Source: an uncultured Candidatus Poseidoniales archaeon
GTDB taxonomy: Archaea > Thermoplasmatota > Poseidoniia > Poseidoniales > Thalassarchaeaceae
Reading direction: 5' to 3'
NCBI GenBank assembly: GCA_902593945.1
Contig: CACJKA010000009.1
Span: 1 to 46,484 of the forward strand
Length of the DNA stretch: 46,484 bases
Part shown: in pieces, positions 1-46,484 of the stretch
How positions within the stretch are numbered: the stretch's first letter is position 1
How the letters are laid out: every line of letters begins with the position of its first letter
Translations under genes and position numbers: made by a program
The notes under the pieces: model-generated
Databases searched by the model: none
What the model saw: only the letters and a program-made list of their open reading frames with translations
Told to the model about the DNA's origin: nothing

Positions 1-542
1 CATTCACATATGATCCACACAGCTGGTTAAGTCCTATTGCTTTCGAAGCACAAGTTAATGTTGTTTTAGCTTCACTAAGTTCAACATTCCCTAATGGTTC
101 TGCTGCATTCACTGAAAATGCTGCTTCTTACAGTGTTCAATTGATGGATCTACACGAGAGATTCATGGCAGCATTCGGAGAAGATGGAACCTGTGATATG
201 GCTGGACAGGACAAGACAATTGTTGCAAACCACAATGCATATTCTTACATGTCTGTACAATATGATATTGATATCATTACATTACATGGTTTAGACCCAG
301 AAGGTGAACCATCACCTGCTGATATTGCTGAAGTTGTAGAGAGTATTGAAGAGAAAGGAATCACAGTTCTTTTCGTTGAGGAATATACAGATCAAACAGC
401 TGTCAATTCTATAGTTGAGCAAACTGGAGTTTCATTAGAGATTCTTTATACAATGGAAATGGCACCTAGCGATTCTAGTGACAATTATTTATCAATGATG
501 AATAAGAATCTAGAGAATATTATTTCTGGATGCGGATGCTAA
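1..542 (+). CDS. znuA: Zinc ABC transporter substrate-binding protein, C-terminal part (partial at window edge)
   Basis: The reading frame is open from base 3, so the N-terminal part lies outside the window. The visible protein begins with a YDPHSWLSP segment, the His-containing metal-binding motif typical of cluster A-I (ZnuA/TroA) binding proteins. It continues with the second-lobe pattern NHNAYSYM and a third lobe with FVEEYTDQT. The protein would bind zinc (possibly manganese) outside the membrane and deliver it to ZnuB. It ends in GCGC, two cysteines at the extreme C-terminus, which is not usual for ZnuA and might add a metal ligand. The znuC and znuB genes follow in the same orientation, supporting the zinc-uptake assignment. 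Metal specificity cannot be read from the fragment. Confidence 0.9.
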   Translation, partial: FTYDPHSWLSPIAFEAQVNVVLASLSSTFPNGSAAFTENAASYSVQLMDLHERFMAAFGEDGTCDMAGQDKTIVANHNAYSYMSVQYDIDIITLHGLDPEGEPSPADIAEVVESIEEKGITVLFVEEYTDQTAVNSIVEQTGVSLEILYTMEMAPSDSSDNYLSMMNKNLENIISGCGC

Positions 543-576
543 TTAATAATTTTCAATTATTTGTTGGTGTTGTAAT

Positions 577-684
577 TTGAACTACGTAGACTTATTACCT
601 ATTATCTTCGTTACAGGAGTATTTGTAGCGTTGATAGGCAACTTGTTCTTAGAATATTTACGTTCTAAGCGTACTAGATTTTAA
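577..684 (+). CDS. Small single-pass membrane peptide between znuA and znuC
   Basis: A 35-codon frame starts at TTG (577) and stops at TAA (682-684), filling much of the 188-base gap between znuA and znuC. The translation starts MNYVDLLPIIFVTGVF, has one hydrophobic helix at about residues 5-27, and ends in a positively charged tail (LRSKRTRF). That is the layout of a single-pass membrane microprotein with a cytoplasmic basic tail. TTG starts are used elsewhere in this window. I do not recognise a family. Its position suggests a role with the zinc transporter, by analogy with small subunits of other transporters, but this is inference. It could be a chance frame. Confidence 0.5.
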   Translation: MNYVDLLPIIFVTGVFVALIGNLFLEYLRSKRTRF

Positions 685-730
685 CAATGCCCTATCGATG
701 CGAACAATAGTCATCTAGGTAGGAATTAAT

Positions 731-1546
731 GTGCAAGCGAAGGCAACTGAAGAAGAATGTTGTGATCCTCCGATTTTAGAGGTGAATAATTTATCTGTAA
801 TTCGTTCAGGCAAAATAGTTCTCAAAGATGTCGATTTAACTGTTCACAAGGGTGAATTCATCGGTCTTGTTGGTCCAAATGGGAGTGGCAAGTCAACACT
901 TCTTTTATCAATTCTAGGAGTTTTAAAGCCACACACCGGGTCAATTTCAATCTATGGTAATGTCCCCAATCCAAGAAATTTCTTTGGAAGAATTGGTTGG
1001 GTATCTCAGGCGGCGTCTTATCTGCCTCAACAAGTAAAATTATCTGTCAGAGAATTAGTAATGTTAGGCACAATTAATAGTGAAAATTTATTCTCTTGGT
1101 TTGTTAGCGGACGAAAAGAGAGAGTTTCTGAAGCCATCAAAATGGTAGGCTTAGAAGATGTTGAAAATATGGATGTATCTCGATTATCTGGCGGGCAGAG
1201 ACAGCGTGCAGTAATTGCTAGAGCATTGGTAACTGAAGCTGAATTCCTTCTGTTGGATGAGCCTTTAGTGGGAATGGATCGTGACGCTAGAAATTCCTTA
1301 CTAAAATTATTAGACCAACTATGTCATAATTCTGGTAAAACAATTCTTATGGTCTCTCACGATTTAACGGCAATACGTCAGACTGCTCACAGAATGATTT
1401 TCTTGGAAGAGAAAATTAGGTTCGATGGACCTACAAGCCTCTTTCCTGATTTAGAGACATTAGCAGACTTACGTGGAATTACTCCGGCACATGATAGCCC
1501 TGTTCAAATTCAAGAAATTCCTTGGGCTGAGGAGGTGAGTGAATAA
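731..1546 (+). CDS. znuC: Zinc ABC transporter ATP-binding protein
   Basis: A 271-residue ABC ATPase that would power zinc import from the cytoplasmic face of ZnuB. Walker A is GPNGSGKST (about residues 49-57), the signature is LSGGQRQR (about 156-163), Walker B is LLLDEPLVG (about 177-185), and a switch His follows in MVSHD. The length and the sequence around the Q-loop (GWVSQ) fit the ZnuC/MntB group of metal importers. The start is GTG at 731, behind GGTAGGAAT. The last codons contain GGAGGTGAG, which looks like the ribosome-binding site for znuB, so the two genes are probably translationally coupled. Zinc rather than manganese is inferred from the neighbours. Confidence 0.93.
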   Translation: MQAKATEEECCDPPILEVNNLSVIRSGKIVLKDVDLTVHKGEFIGLVGPNGSGKSTLLLSILGVLKPHTGSISIYGNVPNPRNFFGRIGWVSQAASYLPQQVKLSVRELVMLGTINSENLFSWFVSGRKERVSEAIKMVGLEDVENMDVSRLSGGQRQRAVIARALVTEAEFLLLDEPLVGMDRDARNSLLKLLDQLCHNSGKTILMVSHDLTAIRQTAHRMIFLEEKIRFDGPTSLFPDLETLADLRGITPAHDSPVQIQEIPWAEEVSE

Positions 1547-1593
1547 ATCAAAGAGCATCAAGATCTGAGGGACAATTATTTGTAATCTATTTA

Positions 1594-2550
1594 TTGTTAC
1601 TTTTGTTCTCACCTTACTTATTCTACCGGTACTCTCCTGGAGATGCATTAATGTCAATCTTCACACCATTACTAGAATTTGTAGCGCCTGTAGTTCCAGG
1701 AGATATATTTCCTTACTTCTTTACTATGGAAATGTTCCAAAGAGCTATGATTTCTGCAATAATTGTTACAATAGTTGCGGGGCTTCTAGGCTCATTCCTA
1801 TTGGTTAGAAATCTTGCATTGATAGGAGATGGTTTGGCGCATGTTTCTTTTGGTGGTGTTGCTATAGGAATTGTATTAGGGGCAACTCATCCTTTATATT
1901 ATGCATTAACTTTCAGCATTATCGCCTCAATCATTATCTATGAACTTCAATCTCGAGGAATTCTTACCGGAGATGCGTCAATAGCAATATTTCTCACTGG
2001 AATGTTAGCTTTGGGTTTAGTTGCCTTACGTACAAATGGCGGAGGTATAACCACAGATATTGAGGGGTACCTCTTTGGAAATTTACTCTTGATTGATGGA
2101 TCGGATTTAGATCTTATTTCATTGATTTGTATAGGCTCACTCTTTATTTTATTCCTTATTAGATCGGGTTTACTTGCAATCACCGTCGACCCTTTGGCTG
2201 CTGCAGTTCAAGGAATCCCTGTACGCACAATTGGTTTACTATTCAGTGTGATAACAGCAGCAGTAGTCGTGAGTATGGTTCAAGTTGTTGGTGCATTACT
2301 TGTAACATCATTACTAGTTACTCCAGCAGCTACAGCACAACTAGTTGGGAGAAGTTTTCGTTCATGCTTGTTATGGACTCAATTTTTTGGATTTAGCTCT
2401 GTGATGCTTGGTCTTTATTTCTCTGCTGAACGTGACACAGGAAGTGGTTCAATGATTGCATTAGTGTCAGCAATAATATTCTGTTTAATGGCTATTTTAA
2501 CCTATGCGCCTAAATTTATTAATTACAACGAAAAATCTTTCGAGGAGTGA
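1594..2550 (+). CDS. znuB: Zinc ABC transporter permease
   Basis: An ABC-3 family permease with about eight to nine membrane segments, carrying the family landmark LLVRNLALIGDGLAHVSFGG. It forms the membrane channel for zinc delivered by ZnuA. The start is uncertain. The frame is open back to 1543, where an ATA codon overlaps the znuC stop and follows a strong GGAGGTGAG site by three bases; that form would add 17 residues, mostly a hydrophobic helix. TTG 1594 is the first conventional start (318 residues). ATG 1651, behind GGAGATG, is another option and would remove the first 19 residues. The core ABC-3 domain is intact whichever is used. The downstream exporter gene overlaps or abuts this stop codon, indicating one operon. 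Confidence 0.9.
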   Translation: MLLLFSPYLFYRYSPGDALMSIFTPLLEFVAPVVPGDIFPYFFTMEMFQRAMISAIIVTIVAGLLGSFLLVRNLALIGDGLAHVSFGGVAIGIVLGATHPLYYALTFSIIASIIIYELQSRGILTGDASIAIFLTGMLALGLVALRTNGGGITTDIEGYLFGNLLLIDGSDLDLISLICIGSLFILFLIRSGLLAITVDPLAAAVQGIPVRTIGLLFSVITAAVVVSMVQVVGALLVTSLLVTPAATAQLVGRSFRSCLLWTQFFGFSSVMLGLYFSAERDTGSGSMIALVSAIIFCLMAILTYAPKFINYNEKSFEE

Positions 2551-2555
2551 GGTAT

Positions 2556-3761
2556 ATGGTCACCTTGGCGGAAGTTTTCGAGATTATTGTAGTCAGTATG
2601 CGGGATGCATTTCTTGCCGTTACCGTTTTTGTTGCTGCAATGGTTCTATTATTCAGTTGGTTACAGTACATTACTGCAGGAAGATTTGTGGATACAATCC
2701 GAGAAAATACTCGCTGGCAACCAGTGATTGGAGCTCTCATGGGTATTACTCCAGGATGTGGCGGTGCTATTGTAATGATGCCAATGTATGCACGTGGTTA
2801 TGTTACCTATGGGACGGTCATAGCCACTCTTATCGCCACTCTAGGAGATTCAGCATTCGTTTTAATCGGAGCAGCAGTTACTGATTCATCATTCATTGCT
2901 CCTGTTATAGCTGTACATCTCATTTCGTTAGTTATCGGGATCTGTTGGGGTTATCTTGTGGATGGTATGGAGATTACTCCTAGCAAACCATTGGGTAAAT
3001 TCGGTCCAACATTTGAAAATAATTCACTCAAACCACTCTCTGAAAGCAAAAATGAAGATGCGAAAGAAGTCTTTGACGATCTTGGAAGAGAAGAGGAAAG
3101 CGGTTGGGGGTATTTCCTACTTCATCAAGGATACACTGTTTGGTGGATTGTAACCGCTCTTGGACTTATATTCGCAGTTTTACTTTTGCTTTGGAGTGCT
3201 CAGGACGCAGATTTCACTCTTGAAATTGATTACAATCCATTGACTCTCCATGGTTTCATAACCTGGATTGGTTTGATTGGAACTTCGTTGTCCATAATAC
3301 TCTACATTTCGCAGAAAAATTGGATTGGTGATGATACAGAAGCATCTATTGGCGATAAATTATATTCGATGCGTGAAACAATGATCCATTCTGCAAGTGA
3401 AACAGCATTTGTTACTTTCTGGGTGATGTCTGCTTATCTTATTTTTGAGTTTTCTATGTTATTTTCTGGAATGAATGAGGCCGATTTAGTATTATATGGT
3501 GACGGAATCATTGCCGTTATTCTCGCGGCGGTCATTGGACTAATTCCGGGATGTGGACCACAAATAATTGCAATTACTGCATATACTAAGGATATAATTT
3601 CGTTTCCAGCACTTGCAGCAAATGCCATCAGTCAAGATGGTGATGCACTTTTCCCATTACTTGTCAGACATAGAGCAGCAAGCCTTTGGGCAACAGTTCA
3701 CACTACTATTCCCGCCATAATTGTCGGCATTATTTTGATGTTTTTTGGTATAACGTTCTAA
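2556..3761 (+). CDS. ArsP_2-like 10-TM putative heavy-metal exporter
   Basis: A polytopic membrane protein of about 401 residues. It has two copies of a PGCG motif in similar settings: GITPGCGGAIVMMPMYARG near residue 65, and GLIPGCGPQIIAITAYTKD near residue 330. Each is followed by a segment with G/QDGD- or GDSAF-type residues. This two-fold architecture matches the putative 10-TM heavy-metal exporter family (ArsP_2), members of which are also annotated as putative manganese or arsenic transporters. The middle (about residues 140-185) is a charged cytoplasmic loop. ATG 2556 is preferred over GTG 2547 because the purine-rich GGAGTGAGG sits at proper distance from it. Co-transcription with znuBC suggests a metal-balancing role; the substrate is unknown. 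Confidence 0.75.
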   Translation: MVTLAEVFEIIVVSMRDAFLAVTVFVAAMVLLFSWLQYITAGRFVDTIRENTRWQPVIGALMGITPGCGGAIVMMPMYARGYVTYGTVIATLIATLGDSAFVLIGAAVTDSSFIAPVIAVHLISLVIGICWGYLVDGMEITPSKPLGKFGPTFENNSLKPLSESKNEDAKEVFDDLGREEESGWGYFLLHQGYTVWWIVTALGLIFAVLLLLWSAQDADFTLEIDYNPLTLHGFITWIGLIGTSLSIILYISQKNWIGDDTEASIGDKLYSMRETMIHSASETAFVTFWVMSAYLIFEFSMLFSGMNEADLVLYGDGIIAVILAAVIGLIPGCGPQIIAITAYTKDIISFPALAANAISQDGDALFPLLVRHRAASLWATVHTTIPAIIVGIILMFFGITF

Positions 3762-3779
3762 TTTCATTTTATCTACCTA

Positions 3780-4106
3780 TTATTTTGCATAGGTGTGTAA
3801 AATTTTGGCAGTAGAGTTGAATAGAATATCATCAGAAAGCTGAAAATCTGCTGCTGAAAATGAATTAATTATTTCTTTTTCACGATTTTCATAATCATCA
3901 GTTGATCGAAACTTCTCTAGTGTCTTTTCATCCGGCCATATCGTGAAAGCAATCACTCTCTCAGCATCTTCGGCAAATGTAAAACCATTACAACCATTTT
4001 CCATTGCAGATGAAAGAAATTCAACCATTGCATTATTTATTTCAGTTGTTATTTCACAGTTATTTTTATTGGTTACCCACATCCTAATCACAGGTGATAT
4101 ATTCAT
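3780..4106 (-). CDS. Small dimeric alpha/beta-barrel-like protein, possibly ABM family
   Basis: A 108-residue soluble protein, convergent with the metal operon. The pattern of an N-terminal strand (PVIRMWVTN), helices, a strand containing GFTFAEDAERVIAFTIWPDEKTLEKF and a short distal helix resembles antibiotic-biosynthesis-monooxygenase (ABM) or heme-degrading folds, where the phrase 'W.s.e.l..fr.s..y' is common. No catalytic residues can be assigned. The resemblance is at fold level only, so the function is open. It has ordinary A+T-rich codon use like its neighbours, unlike the G+C-rich gene that follows at 4217. Confidence 0.6.
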   Translation of the reverse strand: MNISPVIRMWVTNKNNCEITTEINNAMVEFLSSAMENGCNGFTFAEDAERVIAFTIWPDEKTLEKFRSTDDYENREKEIINSFSAADFQLSDDILFNSTAKILHTYAK

Positions 4107-4216
4107 ACATATCCGATGGAGTGAACTGTTTTACTATTTCTCACACCGCATCTACTTGGATAGGGAAGAATATGCTGATGGCTACGGAGGAAGAATTAAA
4201 CCACTTCTGAATTATT

Positions 4217-7200
4217 GTGAAAAACGTGTTCTTCCACATTAGAACCCGTCCCCTCGTTGCAGTCGTTCTGATTCTTCTCATGTTGGGAATGAGCGCTTCT
4301 TTCGGGACCGCCTCACTGGATGAACGGAAATCTACCTTTTTGGAAGATGAAACTCCACTTCTTCTGACCCACTCAACAATCGCCGAGGTCGGCTTCTCGG
4401 CCGACTCGATTTACACAAACACAACAATCGCCGCGGGCACTTACAACGGCTGTGCTATTCTTGAGAATGAAAGCATGGTTTGCTGGGGTGACAATGAGTA
4501 TGGTCAACTCGGTGATGGGACTACTACCGGATCGGTGGTACCGGTTTACGTCAACGTTGCCGCTAACGAAACTCCTGTCGAGGTCACGGTTGGGCAAGTC
4601 ACAGCCTGCGCCTTGATGGAATCAGGGAATATTTACTGCTGGGGCTCAGGTTACTATGGTAAGATGGGTAACGGTGAACCCTGGAACGATGATTATGTGA
4701 ACACTGAGATGCGTCAAGTATTGCTTCCTGAAGGTCAAGGCGGTCAAACGGTCTCGATTTCCGGAGGCCACATCTGCACTATCCTCGACAACGGTGACGT
4801 CTACTGTTGGGGTCGAGGCAACCAAGGTCAACTTGGATATGGAGGCACATCAAATCGCAATATTCCAGCAAAGGTAAATTTGCCTGGACAGCGAAGTGCG
4901 ATTGCGATTTCGACCGGGACCTTCATGACTTGTGCTATTACGACCGATGGAATGGGATACTGTTGGGGCGAAAATGACGAGGGGCAACTCGGGAATGGCA
5001 CTACAAATTCGAGGTGGACGACACCCGCCGAGGTTCTTTTTCCATCTGGATACGCCCCTGTTTCTATCTCGGCTGGCGATGACTTCGCCTGTGCTTTGAT
5101 GGATAATCGCAAGGTGATGTGCTGGGGTGAGAATAACGATGGTCGCTTGGGCCAAGGTCCTTTGGCAACCGATGATGAAACAACGCCTGTTTGGGTGAGT
5201 ATGGAGAATAGTGAGACAGCTCATTTCCTTGATATCGGAACAAAATCTGCTTGCATGATTCTGGATTCGGGGGGAACCAAGTGCTGGGGTACAAATGAGG
5301 AGGGACAAATAGGTCAGGGAGACACCGATATCGACTATTATTCTACTCCAACTGAGGTAAACGGTAGCTACGACTTCGTCGCTCTTTCAATCAATTCAGA
5401 TACTATTTGTGCGATTACATCTAACGCAGAAGGATACTGCTGGGGAGATAATGAGGCTGGCCAGACTGGACGTGGATCAATAGATACCGACGAACCGACA
5501 CCAGGTGAAATTTTGTTTAATCCGAATCACTTGATGCTCGATGATCGTGATCCGGATGAGGACGGTATTCTTTCGATCTTCGACCCGTTTCCAAGAGGGT
5601 GCATTCCAGGCAGTTGGTTCAATTCTACTCTGGGTGATTGTCAGTGGAACTCCCCTGGACATTACACAGATCAAGCAGAGTTGACTCAAGAGATTCCTTG
5701 CCCGATTGGCAGCTATCAGCCGAATACGGGTCAGTCGAGTTGCTTACTCTCGCCGCCGGGTAATTACACAGACGTCGAAGCATCGATTACACCAACTCCA
5801 TGCCCAGCCGGCCAATATCAGCCATCTGAAGGTCAGATAGCATGTCTAATCGTTGACCTTGGACATTTTTCACTAGAGGGTTCAGTTGAGCAGAATCCTT
5901 GTCCGAAAGGTACGTTTCAAGATTCGTTCGGGCAGTCGACTTGCTTAGATGCAGATCCGGGTTATTACGTTGACATCAAAGGCTCAAACAGTCAGTTTCC
6001 CTGCCCTTCGGGAACCTATTCTCAATCATCTGGTTCACATTCTTGCACTAACGCAGATATTGGATATCATGTGCCATATTCAGCATCATCAGAACAATTC
6101 GAGTGCTCCGTTGGGACATATTCTGACACTGTTGGATTAACTGATTGTAAATCAGCGTCTCCCGGACATTACACAGATGTTACCGGTGCTACAACTGATT
6201 TTGCCTGTTCGTTCGGATTTTACCAACCTCTGAGTGGTCAATCTCTATGCTTAGAGGCTGACCCCGGGCACTTTGTGTCAATACTTGGCGCCACTGAACA
6301 AATTGAGTGTGTGTTGGGATTCTTCCAAAGTCAATCCGGCTCAGATAGGTGTACACCTTCTGAGCCTGGGAATTATGTTAATCAGACCGGAGCTTCCGCT
6401 CAAACCCCTTGTGACTCAGGATATTACCAAAACCAGTTCGTGAGTACAGAATGCCAAGCTGCTGACCAAGGCCACTATGTGGCTGAAACAGGATCATTGT
6501 TGCAATCAAAATGCGAAATTGGTTCTTTTTCAGCCCAAATCGCTTCAGTAGAATGTACTTCCGCTACACCTGGTCACTTCGTTAGTATTGAAGGTGCGAC
6601 TAACCAAATAGTTTGTTCGAATGGTACTTTCCAACCAGAATATGGCCAGAGTTCATGCCTAACCGCCGAAGCTGGTCATTTTGTTCCTGAATCTGATGCA
6701 AGTGAGCAGATTCCATGCCATACAGGGACATATCAGAACCTCGTCGCGATGACTTCGTGTATTGAGGCAGATCCCGGTTATCACGTTCCAGAGACAGGTA
6801 TGACGGAACAGATAATCTGTGCAGCAGGATCTTACCAATTCAATTCTGGACAGGAGACATGTCGAGCCGCAGATCCGGGGCATTTTGTTCACATATCAGG
6901 CCTGACTGGACAAACTAAGTGTATCGAAGGTTGGTATCAACCATCCGAAGGGAAAGCCGAATGCCTGCAGGCCGAACCTGGTCACTTTGCCTCAGGAATA
7001 GGATCGGTTAATCAAACCGAGTGTGGATTAGGAACCTTCCAAGAAGGGCCTGGTGCAAACAAGTGCGAGGATGCTTACATTGACCATTACGTTGACACTA
7101 TTGGCTCGATAACACAGTCCCCGTGCCCGACGGGAACCAGTCAACCGCTTGTCGGGCAGAGCAAATGCGTTTGGCCATTGGGAGTAGATTCACCAGTCAT

Positions 7201-7555
7201 TCTTTTGGTCTACGCTCTCCTAGGCGCGATACTAGTCTTCGGTCTTGGCGGTTGGATGGTTATGCGACGCAGAAGAGAGGTAACGGTGACCGAGGTGGCC
7301 GAGCACACACACAGTGTCGAGGAACCAGTTCAGCCAGTCTACGAGACCAAGCCCGAATCGGAGATGAACACCAGGCAGTCCCTAGAAGAACTCGAAGCAG
7401 ACCTGAGCCGTCCCCCCCCCCCTCCTCATACTAAGATGAACGAGCAGGGGCAACTCGTCTGGGTTGACGATGCTGGTACCGCATATGCTCAGAACCCTGA
7501 CGGCAGCATGGTCACGTTCAACACCTCGACAAAACGGTGGGAGCCGCTTGAGTAA
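4217..7555 (+). CDS. Giant surface protein: seven RCC1 repeats, fifteen Cys-rich 34-residue repeats, TM anchor
   Basis: A 1112-residue predicted surface protein with a GTG start. A hydrophobic signal segment (about residues 10-30) is followed by seven RCC1-type repeats (about 65-435), each with a CWG-x(3-4)-GQLG-like core (CWGDNEYGQLG, CWGRGNQGQLG and so on), enough for one seven-bladed propeller. An acidic DDRDPDEDG segment leads to fifteen near-perfect 34-residue repeats (about 479-988) of the form PGHYV..G....PC..G.Y....G...C, similar to the GCC2/GCC3 (ephrin-receptor-like) Cys-rich repeats. A membrane helix (about 993-1015) is followed by RRRR and a cytoplasmic tail with PPPPPH and a short WVDDAGTAY...W domain. 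By eye the gene is clearly richer in G+C than its neighbours. An adhesive or ligand-binding role is inferred from the architecture; the ligand is unknown. Confidence 0.9.
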   Translation: MKNVFFHIRTRPLVAVVLILLMLGMSASFGTASLDERKSTFLEDETPLLLTHSTIAEVGFSADSIYTNTTIAAGTYNGCAILENESMVCWGDNEYGQLGDGTTTGSVVPVYVNVAANETPVEVTVGQVTACALMESGNIYCWGSGYYGKMGNGEPWNDDYVNTEMRQVLLPEGQGGQTVSISGGHICTILDNGDVYCWGRGNQGQLGYGGTSNRNIPAKVNLPGQRSAIAISTGTFMTCAITTDGMGYCWGENDEGQLGNGTTNSRWTTPAEVLFPSGYAPVSISAGDDFACALMDNRKVMCWGENNDGRLGQGPLATDDETTPVWVSMENSETAHFLDIGTKSACMILDSGGTKCWGTNEEGQIGQGDTDIDYYSTPTEVNGSYDFVALSINSDTICAITSNAEGYCWGDNEAGQTGRGSIDTDEPTPGEILFNPNHLMLDDRDPDEDGILSIFDPFPRGCIPGSWFNSTLGDCQWNSPGHYTDQAELTQEIPCPIGSYQPNTGQSSCLLSPPGNYTDVEASITPTPCPAGQYQPSEGQIACLIVDLGHFSLEGSVEQNPCPKGTFQDSFGQSTCLDADPGYYVDIKGSNSQFPCPSGTYSQSSGSHSCTNADIGYHVPYSASSEQFECSVGTYSDTVGLTDCKSASPGHYTDVTGATTDFACSFGFYQPLSGQSLCLEADPGHFVSILGATEQIECVLGFFQSQSGSDRCTPSEPGNYVNQTGASAQTPCDSGYYQNQFVSTECQAADQGHYVAETGSLLQSKCEIGSFSAQIASVECTSATPGHFVSIEGATNQIVCSNGTFQPEYGQSSCLTAEAGHFVPESDASEQIPCHTGTYQNLVAMTSCIEADPGYHVPETGMTEQIICAAGSYQFNSGQETCRAADPGHFVHISGLTGQTKCIEGWYQPSEGKAECLQAEPGHFASGIGSVNQTECGLGTFQEGPGANKCEDAYIDHYVDTIGSITQSPCPTGTSQPLVGQSKCVWPLGVDSPVILLVYALLGAILVFGLGGWMVMRRRREVTVTEVAEHTHSVEEPVQPVYETKPESEMNTRQSLEELEADLSRPPPPPHTKMNEQGQLVWVDDAGTAYAQNPDGSMVTFNTSTKRWEPLE
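5651..7180 (+). repeat. Fifteen tandem 34-residue (102-base) Cys-rich repeats
   Basis: Within the protein at 4217-7555, fifteen consecutive units of exactly 34 residues align without gaps. Each has two Cys residues (around unit positions 16 and 30), a PGH(Y/F) opening and a G-x-Y/F-Q/x segment between the cysteines. The DNA of neighbouring units has diverged, so the array is old at nucleotide level but held to strict length at protein level. This points to a superhelical or beads-on-string stalk with two cysteines per unit, probably disulphide-bonded outside the cell. Confidence 0.9.
7412..7422 (+). repeat. Eleven-base poly-C tract inside the surface-protein gene
   Basis: Eleven consecutive C bases, extended by TCCTC, encode the five-proline run just before the C-terminal cytoplasmic domain. 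The frame is coherent on both sides, so no frameshift is present in this copy. Tracts of this length are prone to slippage; a one-base change would remove only the last ~45 residues and leave the membrane-anchored exterior intact. Confidence 0.85.
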
Positions 7556-7738
7556 CCGAATCATAGGTTAGGGGCGATTTCCTGCATAAACTAGAGGCTA
7601 TTCATGATATTCCCCTTCACTCATAATTCTAGTATAGACTTGTGAATGATAAATCTTGGGCCGAATTGATATTAAATTTCTTGTAGATTTCATTCTTAAG
7701 ATACTACACAATGAAAGCCAAAGTGCCCTCGCCTAAAC

Positions 7739-8422
7739 ATGAGTCAACGGGTTTGGTTATATTCCGTAACTATTATCATAGGCCTTTGGATTTCTGCCAC
7801 AGGCGCAGGAGGAACCCTTCCAGATAGCATAGCCGAATGGCCCGTCAACATTTGGTGTTGGGGGGTTTTTGCCAGCATTTTCTTGTCGACTGAACGAAAA
7901 GAGAGAATCGAGATGATCGCAGTTGTAGCCTTAGCGACACCAATGGAGTTATTTTTCTCCGAAGTTTGGTTAATTTACGAATATCAACGTGATTTCATGC
8001 CTCTGTTTGTACCAGCAGGTCATTATTTCCTCTTTGACTTGGGTCGTCGGGGGGCTACTCAAATTAGAGAGAGCATGATTATGCTAGCACTTCTCCCATT
8101 CGTTCCTTTAGTCGTCTACGGGGCATTCACTGGAAGTGATACCTCCGGTTTTGTACTGCTTCTTCTTGTACTTGTTTTTGCTAAATGGGGACCTGAGCCA
8201 GGCCTTTATGCAGTCATGGTTTGGGCAGCATTAGCTATGGAACTCTGGGGAACATATCTCGGAAATTGGACGTGGTCCTCAGAAGTTCCATGGACTGGCC
8301 TTACTGCATGGAATCCTCCGCTTCTAGTAGGTGCATTCTATTGCCTTGGTGACCTCTTGGTTAATTTGTGTGTTTCCAAGTTTGGAGTTAAAGAATCTTC
8401 CAAATCAATATGCTCCGATTAA
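7739..8422 (+). CDS. Multi-pass membrane protein of unknown function
   Basis: A 227-residue hydrophobic protein with about seven predicted membrane helices. Aromatic and acidic residues lie within or near helices (ELFFSEVWLIYEYQRDFMPLF, VPAGHYFLFDLGRR, MELWGTYLGNWTWSSEVPWTGLTAWNPP). The PAGHYFLFDLGRR and WTWSSEVPWTGL segments are reminiscent of small membrane enzymes, but I cannot name a family. It starts at ATG 7739 with no clear Shine-Dalgarno sequence and converges on the lipoprotein gene, leaving six bases between stop codons. The 183 bases upstream show no further gene that I can support. Confidence 0.7.
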   Translation: MSQRVWLYSVTIIIGLWISATGAGGTLPDSIAEWPVNIWCWGVFASIFLSTERKERIEMIAVVALATPMELFFSEVWLIYEYQRDFMPLFVPAGHYFLFDLGRRGATQIRESMIMLALLPFVPLVVYGAFTGSDTSGFVLLLLVLVFAKWGPEPGLYAVMVWAALAMELWGTYLGNWTWSSEVPWTGLTAWNPPLLVGAFYCLGDLLVNLCVSKFGVKESSKSICSD

Positions 8423-8428
8423 ACATAA

Positions 8429-9910
8429 TCATCTCATTGGTGGAGAATATTGTAGTCCACCTTCTGAGACGAGTGCATTTAATGTCCCAGATCTGGACAT
8501 TAGACATCCTGACATATCGTCAGAACCACTGTATCCATCATAAGTTCCATCACAAAAAGCATCATCATATGCTTCTCCATAATTTCCAACTGCTTCTAAA
8601 ACATTTTGAAACCATGTGTTTGAAAGAGGATTTGAATCAGTACCCAGGCCTAAATTTGAATTTAACAATCTGTATATTGCAGGATTGCTAGTATCTGCAT
8701 TTTGATAATTACTTGAAGTAATACCTAATTCCTCTGCAGTAATCATCCCATACCAAACCCAAGAGACAATTTCGTTCCATTCCGAGTCATGATCTCTTGT
8801 CACAGAAGCAAGGGGTTCTTTAGAAATTATTTCGGGCATTATTGCCATTTCAAAATCCGCACTTCCTTCTTCCTCAAATTGCCATTTCATAGAAACTAGA
8901 CTGGATAAATCTCCAGTTACTGCATCACAATAACCATCTCTAAAATCAGCTCCGTCATTCCATGTATCAACTTCAACATAATCCATATTATTTTCATTAA
9001 AGAAATCTGCAATGTTTCCAGCTGAGGTGCTTCCAGAAGCAACACATATACTCGCTCCATCTAATTGAAGAGCTGAGGTGACATTAGGTAAATCATCAGT
9101 ATTAATGAGTATCCCTTGTCCATCATAAAAATTTATAGCACCAAAATCAGCATCCAATGATGTATCACGGCTTGTTGTCCAAGTTGTAGTGCGTATTAAT
9201 ACATCAATAGTTCCATCGAGAAGCAAATCAAATCTATTTGTTCCCGATGCTTGAATATATTCTATATCGGTTTCAGAATCTAAACCAATAGCAGATGCTA
9301 TTGCTTTACAATACGATATATCTAGACCAGATCTTTCTCCTGTTTCATAATTATAGTAACCCATTCCATATTGGTTTTCCTTTATGCCGCAAATTAAATG
9401 CCCTCTGTCCATGATTGTATCTAATGTGCTAACTGTTACCCCATCTGATATTCCATCTATGTACCCCTGCTCATAAGCAAGAGCCAAATCTTCATCCGAG
9501 TTAGAATTATTCATATAATCCACACCATCTATGAATCCTTGATCATATGAATTCATTAAATCATTATAAGTATATGAATCAGAATTAGATAAACCATCTT
9601 GATAACCTTGTTCATAAGCAAGAGCCAAATCTTCATCTGAGTATAAAGAACCCTCATCTAATCCATCCAGATAACCTTGATCATAGGAAAGTTGAATATT
9701 ATATTGGGAATTATTCGTTGCTTCATTATAACCCTCCTGCCAAGATTCTAATTGTTTATTTGTGATTTCTAATTCTAGATTATCTATTCTTTCCTCTAGT
9801 TCAGATATTTCTGAATTTTTGTCATCTATTTCTGATTGATTGCCAGTACATCCGGACAATGAAACAGAGATTATCATTAAACTTAGTATTATTGAAATTC
9901 GATAATTCAT
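8429..9910 (-). CDS. Amino-acid ABC substrate-binding lipoprotein (AapJ-like) with GYxDG repeat stalk
   Basis: A 493-residue lipoprotein. The signal peptide ends in a lipobox (SLSGC), so the mature protein should be lipid-anchored outside the membrane. Residues about 25-60 form a coiled coil (ELEERIDNLELEI). Residues about 58-155 carry five Y-x-Q/E-G-Y-x-D-G units. From about residue 165 comes a family-3 solute-binding domain whose sequence (GHLICGIKENQ, SGLDISYCKAIA, VLIRTTTWTTSRDTSL, FYDGQGILI) closely follows the general L-amino-acid binding protein AapJ/BztA. It would bind polar amino acids for uptake. No permease or ATPase gene for it is in the window, so it is orphaned here. It is divergent from the acyltransferase gene at 9989. 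Confidence 0.88.
   Translation of the reverse strand: MNYRISIILSLMIISVSLSGCTGNQSEIDDKNSEISELEERIDNLELEITNKQLESWQEGYNEATNNSQYNIQLSYDQGYLDGLDEGSLYSDEDLALAYEQGYQDGLSNSDSYTYNDLMNSYDQGFIDGVDYMNNSNSDEDLALAYEQGYIDGISDGVTVSTLDTIMDRGHLICGIKENQYGMGYYNYETGERSGLDISYCKAIASAIGLDSETDIEYIQASGTNRFDLLLDGTIDVLIRTTTWTTSRDTSLDADFGAINFYDGQGILINTDDLPNVTSALQLDGASICVASGSTSAGNIADFFNENNMDYVEVDTWNDGADFRDGYCDAVTGDLSSLVSMKWQFEEEGSADFEMAIMPEIISKEPLASVTRDHDSEWNEIVSWVWYGMITAEELGITSSNYQNADTSNPAIYRLLNSNLGLGTDSNPLSNTWFQNVLEAVGNYGEAYDDAFCDGTYDGYSGSDDMSGCLMSRSGTLNALVSEGGLQYSPPMR
9471..9637 (-). repeat. Direct repeat encoding duplicated GYxDG stalk units
   Basis: A 26-base stretch at 9471-9496 recurs identically at 9612-9637, 141 bases (47 codons) away and in frame. 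Both copies encode the same DEDLALAYEQG segment on the minus strand. This is a recent in-frame duplication that lengthened the stalk between the lipid anchor and the ligand-binding domain. Confidence 0.85.
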
Positions 9911-9988
9911 GTATCTGCTTACATTAAATTACTGATTAATCTTTTCCCGCCGTCAATTTCATATGCTTTTCTTTTCACGCATTAATCA

Positions 9989-11248
9989 ATGACTACTGTC
10001 AAGATTCGTAGATATGATATTGATTGGTTACGAGTAATTCTTTTCGGATTATTAATTCCATTCCATGTCGCTATTGGTGTTTATTGGTCTACTTATGGAG
10101 CAGAGATAAATCCCAATATTGACGATATTTCCGATCAAGAGATTGGGGCAGTATTTGTAGAAGAAAATAACGATTACACTACCGAATCTGTTTCATTTAC
10201 TAGTATGATATTACATTGGATGCATCAATGGAGACTTGCTGCTTTATTCATGATTTCAGGTATGGGTACTGCATTTGCTTTCAAAAGTCGAACTTGGAAA
10301 TTATTTCTTAAAGAAAGGTGCCAGCGTCTGTTAATTCCAATGTTTTTCGGAGCATGGACAATGGGTTTTATCGGTTCAGTAATACTTGATCCTCAGAGCA
10401 GTGACCCAGTTGGAAATTTCTTATGGGGGATAATATGGAGGTCCCTAGTATTCTGGATACCTATTTTCGGTAAATTAATCGCCCTAGGTCACCTCTGGTT
10501 TCTTTGGAATTTATTCCAATATTCATTGATAATGACTCCTATTTTCCATTATTCAAGTAAATACCCAGATGGCGATTTAGTACGTTTCCTCCAATCCTTC
10601 TTTTCTATTCCTATGGGTCTAGGAATTTTATTGATATTGCCATTAATCCTGAGTATTAGTGAAATTATTTTCAAACCTTGGTTTCCTGGTTATATTGGTG
10701 TTGGATATGAGTGGTTTTGGTTCTTCGTATTCTTTGCATTCGGATACATTTGTATTATTGCTAAAGAACAATATTATGATTTTCTTGAAAATCAGCGCAT
10801 AGTAATCACAGTCATTACTTTATTTTCTACCATGGCATTTATTTGGTTACGATTACAACAACATGATTCTGGTATTCCTTATGTCGATGGAGGTTGGTTA
10901 GAAAATAATATATTCCACAACGAGATGACAATTTTAGCTTGTCTAATTCATAGTTTCCATTCCTGGTTTTGGTGTCTAACAATCTTCTCATGGGGTTCTA
11001 AGTTCCTCAATAAGTCAAGTAGACATTTGTCTTATCTCAATCAAGGAGTTTATCCGTTCTACATAGTACATATGCCATTGACTTATGCAGGACTTCGATT
11101 ATCTACATATTTAGGTCTGAAGAATTATCCTGCAGTGATATTATCAACTCTTTTTGTCATCATTACATGTTGGATATTTTTTGAATTGGTTAGAAGGAGT
11201 AGAGTGACGCGATTTTTATTTGGCATCAAAGAAAAGAAATCACTTTGA
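9989..11248 (+). CDS. Acyltransferase-3 family membrane protein
   Basis: A 419-residue polytopic protein of the acyltransferase-3 (OafA/MdoC-like) family. It opens with the family motif RRYDIDWLRVILFGLLIPFHVAIGVYW, in which the Asp-Trp-Leu-Arg and the helix His are characteristic. It has roughly ten membrane helices, with conserved LGHLWFLWNLF in the middle and YPFYIVHMP near the end. Members transfer acyl groups from the cytoplasm to sugars, lipids or peptides at the membrane. The substrate cannot be told here. The gene shares a 78-base divergent intergenic region with the lipoprotein gene and is followed by the AlkB-like gene after 46 bases, so the two may be co-transcribed. Confidence 0.88.
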   Translation: MTTVKIRRYDIDWLRVILFGLLIPFHVAIGVYWSTYGAEINPNIDDISDQEIGAVFVEENNDYTTESVSFTSMILHWMHQWRLAALFMISGMGTAFAFKSRTWKLFLKERCQRLLIPMFFGAWTMGFIGSVILDPQSSDPVGNFLWGIIWRSLVFWIPIFGKLIALGHLWFLWNLFQYSLIMTPIFHYSSKYPDGDLVRFLQSFFSIPMGLGILLILPLILSISEIIFKPWFPGYIGVGYEWFWFFVFFAFGYICIIAKEQYYDFLENQRIVITVITLFSTMAFIWLRLQQHDSGIPYVDGGWLENNIFHNEMTILACLIHSFHSWFWCLTIFSWGSKFLNKSSRHLSYLNQGVYPFYIVHMPLTYAGLRLSTYLGLKNYPAVILSTLFVIITCWIFFELVRRSRVTRFLFGIKEKKSL

Positions 11249-11294
11249 TAATAATTTTAGAAAACCATAAAACTACCCACTCGCTGCCAGAAAT

Positions 11295-12311
11295 ATGGCG
11301 GAGAATATATTGTCTTCAGAACCTTGGACTCTCCATTTATTAGGTCTAATCAGCCCTATTTTAGTTATATCTGGAAATCTGCTAGGTGGAATATACACTG
11401 CAATGGGTGTAATCTTCATCTGGGGGATAGGTCCAATTCTAGATGTTTTATTGGGTAAAAGTAAGATTGCTCGCCCACCAAGGGATTCCGGAACTCCATT
11501 TGAGGTTTTATTATGGATTCATGGAATATTGCATTTTTTTGTTATTGGTTCTTTCTTCATATTTGCATTCCAACAGAACCATATCGACTTGTGGTTAGTT
11601 GCAGCAGCAATTTCGACTGGACTTTGTTCTGGAGCATCTGCAATTGTAACTGCTCATGAACTCGGTCACCATAAGCCAAAAAGTCCGGGTTGGATTTTGG
11701 CACGACTTCTGTTATTTTCTGTAAATTATTCTCATTTCACGACAGAGCACAATCATGTGCATCACAAATGGGTAGCTACAAATCGAGATTCTGCTAGCGC
11801 CAAATCCGATGAGGGAATCTGGTTCTTCTGGATCAGAACAATTCCTGGACAATTTCTTTCTTCATTACGCGTTCATAACAAAAAAGGGCGCAGAGGCTTG
11901 AAAAATCCTACAATTCAACATTTTTCTTTGCAGATAATTACAGGTTTAGTTTTACTATCATTTTCAAATGGATTGGTTCTTTTATCTGGCTGGTTGCTAC
12001 TTTCATTACTAGCAATTCTAACTTTAGAATATGTGAATTACATACGTCATTGGGGACTAAGAAGGGAAATTGGAGAGCGCCAAACAATGATGCATTCTTG
12101 GAATACTGAGTCACGCTGGTCACGCTGGTCATTACTAGAATTAACAAGACATTCTCATCACCATTTAGAAGCCAGCGCTCCTTTCTGGAAATTACAACCA
12201 CACCCGGAGGCTCCTGAATTACCATCTGGTTACTATGCATGCTGGTGGCCTTGCCTAATTCCTCCGATTTGGAAACGGTGGGTTTCGCCACGAATTCCAA
12301 CATCTAATTAA
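11295..12311 (+). CDS. AlkB-like integral-membrane di-iron hydroxylase
   Basis: A 338-residue membrane protein with the complete His set of the alkane 1-monooxygenase (AlkB) group: HELGHHK (about residue 116), EHNHVHHK (about 152), NYIRHWGL (the HYG-type motif, about 250) and ELTRHSHHH (about 285), followed by LPSGYYACWWP. Those histidines bind two irons that activate oxygen to hydroxylate an alkyl chain. It is shorter than typical bacterial AlkB (about 400 residues), mainly at the N-terminus. The reaction would need a rubredoxin-type donor, which is not seen nearby. A fatty-acid or hydrocarbon substrate is plausible; a terminal-alkane specificity cannot be proven from sequence. Confidence 0.85.
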   Translation: MAENILSSEPWTLHLLGLISPILVISGNLLGGIYTAMGVIFIWGIGPILDVLLGKSKIARPPRDSGTPFEVLLWIHGILHFFVIGSFFIFAFQQNHIDLWLVAAAISTGLCSGASAIVTAHELGHHKPKSPGWILARLLLFSVNYSHFTTEHNHVHHKWVATNRDSASAKSDEGIWFFWIRTIPGQFLSSLRVHNKKGRRGLKNPTIQHFSLQIITGLVLLSFSNGLVLLSGWLLLSLLAILTLEYVNYIRHWGLRREIGERQTMMHSWNTESRWSRWSLLELTRHSHHHLEASAPFWKLQPHPEAPELPSGYYACWWPCLIPPIWKRWVSPRIPTSN

Positions 12312-12382
12312 TTCAACTGTATTTCTTATACCGTTTCACTTATACGAATGTACAGGAACCAGATGGTAATTCAGGTGATGTT

Positions 12383-13621
12383 ATGGGCGAAGTAACTTTA
12401 CATCATCTAAGAAAAACTGCTGCTAGAGATACTGAAGAGTATGTTTTCTCACAATTAATTCCCTACATAGGGAATAAGAGAAAATTATTAGATCTAATTC
12501 ATCAGGCAATTAAATTAACTAATATTGAAGATGGTACTTTTGTAGATTTATTTTCTGGTAGTACTGTAGTATCAAGATTTGCAAAAAAACTTGGTTTTAG
12601 AGTTTTATCGAATGATTGGGAACCCTATTCTGAGCAGATAGCCATGGGTACTGTGGTTTTGAATGAAATTCCAAAATTTGAAAATTTTGGCGGTAGTAAG
12701 GAGGTCTTCGAGATTTTGAATAATGCTATTCCTGTGGAGGATTATGTCACTAAGCATTTATGTCCAACAGATGATCAAAATTTAAACCACGAAAAAGATC
12801 GCCTCTTTTTTATGAGAAAAAATGGTATGAAAATTGATGCAATGCGTGAACTAATTTCTAAATGGATCGAAGAAGAAAAAATCACGGAAATGGAATTTTC
12901 TTATCTAATGGCATCTTTCATGTATTCTGCCTCATATGTTAGCAATACAAGCGGTCTATTCAAGGGATTCCATAGAGGATGGGGGGGAAGTAACGGAACA
13001 GCCCAATATAGAATCTGCTCCGATATCATCCTTCGCCCCCCACTTTTATTCAATAATGGAAAAGAAAATATTTCAACACGGGAAGATGCTGGAATCTTAG
13101 TAAAAAAACTTCCCGTGATTTTAGGCGATATTCCAGATATAATATATCTCGATCCACCTTATAATCAACATCCATATGGCTCAAACTATCATGTTTTGAA
13201 TTCCATTACACTTTGGGATAAACCAAATTTCCCAGAAAAAATTACCCGAGGAACTAAATCTGCTATTAGATTAGATTGGAGAACAGAGCGGAAAAGCGCA
13301 TATAATTCTAGACTCAAAGCAGTTCAAGAATTCAAAACATTAATCGAGGATATTTCCTCAAAATTTATTCTAACTAGTTACAGCACAGAAGGTAATATAC
13401 CATTGGAAGAAATGATGAAAATTTTAGGGGCAAAGGGTTCTCTAAATGTCGTTAAGAGAGAGTATGTTAGATATCGAGTTAGCCCTACAAGATTATCTTC
13501 AAAACCTAGGAATATAGAATTTGTTGTAATAACTAATACTAGTGATAAACCAGAATCAAAACATAATATCGATAAAATAATCAATGATATTAGATTAGTT
13601 GATTCAAATATTCCTGATTAA
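12383..13621 (+). CDS. D12-class adenine-specific DNA methyltransferase
   Basis: A 412-residue methyltransferase of the D12 (Dam/DpnII-like) class. The N-terminal PYIGNKRKLLDLI and FVDLFSGSTVVSRFAKK segments form the S-adenosylmethionine site, and IIYLDPPYNQHPYGSNYH (about residues 255-272) is the DPPY catalytic motif for N6-adenine methylation. The C-terminal half would contact DNA. No restriction endonuclease is recognisable beside it, so it is probably an orphan (epigenetic or protective) methylase, or the enzyme is elsewhere. Translation starts at ATG 12383 behind GGTGATGTT. The small gene at 13644 follows after 22 bases. The recognition sequence is unknown. Confidence 0.88.
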   Translation: MGEVTLHHLRKTAARDTEEYVFSQLIPYIGNKRKLLDLIHQAIKLTNIEDGTFVDLFSGSTVVSRFAKKLGFRVLSNDWEPYSEQIAMGTVVLNEIPKFENFGGSKEVFEILNNAIPVEDYVTKHLCPTDDQNLNHEKDRLFFMRKNGMKIDAMRELISKWIEEEKITEMEFSYLMASFMYSASYVSNTSGLFKGFHRGWGGSNGTAQYRICSDIILRPPLLFNNGKENISTREDAGILVKKLPVILGDIPDIIYLDPPYNQHPYGSNYHVLNSITLWDKPNFPEKITRGTKSAIRLDWRTERKSAYNSRLKAVQEFKTLIEDISSKFILTSYSTEGNIPLEEMMKILGAKGSLNVVKREYVRYRVSPTRLSSKPRNIEFVVITNTSDKPESKHNIDKIINDIRLVDSNIPD

Positions 13622-13643
13622 TGTCTATATTCATGGTGTCGAT

Positions 13644-13871
13644 ATGAATGATGAAAATGCCAAAGCTATTTGGGCTTATATCCAGAAAGCAGGAGATGAA
13701 TTGGTTGGTAAGCTACCTCCATCAAGAAACCACCCTAGAGGAAGAAATCCTTATGCCCATGTTGCTATATGTGTCAAGAATAAGTTTTCACAATCATACA
13801 AAGAAATACCGGACGAAAAGTTCCAAGAGGTATTAGATTATATTGATTTTTTAGTTAAAAATTCTTCATAG
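13644..13871 (+). CDS. Small ORF6C-like helical protein downstream of the methyltransferase
   Basis: A 75-residue protein starting at ATG 13644, preceded by GGTGTCGAT. The C-terminal half (HVAICVKNKFSQSYKEIPD followed by EKFQEVLDYIDFL) resembles the C-terminal ORF6C-type domain of phage antirepressors and related proteins, where a 'sYkdIP...F..al.fi' pattern recurs. No N-terminal DNA-binding domain is present. The gene is directly downstream of the DNA methyltransferase and upstream of a T-rich stretch, so the two form a small unit, possibly acquired from a virus or plasmid. The function is unknown; the family resemblance is my pattern match, not a search result. Confidence 0.65.
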   Translation: MNDENAKAIWAYIQKAGDELVGKLPPSRNHPRGRNPYAHVAICVKNKFSQSYKEIPDEKFQEVLDYIDFLVKNSS

Positions 13872-13888
13872 TTGGTAATTATTTTGTC

Positions 13889-13896
13889 TTTTTTTT
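13889..13896 (+). terminator. Oligo-T candidate terminator after the methyltransferase unit
   Basis: Eight consecutive T bases lie 18 bases after the stop codon of the small gene at 13644-13871, within an A+T-rich stretch. T-runs without a hairpin are the usual archaeal termination signal. It would separate the methyltransferase unit from the COG0523 gene. Confidence 0.5.
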
Positions 13897-13964
13897 GAAA
13901 TATAATAATTTTTAATAATACAATTATTAGTTGTAATTAAATAACTGTTTAAGGTACAAATGAC

Positions 13965-15188
13965 ATGATTAGTGATTCAGAAGGTACTGATAGACGAATT
14001 CCTGTAACTGTGTTAACCGGATTTTTAGGTTCTGGGAAAACGACTTTATTGAACCATATTCTTGCTAGTACAGAACATAAAATGAAATTTGCGGTTATTG
14101 AGAATGAATTTGGTGATATTGGTATTGACGAAAATATTCTAGTAGAAAGTTCCGAAGAAAGTGTCATTGAGGTAATGAACGGATGTATATGCTGCACGGT
14201 TAGAGGTGACCTTACAGAAGTTCTCGATCGAATGTATGATCGAATAAAAGATTTTGACGGCGTACTTATTGAAACAACCGGTTTAGCAGATCCTGCCCCT
14301 GTCGCACAAACATTTTTTGTTGACGATAGAGTTGTAGAGAGATATAAATTAGATGGCATTATTACAGTTGTTGATGCCAAGCACATTGTTCAACATGTTG
14401 ATGAAGAAAAACCGGAAGGAGTTGAGAACGAGTCTGTTGAACAACTTGCGTTTGCCGATAAAATAATGCTGAATAAAATCGATCTTGTTTCCGAAGAAGA
14501 ATTACAAGAGGTTGAAAAGAAGATTAAATCAATAAATAGTTTCGCACCAATTTATCGGACAGAGAATAGTTTAATTGATCCAAAGGAATTAATAGGCATT
14601 GGATCATTTGATTTGCAAAGAACATTGGAAATGGATCCAGAGTTCCTTGATACAGATTCTGAACATGAACATGATCAACGTGTCACTTCTACAAGTTCAA
14701 AATTTGAAGGTGAATTAAATGTTAATAAATTAGAAAAGTGGATTGGAGATCTAATGAGGACAAAATCACAAGATCTATTTCGATATAAAGGCGTATTAGC
14801 AGTAAAAGGAACGGATGAAAAATATGTTTTCCAGGGAGTACATATGCTATTCGCAGGTAATTTTAGTAAAGATATCGGACTCTGGAAGGACGGTGAAAAA
14901 CGTGAATGTCGATTTGTATTTATTGGCAGAGACCTTGATCATGAAGCTCTTCAGAAGGGACTGATGGAATGTAGAGCAGAAGAACTGCGTTTCAATGTTG
15001 GAGATACTATTTATGCAAACTTAGGGCAAAGTGAATTTACAGAAGGTAAGATCTTGAAAATCTGGGATCAGGGTAATCCATATCGAGTTGAAATTCAGAA
15101 TGAAGAAAAAACAAATGTTTGGGTTCCTATCGACAACGACGATTATGTAAGGTCAGGAAAAATGAGCTGGTTTGGCCGTTCTCTTTGA
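13965..15188 (+). CDS. COG0523 (CobW/ZNG1-like) metallochaperone GTPase
   Basis: A 407-residue G3E GTPase. The P-loop is GFLGSGKTT (about residues 17-25), the COG0523 metal site is GCICC (about 71-75), and NKID is the guanine motif (about 171-174). A short His-bearing stretch (EHEHDQR, about 230) precedes the CobW C-terminal domain. Proteins of this family load zinc or cobalt into client enzymes. An additional C-terminal segment (about 340-407) with FNVGDTIYANLG...VWVPIDNDDYVR resembles an SH3-like extension I associate with algal COG0523 proteins. The next gene encodes a [2Fe-2S]/thiol protein 15 bases downstream, and a metallothionein-like peptide converges on both, supporting a metal-handling locus. 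Confidence 0.9.
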   Translation: MISDSEGTDRRIPVTVLTGFLGSGKTTLLNHILASTEHKMKFAVIENEFGDIGIDENILVESSEESVIEVMNGCICCTVRGDLTEVLDRMYDRIKDFDGVLIETTGLADPAPVAQTFFVDDRVVERYKLDGIITVVDAKHIVQHVDEEKPEGVENESVEQLAFADKIMLNKIDLVSEEELQEVEKKIKSINSFAPIYRTENSLIDPKELIGIGSFDLQRTLEMDPEFLDTDSEHEHDQRVTSTSSKFEGELNVNKLEKWIGDLMRTKSQDLFRYKGVLAVKGTDEKYVFQGVHMLFAGNFSKDIGLWKDGEKRECRFVFIGRDLDHEALQKGLMECRAEELRFNVGDTIYANLGQSEFTEGKILKIWDQGNPYRVEIQNEEKTNVWVPIDNDDYVRSGKMSWFGRSL

Positions 15189-15203
15189 TTGGGCTGATTT
15201 GTA

Positions 15204-15554
15204 ATGTCAAAAGACGTAATTGTTTGTAATGGATGCTGTTGTGGCAACACGGGCAAAGGTCATCCTGAAGTGCCAATTAAATTCTTAACTGAAGAATGGA
15301 ATAAATATGGTCTAAATGAACATGTTAAACTTAGAATTTCTAAATGCCTTGGGCCTTGTAGTATGCATAATGTTTCTATCTTACGTACTGAAGAAAGTCA
15401 GCAATGGTTAGGTAATCTTAGTCAAAAAGAGCATTATGAATCAATTGTAGAATGGGCACGTAATGTGGCTAAAAATAAAAATAATTATGACATCCCAAAT
15501 TTTTTATTATCTCATAAATTTGAGCGTTTTGAAGAAGTTGTCATTAGAGATTAA
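15204..15554 (+). CDS. Thioredoxin-like [2Fe-2S]/metal-binding protein
   Basis: A 116-residue protein with an N-terminal CNGCCCG cluster (Cys at about 8, 11, 12, 13) and a second pair in SKCLGPC (about 48 and 52). This spacing resembles thioredoxin-like [2Fe-2S] ferredoxins and related small proteins found beside cobW/COG0523 genes. It probably carries an iron-sulphur cluster or binds a metal received from the neighbouring GTPase. The gene lies 15 bases behind the COG0523 gene, so co-transcription is very likely. Its stop codon is one base away from the stop codon of the convergent metallothionein-like gene. Confidence 0.8.
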   Translation: MSKDVIVCNGCCCGNTGKGHPEVPIKFLTEEWNKYGLNEHVKLRISKCLGPCSMHNVSILRTEESQQWLGNLSQKEHYESIVEWARNVAKNKNNYDIPNFLLSHKFERFEEVVIRD

Positions 15555-15555
15555 T

Positions 15556-15621
15556 CTAACAGCAACCATCACATTTACAATTAGCACCGCAAGGTGAACA
15601 GTCGCAACAATCACAATCCAT
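15556..15621 (-). CDS. Metallothionein-like 21-residue Cys-rich microprotein
   Basis: A 21-codon frame with ATG at 15621-15619 and TAG at 15558-15556. Nine of 21 residues are Cys (positions 3, 5, 6, 8, 11, 15, 17, 20, 21), arranged as C-x-C-C-x-C, C-x3-C-x-C and a terminal CC, interspersed with Asp, Ser, Gly, Asn and Lys. That is the composition of a metallothionein, which chelates zinc, copper or cadmium through thiolate clusters. No other in-frame start exists before an upstream stop. A TATA-like element lies about 32 bases ahead of the ATG, consistent with an almost leaderless transcript. It converges on the COG0523/[2Fe-2S] pair. It is far too short for ordinary gene callers. Chance occurrence of nine Cys codons in 21 is improbable, but expression is unproven. 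Confidence 0.72.
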   Translation of the reverse strand: MDCDCCDCSPCGANCKCDGCC

Positions 15622-15650
15622 GGATGTAAGATAAAAATGAGGTACTTAAT

Positions 15651-15656
15651 TTTATA
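15651..15656 (-). promoter_or_regulatory. TATA-like box for the metallothionein-like gene
   Basis: On the minus strand the sequence TATAAA, within GATATAAAATT, is centred about 32 bases upstream of the ATG at 15621. An archaeal TATA box sits near -26, so transcription would start only a few bases before the ATG. Confidence 0.5.
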
Positions 15657-15774
15657 TCATAATTTATAGATAATATTAATTTTTTATTAGTTTTTTATTA
15701 ATTCCGATTCCATAGTATAATGCCTGCAAACTTAACGGCTCAATATTTATCATCATCATTTTACTAGGTTTATT

Positions 15775-17193
15775 GTGAATAACCGTTCGGATATGATCCA
15801 AGTCTTATCGCCATCGTTTAGATGGTTTTTCACTAATCCGTTTTTTCTTTCCATAGAACTGATTTTTATCTATTTGATTATTAATATTGAATTTTCTTAT
15901 CCAAATGAATTATTTACTGGTAGTATTTTATTGCTGATATTTGCTTTGATATATTATTTACTCGATTTTTCTCCCATCACCCTCCATCAGACATTTCTAA
16001 TGATTTTAGCCAACTTTATGCAAATATTATTATCATATTTTTCTCTTGATTATTCCCCTATTTTAATACCGTCGTTACATATATTTTCTCAAATAATTCT
16101 AGGGTTTTCATATTATCTTGGCTCAAAAATCATTGTCCAAGATGATATTATTCTTATCAATTCAAAATCGATAAACTGTAGTGATGTATCTGTAGAATCT
16201 AGAGTTAGAACAATAGGGGGTCTTTTCGGTTTTGGCGATATAATTCTCCATTATAATAATAAAAAATTTATGTTATCTGGTATTGTAAATCCAATAGAAA
16301 AACGTCGCATATTAATAGATAATTTCAATTTTTTAGCATATAAACAGAAAGCAAATTGGAGTGGAACGATAATATTATTTCTTGTTTCTGTGATTATTCT
16401 TATTTCACCAATTTTCATTCTTTTCACGGTTTTTTACATATACTTTTCAGAATTATTTGTTGTATTGAGATTTTTTTACAGTATTATTTTAACTTTAATA
16501 ATTTCAATATTATTGCTAAATATTCGTATTCCTAGAGTTAGAATTAATCCGGCATTAGACATTATGGATTTGGAATTAGTAGATACTGGTATGTGGACTC
16601 AGATTTTCCAACTTAATGAAACAACTGTAGTTAAACAATTATTCAGATGTGGTTGGGGTCATAATAATTACAATGATCACAAGGCACCCATAATAGGGAA
16701 AAAGATGTGTGGCAGATGGAATCCCATTGCTTTAGTGATAATGCATAATCTAATGCTTATTTATCAGATGATTGGAGTTCATAGAAGAAAAATATTTGAG
16801 CACCATATTGAGGCTATTCCAAGAACTTATACGGTACATGGTAGATATTTCAGATATCTTCAAGAACATGTCCCTAAACCTCTTAATTTAGAAAATATGC
16901 CTGAAGATATCAAGGATCAATTCATATTATTAAATGAAGAATTAGAAAAATCTGGTTTATTTATTGATGATATTCATGCAGGCAATGTCAGAATAAATTC
17001 CAATGGAAAAATAAGACTGGTCGATGGTGAATTATACACCGATGGAGAAATTTTAATCAAGAATTTTTTGGTTAATGGAATTGATGATAGATTAAATGGC
17101 ATGGAGACAGTACTAGGTTGTGAAAGAATAATCCGTTGGGTAGATCACCGTTTATCTGTTGACGATGTAGTAAAACAAAAGGTGAAAGTATGA
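15775..17193 (+). CDS. Membrane-anchored kinase-like protein coupled to the OleC-like gene
   Basis: A 472-residue protein that I cannot assign to a named family. The N-terminal half has membrane helices (about residues 20-105 and 195-248) flanking a small soluble segment. The C-terminal 200 residues look like a divergent protein-kinase/APH fold: TTVVKQLF (candidate ATP-binding Lys, about 283), a catalytic-loop-like GLFIDDIHAGNVRI (about 398-411) and RLVDGELYTDGE (metal-binding Asp). The order resembles YrbL or lipopolysaccharide-kinase-like proteins. GTG 15775 is about 29 bases behind an AATATTTAT element, compatible with leaderless expression. Its stop overlaps the next start in ATGA, so it is translationally coupled to the acyl-AMP ligase and likely works with it. 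Confidence 0.75.
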   Translation: MNNRSDMIQVLSPSFRWFFTNPFFLSIELIFIYLIINIEFSYPNELFTGSILLLIFALIYYLLDFSPITLHQTFLMILANFMQILLSYFSLDYSPILIPSLHIFSQIILGFSYYLGSKIIVQDDIILINSKSINCSDVSVESRVRTIGGLFGFGDIILHYNNKKFMLSGIVNPIEKRRILIDNFNFLAYKQKANWSGTIILFLVSVIILISPIFILFTVFYIYFSELFVVLRFFYSIILTLIISILLLNIRIPRVRINPALDIMDLELVDTGMWTQIFQLNETTVVKQLFRCGWGHNNYNDHKAPIIGKKMCGRWNPIALVIMHNLMLIYQMIGVHRRKIFEHHIEAIPRTYTVHGRYFRYLQEHVPKPLNLENMPEDIKDQFILLNEELEKSGLFIDDIHAGNVRINSNGKIRLVDGELYTDGEILIKNFLVNGIDDRLNGMETVLGCERIIRWVDHRLSVDDVVKQKVKV

Positions 17194-18833
17194 ATTTTAT
17201 TTCACTTCTTTCAGAGAAAACTAGATCTCATCCTGACAAGATTGCATTTGCTTTCCGTCAGAATAATTCCAAATACTATGATCAGATTTCGTTTAAAGAA
17301 TTAGATCATAAAAGTAATAGAGCTGCAATTTACCTAAAAAATAACGGATTTAAGAGAGGTATGAAAACTTTAGTGATGGTTAGGCCTAGCATTGATTTTA
17401 TTATTTTGATATATGGTATGTTTAAGGTCGGAATTATACCATTATTTCCACCGAATCTTGATCTTAAGCAGAGGAGTGAAAGAAAAAAATTGAGGTCAAT
17501 CCTAGGTCGTGCTAAAATTGAGGGGGTAATAGGCAGTCGTAAAATTCTCTCTCTTACTTTTCTTCTAAGATTACGAAGTTTATCTCAGAAGATTTTATCC
17601 TTGAATGGAATAAAAACTTACTATTCTAACTCGGATAATAATTCTGAATATATTATCGATTCTGATATTGATTGGTTAGATAAACCTGTATTTGTAAAAT
17701 ATACTACTGGTTCTACCGGCCCATCTAAAGGCGTAATTTACAATCATGCTATGCTCCATTCACACATAAAAATTCTAGAATCCGAGGGAATCAATAGTGA
17801 TGACATATTTTTCGGCCGTTCAGGCACTTTAATCGTCCATCCATTAATTGGAATGACATCAATACTTCATACAAACAAACCAAAACAGACTACTGGTGGA
17901 GAGATAGTTGAAGCAATAAATAGGTGGTCAATTAGTGCATGTTTCTTATCTCCTCCATCAGCAATTAATCTATCTAATTATCTTGAATCAATTGATACTA
18001 AAGGTATTGATCAACCAAAGATTCCTTCTCTCGAAAGATTGTACGTCGGCGGTGAATCTGTTTCTTCAGAAGTTGTTAGAAATATAGAATTCCATTTATC
18101 ATCTAATCGTCCAAAAGATGGTGGTTTTCATCTTGTTTACGGTGCTACTGAAGGCTTCCCTCTTTGTCAAAATCAAACTAATAATATCATTCAAACTTAT
18201 TCTGAAACTAAATTAGGTAAGGGTATTTGTTTAGGAAAAGCAGTTGGAGGAGTTAGAATTAGAATTCTAACATTTAGAAACTTACTTGGAGATTTTGATA
18301 ATTCTTCTGCTGAAGACGTATCTAGTAACAGTATAGGGGAAATATCTGTTCGCGGTCCTGTTGTTTATACTAGATTAGTTGCTGATGACGAGAAAGCATT
18401 TGGTGGTCCTCTAACTTGGGCTTTAGATCAAAATGATGGCAGTATTTGGCATAGGACAGGAGATCTTGGATACACTGATAACGAAAATAGGATTTGGCTA
18501 GTTGGAAGGAAAAAACATTGTGTGAAATTATCTAATGACATAACATTGTACCCTAAACAGGTCGAGCCAATTTTAGATTCAATGTTCGGAATTCGCACAG
18601 CTTTAGTCAATGGTCCGAATAATATGCAGGGTTCTATTATAGTTGAGAATCATGGACAGAATTGGAACCTACTTCATAAAAAATTAGTTCAATCAATCCC
18701 TACATTATGCAAATTACTGGGGAAGAATATTGATTTTTCATTCTCACTATATGAGGGCGAGTTCCCTGTTGATTCAGGTCATGAGGCAAAAATAAGGCGT
18801 GAGGAATTAAGTCATTGGTTATGCGATAAATGA
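17190..18833 (+). CDS. OleC-like acyl-AMP ligase / beta-lactone synthetase homologue
   Basis: A 547-residue ANL-superfamily enzyme. The P-loop is YTTGSTGPSKGV (about residues 171-182). The adenylation motifs VYGATEG and IWHRTGDLGYTD follow, and GRKKHCVKL lies in the hinge. The N-terminal RGMKTLVMVRPSIDFIILIYG and the HLVYGATEGFPL / GKGICLGKAVGGVRIRI segments resemble OleC, which converts beta-hydroxy acids into beta-lactones in long-chain olefin synthesis, more than ordinary acyl-CoA ligases. OleA, OleB and OleD are not in the window, so the product is open: it may activate a fatty acid for a lipid or a lactone. The four-base overlap with the kinase-like gene implies stoichiometric expression. 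Confidence 0.82.
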   Translation: MNFISLLSEKTRSHPDKIAFAFRQNNSKYYDQISFKELDHKSNRAAIYLKNNGFKRGMKTLVMVRPSIDFIILIYGMFKVGIIPLFPPNLDLKQRSERKKLRSILGRAKIEGVIGSRKILSLTFLLRLRSLSQKILSLNGIKTYYSNSDNNSEYIIDSDIDWLDKPVFVKYTTGSTGPSKGVIYNHAMLHSHIKILESEGINSDDIFFGRSGTLIVHPLIGMTSILHTNKPKQTTGGEIVEAINRWSISACFLSPPSAINLSNYLESIDTKGIDQPKIPSLERLYVGGESVSSEVVRNIEFHLSSNRPKDGGFHLVYGATEGFPLCQNQTNNIIQTYSETKLGKGICLGKAVGGVRIRILTFRNLLGDFDNSSAEDVSSNSIGEISVRGPVVYTRLVADDEKAFGGPLTWALDQNDGSIWHRTGDLGYTDNENRIWLVGRKKHCVKLSNDITLYPKQVEPILDSMFGIRTALVNGPNNMQGSIIVENHGQNWNLLHKKLVQSIPTLCKLLGKNIDFSFSLYEGEFPVDSGHEAKIRREELSHWLCDK

Positions 18834-18839
18834 TGAAAA

Positions 18840-20084
18840 TCATTCTTGACTAACAATATTAACTCTTGGTTCTTCTCTAACTGGTAAATGAATCAATGAA
18901 GAAAATACGCCAACTGCAATTCCAATCCACCAAACTGTTGTATAACTTCCATACATATCATACAGAATTCCTCCGAGATATACTCCAACGAAGCTTCCTA
19001 GTTGGTGAGAAAAGAATACAATTCCATATAGTGTAGCCATATATTTCAGCCCATAGATATGAGCTACTAAGCCACTTGTCAATGGTACAGTTGCTAGCCA
19101 TAAAAACCCCATCGCAAAAGAGAAAATTAAGACTGTGTTAGCAGTTATTGGCGTCAATATGAACCAGGCTGCAGCTATAGATCTACCAGCATATATACCA
19201 GATAGTAACCATTTCTTACCAAATCTTTTACCAGCCCAACCTGCCATTAGTGTACCAAAAATATTCGCGGCTCCAATTACTGAGATTGCCATTCCACCAA
19301 GTGCAGCTGTCGTTTCAATACCTAAGTCACCACACCATCCTGCTGGATCTATGGGGGCACTCATTTCTGTGACTAATGCTGGAAAATGTGCAGTAATGAA
19401 TGCAAGTTGATATCCACAGGAGAAAAAACCTACAAATATCATCATATATGTTGGATCTTTGAAAGCTATGACTAATATTTCGCTTAGAGATTCTTCGATT
19501 TCTTCTTTAGAAGCTCTTTCTGGATAGCGCATAAACGGTAGTAGAAGTAATACTGCTAATATTGAGATTGCGAATATTATGAATACTGATTGCCAAGTCA
19601 TAGTTTTCAATAGAATTATTGCTACTGTAGGACCTACTATTTGTCCTGCAGAACCTGATGCTGTTGCTATTGCTAAACTCATGGCTCTATGCTCAGGAGC
19701 GCTAGCCCTGCCTACTACTGCTAAGATAACTCCAAATCCTGTTCCAGCGATTCCAAATCCAACTAATATCTCATAGAATTGTATTTCAATCGGAGTGTTA
19801 GCCCCGGCAGATAATATAAGTCCTAGAGCATATAATATTGCACCTAGGATAATTGCCCTTTTATCACCTATTTTTTCAGCAAAGGCCCCGAAAAATGGTG
19901 CCCCAAATCCCCATGCAAGATTCTGTATTGCTATCGCTAAACTGAACTCAGATCTCGGCCAACCAAATTCTTCTTGTATTGGTATTTGGAAAACACCAAA
20001 TGATGCTCTTATGGCGAACCCAACTAATACTATTGAACACCCTATCAATAATACAGGCGTAAAAAGTCGTGATTGCTTTTCCAT
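18840..20084 (-). CDS. MFS transporter, oxalate/formate or monocarboxylate porter type
   Basis: A 414-residue protein with about twelve membrane helices. The loop after helix 2 (FGAFAEKIGDKRAIILG) is the MFS signature, and GVILAVVGRASAPEHRAMSLAIATASGSAGQIVGP fits the monocarboxylate/oxalate-formate antiporter branch. It would exchange or import small organic anions across the cytoplasmic membrane. The gene converges on the OleC-like gene, with six bases between stop codons, and a short A+T-rich gap separates it from the photolyase gene upstream. The substrate cannot be inferred from its neighbours. Confidence 0.85.
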   Translation of the reverse strand: MEKQSRLFTPVLLIGCSIVLVGFAIRASFGVFQIPIQEEFGWPRSEFSLAIAIQNLAWGFGAPFFGAFAEKIGDKRAIILGAILYALGLILSAGANTPIEIQFYEILVGFGIAGTGFGVILAVVGRASAPEHRAMSLAIATASGSAGQIVGPTVAIILLKTMTWQSVFIIFAISILAVLLLLPFMRYPERASKEEIEESLSEILVIAFKDPTYMMIFVGFFSCGYQLAFITAHFPALVTEMSAPIDPAGWCGDLGIETTAALGGMAISVIGAANIFGTLMAGWAGKRFGKKWLLSGIYAGRSIAAAWFILTPITANTVLIFSFAMGFLWLATVPLTSGLVAHIYGLKYMATLYGIVFFSHQLGSFVGVYLGGILYDMYGSYTTVWWIGIAVGVFSSLIHLPVREEPRVNIVSQE

Positions 20085-20144
20085 ATTTACCGCTTATTAG
20101 TTTTATCAATAATGTTACCGGTAAAAATTTATTTTCTAAAATAA

Positions 20145-21677
20145 TCAGAATAATTTCTTTTGTATTGTAGATGATTTAGGAGTAGTTCTTTTCCTTGTTT
20201 TGCTTCTACTACCATGTTTCTTTAAAATTTGGCGACTGATATTTCTAACATCGTCCCCTTTCCTTGCAGAATAACTTTTTTTAATCCCTTCTTTCCTACT
20301 TTCTATCTCGTTCAATATTGGCTCAGGGTAATCTTTACCTATATGGCAAATTATAGATTCCTGTATCTTTTCTGTCATTTTCCATGGTTCGTGAATGTAA
20401 TCTGTGGGGACCATTGATAATTCAGGAACCCACTTTCTAATATATTCGCCATTAGGGTCGTGATCTTTTCCTTGTTTAGTCATTGAATAGGCTCTAATTG
20501 TATTTATTCCCGTAGTGCCAGATTGCATTCCTACCTGAGACCAATGAATTCCTGGCTCATAATCTAAGAATAGTTTAGCAAGGTATTCTCCAGTTTCTTT
20601 CCAAGGTAACCATAGATTATAAGATGCACATGACATCATCATTGCTCTCATCCTGAAATTAATCCAGCCTGTTGACTTTAACTGCCTCATGCATGCATCA
20701 AAAAATGGCCAACCAGTATTGCCATTTGCCCATCTATCAAATCGATATGAATCTAATTTTCTATCCATATTTTTTTCGATTAGTGGATTCTGGGCCACTA
20801 AATCGAGGTTTGGTTCCATCTCTAACTTTTGAATAAAGTGACATCTCCAAGCTAATCTTCTCCGAAATGAACTCAGACTTCGAATCCAACTGCTGTGATG
20901 TTCAATAGTTTCTTTGTTCTTTTTAATAAAATTTATTTTTTCATTTGTTTTCTGTACTACTCTCCTCATAGAAAGTACCCCTGCAGTAAAGTATGGTGAA
21001 AGTCTTGAACCATGTTTAATAGATAATATTGGACTAGAAATTGACTGACTATATCTTTTACTATCATCATCTAGAAACTGATTCAATCTTCTCATTGCTG
21101 CCTCTTCACCTGCTTCTGGCCAATCTTTCCGGACACTAATCTCGAGCCCTAAATCATTTATCTCTGGTATACTCTCATCAAATATTATACCATTACTAAA
21201 TAAGGGGGGCTCATTAATTGGAATACGCATTCTTGAATCTCTTTCCGTTTTCCATAAATCTCGATCTTTTAATCTCCTGATGACTCCATTATTCGGAAAC
21301 TCATCCCAAATAATATCTTTCGAATGACACCATTTAGAAATCATTTTATCTCTTTCATATGACCATGAATTTCCAGTTTCTTCATGACTAAGAATTCTAT
21401 GAATTCCATGCTTACAATGTATTCCTTCCAATATCTCTCTTGCGTCCCCAATATGGAAATGAATATCTAAACCTATTTTTTTAATATCTTTTGATAATGC
21501 TACTGCGCAATCTAATTCCCAATTAATATGCATTGGCGAGGTGTCTTTGAGTTTCAATCTTTGAGTTTCTATCATGAACAAACATAGAACGGGTCTTCCT
21601 GATAAAGAGGCACTTAGCAGAGGGGCATGATCTCTGCACCTCAAATCTCGCTTGAACCAAACGACATCTACAACCAT
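20145..21677 (-). CDS. phr: Deoxyribodipyrimidine photolyase / cryptochrome family
   Basis: A 510-residue flavoprotein that would repair UV pyrimidine dimers with blue light. The N-terminal antenna domain begins VVWFKRDLRCRDHAPLL. The C-terminal FAD domain carries WANGNTGWPFFDACMRQL, TGWINFRMRAMMMSCASYNL and DYEPGIHWSQVGMQSGTTGINTIRAY, the flavin-binding core of class I CPD photolyases and cryptochromes. The frame is open 73 codons further upstream, but ATG 21677 places the start exactly at the family's usual N-terminus, so the longer form is rejected. A light-exposed habitat is implied. The gene is divergent from the CoA-binding gene at 21823 over about 145 bases. Confidence 0.9.
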   Translation of the reverse strand: MVVDVVWFKRDLRCRDHAPLLSASLSGRPVLCLFMIETQRLKLKDTSPMHINWELDCAVALSKDIKKIGLDIHFHIGDAREILEGIHCKHGIHRILSHEETGNSWSYERDKMISKWCHSKDIIWDEFPNNGVIRRLKDRDLWKTERDSRMRIPINEPPLFSNGIIFDESIPEINDLGLEISVRKDWPEAGEEAAMRRLNQFLDDDSKRYSQSISSPILSIKHGSRLSPYFTAGVLSMRRVVQKTNEKINFIKKNKETIEHHSSWIRSLSSFRRRLAWRCHFIQKLEMEPNLDLVAQNPLIEKNMDRKLDSYRFDRWANGNTGWPFFDACMRQLKSTGWINFRMRAMMMSCASYNLWLPWKETGEYLAKLFLDYEPGIHWSQVGMQSGTTGINTIRAYSMTKQGKDHDPNGEYIRKWVPELSMVPTDYIHEPWKMTEKIQESIICHIGKDYPEPILNEIESRKEGIKKSYSARKGDDVRNISRQILKKHGSRSKTRKRTTPKSSTIQKKLF

Positions 21678-21822
21678 ACAGTTAACATAAAATCCGCAGC
21701 ATATTATTTTATGTATTTCTAATATTTCTGTATTTAAATTAATAACAATCTTATGTAAGTAAGTATCTTTTACAACATTTATAGTAATCATTTTATGATT
21801 CTCTAGTGCAGGATGTTTTAGT

Positions 21823-22479
21823 ATGCTAAAAGTAGATGATATGAGTAAGAAATTATCTGATATTAGTAGTATACATATTATAGGTGCAAGTCTCAATAAA
21901 GAAAGAACCGCACATACAGCTGTAGGGGAAATTTCTCAAAGAGGTTGGAGAGTTGTACCTATACACCCCAGAGATGCTGGTGCTACAATATCCGGAATAC
22001 CAATAAGGTCAGAAATAGAAGATGGTGTTGAAATAGAAATTGTAGTATTATTTCTTGCACCTGAACGTGCTCGAGAAGTCATCAAAAAATTAATGATAAG
22101 ACATATCAGCTGTCCTCCATTAATTTGGTTCCAGCCCGGTGCAGAAGATGAAATTTCGATAGGTTGGCTCGAAGACGCAGGTTGGAAATTTGTATATGAT
22201 GATTGTATAGTTAGATTTATTGAAAGAAATGATTTAAAAAGACCTAAAATTTCCTCACCGTGGTTCCGTCAAATAATTGATGAAGATGAATCTGGATGTT
22301 CGATTTGGACAGTGCATGAAGTCGGTGAAGATTCAAATTTACCCTCGACCAAAGTAGAATGGGTAGGGGATTTAGTAGAACTTAAACTGTCTAATCACAT
22401 TATCCCTAAATATATCAGAGCACTTGTTGATGAAAATGAGAGTATTGAAGCATGTGCCAGGAGATTAGCATTACAATAA
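21823..22479 (+). CDS. CoA-binding (YccU-like) domain protein
   Basis: A 218-residue protein with a Rossmann-type CoA-binding domain: IHIIGASLNKERTAHTAVGEISQRGWRVVPIHPRDAG is the glycine-rich strand-loop-helix. IEIVVLFLAPERAREVIKKLM and PPLIWFQPGAEDEI complete the fold. Such proteins bind CoA, but their physiological role is mostly undefined. The C-terminal 70 residues are an extension beyond the usual ~140-residue domain. ATG 21823 lies about 29 bases from a TTTTATGA element, suggesting leaderless transcription; ATG 21841 is an alternative. It is divergent from photolyase. Confidence 0.8.
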   Translation: MLKVDDMSKKLSDISSIHIIGASLNKERTAHTAVGEISQRGWRVVPIHPRDAGATISGIPIRSEIEDGVEIEIVVLFLAPERAREVIKKLMIRHISCPPLIWFQPGAEDEISIGWLEDAGWKFVYDDCIVRFIERNDLKRPKISSPWFRQIIDEDESGCSIWTVHEVGEDSNLPSTKVEWVGDLVELKLSNHIIPKYIRALVDENESIEACARRLALQ

Positions 22480-22555
22480 ATGTATATGAAAATCTTGAAC
22501 TAGAACGCCGATTTTAAGAATTGATTTCCTTCCATTAACTCATTTAAAATTGTAA

Positions 22556-23863
22556 TTAATCATAATTAATTGTTTTTTCAATAACAAAAAATACTTCATT
22601 TAATGATTTAATAGTTCTATCTACATCTTCCTTTGATATAACCATTGGTGGTTTTATTTTGATTACATTTTTTCTAGGGCCATCAATGCTGAGTAGAATA
22701 TTTTTTGATAGCATTCCTTCAACTAATAATTCGGCTTCTTTAGGGGCGGGCTCAAGAGATGAACGGTTCTTGACCAGTTCAATACCTAAAAATAGGCCTT
22801 TTCCTCGTATATCACCGATTATTTCATACTTATTTTTTAATTTAGTTAATCCATCAATAAATAACTCCCCCATAAGTTTTGAATTTTCTATCAGATTTTT
22901 TTCTTCTATTACGTCTAATACTGCCATTCCAATAGCACAAGAAACAGGATTTCCTCCAAACGTAGAAAAGAATTCCATTCCTTTAAACGAATCAGCAATC
23001 TCTTTCGTTGTAAATACTGCAGCCATTGGGTGTCCATTACCAATTGGTTTACCCATTACAACGATATCTGGGATAACTCCATGTTCCTCAAATGCCCACA
23101 TTTTACTTCCAAGTCTACCAAATCCAACCTGTACCTCGTCTGTAATACACAATCCCCCTACATTACGAATTAACTCAAATGATTTTGCCAAATAACCCTG
23201 CGGAAAAGGTATCTGTCCTGCGCATGAAAGCATTGATTCTACAATAAATCCTGCTACCGGACTGGCATCTCTGACAATTTCCTCAAACTCATTTAGATAG
23301 TCTCTCGAATTATCTCGAAATATGTCCGGAACAGGCGCGACATGAACCCAATCTTCAGCAATCCCCTTACCTCCTGGCCCCCTAAATTTATATGGACTAA
23401 GATCAATTAACATACCGGTGTGGCCATGATATGCTCCTTCCATAACTACGATATCGTGATTATTTGTATATGCTCTGGCTAGTCTGATAGCAAGTTCATT
23501 AGCCTCACTACCTGAATTAACTAAGAATCCATAATCTAGTCCTTCTGGTAAAGTATATGATAATCTCTGTATATATTGTGTTAAGCCATCATAGATGTAT
23601 CTAGTATTAGTGTTCAGTTCAGCCATTTGTTTCTGGCCAGCACTTACTACATGGGGGTTACAATGCCCAACATGACAAACATTGTTCACTAAATCTAGAT
23701 ATTTTTCTCCAGTCCTTGAATATAGATATTGCATTTCCCCTCTAGAGATATGAAGTGGTTTACCATGTCCTATTGATAGAGATTTACTAATGTGTTCCTC
23801 TCGCATTTCGAGTATTTCTTCGAGAGATAATTCGGGTACACTTTCAGATAATTCCACAAACAA
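22556..23863 (-). CDS. Class III PLP enzyme, phospho-lyase-like (ETNPPL/PHYKPL group)
   Basis: A 435-residue fold-type I PLP enzyme. VNNVCHVGHCNPHVV, LNTNTRYIYDGLTQYIQRLSYTLPE and FLVNSGSEANELAIRLARAYTNNHDIV are hallmarks of the ethanolamine-phosphate / 5-phosphohydroxylysine phospho-lyase branch of class III aminotransferases. The PLP Lys is in VVMGKPIGNGHPMAAVF. Rather than transaminating, this branch eliminates phosphate and ammonia from phospho-amino alcohols. A kinase of the APH fold is encoded divergently 83 bases away. That pairing suggests a two-step catabolic route, kinase then phospho-lyase. The exact amino alcohol (ethanolamine, hydroxylysine or another) is inference; a plain aminotransferase remains possible. 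Confidence 0.87.
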   Translation of the reverse strand: MFVELSESVPELSLEEILEMREEHISKSLSIGHGKPLHISRGEMQYLYSRTGEKYLDLVNNVCHVGHCNPHVVSAGQKQMAELNTNTRYIYDGLTQYIQRLSYTLPEGLDYGFLVNSGSEANELAIRLARAYTNNHDIVVMEGAYHGHTGMLIDLSPYKFRGPGGKGIAEDWVHVAPVPDIFRDNSRDYLNEFEEIVRDASPVAGFIVESMLSCAGQIPFPQGYLAKSFELIRNVGGLCITDEVQVGFGRLGSKMWAFEEHGVIPDIVVMGKPIGNGHPMAAVFTTKEIADSFKGMEFFSTFGGNPVSCAIGMAVLDVIEEKNLIENSKLMGELFIDGLTKLKNKYEIIGDIRGKGLFLGIELVKNRSSLEPAPKEAELLVEGMLSKNILLSIDGPRKNVIKIKPPMVISKEDVDRTIKSLNEVFFVIEKTINYD

Positions 23864-23946
23864 TTGATAATGCTCAGATAATTTAATGCTTTCATTTGAA
23901 TGTCTCTAGTAGATAATACGATATATATAACAGATGTAGTACATCT

Positions 23947-24858
23947 ATGGCATACACAGAAGTAACTCTTGAGGAGGCTTCTGAGGTGATTAAAAAAGCA
24001 GGATACAAAAATCTAGTCACCATAGAAAAGCTAGATGGCGGCTGGGCGAATTCGAACTATAAATTAGTATTAAAAAATAATACTAAACTTGTACTTAAGA
24101 TTTGGAATGAACAAGATGAAGATCAAGTTAATTATTTACTAAAAATAACTTCATATTTAGCCAAATCCGGAGTTCCAACACCTAGCCCAATCGTCTTTGA
24201 TAATGGTAGTTATCTCATAATGCGTGATGGCCTACCTTGGACAATTTTACCATTTGTCGAAGGTAGTTGGTTAAAATCTGACTATGAATCATTGTTCTCA
24301 TTAGCTAAAATTCAAGCCGAGATGCACCTAATAACTCCTCCAATTAACTTGAAAAGTAATTTTTCTATGGGTATTAGTTTGTTTGAAAAATTATTCAATA
24401 TTGCAAATGAAAATAATGAATGGACAGACTTCTTATTATTGCTGAAGTCGTCAAGATCTTTGTATCATAATATTGAAAATTTACCTAGAGGTATAATTCA
24501 TGGAGATCTATTTCCTGACAATGTGATTGGTAGAGATAATTCTGCAATATCTATACTTGACTTTGAAGAAGTATGTAATGATATACTGGCATTTGACTTA
24601 ATGATGACATTTGTTGGTTTTGGTTGGGAAGGTGGTGAGCCCGTAGAAGAAAGATGGAAAGCTATCCTGGATGGCTACCAGTCTGTTAGAAAATTGTCAA
24701 AAGATGAGATTTCAGCACTTCCTGATTTGCACAGACTCGCTACTTTATCTATCGCTGCATGGAGATATTGGCAATTCAAAATTAATATGCCAGGTACTGA
24801 GCATGAGGATAGATACTTAGAAATGACTTCTCGTCTCAAAAAGATACTACCATTCTAG
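23947..24858 (+). CDS. APH-type small-molecule kinase, probable partner of the phospho-lyase
   Basis: A 303-residue phosphotransferase of the aminoglycoside-phosphotransferase/homoserine-kinase-II fold. LDGGWANSNYKLVL forms the glycine-rich strand, LVLKIWNE provides the ATP Lys, IIHGDLFPDNVIG is the catalytic loop, and ILDFEE carries the metal-binding Asp. Hydroxylysine kinase and choline/ethanolamine-type kinases share this pattern. Because it is divergent from a phospho-lyase-type PLP gene, it most likely makes the phosphorylated substrate that the lyase cleaves. Homoserine kinase is the main alternative, but no threonine-pathway gene is nearby. Start ATG 23947, with only a short upstream region. 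Confidence 0.82.
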   Translation: MAYTEVTLEEASEVIKKAGYKNLVTIEKLDGGWANSNYKLVLKNNTKLVLKIWNEQDEDQVNYLLKITSYLAKSGVPTPSPIVFDNGSYLIMRDGLPWTILPFVEGSWLKSDYESLFSLAKIQAEMHLITPPINLKSNFSMGISLFEKLFNIANENNEWTDFLLLLKSSRSLYHNIENLPRGIIHGDLFPDNVIGRDNSAISILDFEEVCNDILAFDLMMTFVGFGWEGGEPVEERWKAILDGYQSVRKLSKDEISALPDLHRLATLSIAAWRYWQFKINMPGTEHEDRYLEMTSRLKKILPF

Positions 24859-24862
24859 GTAA

Positions 24863-25933
24863 TTACTCTTCAGCCGACTCAAGTTCTTCGTACCTGATTT
24901 TGGCTAGTTCCCTCATATCTTCGTGATGATTACCTTCCTCTATAGCATCCTGATCATCTTCATCAACAATTTCAACACCTAGTAATGTTTCAATTATATC
25001 TTCCATAGTTACTAGACCCACAGTTCCTCCAAATTCATCTTTAACAACCAATATTTGTTCTTTATTATCTAACAATATATCCAGTGCTTTATCTACTGAA
25101 TCTACATCTCTACAAGAATTAATATCTCTAGAAATATCTTTCATTAATTTTTCATCATTATCTGCTGCGGCTTCTCTCAGTATTTCGCTCCGAAGAACCA
25201 TTCCATGAATTTCATCAATATTTTGATTGATAGTTACCGGCATTCGGCCATGGACCATGATTGGTATCCTTTCCCTAATCATTGCAACTGTTTCGTCACT
25301 AGATGCTGTTTCCATTACTACTCTTGGGGTCATGATAGATGCTACCGTTTTTTCCCTTAGTCCTAGTAAATTTTGTATAACTTTTTCTTCATCTCTTTCA
25401 ATTACCTGACTTTCTTCTGCGATATCTGCTAGATGTGATAATTCATCCCTCGTTACAGCTTCATTTTGTACTGAAGGGAAAATAGACCGAAGTTTCTCAA
25501 TAGGGTAAACTATCGGCAACAATACGAACATTAAAATTCTCAAGATTCTAGCAGAGCTGACAGTTAATTTCCTCCAATATAGGGCGCCTATAGTTTTAGG
25601 CAAAATCTCACTTAGCAATAAAATAGCTATAGTCAGTAGTGATGCAGAAACAGCAATCACATATTCTCCTTCCCAAGCGTTCTCTACTTCATGACCTACT
25701 CCTAAGGCTCCTACTGTGTGTGCTATTGTATTAAGTGTTAAAATCGCAGTCAGAGGTCCTTCTGGATCATCTTTGAATTCACTCCATGTTCTGCTTATCT
25801 TCGGATGAGTATCTTTTAGTGCAACTATGTGTCCATGAGTTGTTGATAGTAAAACAGCTTCTAGAATGCTACATAAGAAGGAAGCACCTAATGCTAGCGA
25901 AGCATAAAAAATAATTAATGTAGTAGGTTCCAC
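24863..25933 (-). CDS. CNNM/CorC-type membrane protein with CBS domains
   Basis: A 356-residue protein starting at GTG 25933. It has an N-terminal CNNM (DUF21) domain of about four membrane segments (residues ~5-145), with LNTIAHTVGALGVG and SEILPKTIGALYWRK as the family landmarks. A paired CBS module follows (about 190-315: IMTPRVVMETASSD, ILVVKDEFGGTVGLVTMEDIIETLLG). It ends in a short acidic tail; the C-terminal CorC/HlyC transporter-associated domain of longer members is missing. The family is linked to magnesium/cobalt or sodium-coupled ion transport. It converges with the kinase gene, leaving four bases between the stop codons. Confidence 0.87.
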   Translation of the reverse strand: MEPTTLIIFYASLALGASFLCSILEAVLLSTTHGHIVALKDTHPKISRTWSEFKDDPEGPLTAILTLNTIAHTVGALGVGHEVENAWEGEYVIAVSASLLTIAILLLSEILPKTIGALYWRKLTVSSARILRILMFVLLPIVYPIEKLRSIFPSVQNEAVTRDELSHLADIAEESQVIERDEEKVIQNLLGLREKTVASIMTPRVVMETASSDETVAMIRERIPIMVHGRMPVTINQNIDEIHGMVLRSEILREAAADNDEKLMKDISRDINSCRDVDSVDKALDILLDNKEQILVVKDEFGGTVGLVTMEDIIETLLGVEIVDEDDQDAIEEGNHHEDMRELAKIRYEELESAEE

Positions 25934-26071
25934 TTTTATTGCCTCTTAGAGAACTTTTAGGTTGATTTTAGTATTGTAACAGCCTGACAAGCGGGTGTGT
26001 TCGGGACGTAACAAGAGCGATTAAGACATAAACATGGTGCCTCACGCATTTGCTATAGGCGTATATTGGAG

Positions 26072-28258
26072 ATGAAGAAAATCGAGTATGTAGCGATATT
26101 TATGGCTTGGCCGTATGCAAATGGTCCCTTGCACCTAGGTCATGTTGCAGGGAACTGTTTACCTGCCGATATTCAGTATAGGTATGAAAGGTCCAGAGGC
26201 CGTTCTGTAATCATGTGTAGTGGCTCTGACGAGCATGGAACTCCAATTACTGTCACTGCTGACGTGGAAAAAGTCCACCCTCAAGAAATAGTTGATAGGT
26301 TTCATCAAATTAATACCCAAGCATTAATTGATTTGGGATGTTCTTGGGGTGAAAATATTGATCCGAGAGGGATAGAATATGGAGGTGCATTATACAATCG
26401 TACAACAGATCCTAGGCATAAGGAATTAGTCAAAGAGTATTTTACATTACTGAAAAATTCAGGTTTCCTTAAGCAACAAACAATGCAACAATACTGTTCG
26501 ATTAGTGCCGATGGAGTGACTAAATTTCTTCCAGATAGGTATGTCGAAGGAGATTGCCCCATATGTGGCTCTGAGGGGGCTAGAGGGGATCAGTGTGATG
26601 AATGCGGCTCAACCTATGAATCGAGTGAATTAGTGAATCCTCGCTCTAAAATGGATCCTGATGCCAAAATAGAGATTAGAGATACAGATCATTTCTTCTT
26701 TCAACTTAATCAGTTTCAGGATGAGCTTGAAAAACATTCTCAGAAGAAACAAAAAATCTGGAAACCAAATGTTAGAGCGATGACAAAAAACTGGCTTAAT
26801 ATGGGTCTAAGGCCAAGAGCAGTTACTAGAGATATGGAATGGGGCATTAAATTACCAATTTCTAGTGTAGAGTGGGATAGTAAAAGAATTTATGTTTGGT
26901 TCGAAGCAGTTCAAGGATACTTAACTTGCTCACAAATTTGGTCTGAGAATTATTCTACAAATGATGATGACTGGAAAAAATGGTGGATGAAATCCGATGA
27001 AGGCATCGAGCCAAAGCATATTTATTTCATGGGTAAAGACAACATTCCTTTCCATACAGTCATCTGGCCTGCTATTATTATGGGGCTAAATTCAGCAAAT
27101 TCTGGTAATATTCCTAGTAGTTTAATCCAACCCGGTGAATTAGTATTAGAAAGCAACGTTCCAGCCATGGAATATTTGATGCTTCAAGGAGGACAATTCA
27201 GTAAAAGTAGGAAACATGCAGTATGGTTGCCTTCTTTCTTGGAACATCATAACCCTGATACTCTTCGTTATTTCTTATCCATAAACATGCCAGAGGGGCA
27301 TGATACAGATTTCCGATGGGAAGAATATGTTGACAAAGTCAATAATGAGTTAATCGGAACTTATGGTAACTTTGTCCATCGAGTAATGACTTTATCTCAT
27401 AGACTAGAATCGTTAGATGGAGAAAATCCATTATCTCAATATTTTAATGGAGAAGATAATAAAGATTCAATGAATAAAATTCAGAATTTATTGAATAGTG
27501 CTATTAATTCCATGGAGAAACAGCGTTTCAAAGAGGCTTTGAGATCAATAATGAATATCTCACAAATAGGTAATGGGTTGATTCAACATTCTGAGCCATG
27601 GAAATATATGAAATTGGAAGGTTCTCCTGAGAAATCTAAATCTCTATCCACATTAGCATTTTGTTGGCAAGTATGTAGAGGACTTGCTATAGCCTTACGT
27701 CCATTTTTACCATTCCAATCAGATGAATTATGGTCAATGATGGGTGAAGAAAATAATATGGACGATATATTATATGAAGACGCATTCAATTTTGATGATA
27801 TTTTTTCTTGGAATGGTGATAAACCTAAACCTTTGTTCAACAGGTTAGATATTGAGCAAATATTAGAAAGAGAAAAACTAATTGCGGGTAGCGATACAGA
27901 TGGTAAAGAAGTTAACGACGAGGATGTGAATTATATCGATTTTGAAGATTTTATGAAGGTAGAAATGAAGACAGGGAAAGTAGTGGGGATTGAAGATCAC
28001 CCTAATGCCGATAAATTGTATGTTGTTACCATTGAAGATGGTCCTGAATCAACTAGGACTGTTTGTGCAGGACTGAAAGGAATATATGAAAAAGAACAAT
28101 TGTTAGGAAAACAAGTCGTTTTCGTCGCTAATCTCAAACCTAGAAAACTTAGAGGGATAATGTCTGAAGGTATGATATTAGCTGCAGATGATGGAGATGG
28201 TAATGTTTCAGTCTTGACGCTTGATTCTGATATGCCAACTGGTTCACAAGTCAGATGA
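26072..28258 (+). CDS. metG: Methionyl-tRNA synthetase with C-terminal tRNA-binding domain
   Basis: A 728-residue class I synthetase that charges tRNA-Met. AWPYANGPLHLGH (about residues 12-24) is the HIGH motif and GGQFSKSR (about 372-379) the KMSKS equivalent. A zinc knuckle, CPICGSEGARGDQCDECG, sits in the connective peptide (about 158-175). The last ~105 residues form an EMAP-II/Arc1p-like tRNA-binding domain (FMKVEMKTGKVVGIEDHPNADKLYVV). The ATG at 26072 is preferred over an in-frame TTG two codons earlier. The last 15 bases overlap the convergent tsr3 gene. A 13-codon ATG frame upstream ends by overlapping this start. Confidence 0.95.
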   Translation: MKKIEYVAIFMAWPYANGPLHLGHVAGNCLPADIQYRYERSRGRSVIMCSGSDEHGTPITVTADVEKVHPQEIVDRFHQINTQALIDLGCSWGENIDPRGIEYGGALYNRTTDPRHKELVKEYFTLLKNSGFLKQQTMQQYCSISADGVTKFLPDRYVEGDCPICGSEGARGDQCDECGSTYESSELVNPRSKMDPDAKIEIRDTDHFFFQLNQFQDELEKHSQKKQKIWKPNVRAMTKNWLNMGLRPRAVTRDMEWGIKLPISSVEWDSKRIYVWFEAVQGYLTCSQIWSENYSTNDDDWKKWWMKSDEGIEPKHIYFMGKDNIPFHTVIWPAIIMGLNSANSGNIPSSLIQPGELVLESNVPAMEYLMLQGGQFSKSRKHAVWLPSFLEHHNPDTLRYFLSINMPEGHDTDFRWEEYVDKVNNELIGTYGNFVHRVMTLSHRLESLDGENPLSQYFNGEDNKDSMNKIQNLLNSAINSMEKQRFKEALRSIMNISQIGNGLIQHSEPWKYMKLEGSPEKSKSLSTLAFCWQVCRGLAIALRPFLPFQSDELWSMMGEENNMDDILYEDAFNFDDIFSWNGDKPKPLFNRLDIEQILEREKLIAGSDTDGKEVNDEDVNYIDFEDFMKVEMKTGKVVGIEDHPNADKLYVVTIEDGPESTRTVCAGLKGIYEKEQLLGKQVVFVANLKPRKLRGIMSEGMILAADDGDGNVSVLTLDSDMPTGSQVR

Positions 28259-28789
28259 TTCTGGTTTATCAAAAAATTCCCACTGGATTTCTGCAAGTTC
28301 AGAGTTACTTTTCGCTTCAGCATATGCTTCTAGAGGCTCTGCGTTTAATTGAAAGAATGATTCACCAAATCGAAAAGGCTTCATAATATTCCTAGCCTGT
28401 TCCCATCTATCGATTAGAACCAAACTTAACGCTAATGCTTCAGAGGTAGATAATCTTCCAGGTTTACCCCAAGAAACTGGATTTGCTGCAAGTACACAAG
28501 GCAGAGTCCGACCTTCTAATCTAGTATTTTTCTCGATATATTTTAGTGAACTATCAATTTGCTTCCATGAACAATCTAAGGCTACTATTGATGACCCTCT
28601 GTCTATGCTGTTTTTATCATCAGGGCCTAACAATACTCCTGCCTTTGGGTCCAACAAAAAACCTCTCTTGGGCGATTTCTTAATGTTAGTATGTAGAATT
28701 GCATGGCCAAATTTTTCCAATCTTCTAGCAGTACATTTCTTCGGATCATCTTGTTCTAAATGTATGATGTGTAGAGGGACATTCCTCAC
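28244..28789 (-). CDS. tsr3: Small-subunit rRNA aminocarboxypropyltransferase Tsr3
   Basis: A 181-residue protein of the Tsr3/DUF367 family. In archaea and eukaryotes Tsr3 adds the 3-amino-3-carboxypropyl group from S-adenosylmethionine to a small-subunit rRNA nucleotide near the P site. Typical segments are KKCTARRLEKFGHA, IVALDCSWKQ, RTLPCVLAANPVSWGKPGRLSTSEALAL and FRFGESFFQLN. It starts at GTG 28789, which shares one base with the mbf1 stop codon, so the two are translationally coupled. Its 3' end overlaps metG by 15 bases. It is shorter than some homologues by lacking a charged C-terminal tail. Confidence 0.92.
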   Translation of the reverse strand: MRNVPLHIIHLEQDDPKKCTARRLEKFGHAILHTNIKKSPKRGFLLDPKAGVLLGPDDKNSIDRGSSIVALDCSWKQIDSSLKYIEKNTRLEGRTLPCVLAANPVSWGKPGRLSTSEALALSLVLIDRWEQARNIMKPFRFGESFFQLNAEPLEAYAEAKSNSELAEIQWEFFDKPESSDL

Positions 28790-29289
28790 TATTCCTCCCT
28801 CCGAGACAGTAAATCTTCAAGTGCATCGCCAATTGTCATATTCCTCTTCTTTGTTGTCATCGTAGACGTATGTTCTGAACTCCGTTCAACATTGAGTTCT
28901 ATCGATAATATTTTTTCTATTTTTTGAATTAATTTGTCAGTAGGTCTACCGCCATTTTCAATTTTCTGAACTATGTTTAATCTTTCATTCATTTTAGAGG
29001 CAAAAGTTCTTTGATCCCAACCTTTTTTCTTTCTTCCCTGAATAATCCTTTTATGAAAGTCTGAAGCCAATTCTTTTTCTTTTCTAGCCATGATGTCTTT
29101 CCCTGCAATTCCTCTACTAGTGACGGTATTCTTCTTTTTAGAAATCATTTTTGTGAACTTTGGAGGTAATTCAACTACTTGTAGATTCATTGATTCAATA
29201 CACCTCTCACAAGCATCTACTTGGATGCCTGCAGTGCGTGCTTTTCTGGTGGAAACTTTCTCATTACCACACAGCTCGCAAGATGCCAT
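28789..29289 (-). CDS. mbf1: Multiprotein-bridging factor 1 (zinc ribbon plus XRE helix-turn-helix)
   Basis: A 166-residue archaeal MBF1. The N-terminal MASCELCGN...CERCIE zinc ribbon (Cys pairs at about 4/7 and 24/27) is followed by a basic linker. An XRE-type helix-turn-helix (about 90-145) contains KKGWDQRTFASKMNERLNIVQKIENGGRPTDKLIQKIE. MBF1 links transcription factors or associates with the ribosome; its archaeal role is not fully settled. The start is set at ATG 29289, which gives the conserved zinc-ribbon N-terminus; the frame could extend 17 codons upstream without family support. It is divergent from the proteasome ATPase over 51 bases and coupled to tsr3. Confidence 0.92.
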   Translation of the reverse strand: MASCELCGNEKVSTRKARTAGIQVDACERCIESMNLQVVELPPKFTKMISKKKNTVTSRGIAGKDIMARKEKELASDFHKRIIQGRKKKGWDQRTFASKMNERLNIVQKIENGGRPTDKLIQKIEKILSIELNVERSSEHTSTMTTKKRNMTIGDALEDLLSRREE

Positions 29290-29340
29290 GAAACTGCGAG
29301 CATAGTGTGATACAAGACTGCTTCGGGTAATAAGCGTCAA

Positions 29341-30603
29341 ATGTATAATGCATTAGGTAGTCGTATGACGAGTCGCGCCGGTTCACCATCTAAGGACAAA
29401 ACAACTACCGATATTGGCAGTGATTCTGTATCGAAAAAGGCTCTTAGTGAACTGAAAGAACAGTATTCTTTATTATCTGAAGATGCTAAACAATTAATGA
29501 CTGAAAAAATGTTTCTCGAAAATGAATTGAGCCAATTGAAAAAGAGAGTTAATAGATTAGATGAGGAGATAAGAAGTCTGCGAACTCCACCTTATATTAT
29601 TGGCAATGTTCAGGATGTTATTGGAGAGAAAATAGTTGTTAGAAGCTCGAATGGTACAATATTCTTAGTATCTAAGAATCCTAGAATTGACAATTCAAAA
29701 ATTCTCCCTGGAGTTCGTGTTTCTATGAATCAGGACACTTTAGCTGTAATAGATATACTTGATGATGCATTTGACCCATTAGTCTCAGGTGCAGAAATAA
29801 TAGAAAAACCGGACATTAAATATTCAGATTTAGGCGGATTAGATGATCAAATTAAAGAAATTAGAGATGCCATTGAATTATCTCTTGAGAAACCTGAATC
29901 TTTCGAGAAATTTGGAATTCAACCTCCTAAGGGGGTATTATTGACAGGCCCACCAGGTACTGGAAAAACTATGCTTGCTAAAGCAGTTGCCAGCCATACA
30001 AATGCAACTTTCCTAGGTTTAGTAGGCTCTGAACTCGCTCAGAAATATATTGGAGAAGGAGGTAGAATGGTTCGCGAATTATTCTCTCTCGCTAGAAAGA
30101 AGTCGCCCTGTATTATTTTCATTGATGAGATTGATGCTATTGGCTCTAAGAGACTTGACTCATCTACATCAGGAGACAGGGAAGTTCAGCGAACATTAAT
30201 GCAACTTCTTTCAGAATTAGATGGTTTTGATTCTCTCGAAAATGTCAAAGTTATTGCCGCAACTAATCGTCCTGAACTATTAGATAAAGCATTACTTAGG
30301 CCTGGTAGATTCGATAGGATAGTTGAGATTCCGTTACCGACTATTGAGGGAAGAGAAGCAATTTTCAACGTACATGCTAGGAAAATGCCATTAGATAAGA
30401 GCGTAGACTTCTCAAAGTTGGCTATAATGACAGAAGGATATAGTGGTGCTGAAATTAAAGCAATTACAATTGAGGTAGGCATGAAGGCTATTTCCGCAGG
30501 GGTTTCTAAGTGCAAAATGGCCCATTTTAAGGAAGCAATTTCATCTATAGATACAAAAAGAAAAGGGGTAAAGAATAACGGTCCCGATCGTTTGTACGGT
30601 TAG
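29341..30603 (+). CDS. pan: Proteasome-activating nucleotidase (AAA ATPase)
   Basis: A 420-residue hexameric AAA unfoldase that opens the 20S proteasome gate and feeds it substrates. An N-terminal coiled coil (about residues 35-82) precedes an OB domain and the ATPase. Walker A is GPPGTGKT (about 203-210), Walker B is IIFIDEID (about 259-266), and the arginine-finger region is RPGRFDR. The last residues, LYG, fit the HbYX gate-opening motif. ATG 29341 is the first start; ATG 29365 is an alternative that would trim eight residues. It follows divergently from mbf1. No proteasome subunit gene is present in the window. The histidine-degradation genes begin eight bases downstream. Confidence 0.95.
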   Translation: MYNALGSRMTSRAGSPSKDKTTTDIGSDSVSKKALSELKEQYSLLSEDAKQLMTEKMFLENELSQLKKRVNRLDEEIRSLRTPPYIIGNVQDVIGEKIVVRSSNGTIFLVSKNPRIDNSKILPGVRVSMNQDTLAVIDILDDAFDPLVSGAEIIEKPDIKYSDLGGLDDQIKEIRDAIELSLEKPESFEKFGIQPPKGVLLTGPPGTGKTMLAKAVASHTNATFLGLVGSELAQKYIGEGGRMVRELFSLARKKSPCIIFIDEIDAIGSKRLDSSTSGDREVQRTLMQLLSELDGFDSLENVKVIAATNRPELLDKALLRPGRFDRIVEIPLPTIEGREAIFNVHARKMPLDKSVDFSKLAIMTEGYSGAEIKAITIEVGMKAISAGVSKCKMAHFKEAISSIDTKRKGVKNNGPDRLYG

Positions 30604-30611
30604 GTGTTTTA

Positions 30612-31658
30612 ATGAATGATATTCTAATTGAATGTGTTCCAAATATTAGTGAAGGAAGAAATTTAGATGTCATAAATTCAATTGTAGATTCCGCTAGACA
30701 AATTGAAGGAGTTAAAGTATTAGGTTGTGAACCTGACTCTGATTACAATAGAACAGTAATTACAATCGCAGGAGATCCTGCTAGTGTTACAAAAGGTGCT
30801 TATGCAATTATACTAAAATCATTAGAATTAATAGATATGAGGAGCCATTCTGGAAACCATCCGCGCATGGGTGCTGTTGATGTGTGCCCTTTTGTCCCTT
30901 TATCAGATAATTCCATGGAATATTGTGTTAATTCAGCAAAAGAATTATCTAAATTAATAGGTATAAAAGTCCCTCATTTCTTTTATGGCAATGCGTCCTC
31001 ATCAGAACAAAGATCATCACTAGCTAGTCTAAGGAAGATGGAATATGAAGGTCTTGAATCTAGATTCAATGGTGGCGAATGGGGGGATGAAGATACTCGT
31101 ATGCCAGATGTTTGGTCGGGCGAATGGGGTGAAAATGAAATGCGTTTTGGAGCAGTAGCAATTGGAGCAAGGAATGTTCTAGTAGCTTACAACGTGAATG
31201 TAAATGAAACCGACGCAAAAGCCTCAAAGATTGCTGGGTCAATGATAAGAACATCTGGCAGATTAATTAAAAGAGATGGAAAAAAAATGAGAATAAAAGG
31301 ACTACTTAATTATGTTCAAGGGATGGGTGTTCCATTACCATCATCATCGATATCTCAGGTATCGATGAATCTTCAAAATGTGTCTGAAACATCGATGCAT
31401 AAGGCTTTCGAAGCAGTCAAATCTATAGTGAATGATCATGGTGTCGAAACTTGTGGCTCAGAACTAGTTGGTTTAGTTCCGTTAAGTGCTATGCTCGACT
31501 CCGGCAAATGGTTTTCCTCAGACCCTGAGAATGCATCAGATGAAGAATTAGTTGAATCTGCAATAGAAGGTTTAGGATTAGATCATCTTAGAAAATTTAA
31601 CCCAAATGTAAGTATAATTGAATGGGCGATTGAAAACCGAGGTGTAACTGATGAATGA
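30612..31658 (+). CDS. ftcD: Glutamate formimidoyltransferase
   Basis: A 348-residue enzyme that moves the formimino group from N-formiminoglutamate to tetrahydrofolate, the last step of histidine breakdown. The start ECVPNISEGRNLDVI, together with DSDYNRTVITIAGDP, SHSGNHPRMGAVDVCPFVP and NVNVNETDAKASKIA, matches the formiminotransferase N- and C-subdomains of vertebrate FTCD. The active-site His lies in the GNHPRMG segment. In animals this domain is fused to a cyclodeaminase; here the two are separate genes overlapping by eight bases, so they may still form a complex that channels the product. It is the first gene of the hut operon. Confidence 0.93.
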   Translation: MNDILIECVPNISEGRNLDVINSIVDSARQIEGVKVLGCEPDSDYNRTVITIAGDPASVTKGAYAIILKSLELIDMRSHSGNHPRMGAVDVCPFVPLSDNSMEYCVNSAKELSKLIGIKVPHFFYGNASSSEQRSSLASLRKMEYEGLESRFNGGEWGDEDTRMPDVWSGEWGENEMRFGAVAIGARNVLVAYNVNVNETDAKASKIAGSMIRTSGRLIKRDGKKMRIKGLLNYVQGMGVPLPSSSISQVSMNLQNVSETSMHKAFEAVKSIVNDHGVETCGSELVGLVPLSAMLDSGKWFSSDPENASDEELVESAIEGLGLDHLRKFNPNVSIIEWAIENRGVTDE

Positions 31659-32271
31659 TGGCTACATGTCGATATTAGAGCAAATTGCCTCTAAATCTCC
31701 TACCCCTGGAGGTGGTACTGTTGCAGCTCTAACGCTTGCTCATGCTCATTCATTAGCAGTAATGGTTTCAAGACTTACGATCGGAAAAGAGAAATGGCAG
31801 GAAGGCCATGAAATATCTAATTTAATCATAAATTCTAGTATTGAAACCTTGGAAAAATCTATCTCTTTGGCAGGCGATGATTCATTGGCATTTGATAAAG
31901 TAATGGAATCATATCGAATGCCTAGGGGTAATGATGTGGAAATTGAATCAAGAAAGTTAGCTATACTTGAATCTACTATTGGAGCTGCTCAGACACCTTC
32001 GGAAATAGCAGAAGAGGGACTGAAATTATTATCTTTATTACCAGATTTAGCTAGATTTGGTAATCTGAACGCGATTACCGACTTAGCTGCTTCCTCAGAA
32101 TTAGCCTATACTGCTGTTTATATTGCCACATTAAATGTTAAAATTAATGTTGACACAATGAGTAATGAAAAATTAGATAGAATTCAGGAAGATACTATAA
32201 TAATACTTACTAAATCTAAAGAATTAATTACACAAATTAGAGATATTGTTTCTGGGAGGATGAAATCATGA
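31651..32271 (+). CDS. fchA: Formimidoyltetrahydrofolate cyclodeaminase
   Basis: A 206-residue, mostly helical protein of the FTCD C-terminal (FchA) family. It converts 5-formimino-tetrahydrofolate into 5,10-methenyl-tetrahydrofolate plus ammonia. The landmark is IASKSPTPGGGTVAALTLAHAHSLAVMVSRLT near the N-terminus, followed by AGDDSLAFDKVMESYRMPRG. The start overlaps the ftcD stop by eight bases, and its own stop overlaps hutU in ATGA. Its presence beside ftcD means the one-carbon unit of histidine enters the folate pool, implying that tetrahydrofolate is used in this archaeon. Confidence 0.9.
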   Translation: MNDGYMSILEQIASKSPTPGGGTVAALTLAHAHSLAVMVSRLTIGKEKWQEGHEISNLIINSSIETLEKSISLAGDDSLAFDKVMESYRMPRGNDVEIESRKLAILESTIGAAQTPSEIAEEGLKLLSLLPDLARFGNLNAITDLAASSELAYTAVYIATLNVKINVDTMSNEKLDRIQEDTIIILTKSKELITQIRDIVSGRMKS

Positions 32272-34280
32272 CTGATTTTTCTGAAGAGTTTAAATTTGGC
32301 GTTCCACCAGAACTACCGCCAAAAAAAGAATTGGATAAGTCAGTAGATCATGCCCCTAAAAGACCTAATGTACTGAATGAAAAACAAAAGAAATTAGCAA
32401 TTGCAAACTCATTGAGATATTTTCCTGAAGAATGGCATGAGGAGTTGGCGATTGAATTTAGTAAAGAATTAAATGATTTAGGCCATATTTACATGCATCG
32501 TTTTAGGCCTGATTATGATATGTATGCACGTCCAATATCCCAATATCCTAGTAATGATATAAAAGCAGCTTGTATTATGCTCATGATTCAAAATAATCTC
32601 GATTCAGAAGTTGCCCAATACCCTCATGAATTGGTTACTTATGGTGGAAATGGGAGTGTTTTCCAGAATTGGATACAGTATAGGATAACTATGCACTATC
32701 TTTCGAAAATGAATGAAAATCAAACATTAGTGATGTATTCCGGACACCCATTAGGATTATTTCCTTCCAATAAGAATAGCCCTCGTGTAGTAATTACTAA
32801 TGGTTTGACAATACCTAATTATTCTTCTCAAAATGACTATGAAGTAATGAATGCTTTAGGTGTGTCTCAGTATGGTCAAATGACTGCTGGCTCGTATATG
32901 TACATTGGTCCGCAAGGGATTGTCCACGGAACAACATTAACAATACTTAATGCTGCAAGGAAGTATCTGAATTTTGATACAAAAGAGGGGTTAGGTGGAT
33001 TACTATATGTCACTTCAGGATTAGGGGGGATGTCAGGAGCACAGGCTAAAGCTGCAGTAATCTCTGGCGCAGTGTCCATAATTGCTGACTCTAATTCTCA
33101 TGCCGCAATAAAAAGATATGAGCAGGGTTGGTTATCTGAGTTATTCCATGATTTAGATAAATTAGTCATCAGACTAAGAGAGTGTCTAAAGAATAAAGAA
33201 GCGGTTTCTCTAGGTTATGTCGGGAATATTATTGATGTTTGGGAGAGATTAAATTATGAAAATATAATCCCGGATTTAGGTAGTGATCAGACAAGTTTAC
33301 ACAATCCCTGGTTAGGTGGTTATACACCACATGGTATGACTTATGACGAGATGAAGGAAATGATTTCTGATGACCCTGAGGAATTCAAGGTAAAAGTTAA
33401 AGAAAGTTTGATTAAACATGTTAATGTAATCAATGAATTATCTGGAAAAGGGATGTATTTTTGGGATTATGGTAATGCTTTCTTGCTCGAGGCTGGAAGG
33501 GCTGGTGCAGATATTTTTTCAGATAATACTGAATCTGGATTCAAATATCCATCTTATGTTGAAGATATTATGGGGCCAATTTGTTTTGATTATGGCTTTG
33601 GTCCATTTAGATGGGTTTGTTCTTCTGGGACTGATAATGACTTAGCCGTTACTGATGATATAGCATCTCAAGTACTAAGGTCTTTGGCCGAAAAAGCTCC
33701 CTCCGAAATTAAAGGGCAATATTACGATAATATCAGATGGATAGAAACTGCTAATCAGAACGATTTAGTTGTAGGTAGCAAAGCTAGAATATTATATGCG
33801 GATGAAAGAGGAAGAGTGAAAATTGCACAGGAATTCAATAAGGCAATCTCCGACGGCAGGATATCTTCACCTATTGTTCTAGGTAGAGATCATCATGATG
33901 TTAGTGGAACTGATAGCCCATATCGAGAAACTGCTAATATTAGGGACGGTTCGATGTTTACTGCCGATATGTCAGTTCAAAACTTCATTGGAGATTCTTT
34001 TAGAGGTGCTACTTGGGTAAGTTTACACAACGGTGGAGGTGTAGGTTGGGGGGAAGTAATCAATGGCGGATTTGGAATGGTAATTGATGGAAGCAGTGAA
34101 TCAGATACAAATATCAAATCAATGTTGTCTTGGGACGTCAATAATGGCATTGCTAGACGTGCTTGGGCGCAAAACCCTGAAGCTATCTTTGCCATTAAAA
34201 GAGCCATGGAAAATGATCCTGATCTAAAAGTCACTGTACCTAGTAAAGTATCGAAGAGTTTACTTGAAAGGATATCCTGA
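32268..34280 (+). CDS. hutU: Urocanate hydratase, long eukaryote-type form
   Basis: A 670-residue urocanase that hydrates urocanate to imidazolonepropionate with tightly bound NAD as electrophile. YSGHPLGLFPS, LYVTSGLGGMSGAQAKAA, FGPFRWVCSSGTDNDL and GRDHHDVSGTDSPYRET are family signatures; the Cys in WVCSSG is near the active site. It is about 110 residues longer than the common bacterial HutU (about 555). Its N-terminus (HAPKRPNVL, LRYFPEEWHEELA, HIYMHRFRP) resembles the eukaryotic UROC1 form, which some bacteria also have. It overlaps fchA in ATGA and is followed by hutH after eight bases. Confidence 0.94.
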   Translation: MTDFSEEFKFGVPPELPPKKELDKSVDHAPKRPNVLNEKQKKLAIANSLRYFPEEWHEELAIEFSKELNDLGHIYMHRFRPDYDMYARPISQYPSNDIKAACIMLMIQNNLDSEVAQYPHELVTYGGNGSVFQNWIQYRITMHYLSKMNENQTLVMYSGHPLGLFPSNKNSPRVVITNGLTIPNYSSQNDYEVMNALGVSQYGQMTAGSYMYIGPQGIVHGTTLTILNAARKYLNFDTKEGLGGLLYVTSGLGGMSGAQAKAAVISGAVSIIADSNSHAAIKRYEQGWLSELFHDLDKLVIRLRECLKNKEAVSLGYVGNIIDVWERLNYENIIPDLGSDQTSLHNPWLGGYTPHGMTYDEMKEMISDDPEEFKVKVKESLIKHVNVINELSGKGMYFWDYGNAFLLEAGRAGADIFSDNTESGFKYPSYVEDIMGPICFDYGFGPFRWVCSSGTDNDLAVTDDIASQVLRSLAEKAPSEIKGQYYDNIRWIETANQNDLVVGSKARILYADERGRVKIAQEFNKAISDGRISSPIVLGRDHHDVSGTDSPYRETANIRDGSMFTADMSVQNFIGDSFRGATWVSLHNGGGVGWGEVINGGFGMVIDGSSESDTNIKSMLSWDVNNGIARRAWAQNPEAIFAIKRAMENDPDLKVTVPSKVSKSLLERIS

Positions 34281-34288
34281 GGTGTAAT

Positions 34289-35824
34289 ATGAGTGGTGGC
34301 GAGATTGTACTGGATGGCAATTCATTAACCATTGAAGAAGTAATTTCAATTACCAATTATAATATCAAAGTTAAGTTATCTGAGACATCTATTTCAACAA
34401 TCAAAGAATCAAGAAATCTTGTTGATAATATAGTATCTAGTAGAGAGGTCGTATATGGCATTAATACAGGGTTCGGGGCTCTTTCTAATGTGAATATACC
34501 TGCTGATAAATTAGAAGACTTACAATCTAATCTCATTCGTTCTCATGCTTGTGGTTTAGGAGAAAAAATGGACCCTAATTCTGTTCTAATGATGATGCTT
34601 GTAAGAGCAAATTCGCTCGCCAAAGGATATTCAGGTGCTAGATTAGAATTAATTCAACTATTAATTGAAATGATAAATAATAGAATAGCTCCTGTAGTGC
34701 CTAGAATTGGTTCATTAGGTGCTTCAGGAGATCTTGCACCTCTTTCTCATATGACACTGGCGATGATGGGCGAGAGTAAATCTCAGGTACAAACTAGCGA
34801 AGGAAAATGGATTATTCATAATTCGAAGGATGCACTAGCTACCTTTGACCTTAAACCGATTAAATTGCAGGCCAAGGAAGGACTTTCATTGATTAATGGT
34901 ACAAGCCAGATGTGCTCATATTTATGTCAAAGTATCATAAATCTTGAGATGCTAATTTTTGCAGCAGATGCTGCATTATCTACCTCAATTGAGGCAATAA
35001 AAGGCTCATATGTAGCATTTGACAAGAGGATACATGATGTCAGGCCTCAACTAGGCCAGTCAATCTCTGCAAGCAGAATTAGGGGTTTCTTGAATAATTC
35101 TGATATTAATAAATCTCATATTGATTGCGATAGAGTTCAAGATTCCTATTCATTCCGTTGCGCACCTCAAGTACACGGGCCTATGATTGATGTATTACGT
35201 GAAGCTAGGAGGATTCTCAGTATAGAAATTAATTCGGCTACAGACAATCCACTTGTTTTCTCCAATAATGGGAATCCCGAAGTTATTAGTGGCGGTAATT
35301 TTCACGGCCAAATCCTCGCCATTATTAGTGACAACATGGCAATTTGCACTCATGAAATAGCAAGTATTTCCGAAAGAAGAATCAATCAGGTTCTTGACCC
35401 TCAATGGAGTGGCCAAAAAGCCTTTTTAGCTAACGATGAAGGGCTGGAAAGTGGATTAATGATAGTCCAATACGTTGCTGCAGCAGTTATAGCTGAATTA
35501 TCACTATTATCCAATCCAGTTTCAACAACTAATGTTCCAGTCAGTATGGGCAAAGAGGATCACGTTTCTATGGGAGCTACTGGAGCATATCGGACATTTA
35601 AGGCGAGTAAATTATTATCTTCAGTAATTTCTAGTGAGTTAATTTGTTCTTGTCAAGCTTTGGACAACATCCCTGAAAATGCTTCCGATTCAGTAAGAAA
35701 GATACATAATTGGCTTAGAGGTTATGTTTCAAAGATTGAGGGTGATAGAAGTACCACTGAAGATACTGAAATTATTGCTGAGAAAATATTAACATCTGAA
35801 TTTATTGATATTTTTGGAGAGTGA
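34289..35824 (+). CDS. hutH: Histidine ammonia-lyase
   Basis: A 511-residue lyase that removes ammonia from histidine to give urocanate, the first step of the pathway. The self-made MIO cofactor forms from the Ala-Ser-Gly in GSLGASGDLAPLSH (about residues 142-155). YGINTGFGALSNV, the loop around QDSYSFRCAPQVHGP and NSATDNPLVF are characteristic of the family, and the length is normal for HutH. It is the fourth of four consecutive hut genes. The next gene, alaX, follows after four bases, probably on the same transcript. Confidence 0.95.
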   Translation: MSGGEIVLDGNSLTIEEVISITNYNIKVKLSETSISTIKESRNLVDNIVSSREVVYGINTGFGALSNVNIPADKLEDLQSNLIRSHACGLGEKMDPNSVLMMMLVRANSLAKGYSGARLELIQLLIEMINNRIAPVVPRIGSLGASGDLAPLSHMTLAMMGESKSQVQTSEGKWIIHNSKDALATFDLKPIKLQAKEGLSLINGTSQMCSYLCQSIINLEMLIFAADAALSTSIEAIKGSYVAFDKRIHDVRPQLGQSISASRIRGFLNNSDINKSHIDCDRVQDSYSFRCAPQVHGPMIDVLREARRILSIEINSATDNPLVFSNNGNPEVISGGNFHGQILAIISDNMAICTHEIASISERRINQVLDPQWSGQKAFLANDEGLESGLMIVQYVAAAVIAELSLLSNPVSTTNVPVSMGKEDHVSMGATGAYRTFKASKLLSSVISSELICSCQALDNIPENASDSVRKIHNWLRGYVSKIEGDRSTTEDTEIIAEKILTSEFIDIFGE

Positions 35825-35828
35825 ATAG

Positions 35829-36554
35829 TTGCAAGAGAAACTACATATGACTCAACACCCAGGAATTAATCCTCCACCATTTTCAAGCATTATTACAGAT
35901 ATTTCCGAAAATAAAATTTTTTTGAAAGAAACATACTGCTACCCTAGAGGGGGAGGGCAACAAGGGGATACCGGCACAATTACGAATATGGACTTACAAA
36001 CGGAATTATTGGAAACATTACCGGGGAAATCAATAATACATCCAGTTACTTCAATAGAAGGTTTCGATATAGGCGATGAAGTTCTGTGCACTATTAATCA
36101 AGTAAGAAGAAATAAAAATACTACAATGCATACAGTTCAGCATATAGTTTCTGCAATAGCAAATGATATGTTTTCTGCAGAAACTGTAGGGAATCAGATT
36201 AGTGAGGAATATACAAGAATTGATTTATTATTCCCTGATCGAGACAAATTTAATTCCGAAGATTTACAACAGGCAGTTAATGATATCATTAAATCAAATA
36301 AAAATGTAAGGATACATAATTGGGAAAGGGAGAGAATATTGGGGCACGAACAAATGAGGCATACTAAATTTATGGATAGAATTCCTGATACAGTAAAAGA
36401 ATTGAGAGTGGTTGAAATTGTTGGCGTGGACCTATGTCCATGCGGTGGGACGCACGTAGACAATACATCAAAACTGGATGAAATGAGCATCACAAATGTC
36501 AAATCAAAAGGTGCTGGAAAACTAAGAATCTCCTATTCGTTGAATAATCATTAA
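35829..36554 (+). CDS. alaX: Alanyl-tRNA editing protein AlaX
   Basis: A 241-residue free-standing editing domain that hydrolyses mischarged Ser- or Gly-tRNA-Ala. YPRGGGQQGDTG is the glycine-rich motif of the N-terminal domain. HTVQHIVSAI (the HxxxH zinc ligands) and CPCGGTHVDNTSKL (Cys and His ligands) form the zinc site. TTG 35829 is favoured because GGAGAGTGA lies four bases upstream; ATG 35847 is an alternative. The size suits the AlaX-M group. It is the last gene before the tRNA and probably shares the hut operon transcript. Confidence 0.9.
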   Translation: MQEKLHMTQHPGINPPPFSSIITDISENKIFLKETYCYPRGGGQQGDTGTITNMDLQTELLETLPGKSIIHPVTSIEGFDIGDEVLCTINQVRRNKNTTMHTVQHIVSAIANDMFSAETVGNQISEEYTRIDLLFPDRDKFNSEDLQQAVNDIIKSNKNVRIHNWERERILGHEQMRHTKFMDRIPDTVKELRVVEIVGVDLCPCGGTHVDNTSKLDEMSITNVKSKGAGKLRISYSLNNH

Positions 36555-36571
36555 TACTTGTTCGTAGTTAT

Positions 36572-36647
36572 TGGTGGGCTCGGCAGGAATTGAACCTGCG
36601 ATCTCCACCATGTCAAGGTGGCGTCATAACCCCTAGACCACGAGCCC
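36572..36647 (-). tRNA. tRNA-Val (anticodon GAC)
   Basis: The minus strand folds as a standard tRNA. The seven-pair acceptor stem is GGGCTCG with CGAGCCC, the anticodon stem is CCACC with GGTGG around loop TTGACAT, and the T-arm contains GGTTCAATTCC. The anticodon is GAC, at 36614-36612. The discriminator base A is followed by an encoded CCA (36574-36572). No intron is needed to close the anticodon arm. It lies in opposite orientation to the hut operon, just after alaX. Confidence 0.95.
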
Positions 36648-36702
36648 CGTAATGTCATGGGCAAGCCAACCACTGATGAATGATTCTCTCCGAATATTTG
36701 AA

Positions 36703-36861
36703 TTATGCAATTATCTTAGAAAGTCGTCCATCACAATCCTCTCTGGAGCAAAGTCCCGATACTCTGGTTCTACCATTTTTCATAATAATTTTTTTAGGAG
36801 AGTGAACTAATACAGTATTTTTACATTTCAAACAGTAAGCTTCTACCGAAATCACATTCAT
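36703..36861 (-). CDS. Small zinc-ribbon protein, DUF5679-like
   Basis: A 52-codon protein with start ATG at 36861-36859 and stop TAA at 36705-36703. The core is EAYCLKCKNTVLV (Cys at 10 and 13), then a basic IIMKNGRTRVSGLC segment, and a second Cys pair at 38 and 43 (CSREDC). This resembles the archaeal DUF5679-type one-domain zinc ribbons (EAYCxKCk...MkNGrpa..G.Cp.C), whose function is unknown. The second pair here is spaced CxxxxC rather than CxxC. An upstream in-frame TGA leaves ATG 36861 as the first ATG. It lies between the tRNA and hutI, both also on the minus strand. Confidence 0.75.
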   Translation of the reverse strand: MNVISVEAYCLKCKNTVLVHSPKKIIMKNGRTRVSGLCSREDCDGRLSKIIA

Positions 36862-36977
36862 TCGAGATCGTCAGTACAACTAAACCTTACTAACCCCCCA
36901 TATTTAGTGAAAAAGACTTATTTCCTCAAAAACGCTATACTGAAAGCCTGTTAGTTAATCATTTATCAATTCAATTT

Positions 36978-36997
36978 CTGATAACTATCATTATCAG
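36978..36997. other. Perfect 7-bp hairpin in the gap before hutI
   Basis: CTGATAA and TTATCAG form a perfect seven-pair stem with a six-base loop (CTATCA). It sits in the 273-base gap between the zinc-ribbon gene and the end of hutI. No T-run follows, so it is not an obvious terminator. I found no gene or RNA in the rest of this gap. Confidence 0.35.
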
Positions 36998-37134
36998 CCG
37001 AAAGTACTTCGATAAAAACTCATAATTGTTATGAGGATTTATATTTTGAAATTATAAGCATAATTATTTTTATTGATTTACCCCATTAATCATTACAAAA
37101 CTTTAGATAATTAAAAGAAGGTTTGAAACAGTTA

Positions 37135-38412
37135 TTAAGATTTTACAATAGAGCCTGAAAAAAATGTTTTAGATATTGGTGAGCTGCCAGGGGTTTGGCA
37201 CCAATAATCAACTAACTTACTATTTAGAATATTAAAATCAGCAGGGCCCCCCACATGTATTGAACCAACACAATTTTCTAATTCGGCGTTTAATGAAGAA
37301 GCAGGGTTTCTCGTACAGGCCACTAATGCAGTTAATGGGTCGATACCTATCCGATGAGTGGCTAAACTTCCAACAAACGGCAATGAAAGAGTTTGGCAAT
37401 TAGGGTTAAAGTCAGTTGCTAAAGAGAAATTCCAATTATTATCTAAACATTCTTTGATTCCATCGCCAAGATCTTTTCCTAAGACATAGGGTGTACCTGG
37501 AAGAAAAACCTGCATAGTTCCAGATTTATTCGCTTTGTCTCTAGAATCAGAATTACTGAAACCTACGTGGTCGGCACTACAACTTCCTAGTTCTGCAGCT
37601 AATGATAACCCTCCTGAGTCCACAAACTCATCAACATGAAGGCGGCTTTTCAATCCGAAACCCTTAGCGTTTTTCACTAATGTTTCAGTTTGCTCTAAAT
37701 TAAACCATCCTGGTTCGCAAAAAACATCTATCCATTTTGCCAAATCATTCTCTGCAATTAAAGGCAATTGCTCGTGGATTAGTTCATCCATGTATTCGCT
37801 TGATGTCTTATCTTTAGGGAAATCATGGGCACCAAGCCAAGTGGAGAGGACGTTTTGCCTAATTCCATTGAGAGAAGATGTCGCTTGAAGAATTTTTATT
37901 TCACTATCAACTGATAATCCATAACCACTTTTCGCCTCTATTGTAGTAGTTCCATAATGTGAGGACTGAGATAAATTTCTATTACCTATAGATTCTAATT
38001 CCTTCCGAGATGCATTTCTTGTAGAATTGACAGTTTTAGCTATTCCCCCCCCTTGATTCGATATATCTTGATATGTTAGACCATTTTGACGTAATCTAAT
38101 TTCATTGGATCTGTCACCCGACCAAAGAAGATGGGTATGGCAATCTACAAGACCGGGTATTAATGCTGCACCATTTACATCAATAATCTCAATAAGATTA
38201 GATTTTCCACTTTCCATATCTGGAGCAAATTCTTCTAACAATTCTTCTTCGGGACCGATTTTGGCAATCTTTCCTTTTGAAGTTAATATTGAGTATCCTG
38301 GGTCCATTATTAATTTCTCACGATTAGACATTTCAGTCCCAGAAAGTGGCTTTGAGACGTCTCCAGAGGACAAAGTGGCAAGTTCTCCGATGTTGAATAA
38401 CAGGAGGTCCAT
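37135..38412 (-). CDS. hutI: Imidazolonepropionase
   Basis: A 425-residue amidohydrolase that opens imidazolonepropionate to N-formiminoglutamate, the third step of histidine breakdown. GLVDCHTHLLWSGDRSNEIRLRQNG (about residues 80-105) holds the metal-binding HxH and the substrate loop. LHVDEFVDSGG, SADHVGFS and LATDFNPNCQTLSLPF are the remaining metal/active-site segments. ATG 38412 begins MDLLLFNIGEL, the usual first strand; the frame could start seven codons upstream at GTG. It is on the strand opposite the other hut genes and divergent from kae1, with only about 51 bases between starts. With it, the window contains every enzyme from histidine to glutamate. Confidence 0.93.
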   Translation of the reverse strand: MDLLLFNIGELATLSSGDVSKPLSGTEMSNREKLIMDPGYSILTSKGKIAKIGPEEELLEEFAPDMESGKSNLIEIIDVNGAALIPGLVDCHTHLLWSGDRSNEIRLRQNGLTYQDISNQGGGIAKTVNSTRNASRKELESIGNRNLSQSSHYGTTTIEAKSGYGLSVDSEIKILQATSSLNGIRQNVLSTWLGAHDFPKDKTSSEYMDELIHEQLPLIAENDLAKWIDVFCEPGWFNLEQTETLVKNAKGFGLKSRLHVDEFVDSGGLSLAAELGSCSADHVGFSNSDSRDKANKSGTMQVFLPGTPYVLGKDLGDGIKECLDNNWNFSLATDFNPNCQTLSLPFVGSLATHRIGIDPLTALVACTRNPASSLNAELENCVGSIHVGGPADFNILNSKLVDYWCQTPGSSPISKTFFSGSIVKS

Positions 38413-38463
38413 GATAGCGGACAGGAGTGACACTTGAAAGGACTCCCTTCTTCGCGAGTCCTA

Positions 38464-39471
38464 ATGGGCGTTATTTTAGGGATTGAAAGTACTGCTCACA
38501 CATTCTCATTTGGTGGAGTATATACTAATGGAAAAACCATATCGTCTTCTTCGGCACTATTTAGACCCGAACAGGGGGGAATTCACCCTAGAGAAGCTGC
38601 AGATCACCATTCAGTACTATCTGGTAGTTTATTTAAAGAATTTATTTCTAAAAATAAAATTCCAGTCAATCAAATTGATGCTATCGCATTCAGCCAGGGT
38701 CCAGGTTTGGGCCCTTGTTTGAGAGTGGGGGCATCCGTAGCTAGATCGTTAGCAGATAAGATTGGAAAACCATTAATTGGAGTTAATCATTGTGTAGCAC
38801 ATATAGAGATTGGGAGGCTTCAAACCGGGTGTCTCGACCCTGTATTATTGTACGTAAGTGGAGGCAATACACAAGTCATAGCAAGAAATGGTAATCGATA
38901 CAGGGTAATAGGTGAAACTCTGGATATAGGTATAGGGAATATGCTAGATAAATTTGCAAGAACGCAAGGTATACCATTCCCGGGCGGCCCAAAAATTGAG
39001 AAATTATCAGCAGAATGGTTGAAAGAAAAATCATCTGCAAGATTAGACGATATAATTTTACCATACGGTGTACAAGGAATGGATTTATCATTCTCAGGAA
39101 TTTTAACTGCAGCAATACAGAAAGTTGCCGATGGACACAATCTTCAGGAGGTTTGCTGGTCCCTACAGGAGCATTCATTTTCTGCATGTATAGAAGTTGC
39201 AGAAAGGGCATTGGCTCATACTGGAAAAAATGAATTATTACTAGGTGGAGGGGTGGCCTGTAATGAAAGAATAAGGGAAATGTCTCAGTTAATGTGCAAA
39301 GAAAGAGGAGCAGGTGCATTTTGGCCAGAAAAACAATATTGTGTAGATAATGGTACTATGATTGCAGAGTTGGGTAGGAAGATGCTGAAGCATAATATTC
39401 ATACAAAATTAGTAGATAGTGCTATAGATCCTTCAATGAGGACAGATCACGCTGAAGTAGTATGGGACTAA
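38464..39471 (+). CDS. kae1: Kae1 tRNA threonylcarbamoyltransferase subunit (KEOPS)
   Basis: A 335-residue ASKHA-fold enzyme that makes the t6A modification at tRNA position 37. The start MGVILGIESTAHTFS, followed by the His pair in NHCVAHIEIGR (metal ligands), YVSGGNTQVIA and LGGGVACNERIREM, identifies Kae1. Metal-binding Asp/Asn residues lie in EKQYCVDNGTMIAELG. Many euryarchaea fuse Kae1 to the Bud32 kinase; here Kae1 ends without a kinase domain, so Bud32 must be encoded elsewhere. ATG 38464 is preferred over TTG 38434 because it begins at the conserved N-terminus. The start region is divergent from hutI. Confidence 0.94.
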   Translation: MGVILGIESTAHTFSFGGVYTNGKTISSSSALFRPEQGGIHPREAADHHSVLSGSLFKEFISKNKIPVNQIDAIAFSQGPGLGPCLRVGASVARSLADKIGKPLIGVNHCVAHIEIGRLQTGCLDPVLLYVSGGNTQVIARNGNRYRVIGETLDIGIGNMLDKFARTQGIPFPGGPKIEKLSAEWLKEKSSARLDDIILPYGVQGMDLSFSGILTAAIQKVADGHNLQEVCWSLQEHSFSACIEVAERALAHTGKNELLLGGGVACNERIREMSQLMCKERGAGAFWPEKQYCVDNGTMIAELGRKMLKHNIHTKLVDSAIDPSMRTDHAEVVWD

Positions 39472-39511
39472 TTCTTTCATTGAGAAGGCTTATCTAAGGC
39501 ACTTGGTGGCC

Positions 39512-40324
39512 ATGATACAAGGATTGAGTAGATTGAGAGGAGGACGACGTAGAGGGCCTGCGAAAAGGGCACCGAAAGATATCTTCAGTCCTGGTGCTAA
39601 AAAGGAACAAAAAAAATCGGTTCCCACACCTCCTCCAAGGAACCAACCTATATCTCCACCTAAGGTGATAACTCCCCCCAAAGTAGCAGGCTCCGTTAAA
39701 GAAACAAAGGCCGAGAAAAAGGTCGTTGAACCTAAAGTTAAAACTTCTGAGCCGGAAATCAAAAAGGTAACCGAAGCAAAAAAGGAAATTGCTACAGAGA
39801 AAAAAATTGAAGAGCCATCTAAAGAAATCATTGCAGACCAGATGTTTGGTGGCAAAAAATCTAAGAAAACGCGTGGTTTAAAGCAAATAAAGAAGAAAGA
39901 ATCTAACATAGCTAAGGATTCAAATGTTCAAAGTGATAGGGCTGCAGAATTAATAGAACAAAGCAGACAAAGAGCTATGAAACCGCTTACTGAGAGTTTA
40001 ATTGTAAAGAAGGAAGTTAAACCGGTAGTTACTAAAAAACGTAGAAATACTAAAACCAGTTATCAACCTGCTGCTAGAGCAAAACGTCTGAATAGAAGTA
40101 GGCATATGGAATACAAATATGAAATGAGGAAGTTATTAGATGATATCAAAGTCCCAGAAGAACATAGATCTAATCTCTTAGGCACTATATGGGCAAAAGG
40201 AGAGAGGAAAACTGCTTCAGATGCAAAAGATTTCTTAGTTGAGAAGATGGCTGAAGGAGCAATAGATGAGGAACAAAAGTCGAGGCTTGAAAAGGTCATT
40301 GATGATTATACAATAAGAAGGTGA
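39512..40324 (+). CDS. Lys/Pro-rich protein of unknown function with helical C-terminal domain
   Basis: I do not recognise this 270-residue protein. Residues about 1-25 are Arg/Gly-rich (LRGGRRRGPAKRAPK). A Pro-rich stretch (30-55) and a long Lys/Glu-rich, probably disordered, region (about 60-150) follow, then a basic segment (KKRRNTKTSYQPAARAKRLNRSR). The last ~75 residues (from MEYKYEMRKLLDDIKVPEEH) look like a compact helical domain with acidic and basic faces. The basic N-terminus suggests contact with nucleic acid or ribosomes. ATG 39512 is used; GTG 39503 is also in frame. It sits between kae1 and an FKBP isomerase in an apparently continuous operon. Confidence 0.75.
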   Translation: MIQGLSRLRGGRRRGPAKRAPKDIFSPGAKKEQKKSVPTPPPRNQPISPPKVITPPKVAGSVKETKAEKKVVEPKVKTSEPEIKKVTEAKKEIATEKKIEEPSKEIIADQMFGGKKSKKTRGLKQIKKKESNIAKDSNVQSDRAAELIEQSRQRAMKPLTESLIVKKEVKPVVTKKRRNTKTSYQPAARAKRLNRSRHMEYKYEMRKLLDDIKVPEEHRSNLLGTIWAKGERKTASDAKDFLVEKMAEGAIDEEQKSRLEKVIDDYTIRR

Positions 40325-40352
40325 GAATATTTTAGTTGAAAATGATAAAGTT

Positions 40353-40811
40353 GTGAAAGTGCATTACCACGGATATTTCCCAGATACTAAAGAAGTATTC
40401 GATAGTTCGCTAGAAAGAGAACCTTTGTCTTTTACTGTAGGTAAAGGGCAAATGATTCCTGGTTTCGAAGCAGAAATTCTAGGCGCGTCATTGTCTGAAA
40501 AAAGAACCTTTACTCTAGAACCTGAAAGAGCCTATGGCCATAGAGATGAGACGAGAATTATTGAAATGCCATTTGGAGATTTTCCTGAAGGTATAGAAAT
40601 AGGAATGAAATTCCAAGCAGAAGTTCAAGGTATGCCAATGCCGTTCGAAATTATAGCAATAAATCGTGATTCGGGGGAATCAGGGACTGTAACATGTGAT
40701 TTTAATCATCCAATGGCTGGTAAAGCATTAACTTTCGAAGTTGAAGTAATGGAAATTAAAGATTCTGAAGAGTGCTGTAGCGATCCTGGTTGTAGTAGCA
40801 AAAACAAGTGA
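40353..40811 (+). CDS. FKBP-type (SlyD-like) peptidyl-prolyl isomerase with Cys tail
   Basis: A 152-residue prolyl isomerase/chaperone. KVHYHGYFPDTKEVFDSS and FTVGKGQMIPGFEAEILGASLSEKRTF form the FKBP core. YGHRDETRIIEM and the following ~50 residues form the inserted flap domain of SlyD-like proteins. The tail ECCSDPGCSSKNK has three Cys, which may bind metal as SlyD tails do. GTG 40353 is the first ordinary start, but it leaves the protein about eight residues short. In-frame codons upstream encode LVENDKVV, which fits the family N-terminus and would require an ATT start at 40329, five bases behind AGGTGA. The window does not resolve this. Confidence 0.87.
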   Translation: MKVHYHGYFPDTKEVFDSSLEREPLSFTVGKGQMIPGFEAEILGASLSEKRTFTLEPERAYGHRDETRIIEMPFGDFPEGIEIGMKFQAEVQGMPMPFEIIAINRDSGESGTVTCDFNHPMAGKALTFEVEVMEIKDSEECCSDPGCSSKNK

Positions 40812-40827
40812 AAGTATCATTTAATGA

Positions 40828-42483
40828 TTGGAATCATCACTTAAGAATCACATAATTCATGTGCTTAATCCTTACCCGATGCATGTGAATAAGCGCTCTA
40901 GTAGGTCAACAACGCGCAGTGGTCTGCCTAGAAATGATATTCCTACTAAGGATACTCTTTCGAAAACTGAGCATCCAGTTCAAGGACATGAATTACCTGG
41001 AAAACCCCCTTATACTCGCGGTATTCATAGCGGTATGTACAAAGATAGATTATGGACGATGAGGCAATACGCTGGTTTTTCTACTGCAAAGGAAACAAAT
41101 GAGAGGTTTAAGTTGTTATTAGATTCAGGACAAACCGGATTATCGGTAGCTTTTGATTTACCAACACAGTTAGGATTAGATTCTGATGATGAAGACTCAT
41201 TAGGCGAGGTAGGGAAAGTAGGTGTTCCGATTGATTCTTTAGAGGACATGGAAGAACTTTTCTCAGATATTGATTTAGGTAAAGTTTCAACATCAATGAC
41301 AATTAATGCTCCAGCAACCACCTTGTTAGCACTATATGTTGCAACAGCAGATAATCAGGGGGTTCCGAGAAATTTGTTAAGAGGAACTGTTCAGAATGAT
41401 ATTTTGAAAGAATACATTGCTCGTGGATTATACATATACCCTCCAAAAGAATCTATTAGACTGACTACAGATTTATTTGAGTGGTGTAATCAAAATGTAC
41501 CTAAGTGGAATACAATATCAGTTAGTGGGTACCATATTAGAGAAGCAGGTTCTACAGCGGTTGAAGAAGTAGCATTGACATTAGCGAATGGAATATTCTA
41601 TGCCGAGGAAGCAGTCAAATCAGGCCTTAAAATCGATGATTTTGCACCGAGGATGTCTTTCTTTTTCGGCTGCCACAATGACTTTTTCGAGGAGATTTCC
41701 AAATTTAGAGCGGCTAGAGAGCTTTGGTATGAATTAGTCAATGAAAGATTTAATCCACAAAATCCAAAATCTTCACAATTAAGATTTCACACACAAACTG
41801 CAGGCGTTACTTTAACAGCACAGCAACCAATGAATAATGCAGTAAGAGTATCTTATCAGGCTCTCTCAGCAGTTCTTGGAGGTACACAATCTCTTCACAC
41901 CAATAGTTATGATGAGGCTATCGGATTGCCGACTGATGAGTCCGTTAAGATTGCATTAAGGACTCAGCAAATAATAGCCAGTGAAACCGGAGTTGCAGAT
42001 GTTGTAGATCCTCTGGCTGGTTCATACCATGTAGAAGAAATGACTGCTTCAATAAAAGAGAATGCTCGTATGCTAATTAATGAAATTGAGATAAAAGGTG
42101 GTGTTCTAGACTGTTTGAAATTAGGGTTTCAACAAAAAATGATTCATGAAAGCGCCTGGAAAGAGATTAAAGATATTGAAGAAAATAGTCTATTAGTAGT
42201 GGGAGTAAACTGCAATATTGAAGAGGGGGATGGACTTCAATTAGGGATGAAAATCGACTCCGAAAATGAAAAAAGGCAAAAATCGAAATTGGGGCAATTC
42301 AAGCAGAAAAGGGATCAAGAGATTGTTTCAGAAAGCTTAGAAAAATTACGTGATACTTGTAATGGTGATGAAAATATTATGCCACAATTAATTGAAGCAC
42401 TAAAATTAGGTGCTACTGTAGGCGAAGTAAATGGGATTATGAGAGAAGTATTCGGGACTTGGGTGTCTCCTAGTGGTGTTTAA
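40828..42483 (+). CDS. mcmA1: Methylmalonyl-CoA mutase, large (catalytic) subunit
   Basis: A 551-residue B12-dependent mutase that interconverts methylmalonyl-CoA and succinyl-CoA. YTRGIHSGMYKDRLWTMRQYAGFSTAKETNERFKLLL, FDLPTQLGLDSDD, FFGCHNDFFEEISKFRAAR and HTQTAGVTLTAQQPMNNAVRVSYQALSAVLGGTQSLHTNSYDEA are diagnostic of the catalytic TIM barrel. The C-terminal B12-binding domain of single-chain mutases is missing, as in other archaea where it is a separate small subunit; that gene is not in the window. TTG 40828 is used, and ATG 40879 is an alternative. The epimerase gene begins one base after its stop. It serves propionyl-CoA or branched-chain catabolism, or the reverse. Confidence 0.95.
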   Translation: MESSLKNHIIHVLNPYPMHVNKRSSRSTTRSGLPRNDIPTKDTLSKTEHPVQGHELPGKPPYTRGIHSGMYKDRLWTMRQYAGFSTAKETNERFKLLLDSGQTGLSVAFDLPTQLGLDSDDEDSLGEVGKVGVPIDSLEDMEELFSDIDLGKVSTSMTINAPATTLLALYVATADNQGVPRNLLRGTVQNDILKEYIARGLYIYPPKESIRLTTDLFEWCNQNVPKWNTISVSGYHIREAGSTAVEEVALTLANGIFYAEEAVKSGLKIDDFAPRMSFFFGCHNDFFEEISKFRAARELWYELVNERFNPQNPKSSQLRFHTQTAGVTLTAQQPMNNAVRVSYQALSAVLGGTQSLHTNSYDEAIGLPTDESVKIALRTQQIIASETGVADVVDPLAGSYHVEEMTASIKENARMLINEIEIKGGVLDCLKLGFQQKMIHESAWKEIKDIEENSLLVVGVNCNIEEGDGLQLGMKIDSENEKRQKSKLGQFKQKRDQEIVSESLEKLRDTCNGDENIMPQLIEALKLGATVGEVNGIMREVFGTWVSPSGV

Positions 42484-42484
42484 A

Positions 42485-42904
42485 ATGACTAGAATTGACC
42501 ATATTGGAATTGCAACGAAAGATATAGAAAAAGCATCAAATTTCTGGATCCAAGTAGGATTAGAGGCTGGTTCTGATCATATCAATGAAGAACAAGATGT
42601 AAAGATAAGAATGTTCTATGGTAGAGATAAAGAAGGAAAGAAAACACATTCAAAAGTTGAATTGATTGAGGCTTTATCTGAAAGTTCCCCGATTGCTAAA
42701 TTCATAGATAAAAAAGGAGTGGGGATACAACAATTAGCAGTATCTGTAGATGATATTGATTTGTTGATTTCTAATTTAATTAAAGCGGGAGTTAGGATGA
42801 TTAATAGTGAAGCCACGATAGGAGCAGGTGGGCATAGAATTGCATTTGTGCACCCCGAATCTACAGGTGGAGTTTTAGTTGAACTTGTAGAAAGAATAAA
42901 CTAA
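42485..42904 (+). CDS. mce: Methylmalonyl-CoA epimerase
   Basis: A 139-residue vicinal-oxygen-chelate protein that interconverts the (R) and (S) forms of methylmalonyl-CoA, feeding the mutase encoded immediately upstream. MTRIDHIGIATKDIEKASNFWIQVGL carries the first metal His. VGIQQLAVSVDDIDLLISNL and HRIAFVHPESTGGVLVELVE carry the remaining ligands, including the terminal Glu. ATG 42485 directly follows the mutase TAA. The length is normal for the family. Confidence 0.93.
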   Translation: MTRIDHIGIATKDIEKASNFWIQVGLEAGSDHINEEQDVKIRMFYGRDKEGKKTHSKVELIEALSESSPIAKFIDKKGVGIQQLAVSVDDIDLLISNLIKAGVRMINSEATIGAGGHRIAFVHPESTGGVLVELVERIN

Positions 42905-42917
42905 GGGAGGAATTAAG

Positions 42918-43232
42918 TTGTTAAGTTGTATATCGAGAATAATTGAAGAAAGATCTAATGGAGTAAATTGGACAAGCGATATGATGAATTTAGAAATAGA
43001 ATATATTTCTAAGACCTTAGAATTAATGAGGGATGCGAAACAAATATCTAATGATTCTTATTTAGATTCAGGATCGATTCAAGGAGGACTTACAGTTATA
43101 TCTAGTCTAATGGAGCAAGATATACCTGAAAACGAAATCGATTCTTTAATGCAAACACTATACTCTCGAGCGGTCAATTTAGAAGAAAAATATCCTGGAT
43201 TAAGTGATACCTTAGATTCTTATAGGCATTAG
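42918..43232 (+). CDS. Small helical protein of unknown function
   Basis: A 104-residue acidic, helix-rich protein that I do not recognise. It starts at TTG 42918, behind a strong GGGAGGAAT sequence, 13 bases after the epimerase stop. Cysteine occurs only at position 4, and no catalytic motif stands out. Its middle, SNDSYLDSGSIQGGLTVISSLM, could connect two helical hairpins. Its place directly behind the mutase/epimerase pair suggests it belongs to the same operon, but I see nothing that ties it to CoA chemistry. Confidence 0.7.
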   Translation: MLSCISRIIEERSNGVNWTSDMMNLEIEYISKTLELMRDAKQISNDSYLDSGSIQGGLTVISSLMEQDIPENEIDSLMQTLYSRAVNLEEKYPGLSDTLDSYRH

Positions 43233-43233
43233 T

Positions 43234-43258
43234 ATTCTTATAGTAATACTCTAAGAAT
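43234..43258. promoter_or_regulatory. Nested inverted repeats upstream of the ribbon-helix-helix gene
   Basis: ATTCTTA (43234-43240) and TAAGAAT (43252-43258) form a perfect inverted repeat. A second pair, AGTATT (43231-43236) and AATACT (43245-43250), overlaps it. The block directly abuts the TATA box of the ribbon-helix-helix gene, where a repressor would hinder TFB/TBP binding. Ribbon-helix-helix proteins often bind such palindromes in their own promoters. Confidence 0.5.
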
Positions 43259-43259
43259 A

Positions 43260-43267
43260 TTTATATA
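43260..43267 (+). promoter_or_regulatory. TATA box for the ribbon-helix-helix gene
   Basis: TTTATATA is centred about 26 bases ahead of ATG 43289, the spacing expected for a leaderless archaeal transcript. It marks a promoter inside the mcm-to-que gene run and supports ATG 43289 over the earlier in-frame GTG at 43268. Confidence 0.6.
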
Positions 43268-43288
43268 TTGGTGTTAGTTAGAAAGTTT

Positions 43289-43453
43289 ATGCCTAAAATT
43301 AGCCTAGATATCCCCTCGGAGTTATTGGGTGATTTGAAAACTCACGTTGGTGATGAAAAGAAATTTATTTCATTAGCTGATGCGGTAAGGACAGCATGTA
43401 GGAAAATGCTAGATCAATTGGATAGTATAGATGAATTCCATGGAAGGAGATGA
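43289..43453 (+). CDS. Small ribbon-helix-helix DNA-binding protein
   Basis: A 54-residue protein with the pattern PKISLDIPSELLGDLKTHV followed by FISLADAVRTACRKMLDQLD. That is one beta strand and two helices of the CopG/MetJ (ribbon-helix-helix) fold, which acts as a dimer or tetramer. It probably regulates its own promoter and the preQ0 genes behind it, given the nested inverted repeat and TATA box just upstream. There is no adjacent toxin gene, so an antitoxin role is unlikely. Its last codons contain the GGAGATGAT that seems to serve as ribosome-binding site for folE. Confidence 0.78.
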   Translation: MPKISLDIPSELLGDLKTHVGDEKKFISLADAVRTACRKMLDQLDSIDEFHGRR

Positions 43454-43457
43454 TTTT

Positions 43458-44045
43458 TTGGAAAAAATACCGGATAAAAAAGATGCTATGAGAGCAGTAG
43501 AGACATTAGTAAGATATATTGAGAAAGATTCTGGTGATTTAAGAGAGGGGCTTATTGATACCCCTAAGAGAGTTATTGACTCATTTAATGAGCTATACAA
43601 TGGTTATTCACAAAATGCAGATAGTCTGTTGGATGCTACTTTTAATGCAGAAGGTTATGACGGAATTGTTTTGCTTAAAGATATTGAATTTCATTCAACG
43701 TGCGAACACCACATGCTTCCATTCACAGGGTCTGCACATGTAGCATACATTCCAGTGGAAAAGATTGTTGGAATAAGTAAACTGGCGAGGTTGGTTGAAT
43801 TACATTCTATGAGGCTGCAGAATCAAGAACGTATTACAAAATCAATCGCAGACGATTTAGAGAGAGTTTTGAAGCCTCTTGGTTGCGGTGTAGTCATAGA
43901 AGCAAAACATGGTTGTATGCAATGCCGTGGAGTAAAAAAACAGAATTCGGTTATGTCTACAAGCTCCATGAGAGGGGTATTTTTCGATAACTCTGAAGCT
44001 AGGATGGAACTATTACAACTAATCAATAATCCGAGAAATAAATGA
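43458..44045 (+). CDS. folE: GTP cyclohydrolase I (FolE type)
   Basis: A 195-residue enzyme converting GTP to dihydroneopterin triphosphate, the entry step to preQ0. CEHHMLPFTGSAHVAYIP and the later KHGCMQCRGV contain the zinc ligands (Cys, His, Cys) of the zinc-dependent GCYH-IA class. LARLVELHSMRLQNQERIT is the conserved core. TTG 43458 lies three bases after GGAGATGAT, a near-perfect Shine-Dalgarno match, so I prefer it over ATG 43431, which overlaps the previous gene. Many euryarchaea use MptA for the pterin step; this is the bacterial-type FolE. The genes queE, queC and queD follow. Confidence 0.93.
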   Translation: MEKIPDKKDAMRAVETLVRYIEKDSGDLREGLIDTPKRVIDSFNELYNGYSQNADSLLDATFNAEGYDGIVLLKDIEFHSTCEHHMLPFTGSAHVAYIPVEKIVGISKLARLVELHSMRLQNQERITKSIADDLERVLKPLGCGVVIEAKHGCMQCRGVKKQNSVMSTSSMRGVFFDNSEARMELLQLINNPRNK

Positions 44046-44054
44046 GGGAAGGAA

Positions 44055-44684
44055 ATGGTTATTCTTAATCAAGATATTGATAATGAGCAATTATTTCCTA
44101 TTGTTGAAATATTTCACAGTGTTCAGGGGGAAGGTTACCACGCAGGAATCCCTTCAATATTTGTTAGATTTGGCGGTTGCAATCTTAGATGTGCATGGTG
44201 TGATACTGATTTCGATATTTGGACTGATATGAGCATTTCAGAAATTGTGAATGAGTTGTCAAAGTATGATTGTGATAGAATAATATTCACAGGAGGCGAA
44301 CCTGCTCTTCAAGATTTAGTAACATTATCAGGATTCTTGAAACCGCTTGGATACTATTTGAGTATAGAAACCAATGGCACTATTGCTATACCTTCTGATA
44401 CTATAGATTGGATATGTGTAAGTCCAAAAGATCAAGAATATGAGAATATAAAAATTAGACAGAGAGTGGGTGATGAATTAAAAGTCGTATATTTAGGGCA
44501 AGATTTAGCAATGTATGATGATTTAAAAGAAGGATTTGGCCACTTATTCCTCCAACCTCTTTATGATGAAGGTCAAAGTACAGAATGGAATGGAATGAAC
44601 TTTCACAGTACTTTTGAAAAGGTTCGTTCAAATCCAGAATGGCGACTTTCTCTACAAACACATAAATGGATGGGTGTAGAATAA
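44055..44684 (+). CDS. queE: 7-carboxy-7-deazaguanine synthase (radical SAM)
   Basis: A 209-residue radical-SAM enzyme that contracts CPH4 to 7-carboxy-7-deazaguanine. It has VQGEGYHAGIPSIFVRFGGCNLRCAWCDTDFD near the N-terminus, with the C-x3-C-x2-C motif for the [4Fe-4S] cluster, and FTGGEPALQ for SAM binding. The length matches QueE. It starts at ATG 44055 behind GGGAAGG. Its stop overlaps the queC start by one base (TAATG). Confidence 0.94.
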   Translation: MVILNQDIDNEQLFPIVEIFHSVQGEGYHAGIPSIFVRFGGCNLRCAWCDTDFDIWTDMSISEIVNELSKYDCDRIIFTGGEPALQDLVTLSGFLKPLGYYLSIETNGTIAIPSDTIDWICVSPKDQEYENIKIRQRVGDELKVVYLGQDLAMYDDLKEGFGHLFLQPLYDEGQSTEWNGMNFHSTFEKVRSNPEWRLSLQTHKWMGVE

Positions 44685-45826
44685 TGAGGGCAGTGATGTC
44701 ATTCAGTGGAGGAATGGATTCGACAAGTGTGTTACTTCGTTTAATTGATGAAGGTTACAAAATTGATTGTTTATCATTCAATTACGGACAAAAACACATA
44801 ATTGAAATAGAAAAGGCAAGTGAAAACATCACCTACTTGAAAGAAAAAGGATATGATATAACTCATAAAATTGTGGATCTTTCTTCTGCAATGTCAATAT
44901 TTCGTTCGTCTTTGACCGACAATGAGATGATAGTTCCAGAAGGGTATTATGAAGAAAATCAGATGAAGAGTACTGTTGTCCCTAATAGAAATGCTATATT
45001 TTCTTCAATTATTTACGGATACGCTCTATCAATAGTTGCAAGTGAGGATGTAAATGTAAAAATAGCTCTTGGTGTACATAGTGGAGATCATGCTATTTAT
45101 CCAGATTGTAGGCCCGAATTCTATCAAAGCTTAGATGATTCATTTAAACTTGGGAATTGGGATTCTGAGAGAGTTGATTTTTATTTACCCTATATTGATG
45201 GAGACAAAGTAACAATACTAAATGATGCAGTGAAATCTTGTATCAATATTGATGTAAATTTCGATATTATATTTTCCAACACAATAACGTCATACAATCC
45301 AGATTCTGAAGGTAGAAGTTCAGGGAAGAGTGGTTCAGATATAGAAAGAATATTGGCATTTCATGAATTAGGAAGAAGAGATCCTATCGAATACATAGAT
45401 TCATGGGAAAATGTGTTGCAGAATGCAATAAGAGTAGAAAAACAATTCAAAGACGAAGAATATAGAGAACGTTTGAGTGATATCCAATATGACGTGACTA
45501 GGAAAAGTGCTACAGAGCACCCATTCACAGGTATATATTGGGATGAAAAAAGAGATGGAGAATACTTCTGCATTTGTTGCGGACATAAATTATTTACATC
45601 AGAAATGAAATTTGATTCTGGATGTGGATGGCCATCCTTTTTTACAGAAGACGAAAATGCAAACATAGAGCAAGTTGAGGATAGAAGTCATGGAATGCAT
45701 AGAGTAGAATTAAGATGTTCAATATGCGATGCCCATCTAGGACATATCTTCAATGATGGGCCAGTCAGTAAAGGTGGCCAAAGATACTGTATTAATTCGG
45801 CTTCAATGGATTTTAAGGAGGAATAA
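44684..45826 (+). CDS. queC: QueC preQ0 synthase lacking zinc cysteines, fused to methionine-(R)-sulfoxide reductase MsrB
   Basis: A 380-residue two-domain protein. Residues 1-~240 are QueC: the ATP loop SFSGGMDST, FNYGQKH, VPNRNAIF and GVHSGDHAIYPDCRPEF are intact, so ATP-dependent conversion of 7-carboxy-7-deazaguanine to preQ0 is expected. The usual zinc site (CYN...CGxCxxCxxR) reads instead S203-Y-N...S213-G-K-S216-G-S-D219-I-E-R222, so all four Cys are replaced. After a charged linker, residues ~280-380 are a complete MsrB: CICCGHKLF and CSICDAHLGH (zinc Cys pairs), FDSGCGWPSFF and catalytic RYCINSASMDF. MsrB reduces methionine-R-sulfoxide. The fusion is in one uninterrupted frame. ATG 44684 is preferred over 44666. 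Confidence 0.92.
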   Translation: MRAVMSFSGGMDSTSVLLRLIDEGYKIDCLSFNYGQKHIIEIEKASENITYLKEKGYDITHKIVDLSSAMSIFRSSLTDNEMIVPEGYYEENQMKSTVVPNRNAIFSSIIYGYALSIVASEDVNVKIALGVHSGDHAIYPDCRPEFYQSLDDSFKLGNWDSERVDFYLPYIDGDKVTILNDAVKSCINIDVNFDIIFSNTITSYNPDSEGRSSGKSGSDIERILAFHELGRRDPIEYIDSWENVLQNAIRVEKQFKDEEYRERLSDIQYDVTRKSATEHPFTGIYWDEKRDGEYFCICCGHKLFTSEMKFDSGCGWPSFFTEDENANIEQVEDRSHGMHRVELRCSICDAHLGHIFNDGPVSKGGQRYCINSASMDFKEE

Positions 45827-45828
45827 TT

Positions 45829-46281
45829 GTGACAACGAGAATTAAGAGATTTGTAGAAACAGATACAGGACATAGAGTCCCTAATCATAAGAGCAAGTGT
45901 AAACATATGCACGGGCATCGGTATAGGTGGGAAGCAGTGATTGAAGGAGATGTAGTCCAAAAGAGTGGTGTATCAGAGGAAGGAATGTTGATGGATTTTT
46001 CAGATATCTCAACAATACTTGAAACATATATTCATGACATAGTTGACCATTCATTTATTGTATATGAAAACGACCTATTAGGGATAGAAGCTCTAGAGAT
46101 ATTAGGAGATGAACATAGAACATTGAAAGTTCCATTCATACCTACGGCAGAAAATCTTGCCAGATGGGCATTTGAGCAAGTAGAGCCACATATTGTATCA
46201 AAATATGGGCAAACAATTCAATTAGTAGCAATGAATGTTAGAGAAACTCCCAAATCATGGGCATCCTGGACAAAGGACTAA
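45829..46281 (+). CDS. queD: 6-carboxy-tetrahydropterin synthase
   Basis: A 150-residue QueD that converts dihydroneopterin triphosphate to CPH4 in preQ0 synthesis. GHRVPNHKSKCKHMHGHRYRWE contains the catalytic Cys and the HxH zinc ligands. VDHSFI and PTAENLARWAFEQV supply the other conserved residues. It starts at GTG 45829 behind AAGGAGGAATAATT, two bases after the queC-msrB stop. Its stop codon overlaps the stop of a convergent gene on the minus strand by four bases. It completes the set of four preQ0 enzymes. Confidence 0.93.
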   Translation: MTTRIKRFVETDTGHRVPNHKSKCKHMHGHRYRWEAVIEGDVVQKSGVSEEGMLMDFSDISTILETYIHDIVDHSFIVYENDLLGIEALEILGDEHRTLKVPFIPTAENLARWAFEQVEPHIVSKYGQTIQLVAMNVRETPKSWASWTKD

Positions 46282-46484
46282 GAATTACCAGAGATAATTT
46301 CTTCCCAAATTTCAGGATTGTTTGAAAAATATTCAAATGCTATATTGGTTGTATGAAGCACCCCTAAAAGACGATGGATTTCATCATCCTTTGGTAAACC
46401 TCTCATAATTACTCTATGAAGAGTTTCTTCAATCCCTAATCTTCTAAATTCAATAGTAGGAATAGTTTCAGATAGTTTATTGAT
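46278..46484 (-). CDS. C-terminal end of an unidentified gene (partial at window edge)
   Basis: An open frame of 68 codons runs in from the window's end and stops at TAG (46280-46278). The visible protein is helical, with FRRLGIEETLHRVIMRGLPKDDEIHRLLGVLHTTNIAFEYFSNNPEIWEEI. I cannot identify it from the fragment. Its stop overlaps the queD stop by four bases, so the two genes converge tightly. Confidence 0.65.
   Translation of the reverse strand: MNKLSETIPTIEFRRLGIEETLHRVIMRGLPKDDEIHRLLGVLHTTNIAFEYFSNNPEIWEEIISGNS

Follow-up and report, generated by a model that had tools for sequence, protein, structure and literature searches.

A 66-base gene in the genome of an uncultured Candidatus Poseidoniales archaeon encodes a peptide of 21 residues, nine of them cysteine, which is subject to strong purifying selection, conserved family-wide and patchily distributed as an accessory gene. 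The product is probably a stand-alone minimal metallothionein, which would form a single thiolate cluster, be expressed from its own promoter and buffer or sequester metal. We give an even chance to a broader proposal, that it belongs to a previously undescribed family of genetically encoded metallothioneins, which would be the shortest known and the first in archaea. On this view promoter and gene would make up a unit of ~140 bp that abundant archaea of the surface ocean acquire and lose, controlled by a dedicated metal-responsive regulator acting on an inverted repeat that overlaps the TATA box. The gene and its local neighbours lie in the window, by which we mean the whole stretch of 46,484 nucleotides that was analysed, as follows:

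15556..15621, minus strand: gene for the 21-residue, nine-Cys peptide (stop codon TAG at 15556-15558, ATG at 15619-15621)
15622..15669, minus strand: promoter region of the peptide gene, with the TATA-like box TATAAAATT at about 15656-15648
15204..15554, plus strand: gene for a DUF1636-like ([2Fe-2S] thioredoxin-like) protein (Pfam PF07845, E 4.7e-4, below the gathering cut-off)
13965..15188, plus strand: gene for a COG0523/CobW-type G3E GTPase with a CxCC motif (PF02492, E 5.3e-59; PF07683, E 2.4e-20)

Translation of the minus strand from 15621 to 15556 gives MDCDCCDCSPCGANCKCDGCC followed by a stop, with cysteine at residues 3, 5, 6, 8, 11, 15, 17, 20 and 21 in the spacing CxCCxCx2Cx3CxCx2CC; the peptide is not encoded on the plus strand of the same interval. 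An earlier note, made from the DNA alone, had described nine cysteines in 21 residues and a single possible ATG, and both observations hold, the frame containing no other ATG, GTG or TTG back to the previous stop (*VPHFYLTSM, where the asterisk is the stop). The same is true of the described gene order: the peptide gene converges on the DUF1636-like gene across a gap of 1 bp, and farther beyond lies the COG0523 GTPase, a putative metal chaperone, which scores below the cut-offs of the NCBIfam ZigA and CobW models. Elsewhere in the window, positions 15775-17193 encode a protein of 472 aa and membrane type, kinase-like in its C-terminal part, with a weak likeness to RfaY (NCBIfam E 0.011) and no Pfam match, adjoining an acyl-CoA synthetase-like ORF at 17190-18833.

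Gene callers usually apply a length limit of 90 bases, below which this gene falls. When 98 relatives were searched with the 21-residue query, 14 full-length copies emerged, the window's own and 13 new ones. A 60-base IUPAC pattern located 45 full-length copies in 44 of the 319 genomes of the order; these represent both families and 10 of its 22 genera. The reversed pattern had no match in the same 319 genomes. When one genome per species was scanned (84,980 GTDB species), 44 of 48 matches belonged to marine Group II (Poseidoniales), several single-cell genomes (AG- and AH- records) among them; the remaining four, which include the bacterial ones, are low-complexity Cys repeats and were rejected, so that among the species scanned the peptide is limited to marine Group II. 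Frames of 21 residues commonly arise by chance, but chance is excluded here by the contrast with the reversed pattern and by the concentration of matches in one archaeal order, and conservation over two families and ten genera under purifying selection is equally contrary to it. The prediction that the frame encodes a genuine metallothionein-like peptide, conserved but too small to be called as a gene by the usual methods, is thereby upheld; a lack of conservation in related genomes, which the earlier note had named as evidence against it, is not what the genomes show.

Outside the order, a profile search across the whole phylum turned up nothing that could convincingly be counted as a member, and its two weak matches, in genomes G447 (MPCKCCTFNPCGIFF...) and G408, were judged to be chance. 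A 22-residue frame in the former (locus L172, C10:95934-95972; MPCKCCTFNPCGIFFDALKYR), from another lineage of the same class, recalls the N-terminal half of the peptide and is probably also fortuitous. Carriage by viruses or plasmids is unsupported: IMG/VR holds no exact match to the pattern, and phage and plasmid collections gave no match to the 21-residue query, which makes a weak test. No Pfam or NCBIfam family, known metallothionein profiles included, matches the peptide at E up to 10, and no PDB chain does so. Since the genomes are mostly incomplete assemblies, absence from any one of them is weak evidence; presence in 14% of genomes, set against a typical completeness near 78%, nevertheless indicates a truly patchy gene.

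All nine cysteines, Gly12 and the length of 21 residues are invariant in 41 of 41 distinct gene sequences, and the Cys codons are kept in 369 of 369 cases while TGT and TGC alternate. Mean pairwise divergence across these sequences is 0.18, 0.12 and 0.50 at codon positions 1, 2 and 3 respectively, and the synonymous-site bias that had been suggested as a check is present (pN/pS 0.16). Start codons occupy the same place throughout (38 ATG and 3 GTG). Damaged copies were seen in G045, without its N-terminus, and in G126, where one base is deleted after the start. A regulatory leader peptide, or a non-coding RNA or DNA element, is disfavoured as an explanation and in our estimation very improbable: promoter and short frame do travel together, and some copies stand upstream of a same-strand gene, but variation piles up at third codon positions, the downstream genes vary in identity and strand (often the opposite strand, as in the window) and there is no Rfam match.

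In composition the peptide has the attributes by which metallothioneins are recognized, that is, low mass with a high Cys content in C-C and C-x-C motifs (9 of 21 residues) and few or no aromatics and His; F, W, Y and H occur in none of 37 distinct peptides. Net charge is negative in nearly all of them, owing to Asp and Glu.

The earlier note had placed the peptide in a metal-chaperone locus, and this does not extend beyond a few genomes. DUF1636 and COG0523 genes adjoin the peptide in four of 45 loci (the window, G005, G256 and G267), and the chaperone-operon reading was rejected as a general one because the conserved neighbourhood is confined to these; on the same grounds we regard the peptide gene as autonomous, outside any chaperone operon. 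Clustering of 283 neighbouring genes yielded 190 clusters. Outside the four loci the peptide sits next to unrelated genes, such as those for MscS, SelO, SIR2, an SSF symporter, a GST-like protein, NAD kinase, aldo-keto reductase, TPI and peroxidase, and at most loci no metal gene adjoins it. The precursor of a modified peptide of ribosomal origin, either antimicrobial or metallophore, might be expected to be tiny, Cys-rich, patchy and present at many genomic sites with its own promoter, as this one is; yet no modifying enzyme or exporter recurs among the neighbours, and all 21 residues are conserved with no division into leader and core, which leaves this reading improbable.

The G257 locus shares 94% identity with that of G005 over 279 bp. 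It retains an intact peptide gene although DUF1636 is cut down to its last ~45 bp, which is consistent with selection on the peptide itself. The G257 contig may be a mis-binned relative, the genome being listed with 6% contamination. In an empty-site comparison of the MscS locus, the genes upstream of MscS proved too unstable in their order to place the ends of an insertion. On the G094 contig (L105), gene-family clusters C43 and C44 flank the peptide locus on both sides, constituting a local duplication. G037 carries two peptide loci (L073 and L091, on C22 and C10) with identical promoter and gene and shared upstream genes, which may reflect variation between strains, a genuine duplication or a duplicate introduced in assembly.

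Most relatives possess a dedicated promoter. At most loci it consists of a box TATTAATT (-45 to -38), ATACCT and a TATA box TAAATAATAAT (-27 to -17), at a fixed distance from the start codon, which is the spacing expected of a leaderless archaeal transcript. Together, the upstream box and the TATA box make up an inverted repeat overlapping the latter, an arrangement suggesting that a dimeric and probably metal-responsive regulator is in control. Its left and right arms covary, with 6.09 of 8 positions matching in the observed pairs against 5.48 in shuffled ones (p 0.0002, 32 de-duplicated promoters), a value to which shared ancestry can contribute. The motif has 21 matches in the 319 genomes; 20 precede the peptide gene and, for the remaining one, the contig ends at the place expected for the gene, so a regulon search across these genomes found it on no other gene. 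The promoters of the window copy and of its close relatives in G005 and G257 have diverged and lack the inverted repeat, and the window genome contains no such motif at up to two mismatches. Of the TATA-like box at leaderless spacing reported for the window, a near-leaderless promoter stands, with the qualification that TATAAAATT is slightly farther out (about -35 to -27) than the corresponding box of most relatives.

A link to the chaperone system does survive in weaker form, not as fixed locus membership but as co-occurrence of DUF1636 with the peptide at genome level. Across the 148 genomes of the family, DUF1636 is found in 16 of 31 peptide-positive genomes against 18 of 117 others (odds ratio 5.9, Fisher p 7e-5), and the association persists under stratification by genus (z 3.3, p 0.0009); for the whole order the figures are 19 of 44 and 46 of 275. 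It could stem from ancestry shared below genus level or from common accessory gene content. DUF1636, too, has a patchy distribution, occurring in 65 of 319 genomes of the order, and in the family it shows a strong anti-correlation with ZIP transporters (7 of 34 genomes with DUF1636, compared with 70 of 114 without it; genus-stratified p 0.0009), which suggests alternative zinc strategies. ZIP transporters are also less frequent where the peptide is present (10 of 31 genomes, compared with 67 of 117 without it), with a stratified p of 0.04 that is not robust to multiple testing, while P-type ATPases are not associated with the peptide among the family genomes, by presence or by the stronger second class.

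We propose that the peptide gene has a leaderless or near-leaderless promoter of its own, from which it would be transcribed on demand, and that, in most relatives, a dimeric and probably metal-responsive regulator would act through the TATA-overlapping inverted repeat. In the slightly acidic product, free of aromatics and His, the nine invariant cysteines would form one thiolate cluster binding about three divalent ions, such as Zn(II), or a small Cu(I) cluster, and metal so bound would be buffered or sequestered in the cytosol. Zinc is favoured as the metal because of the statistical association with DUF1636 and COG0523 and, weakly, the absence of ZIP importers, and copper(I) is possible; part of COG0523, a family of zinc and cobalt chaperones, is linked to zinc homeostasis (PMC2770081). 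A dedicated copper(I) thionein serving copper detoxification, in place of a zinc buffer, is a less likely alternative that we entertain tentatively. The nearest known proteins by size are the copper metallothioneins of Neurospora crassa and Agaricus bisporus, which have 26 residues and 7 Cys and were once reported as the shortest (PMC4755600), and an all-Cys composition without His suits Cu(I) clusters; the association with zinc and cobalt chaperones, and the lack of one with P-type ATPases, tell against copper. Less probable again is a miniature Fe-S or redox peptide, holding an Fe-S cluster or cycling between thiol and disulfide, perhaps in the service of the DUF1636 protein with which it co-occurs and which is related to thioredoxin-like [2Fe-2S] ferredoxins (PMC4520260). 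Nine fixed cysteines, with C-C and C-x-C spacing, are more than any Fe-S cluster would need, the C-x2-C-x2-C arrangement is missing, and 41 of 45 copies are located away from DUF1636.

If the peptide is indeed a minimal metallothionein, it would be the first on record in archaea within the open-access literature searched, in which we found nothing on point. The archaea of marine Group II rank among the most abundant members of the plankton, and the peptide may serve as a marker of how oceanic archaea handle scarce zinc or toxic copper. A complete gene of this size with a conserved promoter also indicates that whole protein families can sit below the length limits of gene callers, and the peptide offers a minimal natural scaffold for asking how small a protein can be and still build a metal-thiolate cluster.

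Among known systems, the beta-domain of mammalian metallothionein has nine Cys and binds three divalent ions in an M3S9 cluster; like the peptide it combines nine Cys in a cluster-sized chain with an absence of His and aromatics, but it is about 30 residues long, is part of a two-domain protein and has another spacing. The SmtA/BmtA family and mycobacterial MymT are likewise prokaryotic and Cys-rich and act as cytosolic buffers or sequestrants of metal, whereas their length is about 50-56 residues. SmtA/BmtA-type metallothioneins use His ligands and a zinc-finger fold, and the peptide, with 21 residues and no His, was rejected as a member of this type. The COG0523 GTPases with a DUF1636 partner adjoin the peptide in the window and three further loci and are tied to it genome-wide through DUF1636, but these proteins are not homologous to it and most copies of the peptide are elsewhere. 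Closest in size are the fungal family 8 copper metallothioneins, which are also single, very short, Cys-rich chains and are described as metal-binding Cu-thionein; the peptide differs from them in being archaeal, in having nine Cys in a spacing of its own and no Pfam or NCBIfam match, and, at 21 residues against 26, it is shorter.

Follow-up and report, generated by a model that had tools for sequence, protein, structure and literature searches.

QueC, the 7-cyano-7-deazaguanine synthase, is considered to need zinc, whose ligands in canonical members of the family (PF06508 cluster 1; structures 2PG3 and 3BL5) are cysteines. A 2026 survey of PF06508 gives C(x)8CxxCxxC as the hallmark of canonical QueC, lists Y35, R99, Y131 and Y189 of the E. 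coli enzyme as essential in vivo, discusses lost zinc motifs for LarE and GMP synthase but not for QueC, and makes no mention of MsrB (PMC13329287). Relatives with other tasks or partners are on record: QatC and Cap9 are QueC-like anti-phage proteins, and Gat-QueC of archaea and phages joins QueC to an amidotransferase of the same archaeosine/deazaguanine pathway. MsrB (SelR; TIGR00357; 3CEZ and E. coli 6SYM) is known as a stand-alone protein or joined to MsrA (3E0M, 5FA9, 7E43), in which case both parts repair methionine sulfoxide. We found no description of a QueC-MsrB fusion, or of a QueC without zinc cysteines, in the open-access full-text papers searched, in line with an earlier note on this DNA that knew of no such bifunctional enzyme.

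Poseidoniales are marine archaea. In a stretch of 46,484 nucleotides from an uncultured member of this group (the window), one gene encodes a QueC domain followed by a C-terminal MsrB domain. The QueC part shares with the canonical enzyme its fold, the SGGxDS, YxQxHxxE, VPxRN and YPDC motifs, the tyrosine of the zinc region and a preQ0 operon, but has S, x, S/T and D in place of the cysteine ligands, in a loop longer than those of the QueCs that we read from gammaproteobacteria or Thermoplasmatota. The MsrB part is a whole domain with the catalytic and recycling cysteines and both CxxC pairs of its family, but its partner is QueC rather than MsrA, which in Poseidoniales is a separate, unlinked gene. 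As in Gat-QueC, QueC is fused to a second enzyme; here, however, that enzyme is an unrelated repair protein, and Poseidoniales have ArcS. With QatC and Cap9 the window protein has in common the QueC fold and PP-loop, but it shows the reverse of QatC, in which the substrate motifs are lost and a variant of the zinc motif survives, and it has the neighbors of a preQ0 operon rather than of qat. PADLOC returned only a generic 'QueC' match.

The fused gene and its operon

The fusion that the earlier note had read is one uninterrupted ORF with neither internal stop nor frameshift (Table 1). An assembly error is excluded by its recurrence in many independent assemblies, among them a single-contig, 96%-complete genome of 2.06 Mb (G162 = L195), and on long contigs produced by several studies. 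An alternative in-frame ATG at 44666, 18 nt upstream, would give a protein of 386 aa. Against the two nearest relatives, dN/dS is 0.04-0.06 in both domains and 0.04-0.16 in the linker, with dS near saturation; the values for the domains indicate that QueC and MsrB are both under purifying selection. In one relative (L010, G033:C16), the QueC part of the fused gene contains an in-frame TAG in this assembly, which is either a sequencing error or a recent inactivation.

Table 1. Features of the queC-msrB locus (positions within the window).
Feature	Position	Strand	Evidence and remarks
61-aa conserved ORF heading the preQ0 operon	43268..43453	+	phmmer; ribbon-helix-helix-like by eye
folE, GTP cyclohydrolase I, first preQ0 pathway step	43431..44045	+	PF01227 E 2.5e-64
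queE-type radical SAM enzyme (CDG synthase)	44055..44684	+	PF04055 E 4.8e-9 and place in conserved operon
queC-msrB fusion gene	44684..45826	+	380 aa plus stop; reading frame open in many relatives
QueC domain, residues 2-229	44687..45370	+	PF06508 E 3.8e-42; motifs SGGMDS, YGQKHIIE, VPNRN, YPDC intact
Former zinc loop, residues 203-222, SYNPDSEGRSSGKSGSDIER	45290..45349	+	Alignment: S203, S213, S216, D219 in place of four zinc Cys; Tyr204 kept
Predicted bridging helix QueC-MsrB, residues 241-263	45404..45472	+	AlphaFold2 secondary structure
MsrB domain, residues 256-378	45449..45817	+	TIGR00357 256-377 E 8.8e-51; PF01641 264-378 E 1.5e-48
queD, 6-carboxytetrahydropterin synthase homologue	45829..46281	+	PF01242 E 3.2e-27

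The order folE-queE-queC-(msrB)-queD is conserved among Poseidoniales, and in the window it is headed by a 61-aa ORF that phmmer also places upstream of folE in most of the Poseidoniales loci examined. A Pfam search with this ORF gave no family match; it is a possible operon regulator. Elsewhere in the window, at 32268-35824, lies a histidine degradation cluster with adjoining urocanase and histidine ammonia-lyase-type genes.

A QueC domain without its zinc ligands

Alignment with canonical QueC puts S203, S213, S216 and D219 at the four cysteine positions, in agreement with the earlier reading. Because the C(x)8CxxCxxC motif is absent, we class the window protein as a zinc-less variant of the family rather than as a canonical QueC. 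In place of the ligands stands a polar motif, S-x-[S/T]-D, that is itself conserved; Tyr204 and the subsequent Glu-Arg of the zinc region are retained. The ATP loop and substrate-binding motifs, which the earlier note had judged intact, are so across 62 sequences: S8, G9, G10, D12 and S13 of the phosphate loop SGGMDS are invariant, and Y34/Q36/H38/E41, VPNRN (99-103), YPDC (139-142) and Y204 are invariant or nearly so. The counterparts of the four essential E. coli residues are all kept, the tyrosine of the zinc region among them, and the queD, queE and folE neighborhood typical of canonical QueC is present. The protein passes the Pfam cut-off for PF06508 but scores 137.8 bits against the NCBIfam QueC equivalog TIGR00364, under its cut-off of 150.3; at such scores automatic annotation may miss zinc-less queC genes.

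Structure prediction had been proposed for the fusion protein. The AlphaFold2 model, built with the same number of sequences (62), has a mean pLDDT of 90.9 and a pTM of 0.82, and matches QueC structures (TM 0.76-0.79) as well as the MsrB structure 3cez (TM 0.90). In the model, the former zinc loop has block mean pLDDT values of 85-90, and the 10-residue blocks spanning the predicted bridging helix (241-250, 251-260 and 261-270) have means of 96, 90 and 91.

How widespread is the loss? A search for homologues and alignment of their zinc loops, also proposed earlier, found fused relatives. In the 87 distinct rows of Poseidoniales type whose loop could be read (48 of them fused, 24 tandem and 15 without msrB nearby), not a single cysteine stands at the zinc positions; the four residues read S-S-S-D, S-S-T-D, S-H-T-D, S-D-T-D and similar. 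All 11 readable QueCs of other Thermoplasmatota are CCCC, and their identity is mostly 33-43%. Some Pirellulaceae and a few other bacterial bins carry the same derived motif, TSYxPDxxGRSxGx[ST]G[SA]D[VI]ER, at about 52-58% identity. A sample of 118 Planctomycetota genomes held one close member, G403, which is zinc-less; the other loci read, 29 of 29, were CCCC. That the Poseidoniales QueC is nearer to scattered bacteria than to its own phylum suggests horizontal transfer, and we infer that Poseidoniales acquired the zinc-less QueC in this way. One Planctomycetales bacterium (HKST-UBA46, L086) has CTTD at the zinc positions; with one cysteine left, it may represent a step on the way to zinc loss. 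Two bins with bacterial labels, Phycisphaerae (L053) and Rhodobiaceae (L068), contain contigs with QueC and MsrB genes of Poseidoniales type, probably through binning contamination.

Viral relatives and the QueC tree

The zinc-less form extends to viruses. Among the best 80 relatives listed from an IMG/VR scan with the alignment (L235-L314), the four positions read S-D-S-S in 62 and S-x-[ST]-D in 13, four are CCCC and one is not readable, so that 75 of these 80 are without all four zinc cysteines, in two signatures. The S-D-S-S type reads TSYKP..SDYKSASSVER. Many of the viral zinc-less queC genes lie beside folE, queE or queD on their contigs. L240 has a row of primase/helicase, queE, folE, queC, a ParB-like gene and a TGT-like (DpdA-type) gene; L235 has a TGT-like (DpdA-type) gene immediately upstream of queC; and L244 has a phage-type DNA polymerase nearby. 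These gene rows resemble the DNA-deazaguanine pathway described for phages (PMC6884629). A cultured virus, Flavobacterium phage immuto (MW353176, L315:3983-4864), also encodes a zinc-less QueC of the S-D-S-S form. A contig labelled Flavobacteriaceae (L097), whose QueC groups with that of phage immuto and is likewise S-D-S-S, may be phage or prophage. Reading the product of a zinc-less QueC off phages that have been studied experimentally was ruled out: in the eight that we checked (CP220, phiSM, Sonali, VH7D, HVTV-1, WildeMaa, Dp-1 and BcepGomr), QueC keeps all four cysteines, and immuto was the one cultured phage with a zinc-less QueC.

In a QueC tree made with the zinc loop left out, one clade (100/100) holds the zinc-less QueCs and some with four cysteines, and is separate from gammaproteobacterial, Thermoplasmatota and characterized phage QueCs. 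Within this clade, Poseidoniales make up one group (98/93) and the S-D-S-S sequences form a second (100/100). Because some four-cysteine QueCs are placed inside the same clade, the number and direction of the zinc changes are not fixed by the tree, and there may have been more than one zinc loss within it. As far as the alignments and tree reach, the loss is old and clade-wide, common to fused and unfused relatives, and not a property of the fusion.

preQ0 and archaeosine

Archaeosine synthesis through arcTGT and ArcS requires preQ0. We detected arcTGT in 59 of 60 Poseidoniales genomes, with the PUA domain confirmed in L169, and ArcS (PF17884) in all 60. No QueF or QueF-L was found above cut-off in Poseidoniales; the weak PF14489 matches that could be located lie in or at folE, and QueF-L was set aside as a route to archaeosine. 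A second zinc-containing queC, which the earlier note had raised as a counter-indication, was not found either: the family genomes yielded no second full QueC, their extra PF06508 matches being weak and looking like other PP-loop enzymes. The window's own genome is 65% complete, and the statement on a single QueC rests on the family genomes. Since arcTGT and ArcS need preQ0 and this is the sole QueC found, the window QueC most likely functions as a zinc-independent preQ0 synthase that serves archaeosine formation. Of the two alternatives offered in the earlier note, zinc independence or help from MsrB, we thus retain the former: with the cysteines all replaced, the catalytic motifs kept, no other QueC found and preQ0-using enzymes present, QueC very likely functions with no zinc at this position.

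The MsrB domain and its distribution

The C-terminal domain is the full MsrB that had been described, scoring 164 bits against PF01641 (cut-off 24.9) and 171 against TIGR00357 (cut-off 113), with two CxxC zinc pairs (CICC and CSIC), the recycling cysteine in SGCGWPSF and the catalytic cysteine in RYCIN. In nearly all of these genomes the queC-linked MsrB is the only one found. Ninety of the 95 family MsrB matches share the strand of the QueC domain and lie 64-153 nt past it; the remaining five are fragments, or lie where no intact queC was found on the same contig. The gene is fused in L001-L028 and many Poseidoniaceae, separate but overlapping or adjacent in others (e.g., L059 and L067 and, in the window's own genus, G046 and G049), and absent from most of genus g8 and from G105, G246, G300 and G002. 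Zinc-less QueC without any MsrB occurs in genera g8 and g2, in G105, G246 and G300, in Pirellulaceae and in viruses. Homologues without the fusion thus exist; they speak against an obligatory coupling of QueC and MsrB and leave the zinc loss untouched. Because the loss is common to fused, tandem and msrB-less forms, it is older than the fusion.

Junctions between the domains are of two types, one long with a whole MsrB N-terminus, as in the window, and one short with the N-terminus trimmed. In the MsrB tree all fused domains fall on one side of a single branch (support 90), and the QueC tree requires nine changes among the fused, tandem and absent states. A plain single origin is countered by these nine changes and the two junction types; judged from the trees, there was either one origin followed by exchange or several fusions. 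A local merger of adjoining operon genes is a plausible account of the event itself.

The unlinked msrA gene gives an indirect pointer to the role of MsrB. It is missing from all five sampled genomes that have an intact queC/preQ0 operon but no msrB (G088, G089, G091, G105 and G246), and from about 5 of 50 genomes with msrB (Fisher 7e-5, uncorrected for kinship; the five stand for some three lineages, and for some Poseidoniaceae the state of msrB was read from ORF length). These five look as if methionine sulfoxide repair had been lost as a whole. As msrB absence coincides with msrA absence, MsrB behaves as a partner of MsrA and not as a cofactor of QueC. Together with the zinc-less QueCs that lack MsrB, this tells against the earlier suggestion that the domain stabilizes QueC or supplies redox control.

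Alternative explanations

Why should QueC have lost its zinc? We think it probable that the window protein combines a zinc-independent preQ0 synthase feeding archaeosine, acquired horizontally, with an ordinary MsrB brought in by operon merger. Compensation by MsrB, whether by stabilizing QueC or by keeping it reduced after a zinc loss that followed fusion, would fit the physical fusion, the near-invariable operon linkage and the predicted helix between the domains; given the MsrB-free zinc-less QueCs of archaea, bacteria and viruses and the tandem forms within the window's own genus, it is very unlikely. Could the chemistry have changed instead, the reaction stopping at the amide (ADG) or using another substrate as with QatC and Cap9? 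The hallmark motif is gone and QueC relatives have been repurposed before (PMC13329287), yet the substrate and ATP motifs are all kept, unlike in QatC, the preQ0 operon is full, and arcTGT and ArcS need preQ0 where no other QueC was found. Moreover, the QueC of Campylobacter phage CP220 has all four cysteines although dADG is reported in Campylobacter phages (PMC6884629), so an ADG end point does not track zinc loss. A change of chemistry is therefore unlikely.

Selection to spare zinc in a zinc-poor surface ocean would suit the marine origin given in the Poseidoniales record titles, but it sits poorly with FolE, QueD and MsrB, zinc families encoded in the same operon, with an MsrB that keeps both CxxC pairs and brings a further zinc site into the fused protein, and with the same zinc-less form in viruses and in Pirellulaceae from varied bins; we hold it to be quite unlikely. 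A decaying, inactive QueC whose work is done by a zinc-type enzyme elsewhere is barely credible, even with all four cysteines lost and the window's genome incomplete: no second full QueC appears in family genomes, dN/dS is about 0.04-0.06, and the derived motif is strongly conserved in archaea, bacteria and viruses. We also regard as improbable that zinc-free QueC arose in viruses and spread from there to Poseidoniales and Pirellulaceae, with the joining of MsrB being adaptive and coupling tRNA modification to oxidative stress; if so, a methionine-sulfoxide repair domain would have been placed on the preQ0 pathway.

With a zinc-independent QueC and an ordinary MsrB as the preferred reading, events may have run as follows. 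Poseidoniales would have received QueC by horizontal transfer from a viral or bacterial zinc-less clade, the incoming gene taking the place of the zinc-type QueC that other Thermoplasmatota have. The S/T/D motif, through hydrogen bonds and salt bridges, would keep the loop in position as zinc does elsewhere, and the enzyme would still turn CDG into preQ0, which arcTGT and ArcS would carry on to archaeosine in tRNA. The msrB gene would have joined the operon next to queC and, in some lineages, fused with it; the fused MsrB would remain the cell's methionine-R-sulfoxide reductase, partnering the unlinked MsrA rather than acting on QueC.

Implications

Zinc loss and fusion are two separate oddities, unrelated in origin. 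The MsrB fusion is a new domain architecture, but its functional weight is probably limited. Of the two, the zinc-less QueC clade is the more interesting: it extends far beyond the window and takes in many viruses. The zinc-less state is common to Poseidoniales, some Pirellulaceae and many viruses, and is independent of MsrB. A large clade of this kind, occurring naturally in many viruses and in marine archaea that are abundant, would mean that the metal can be replaced and would offer a direct way to learn what zinc does in the catalytic loop; Flavobacterium phage immuto is a tractable subject for testing whether zinc-less QueC is active. The clade also suggests that genes have passed between DNA-modifying viruses and tRNA-modifying cells.
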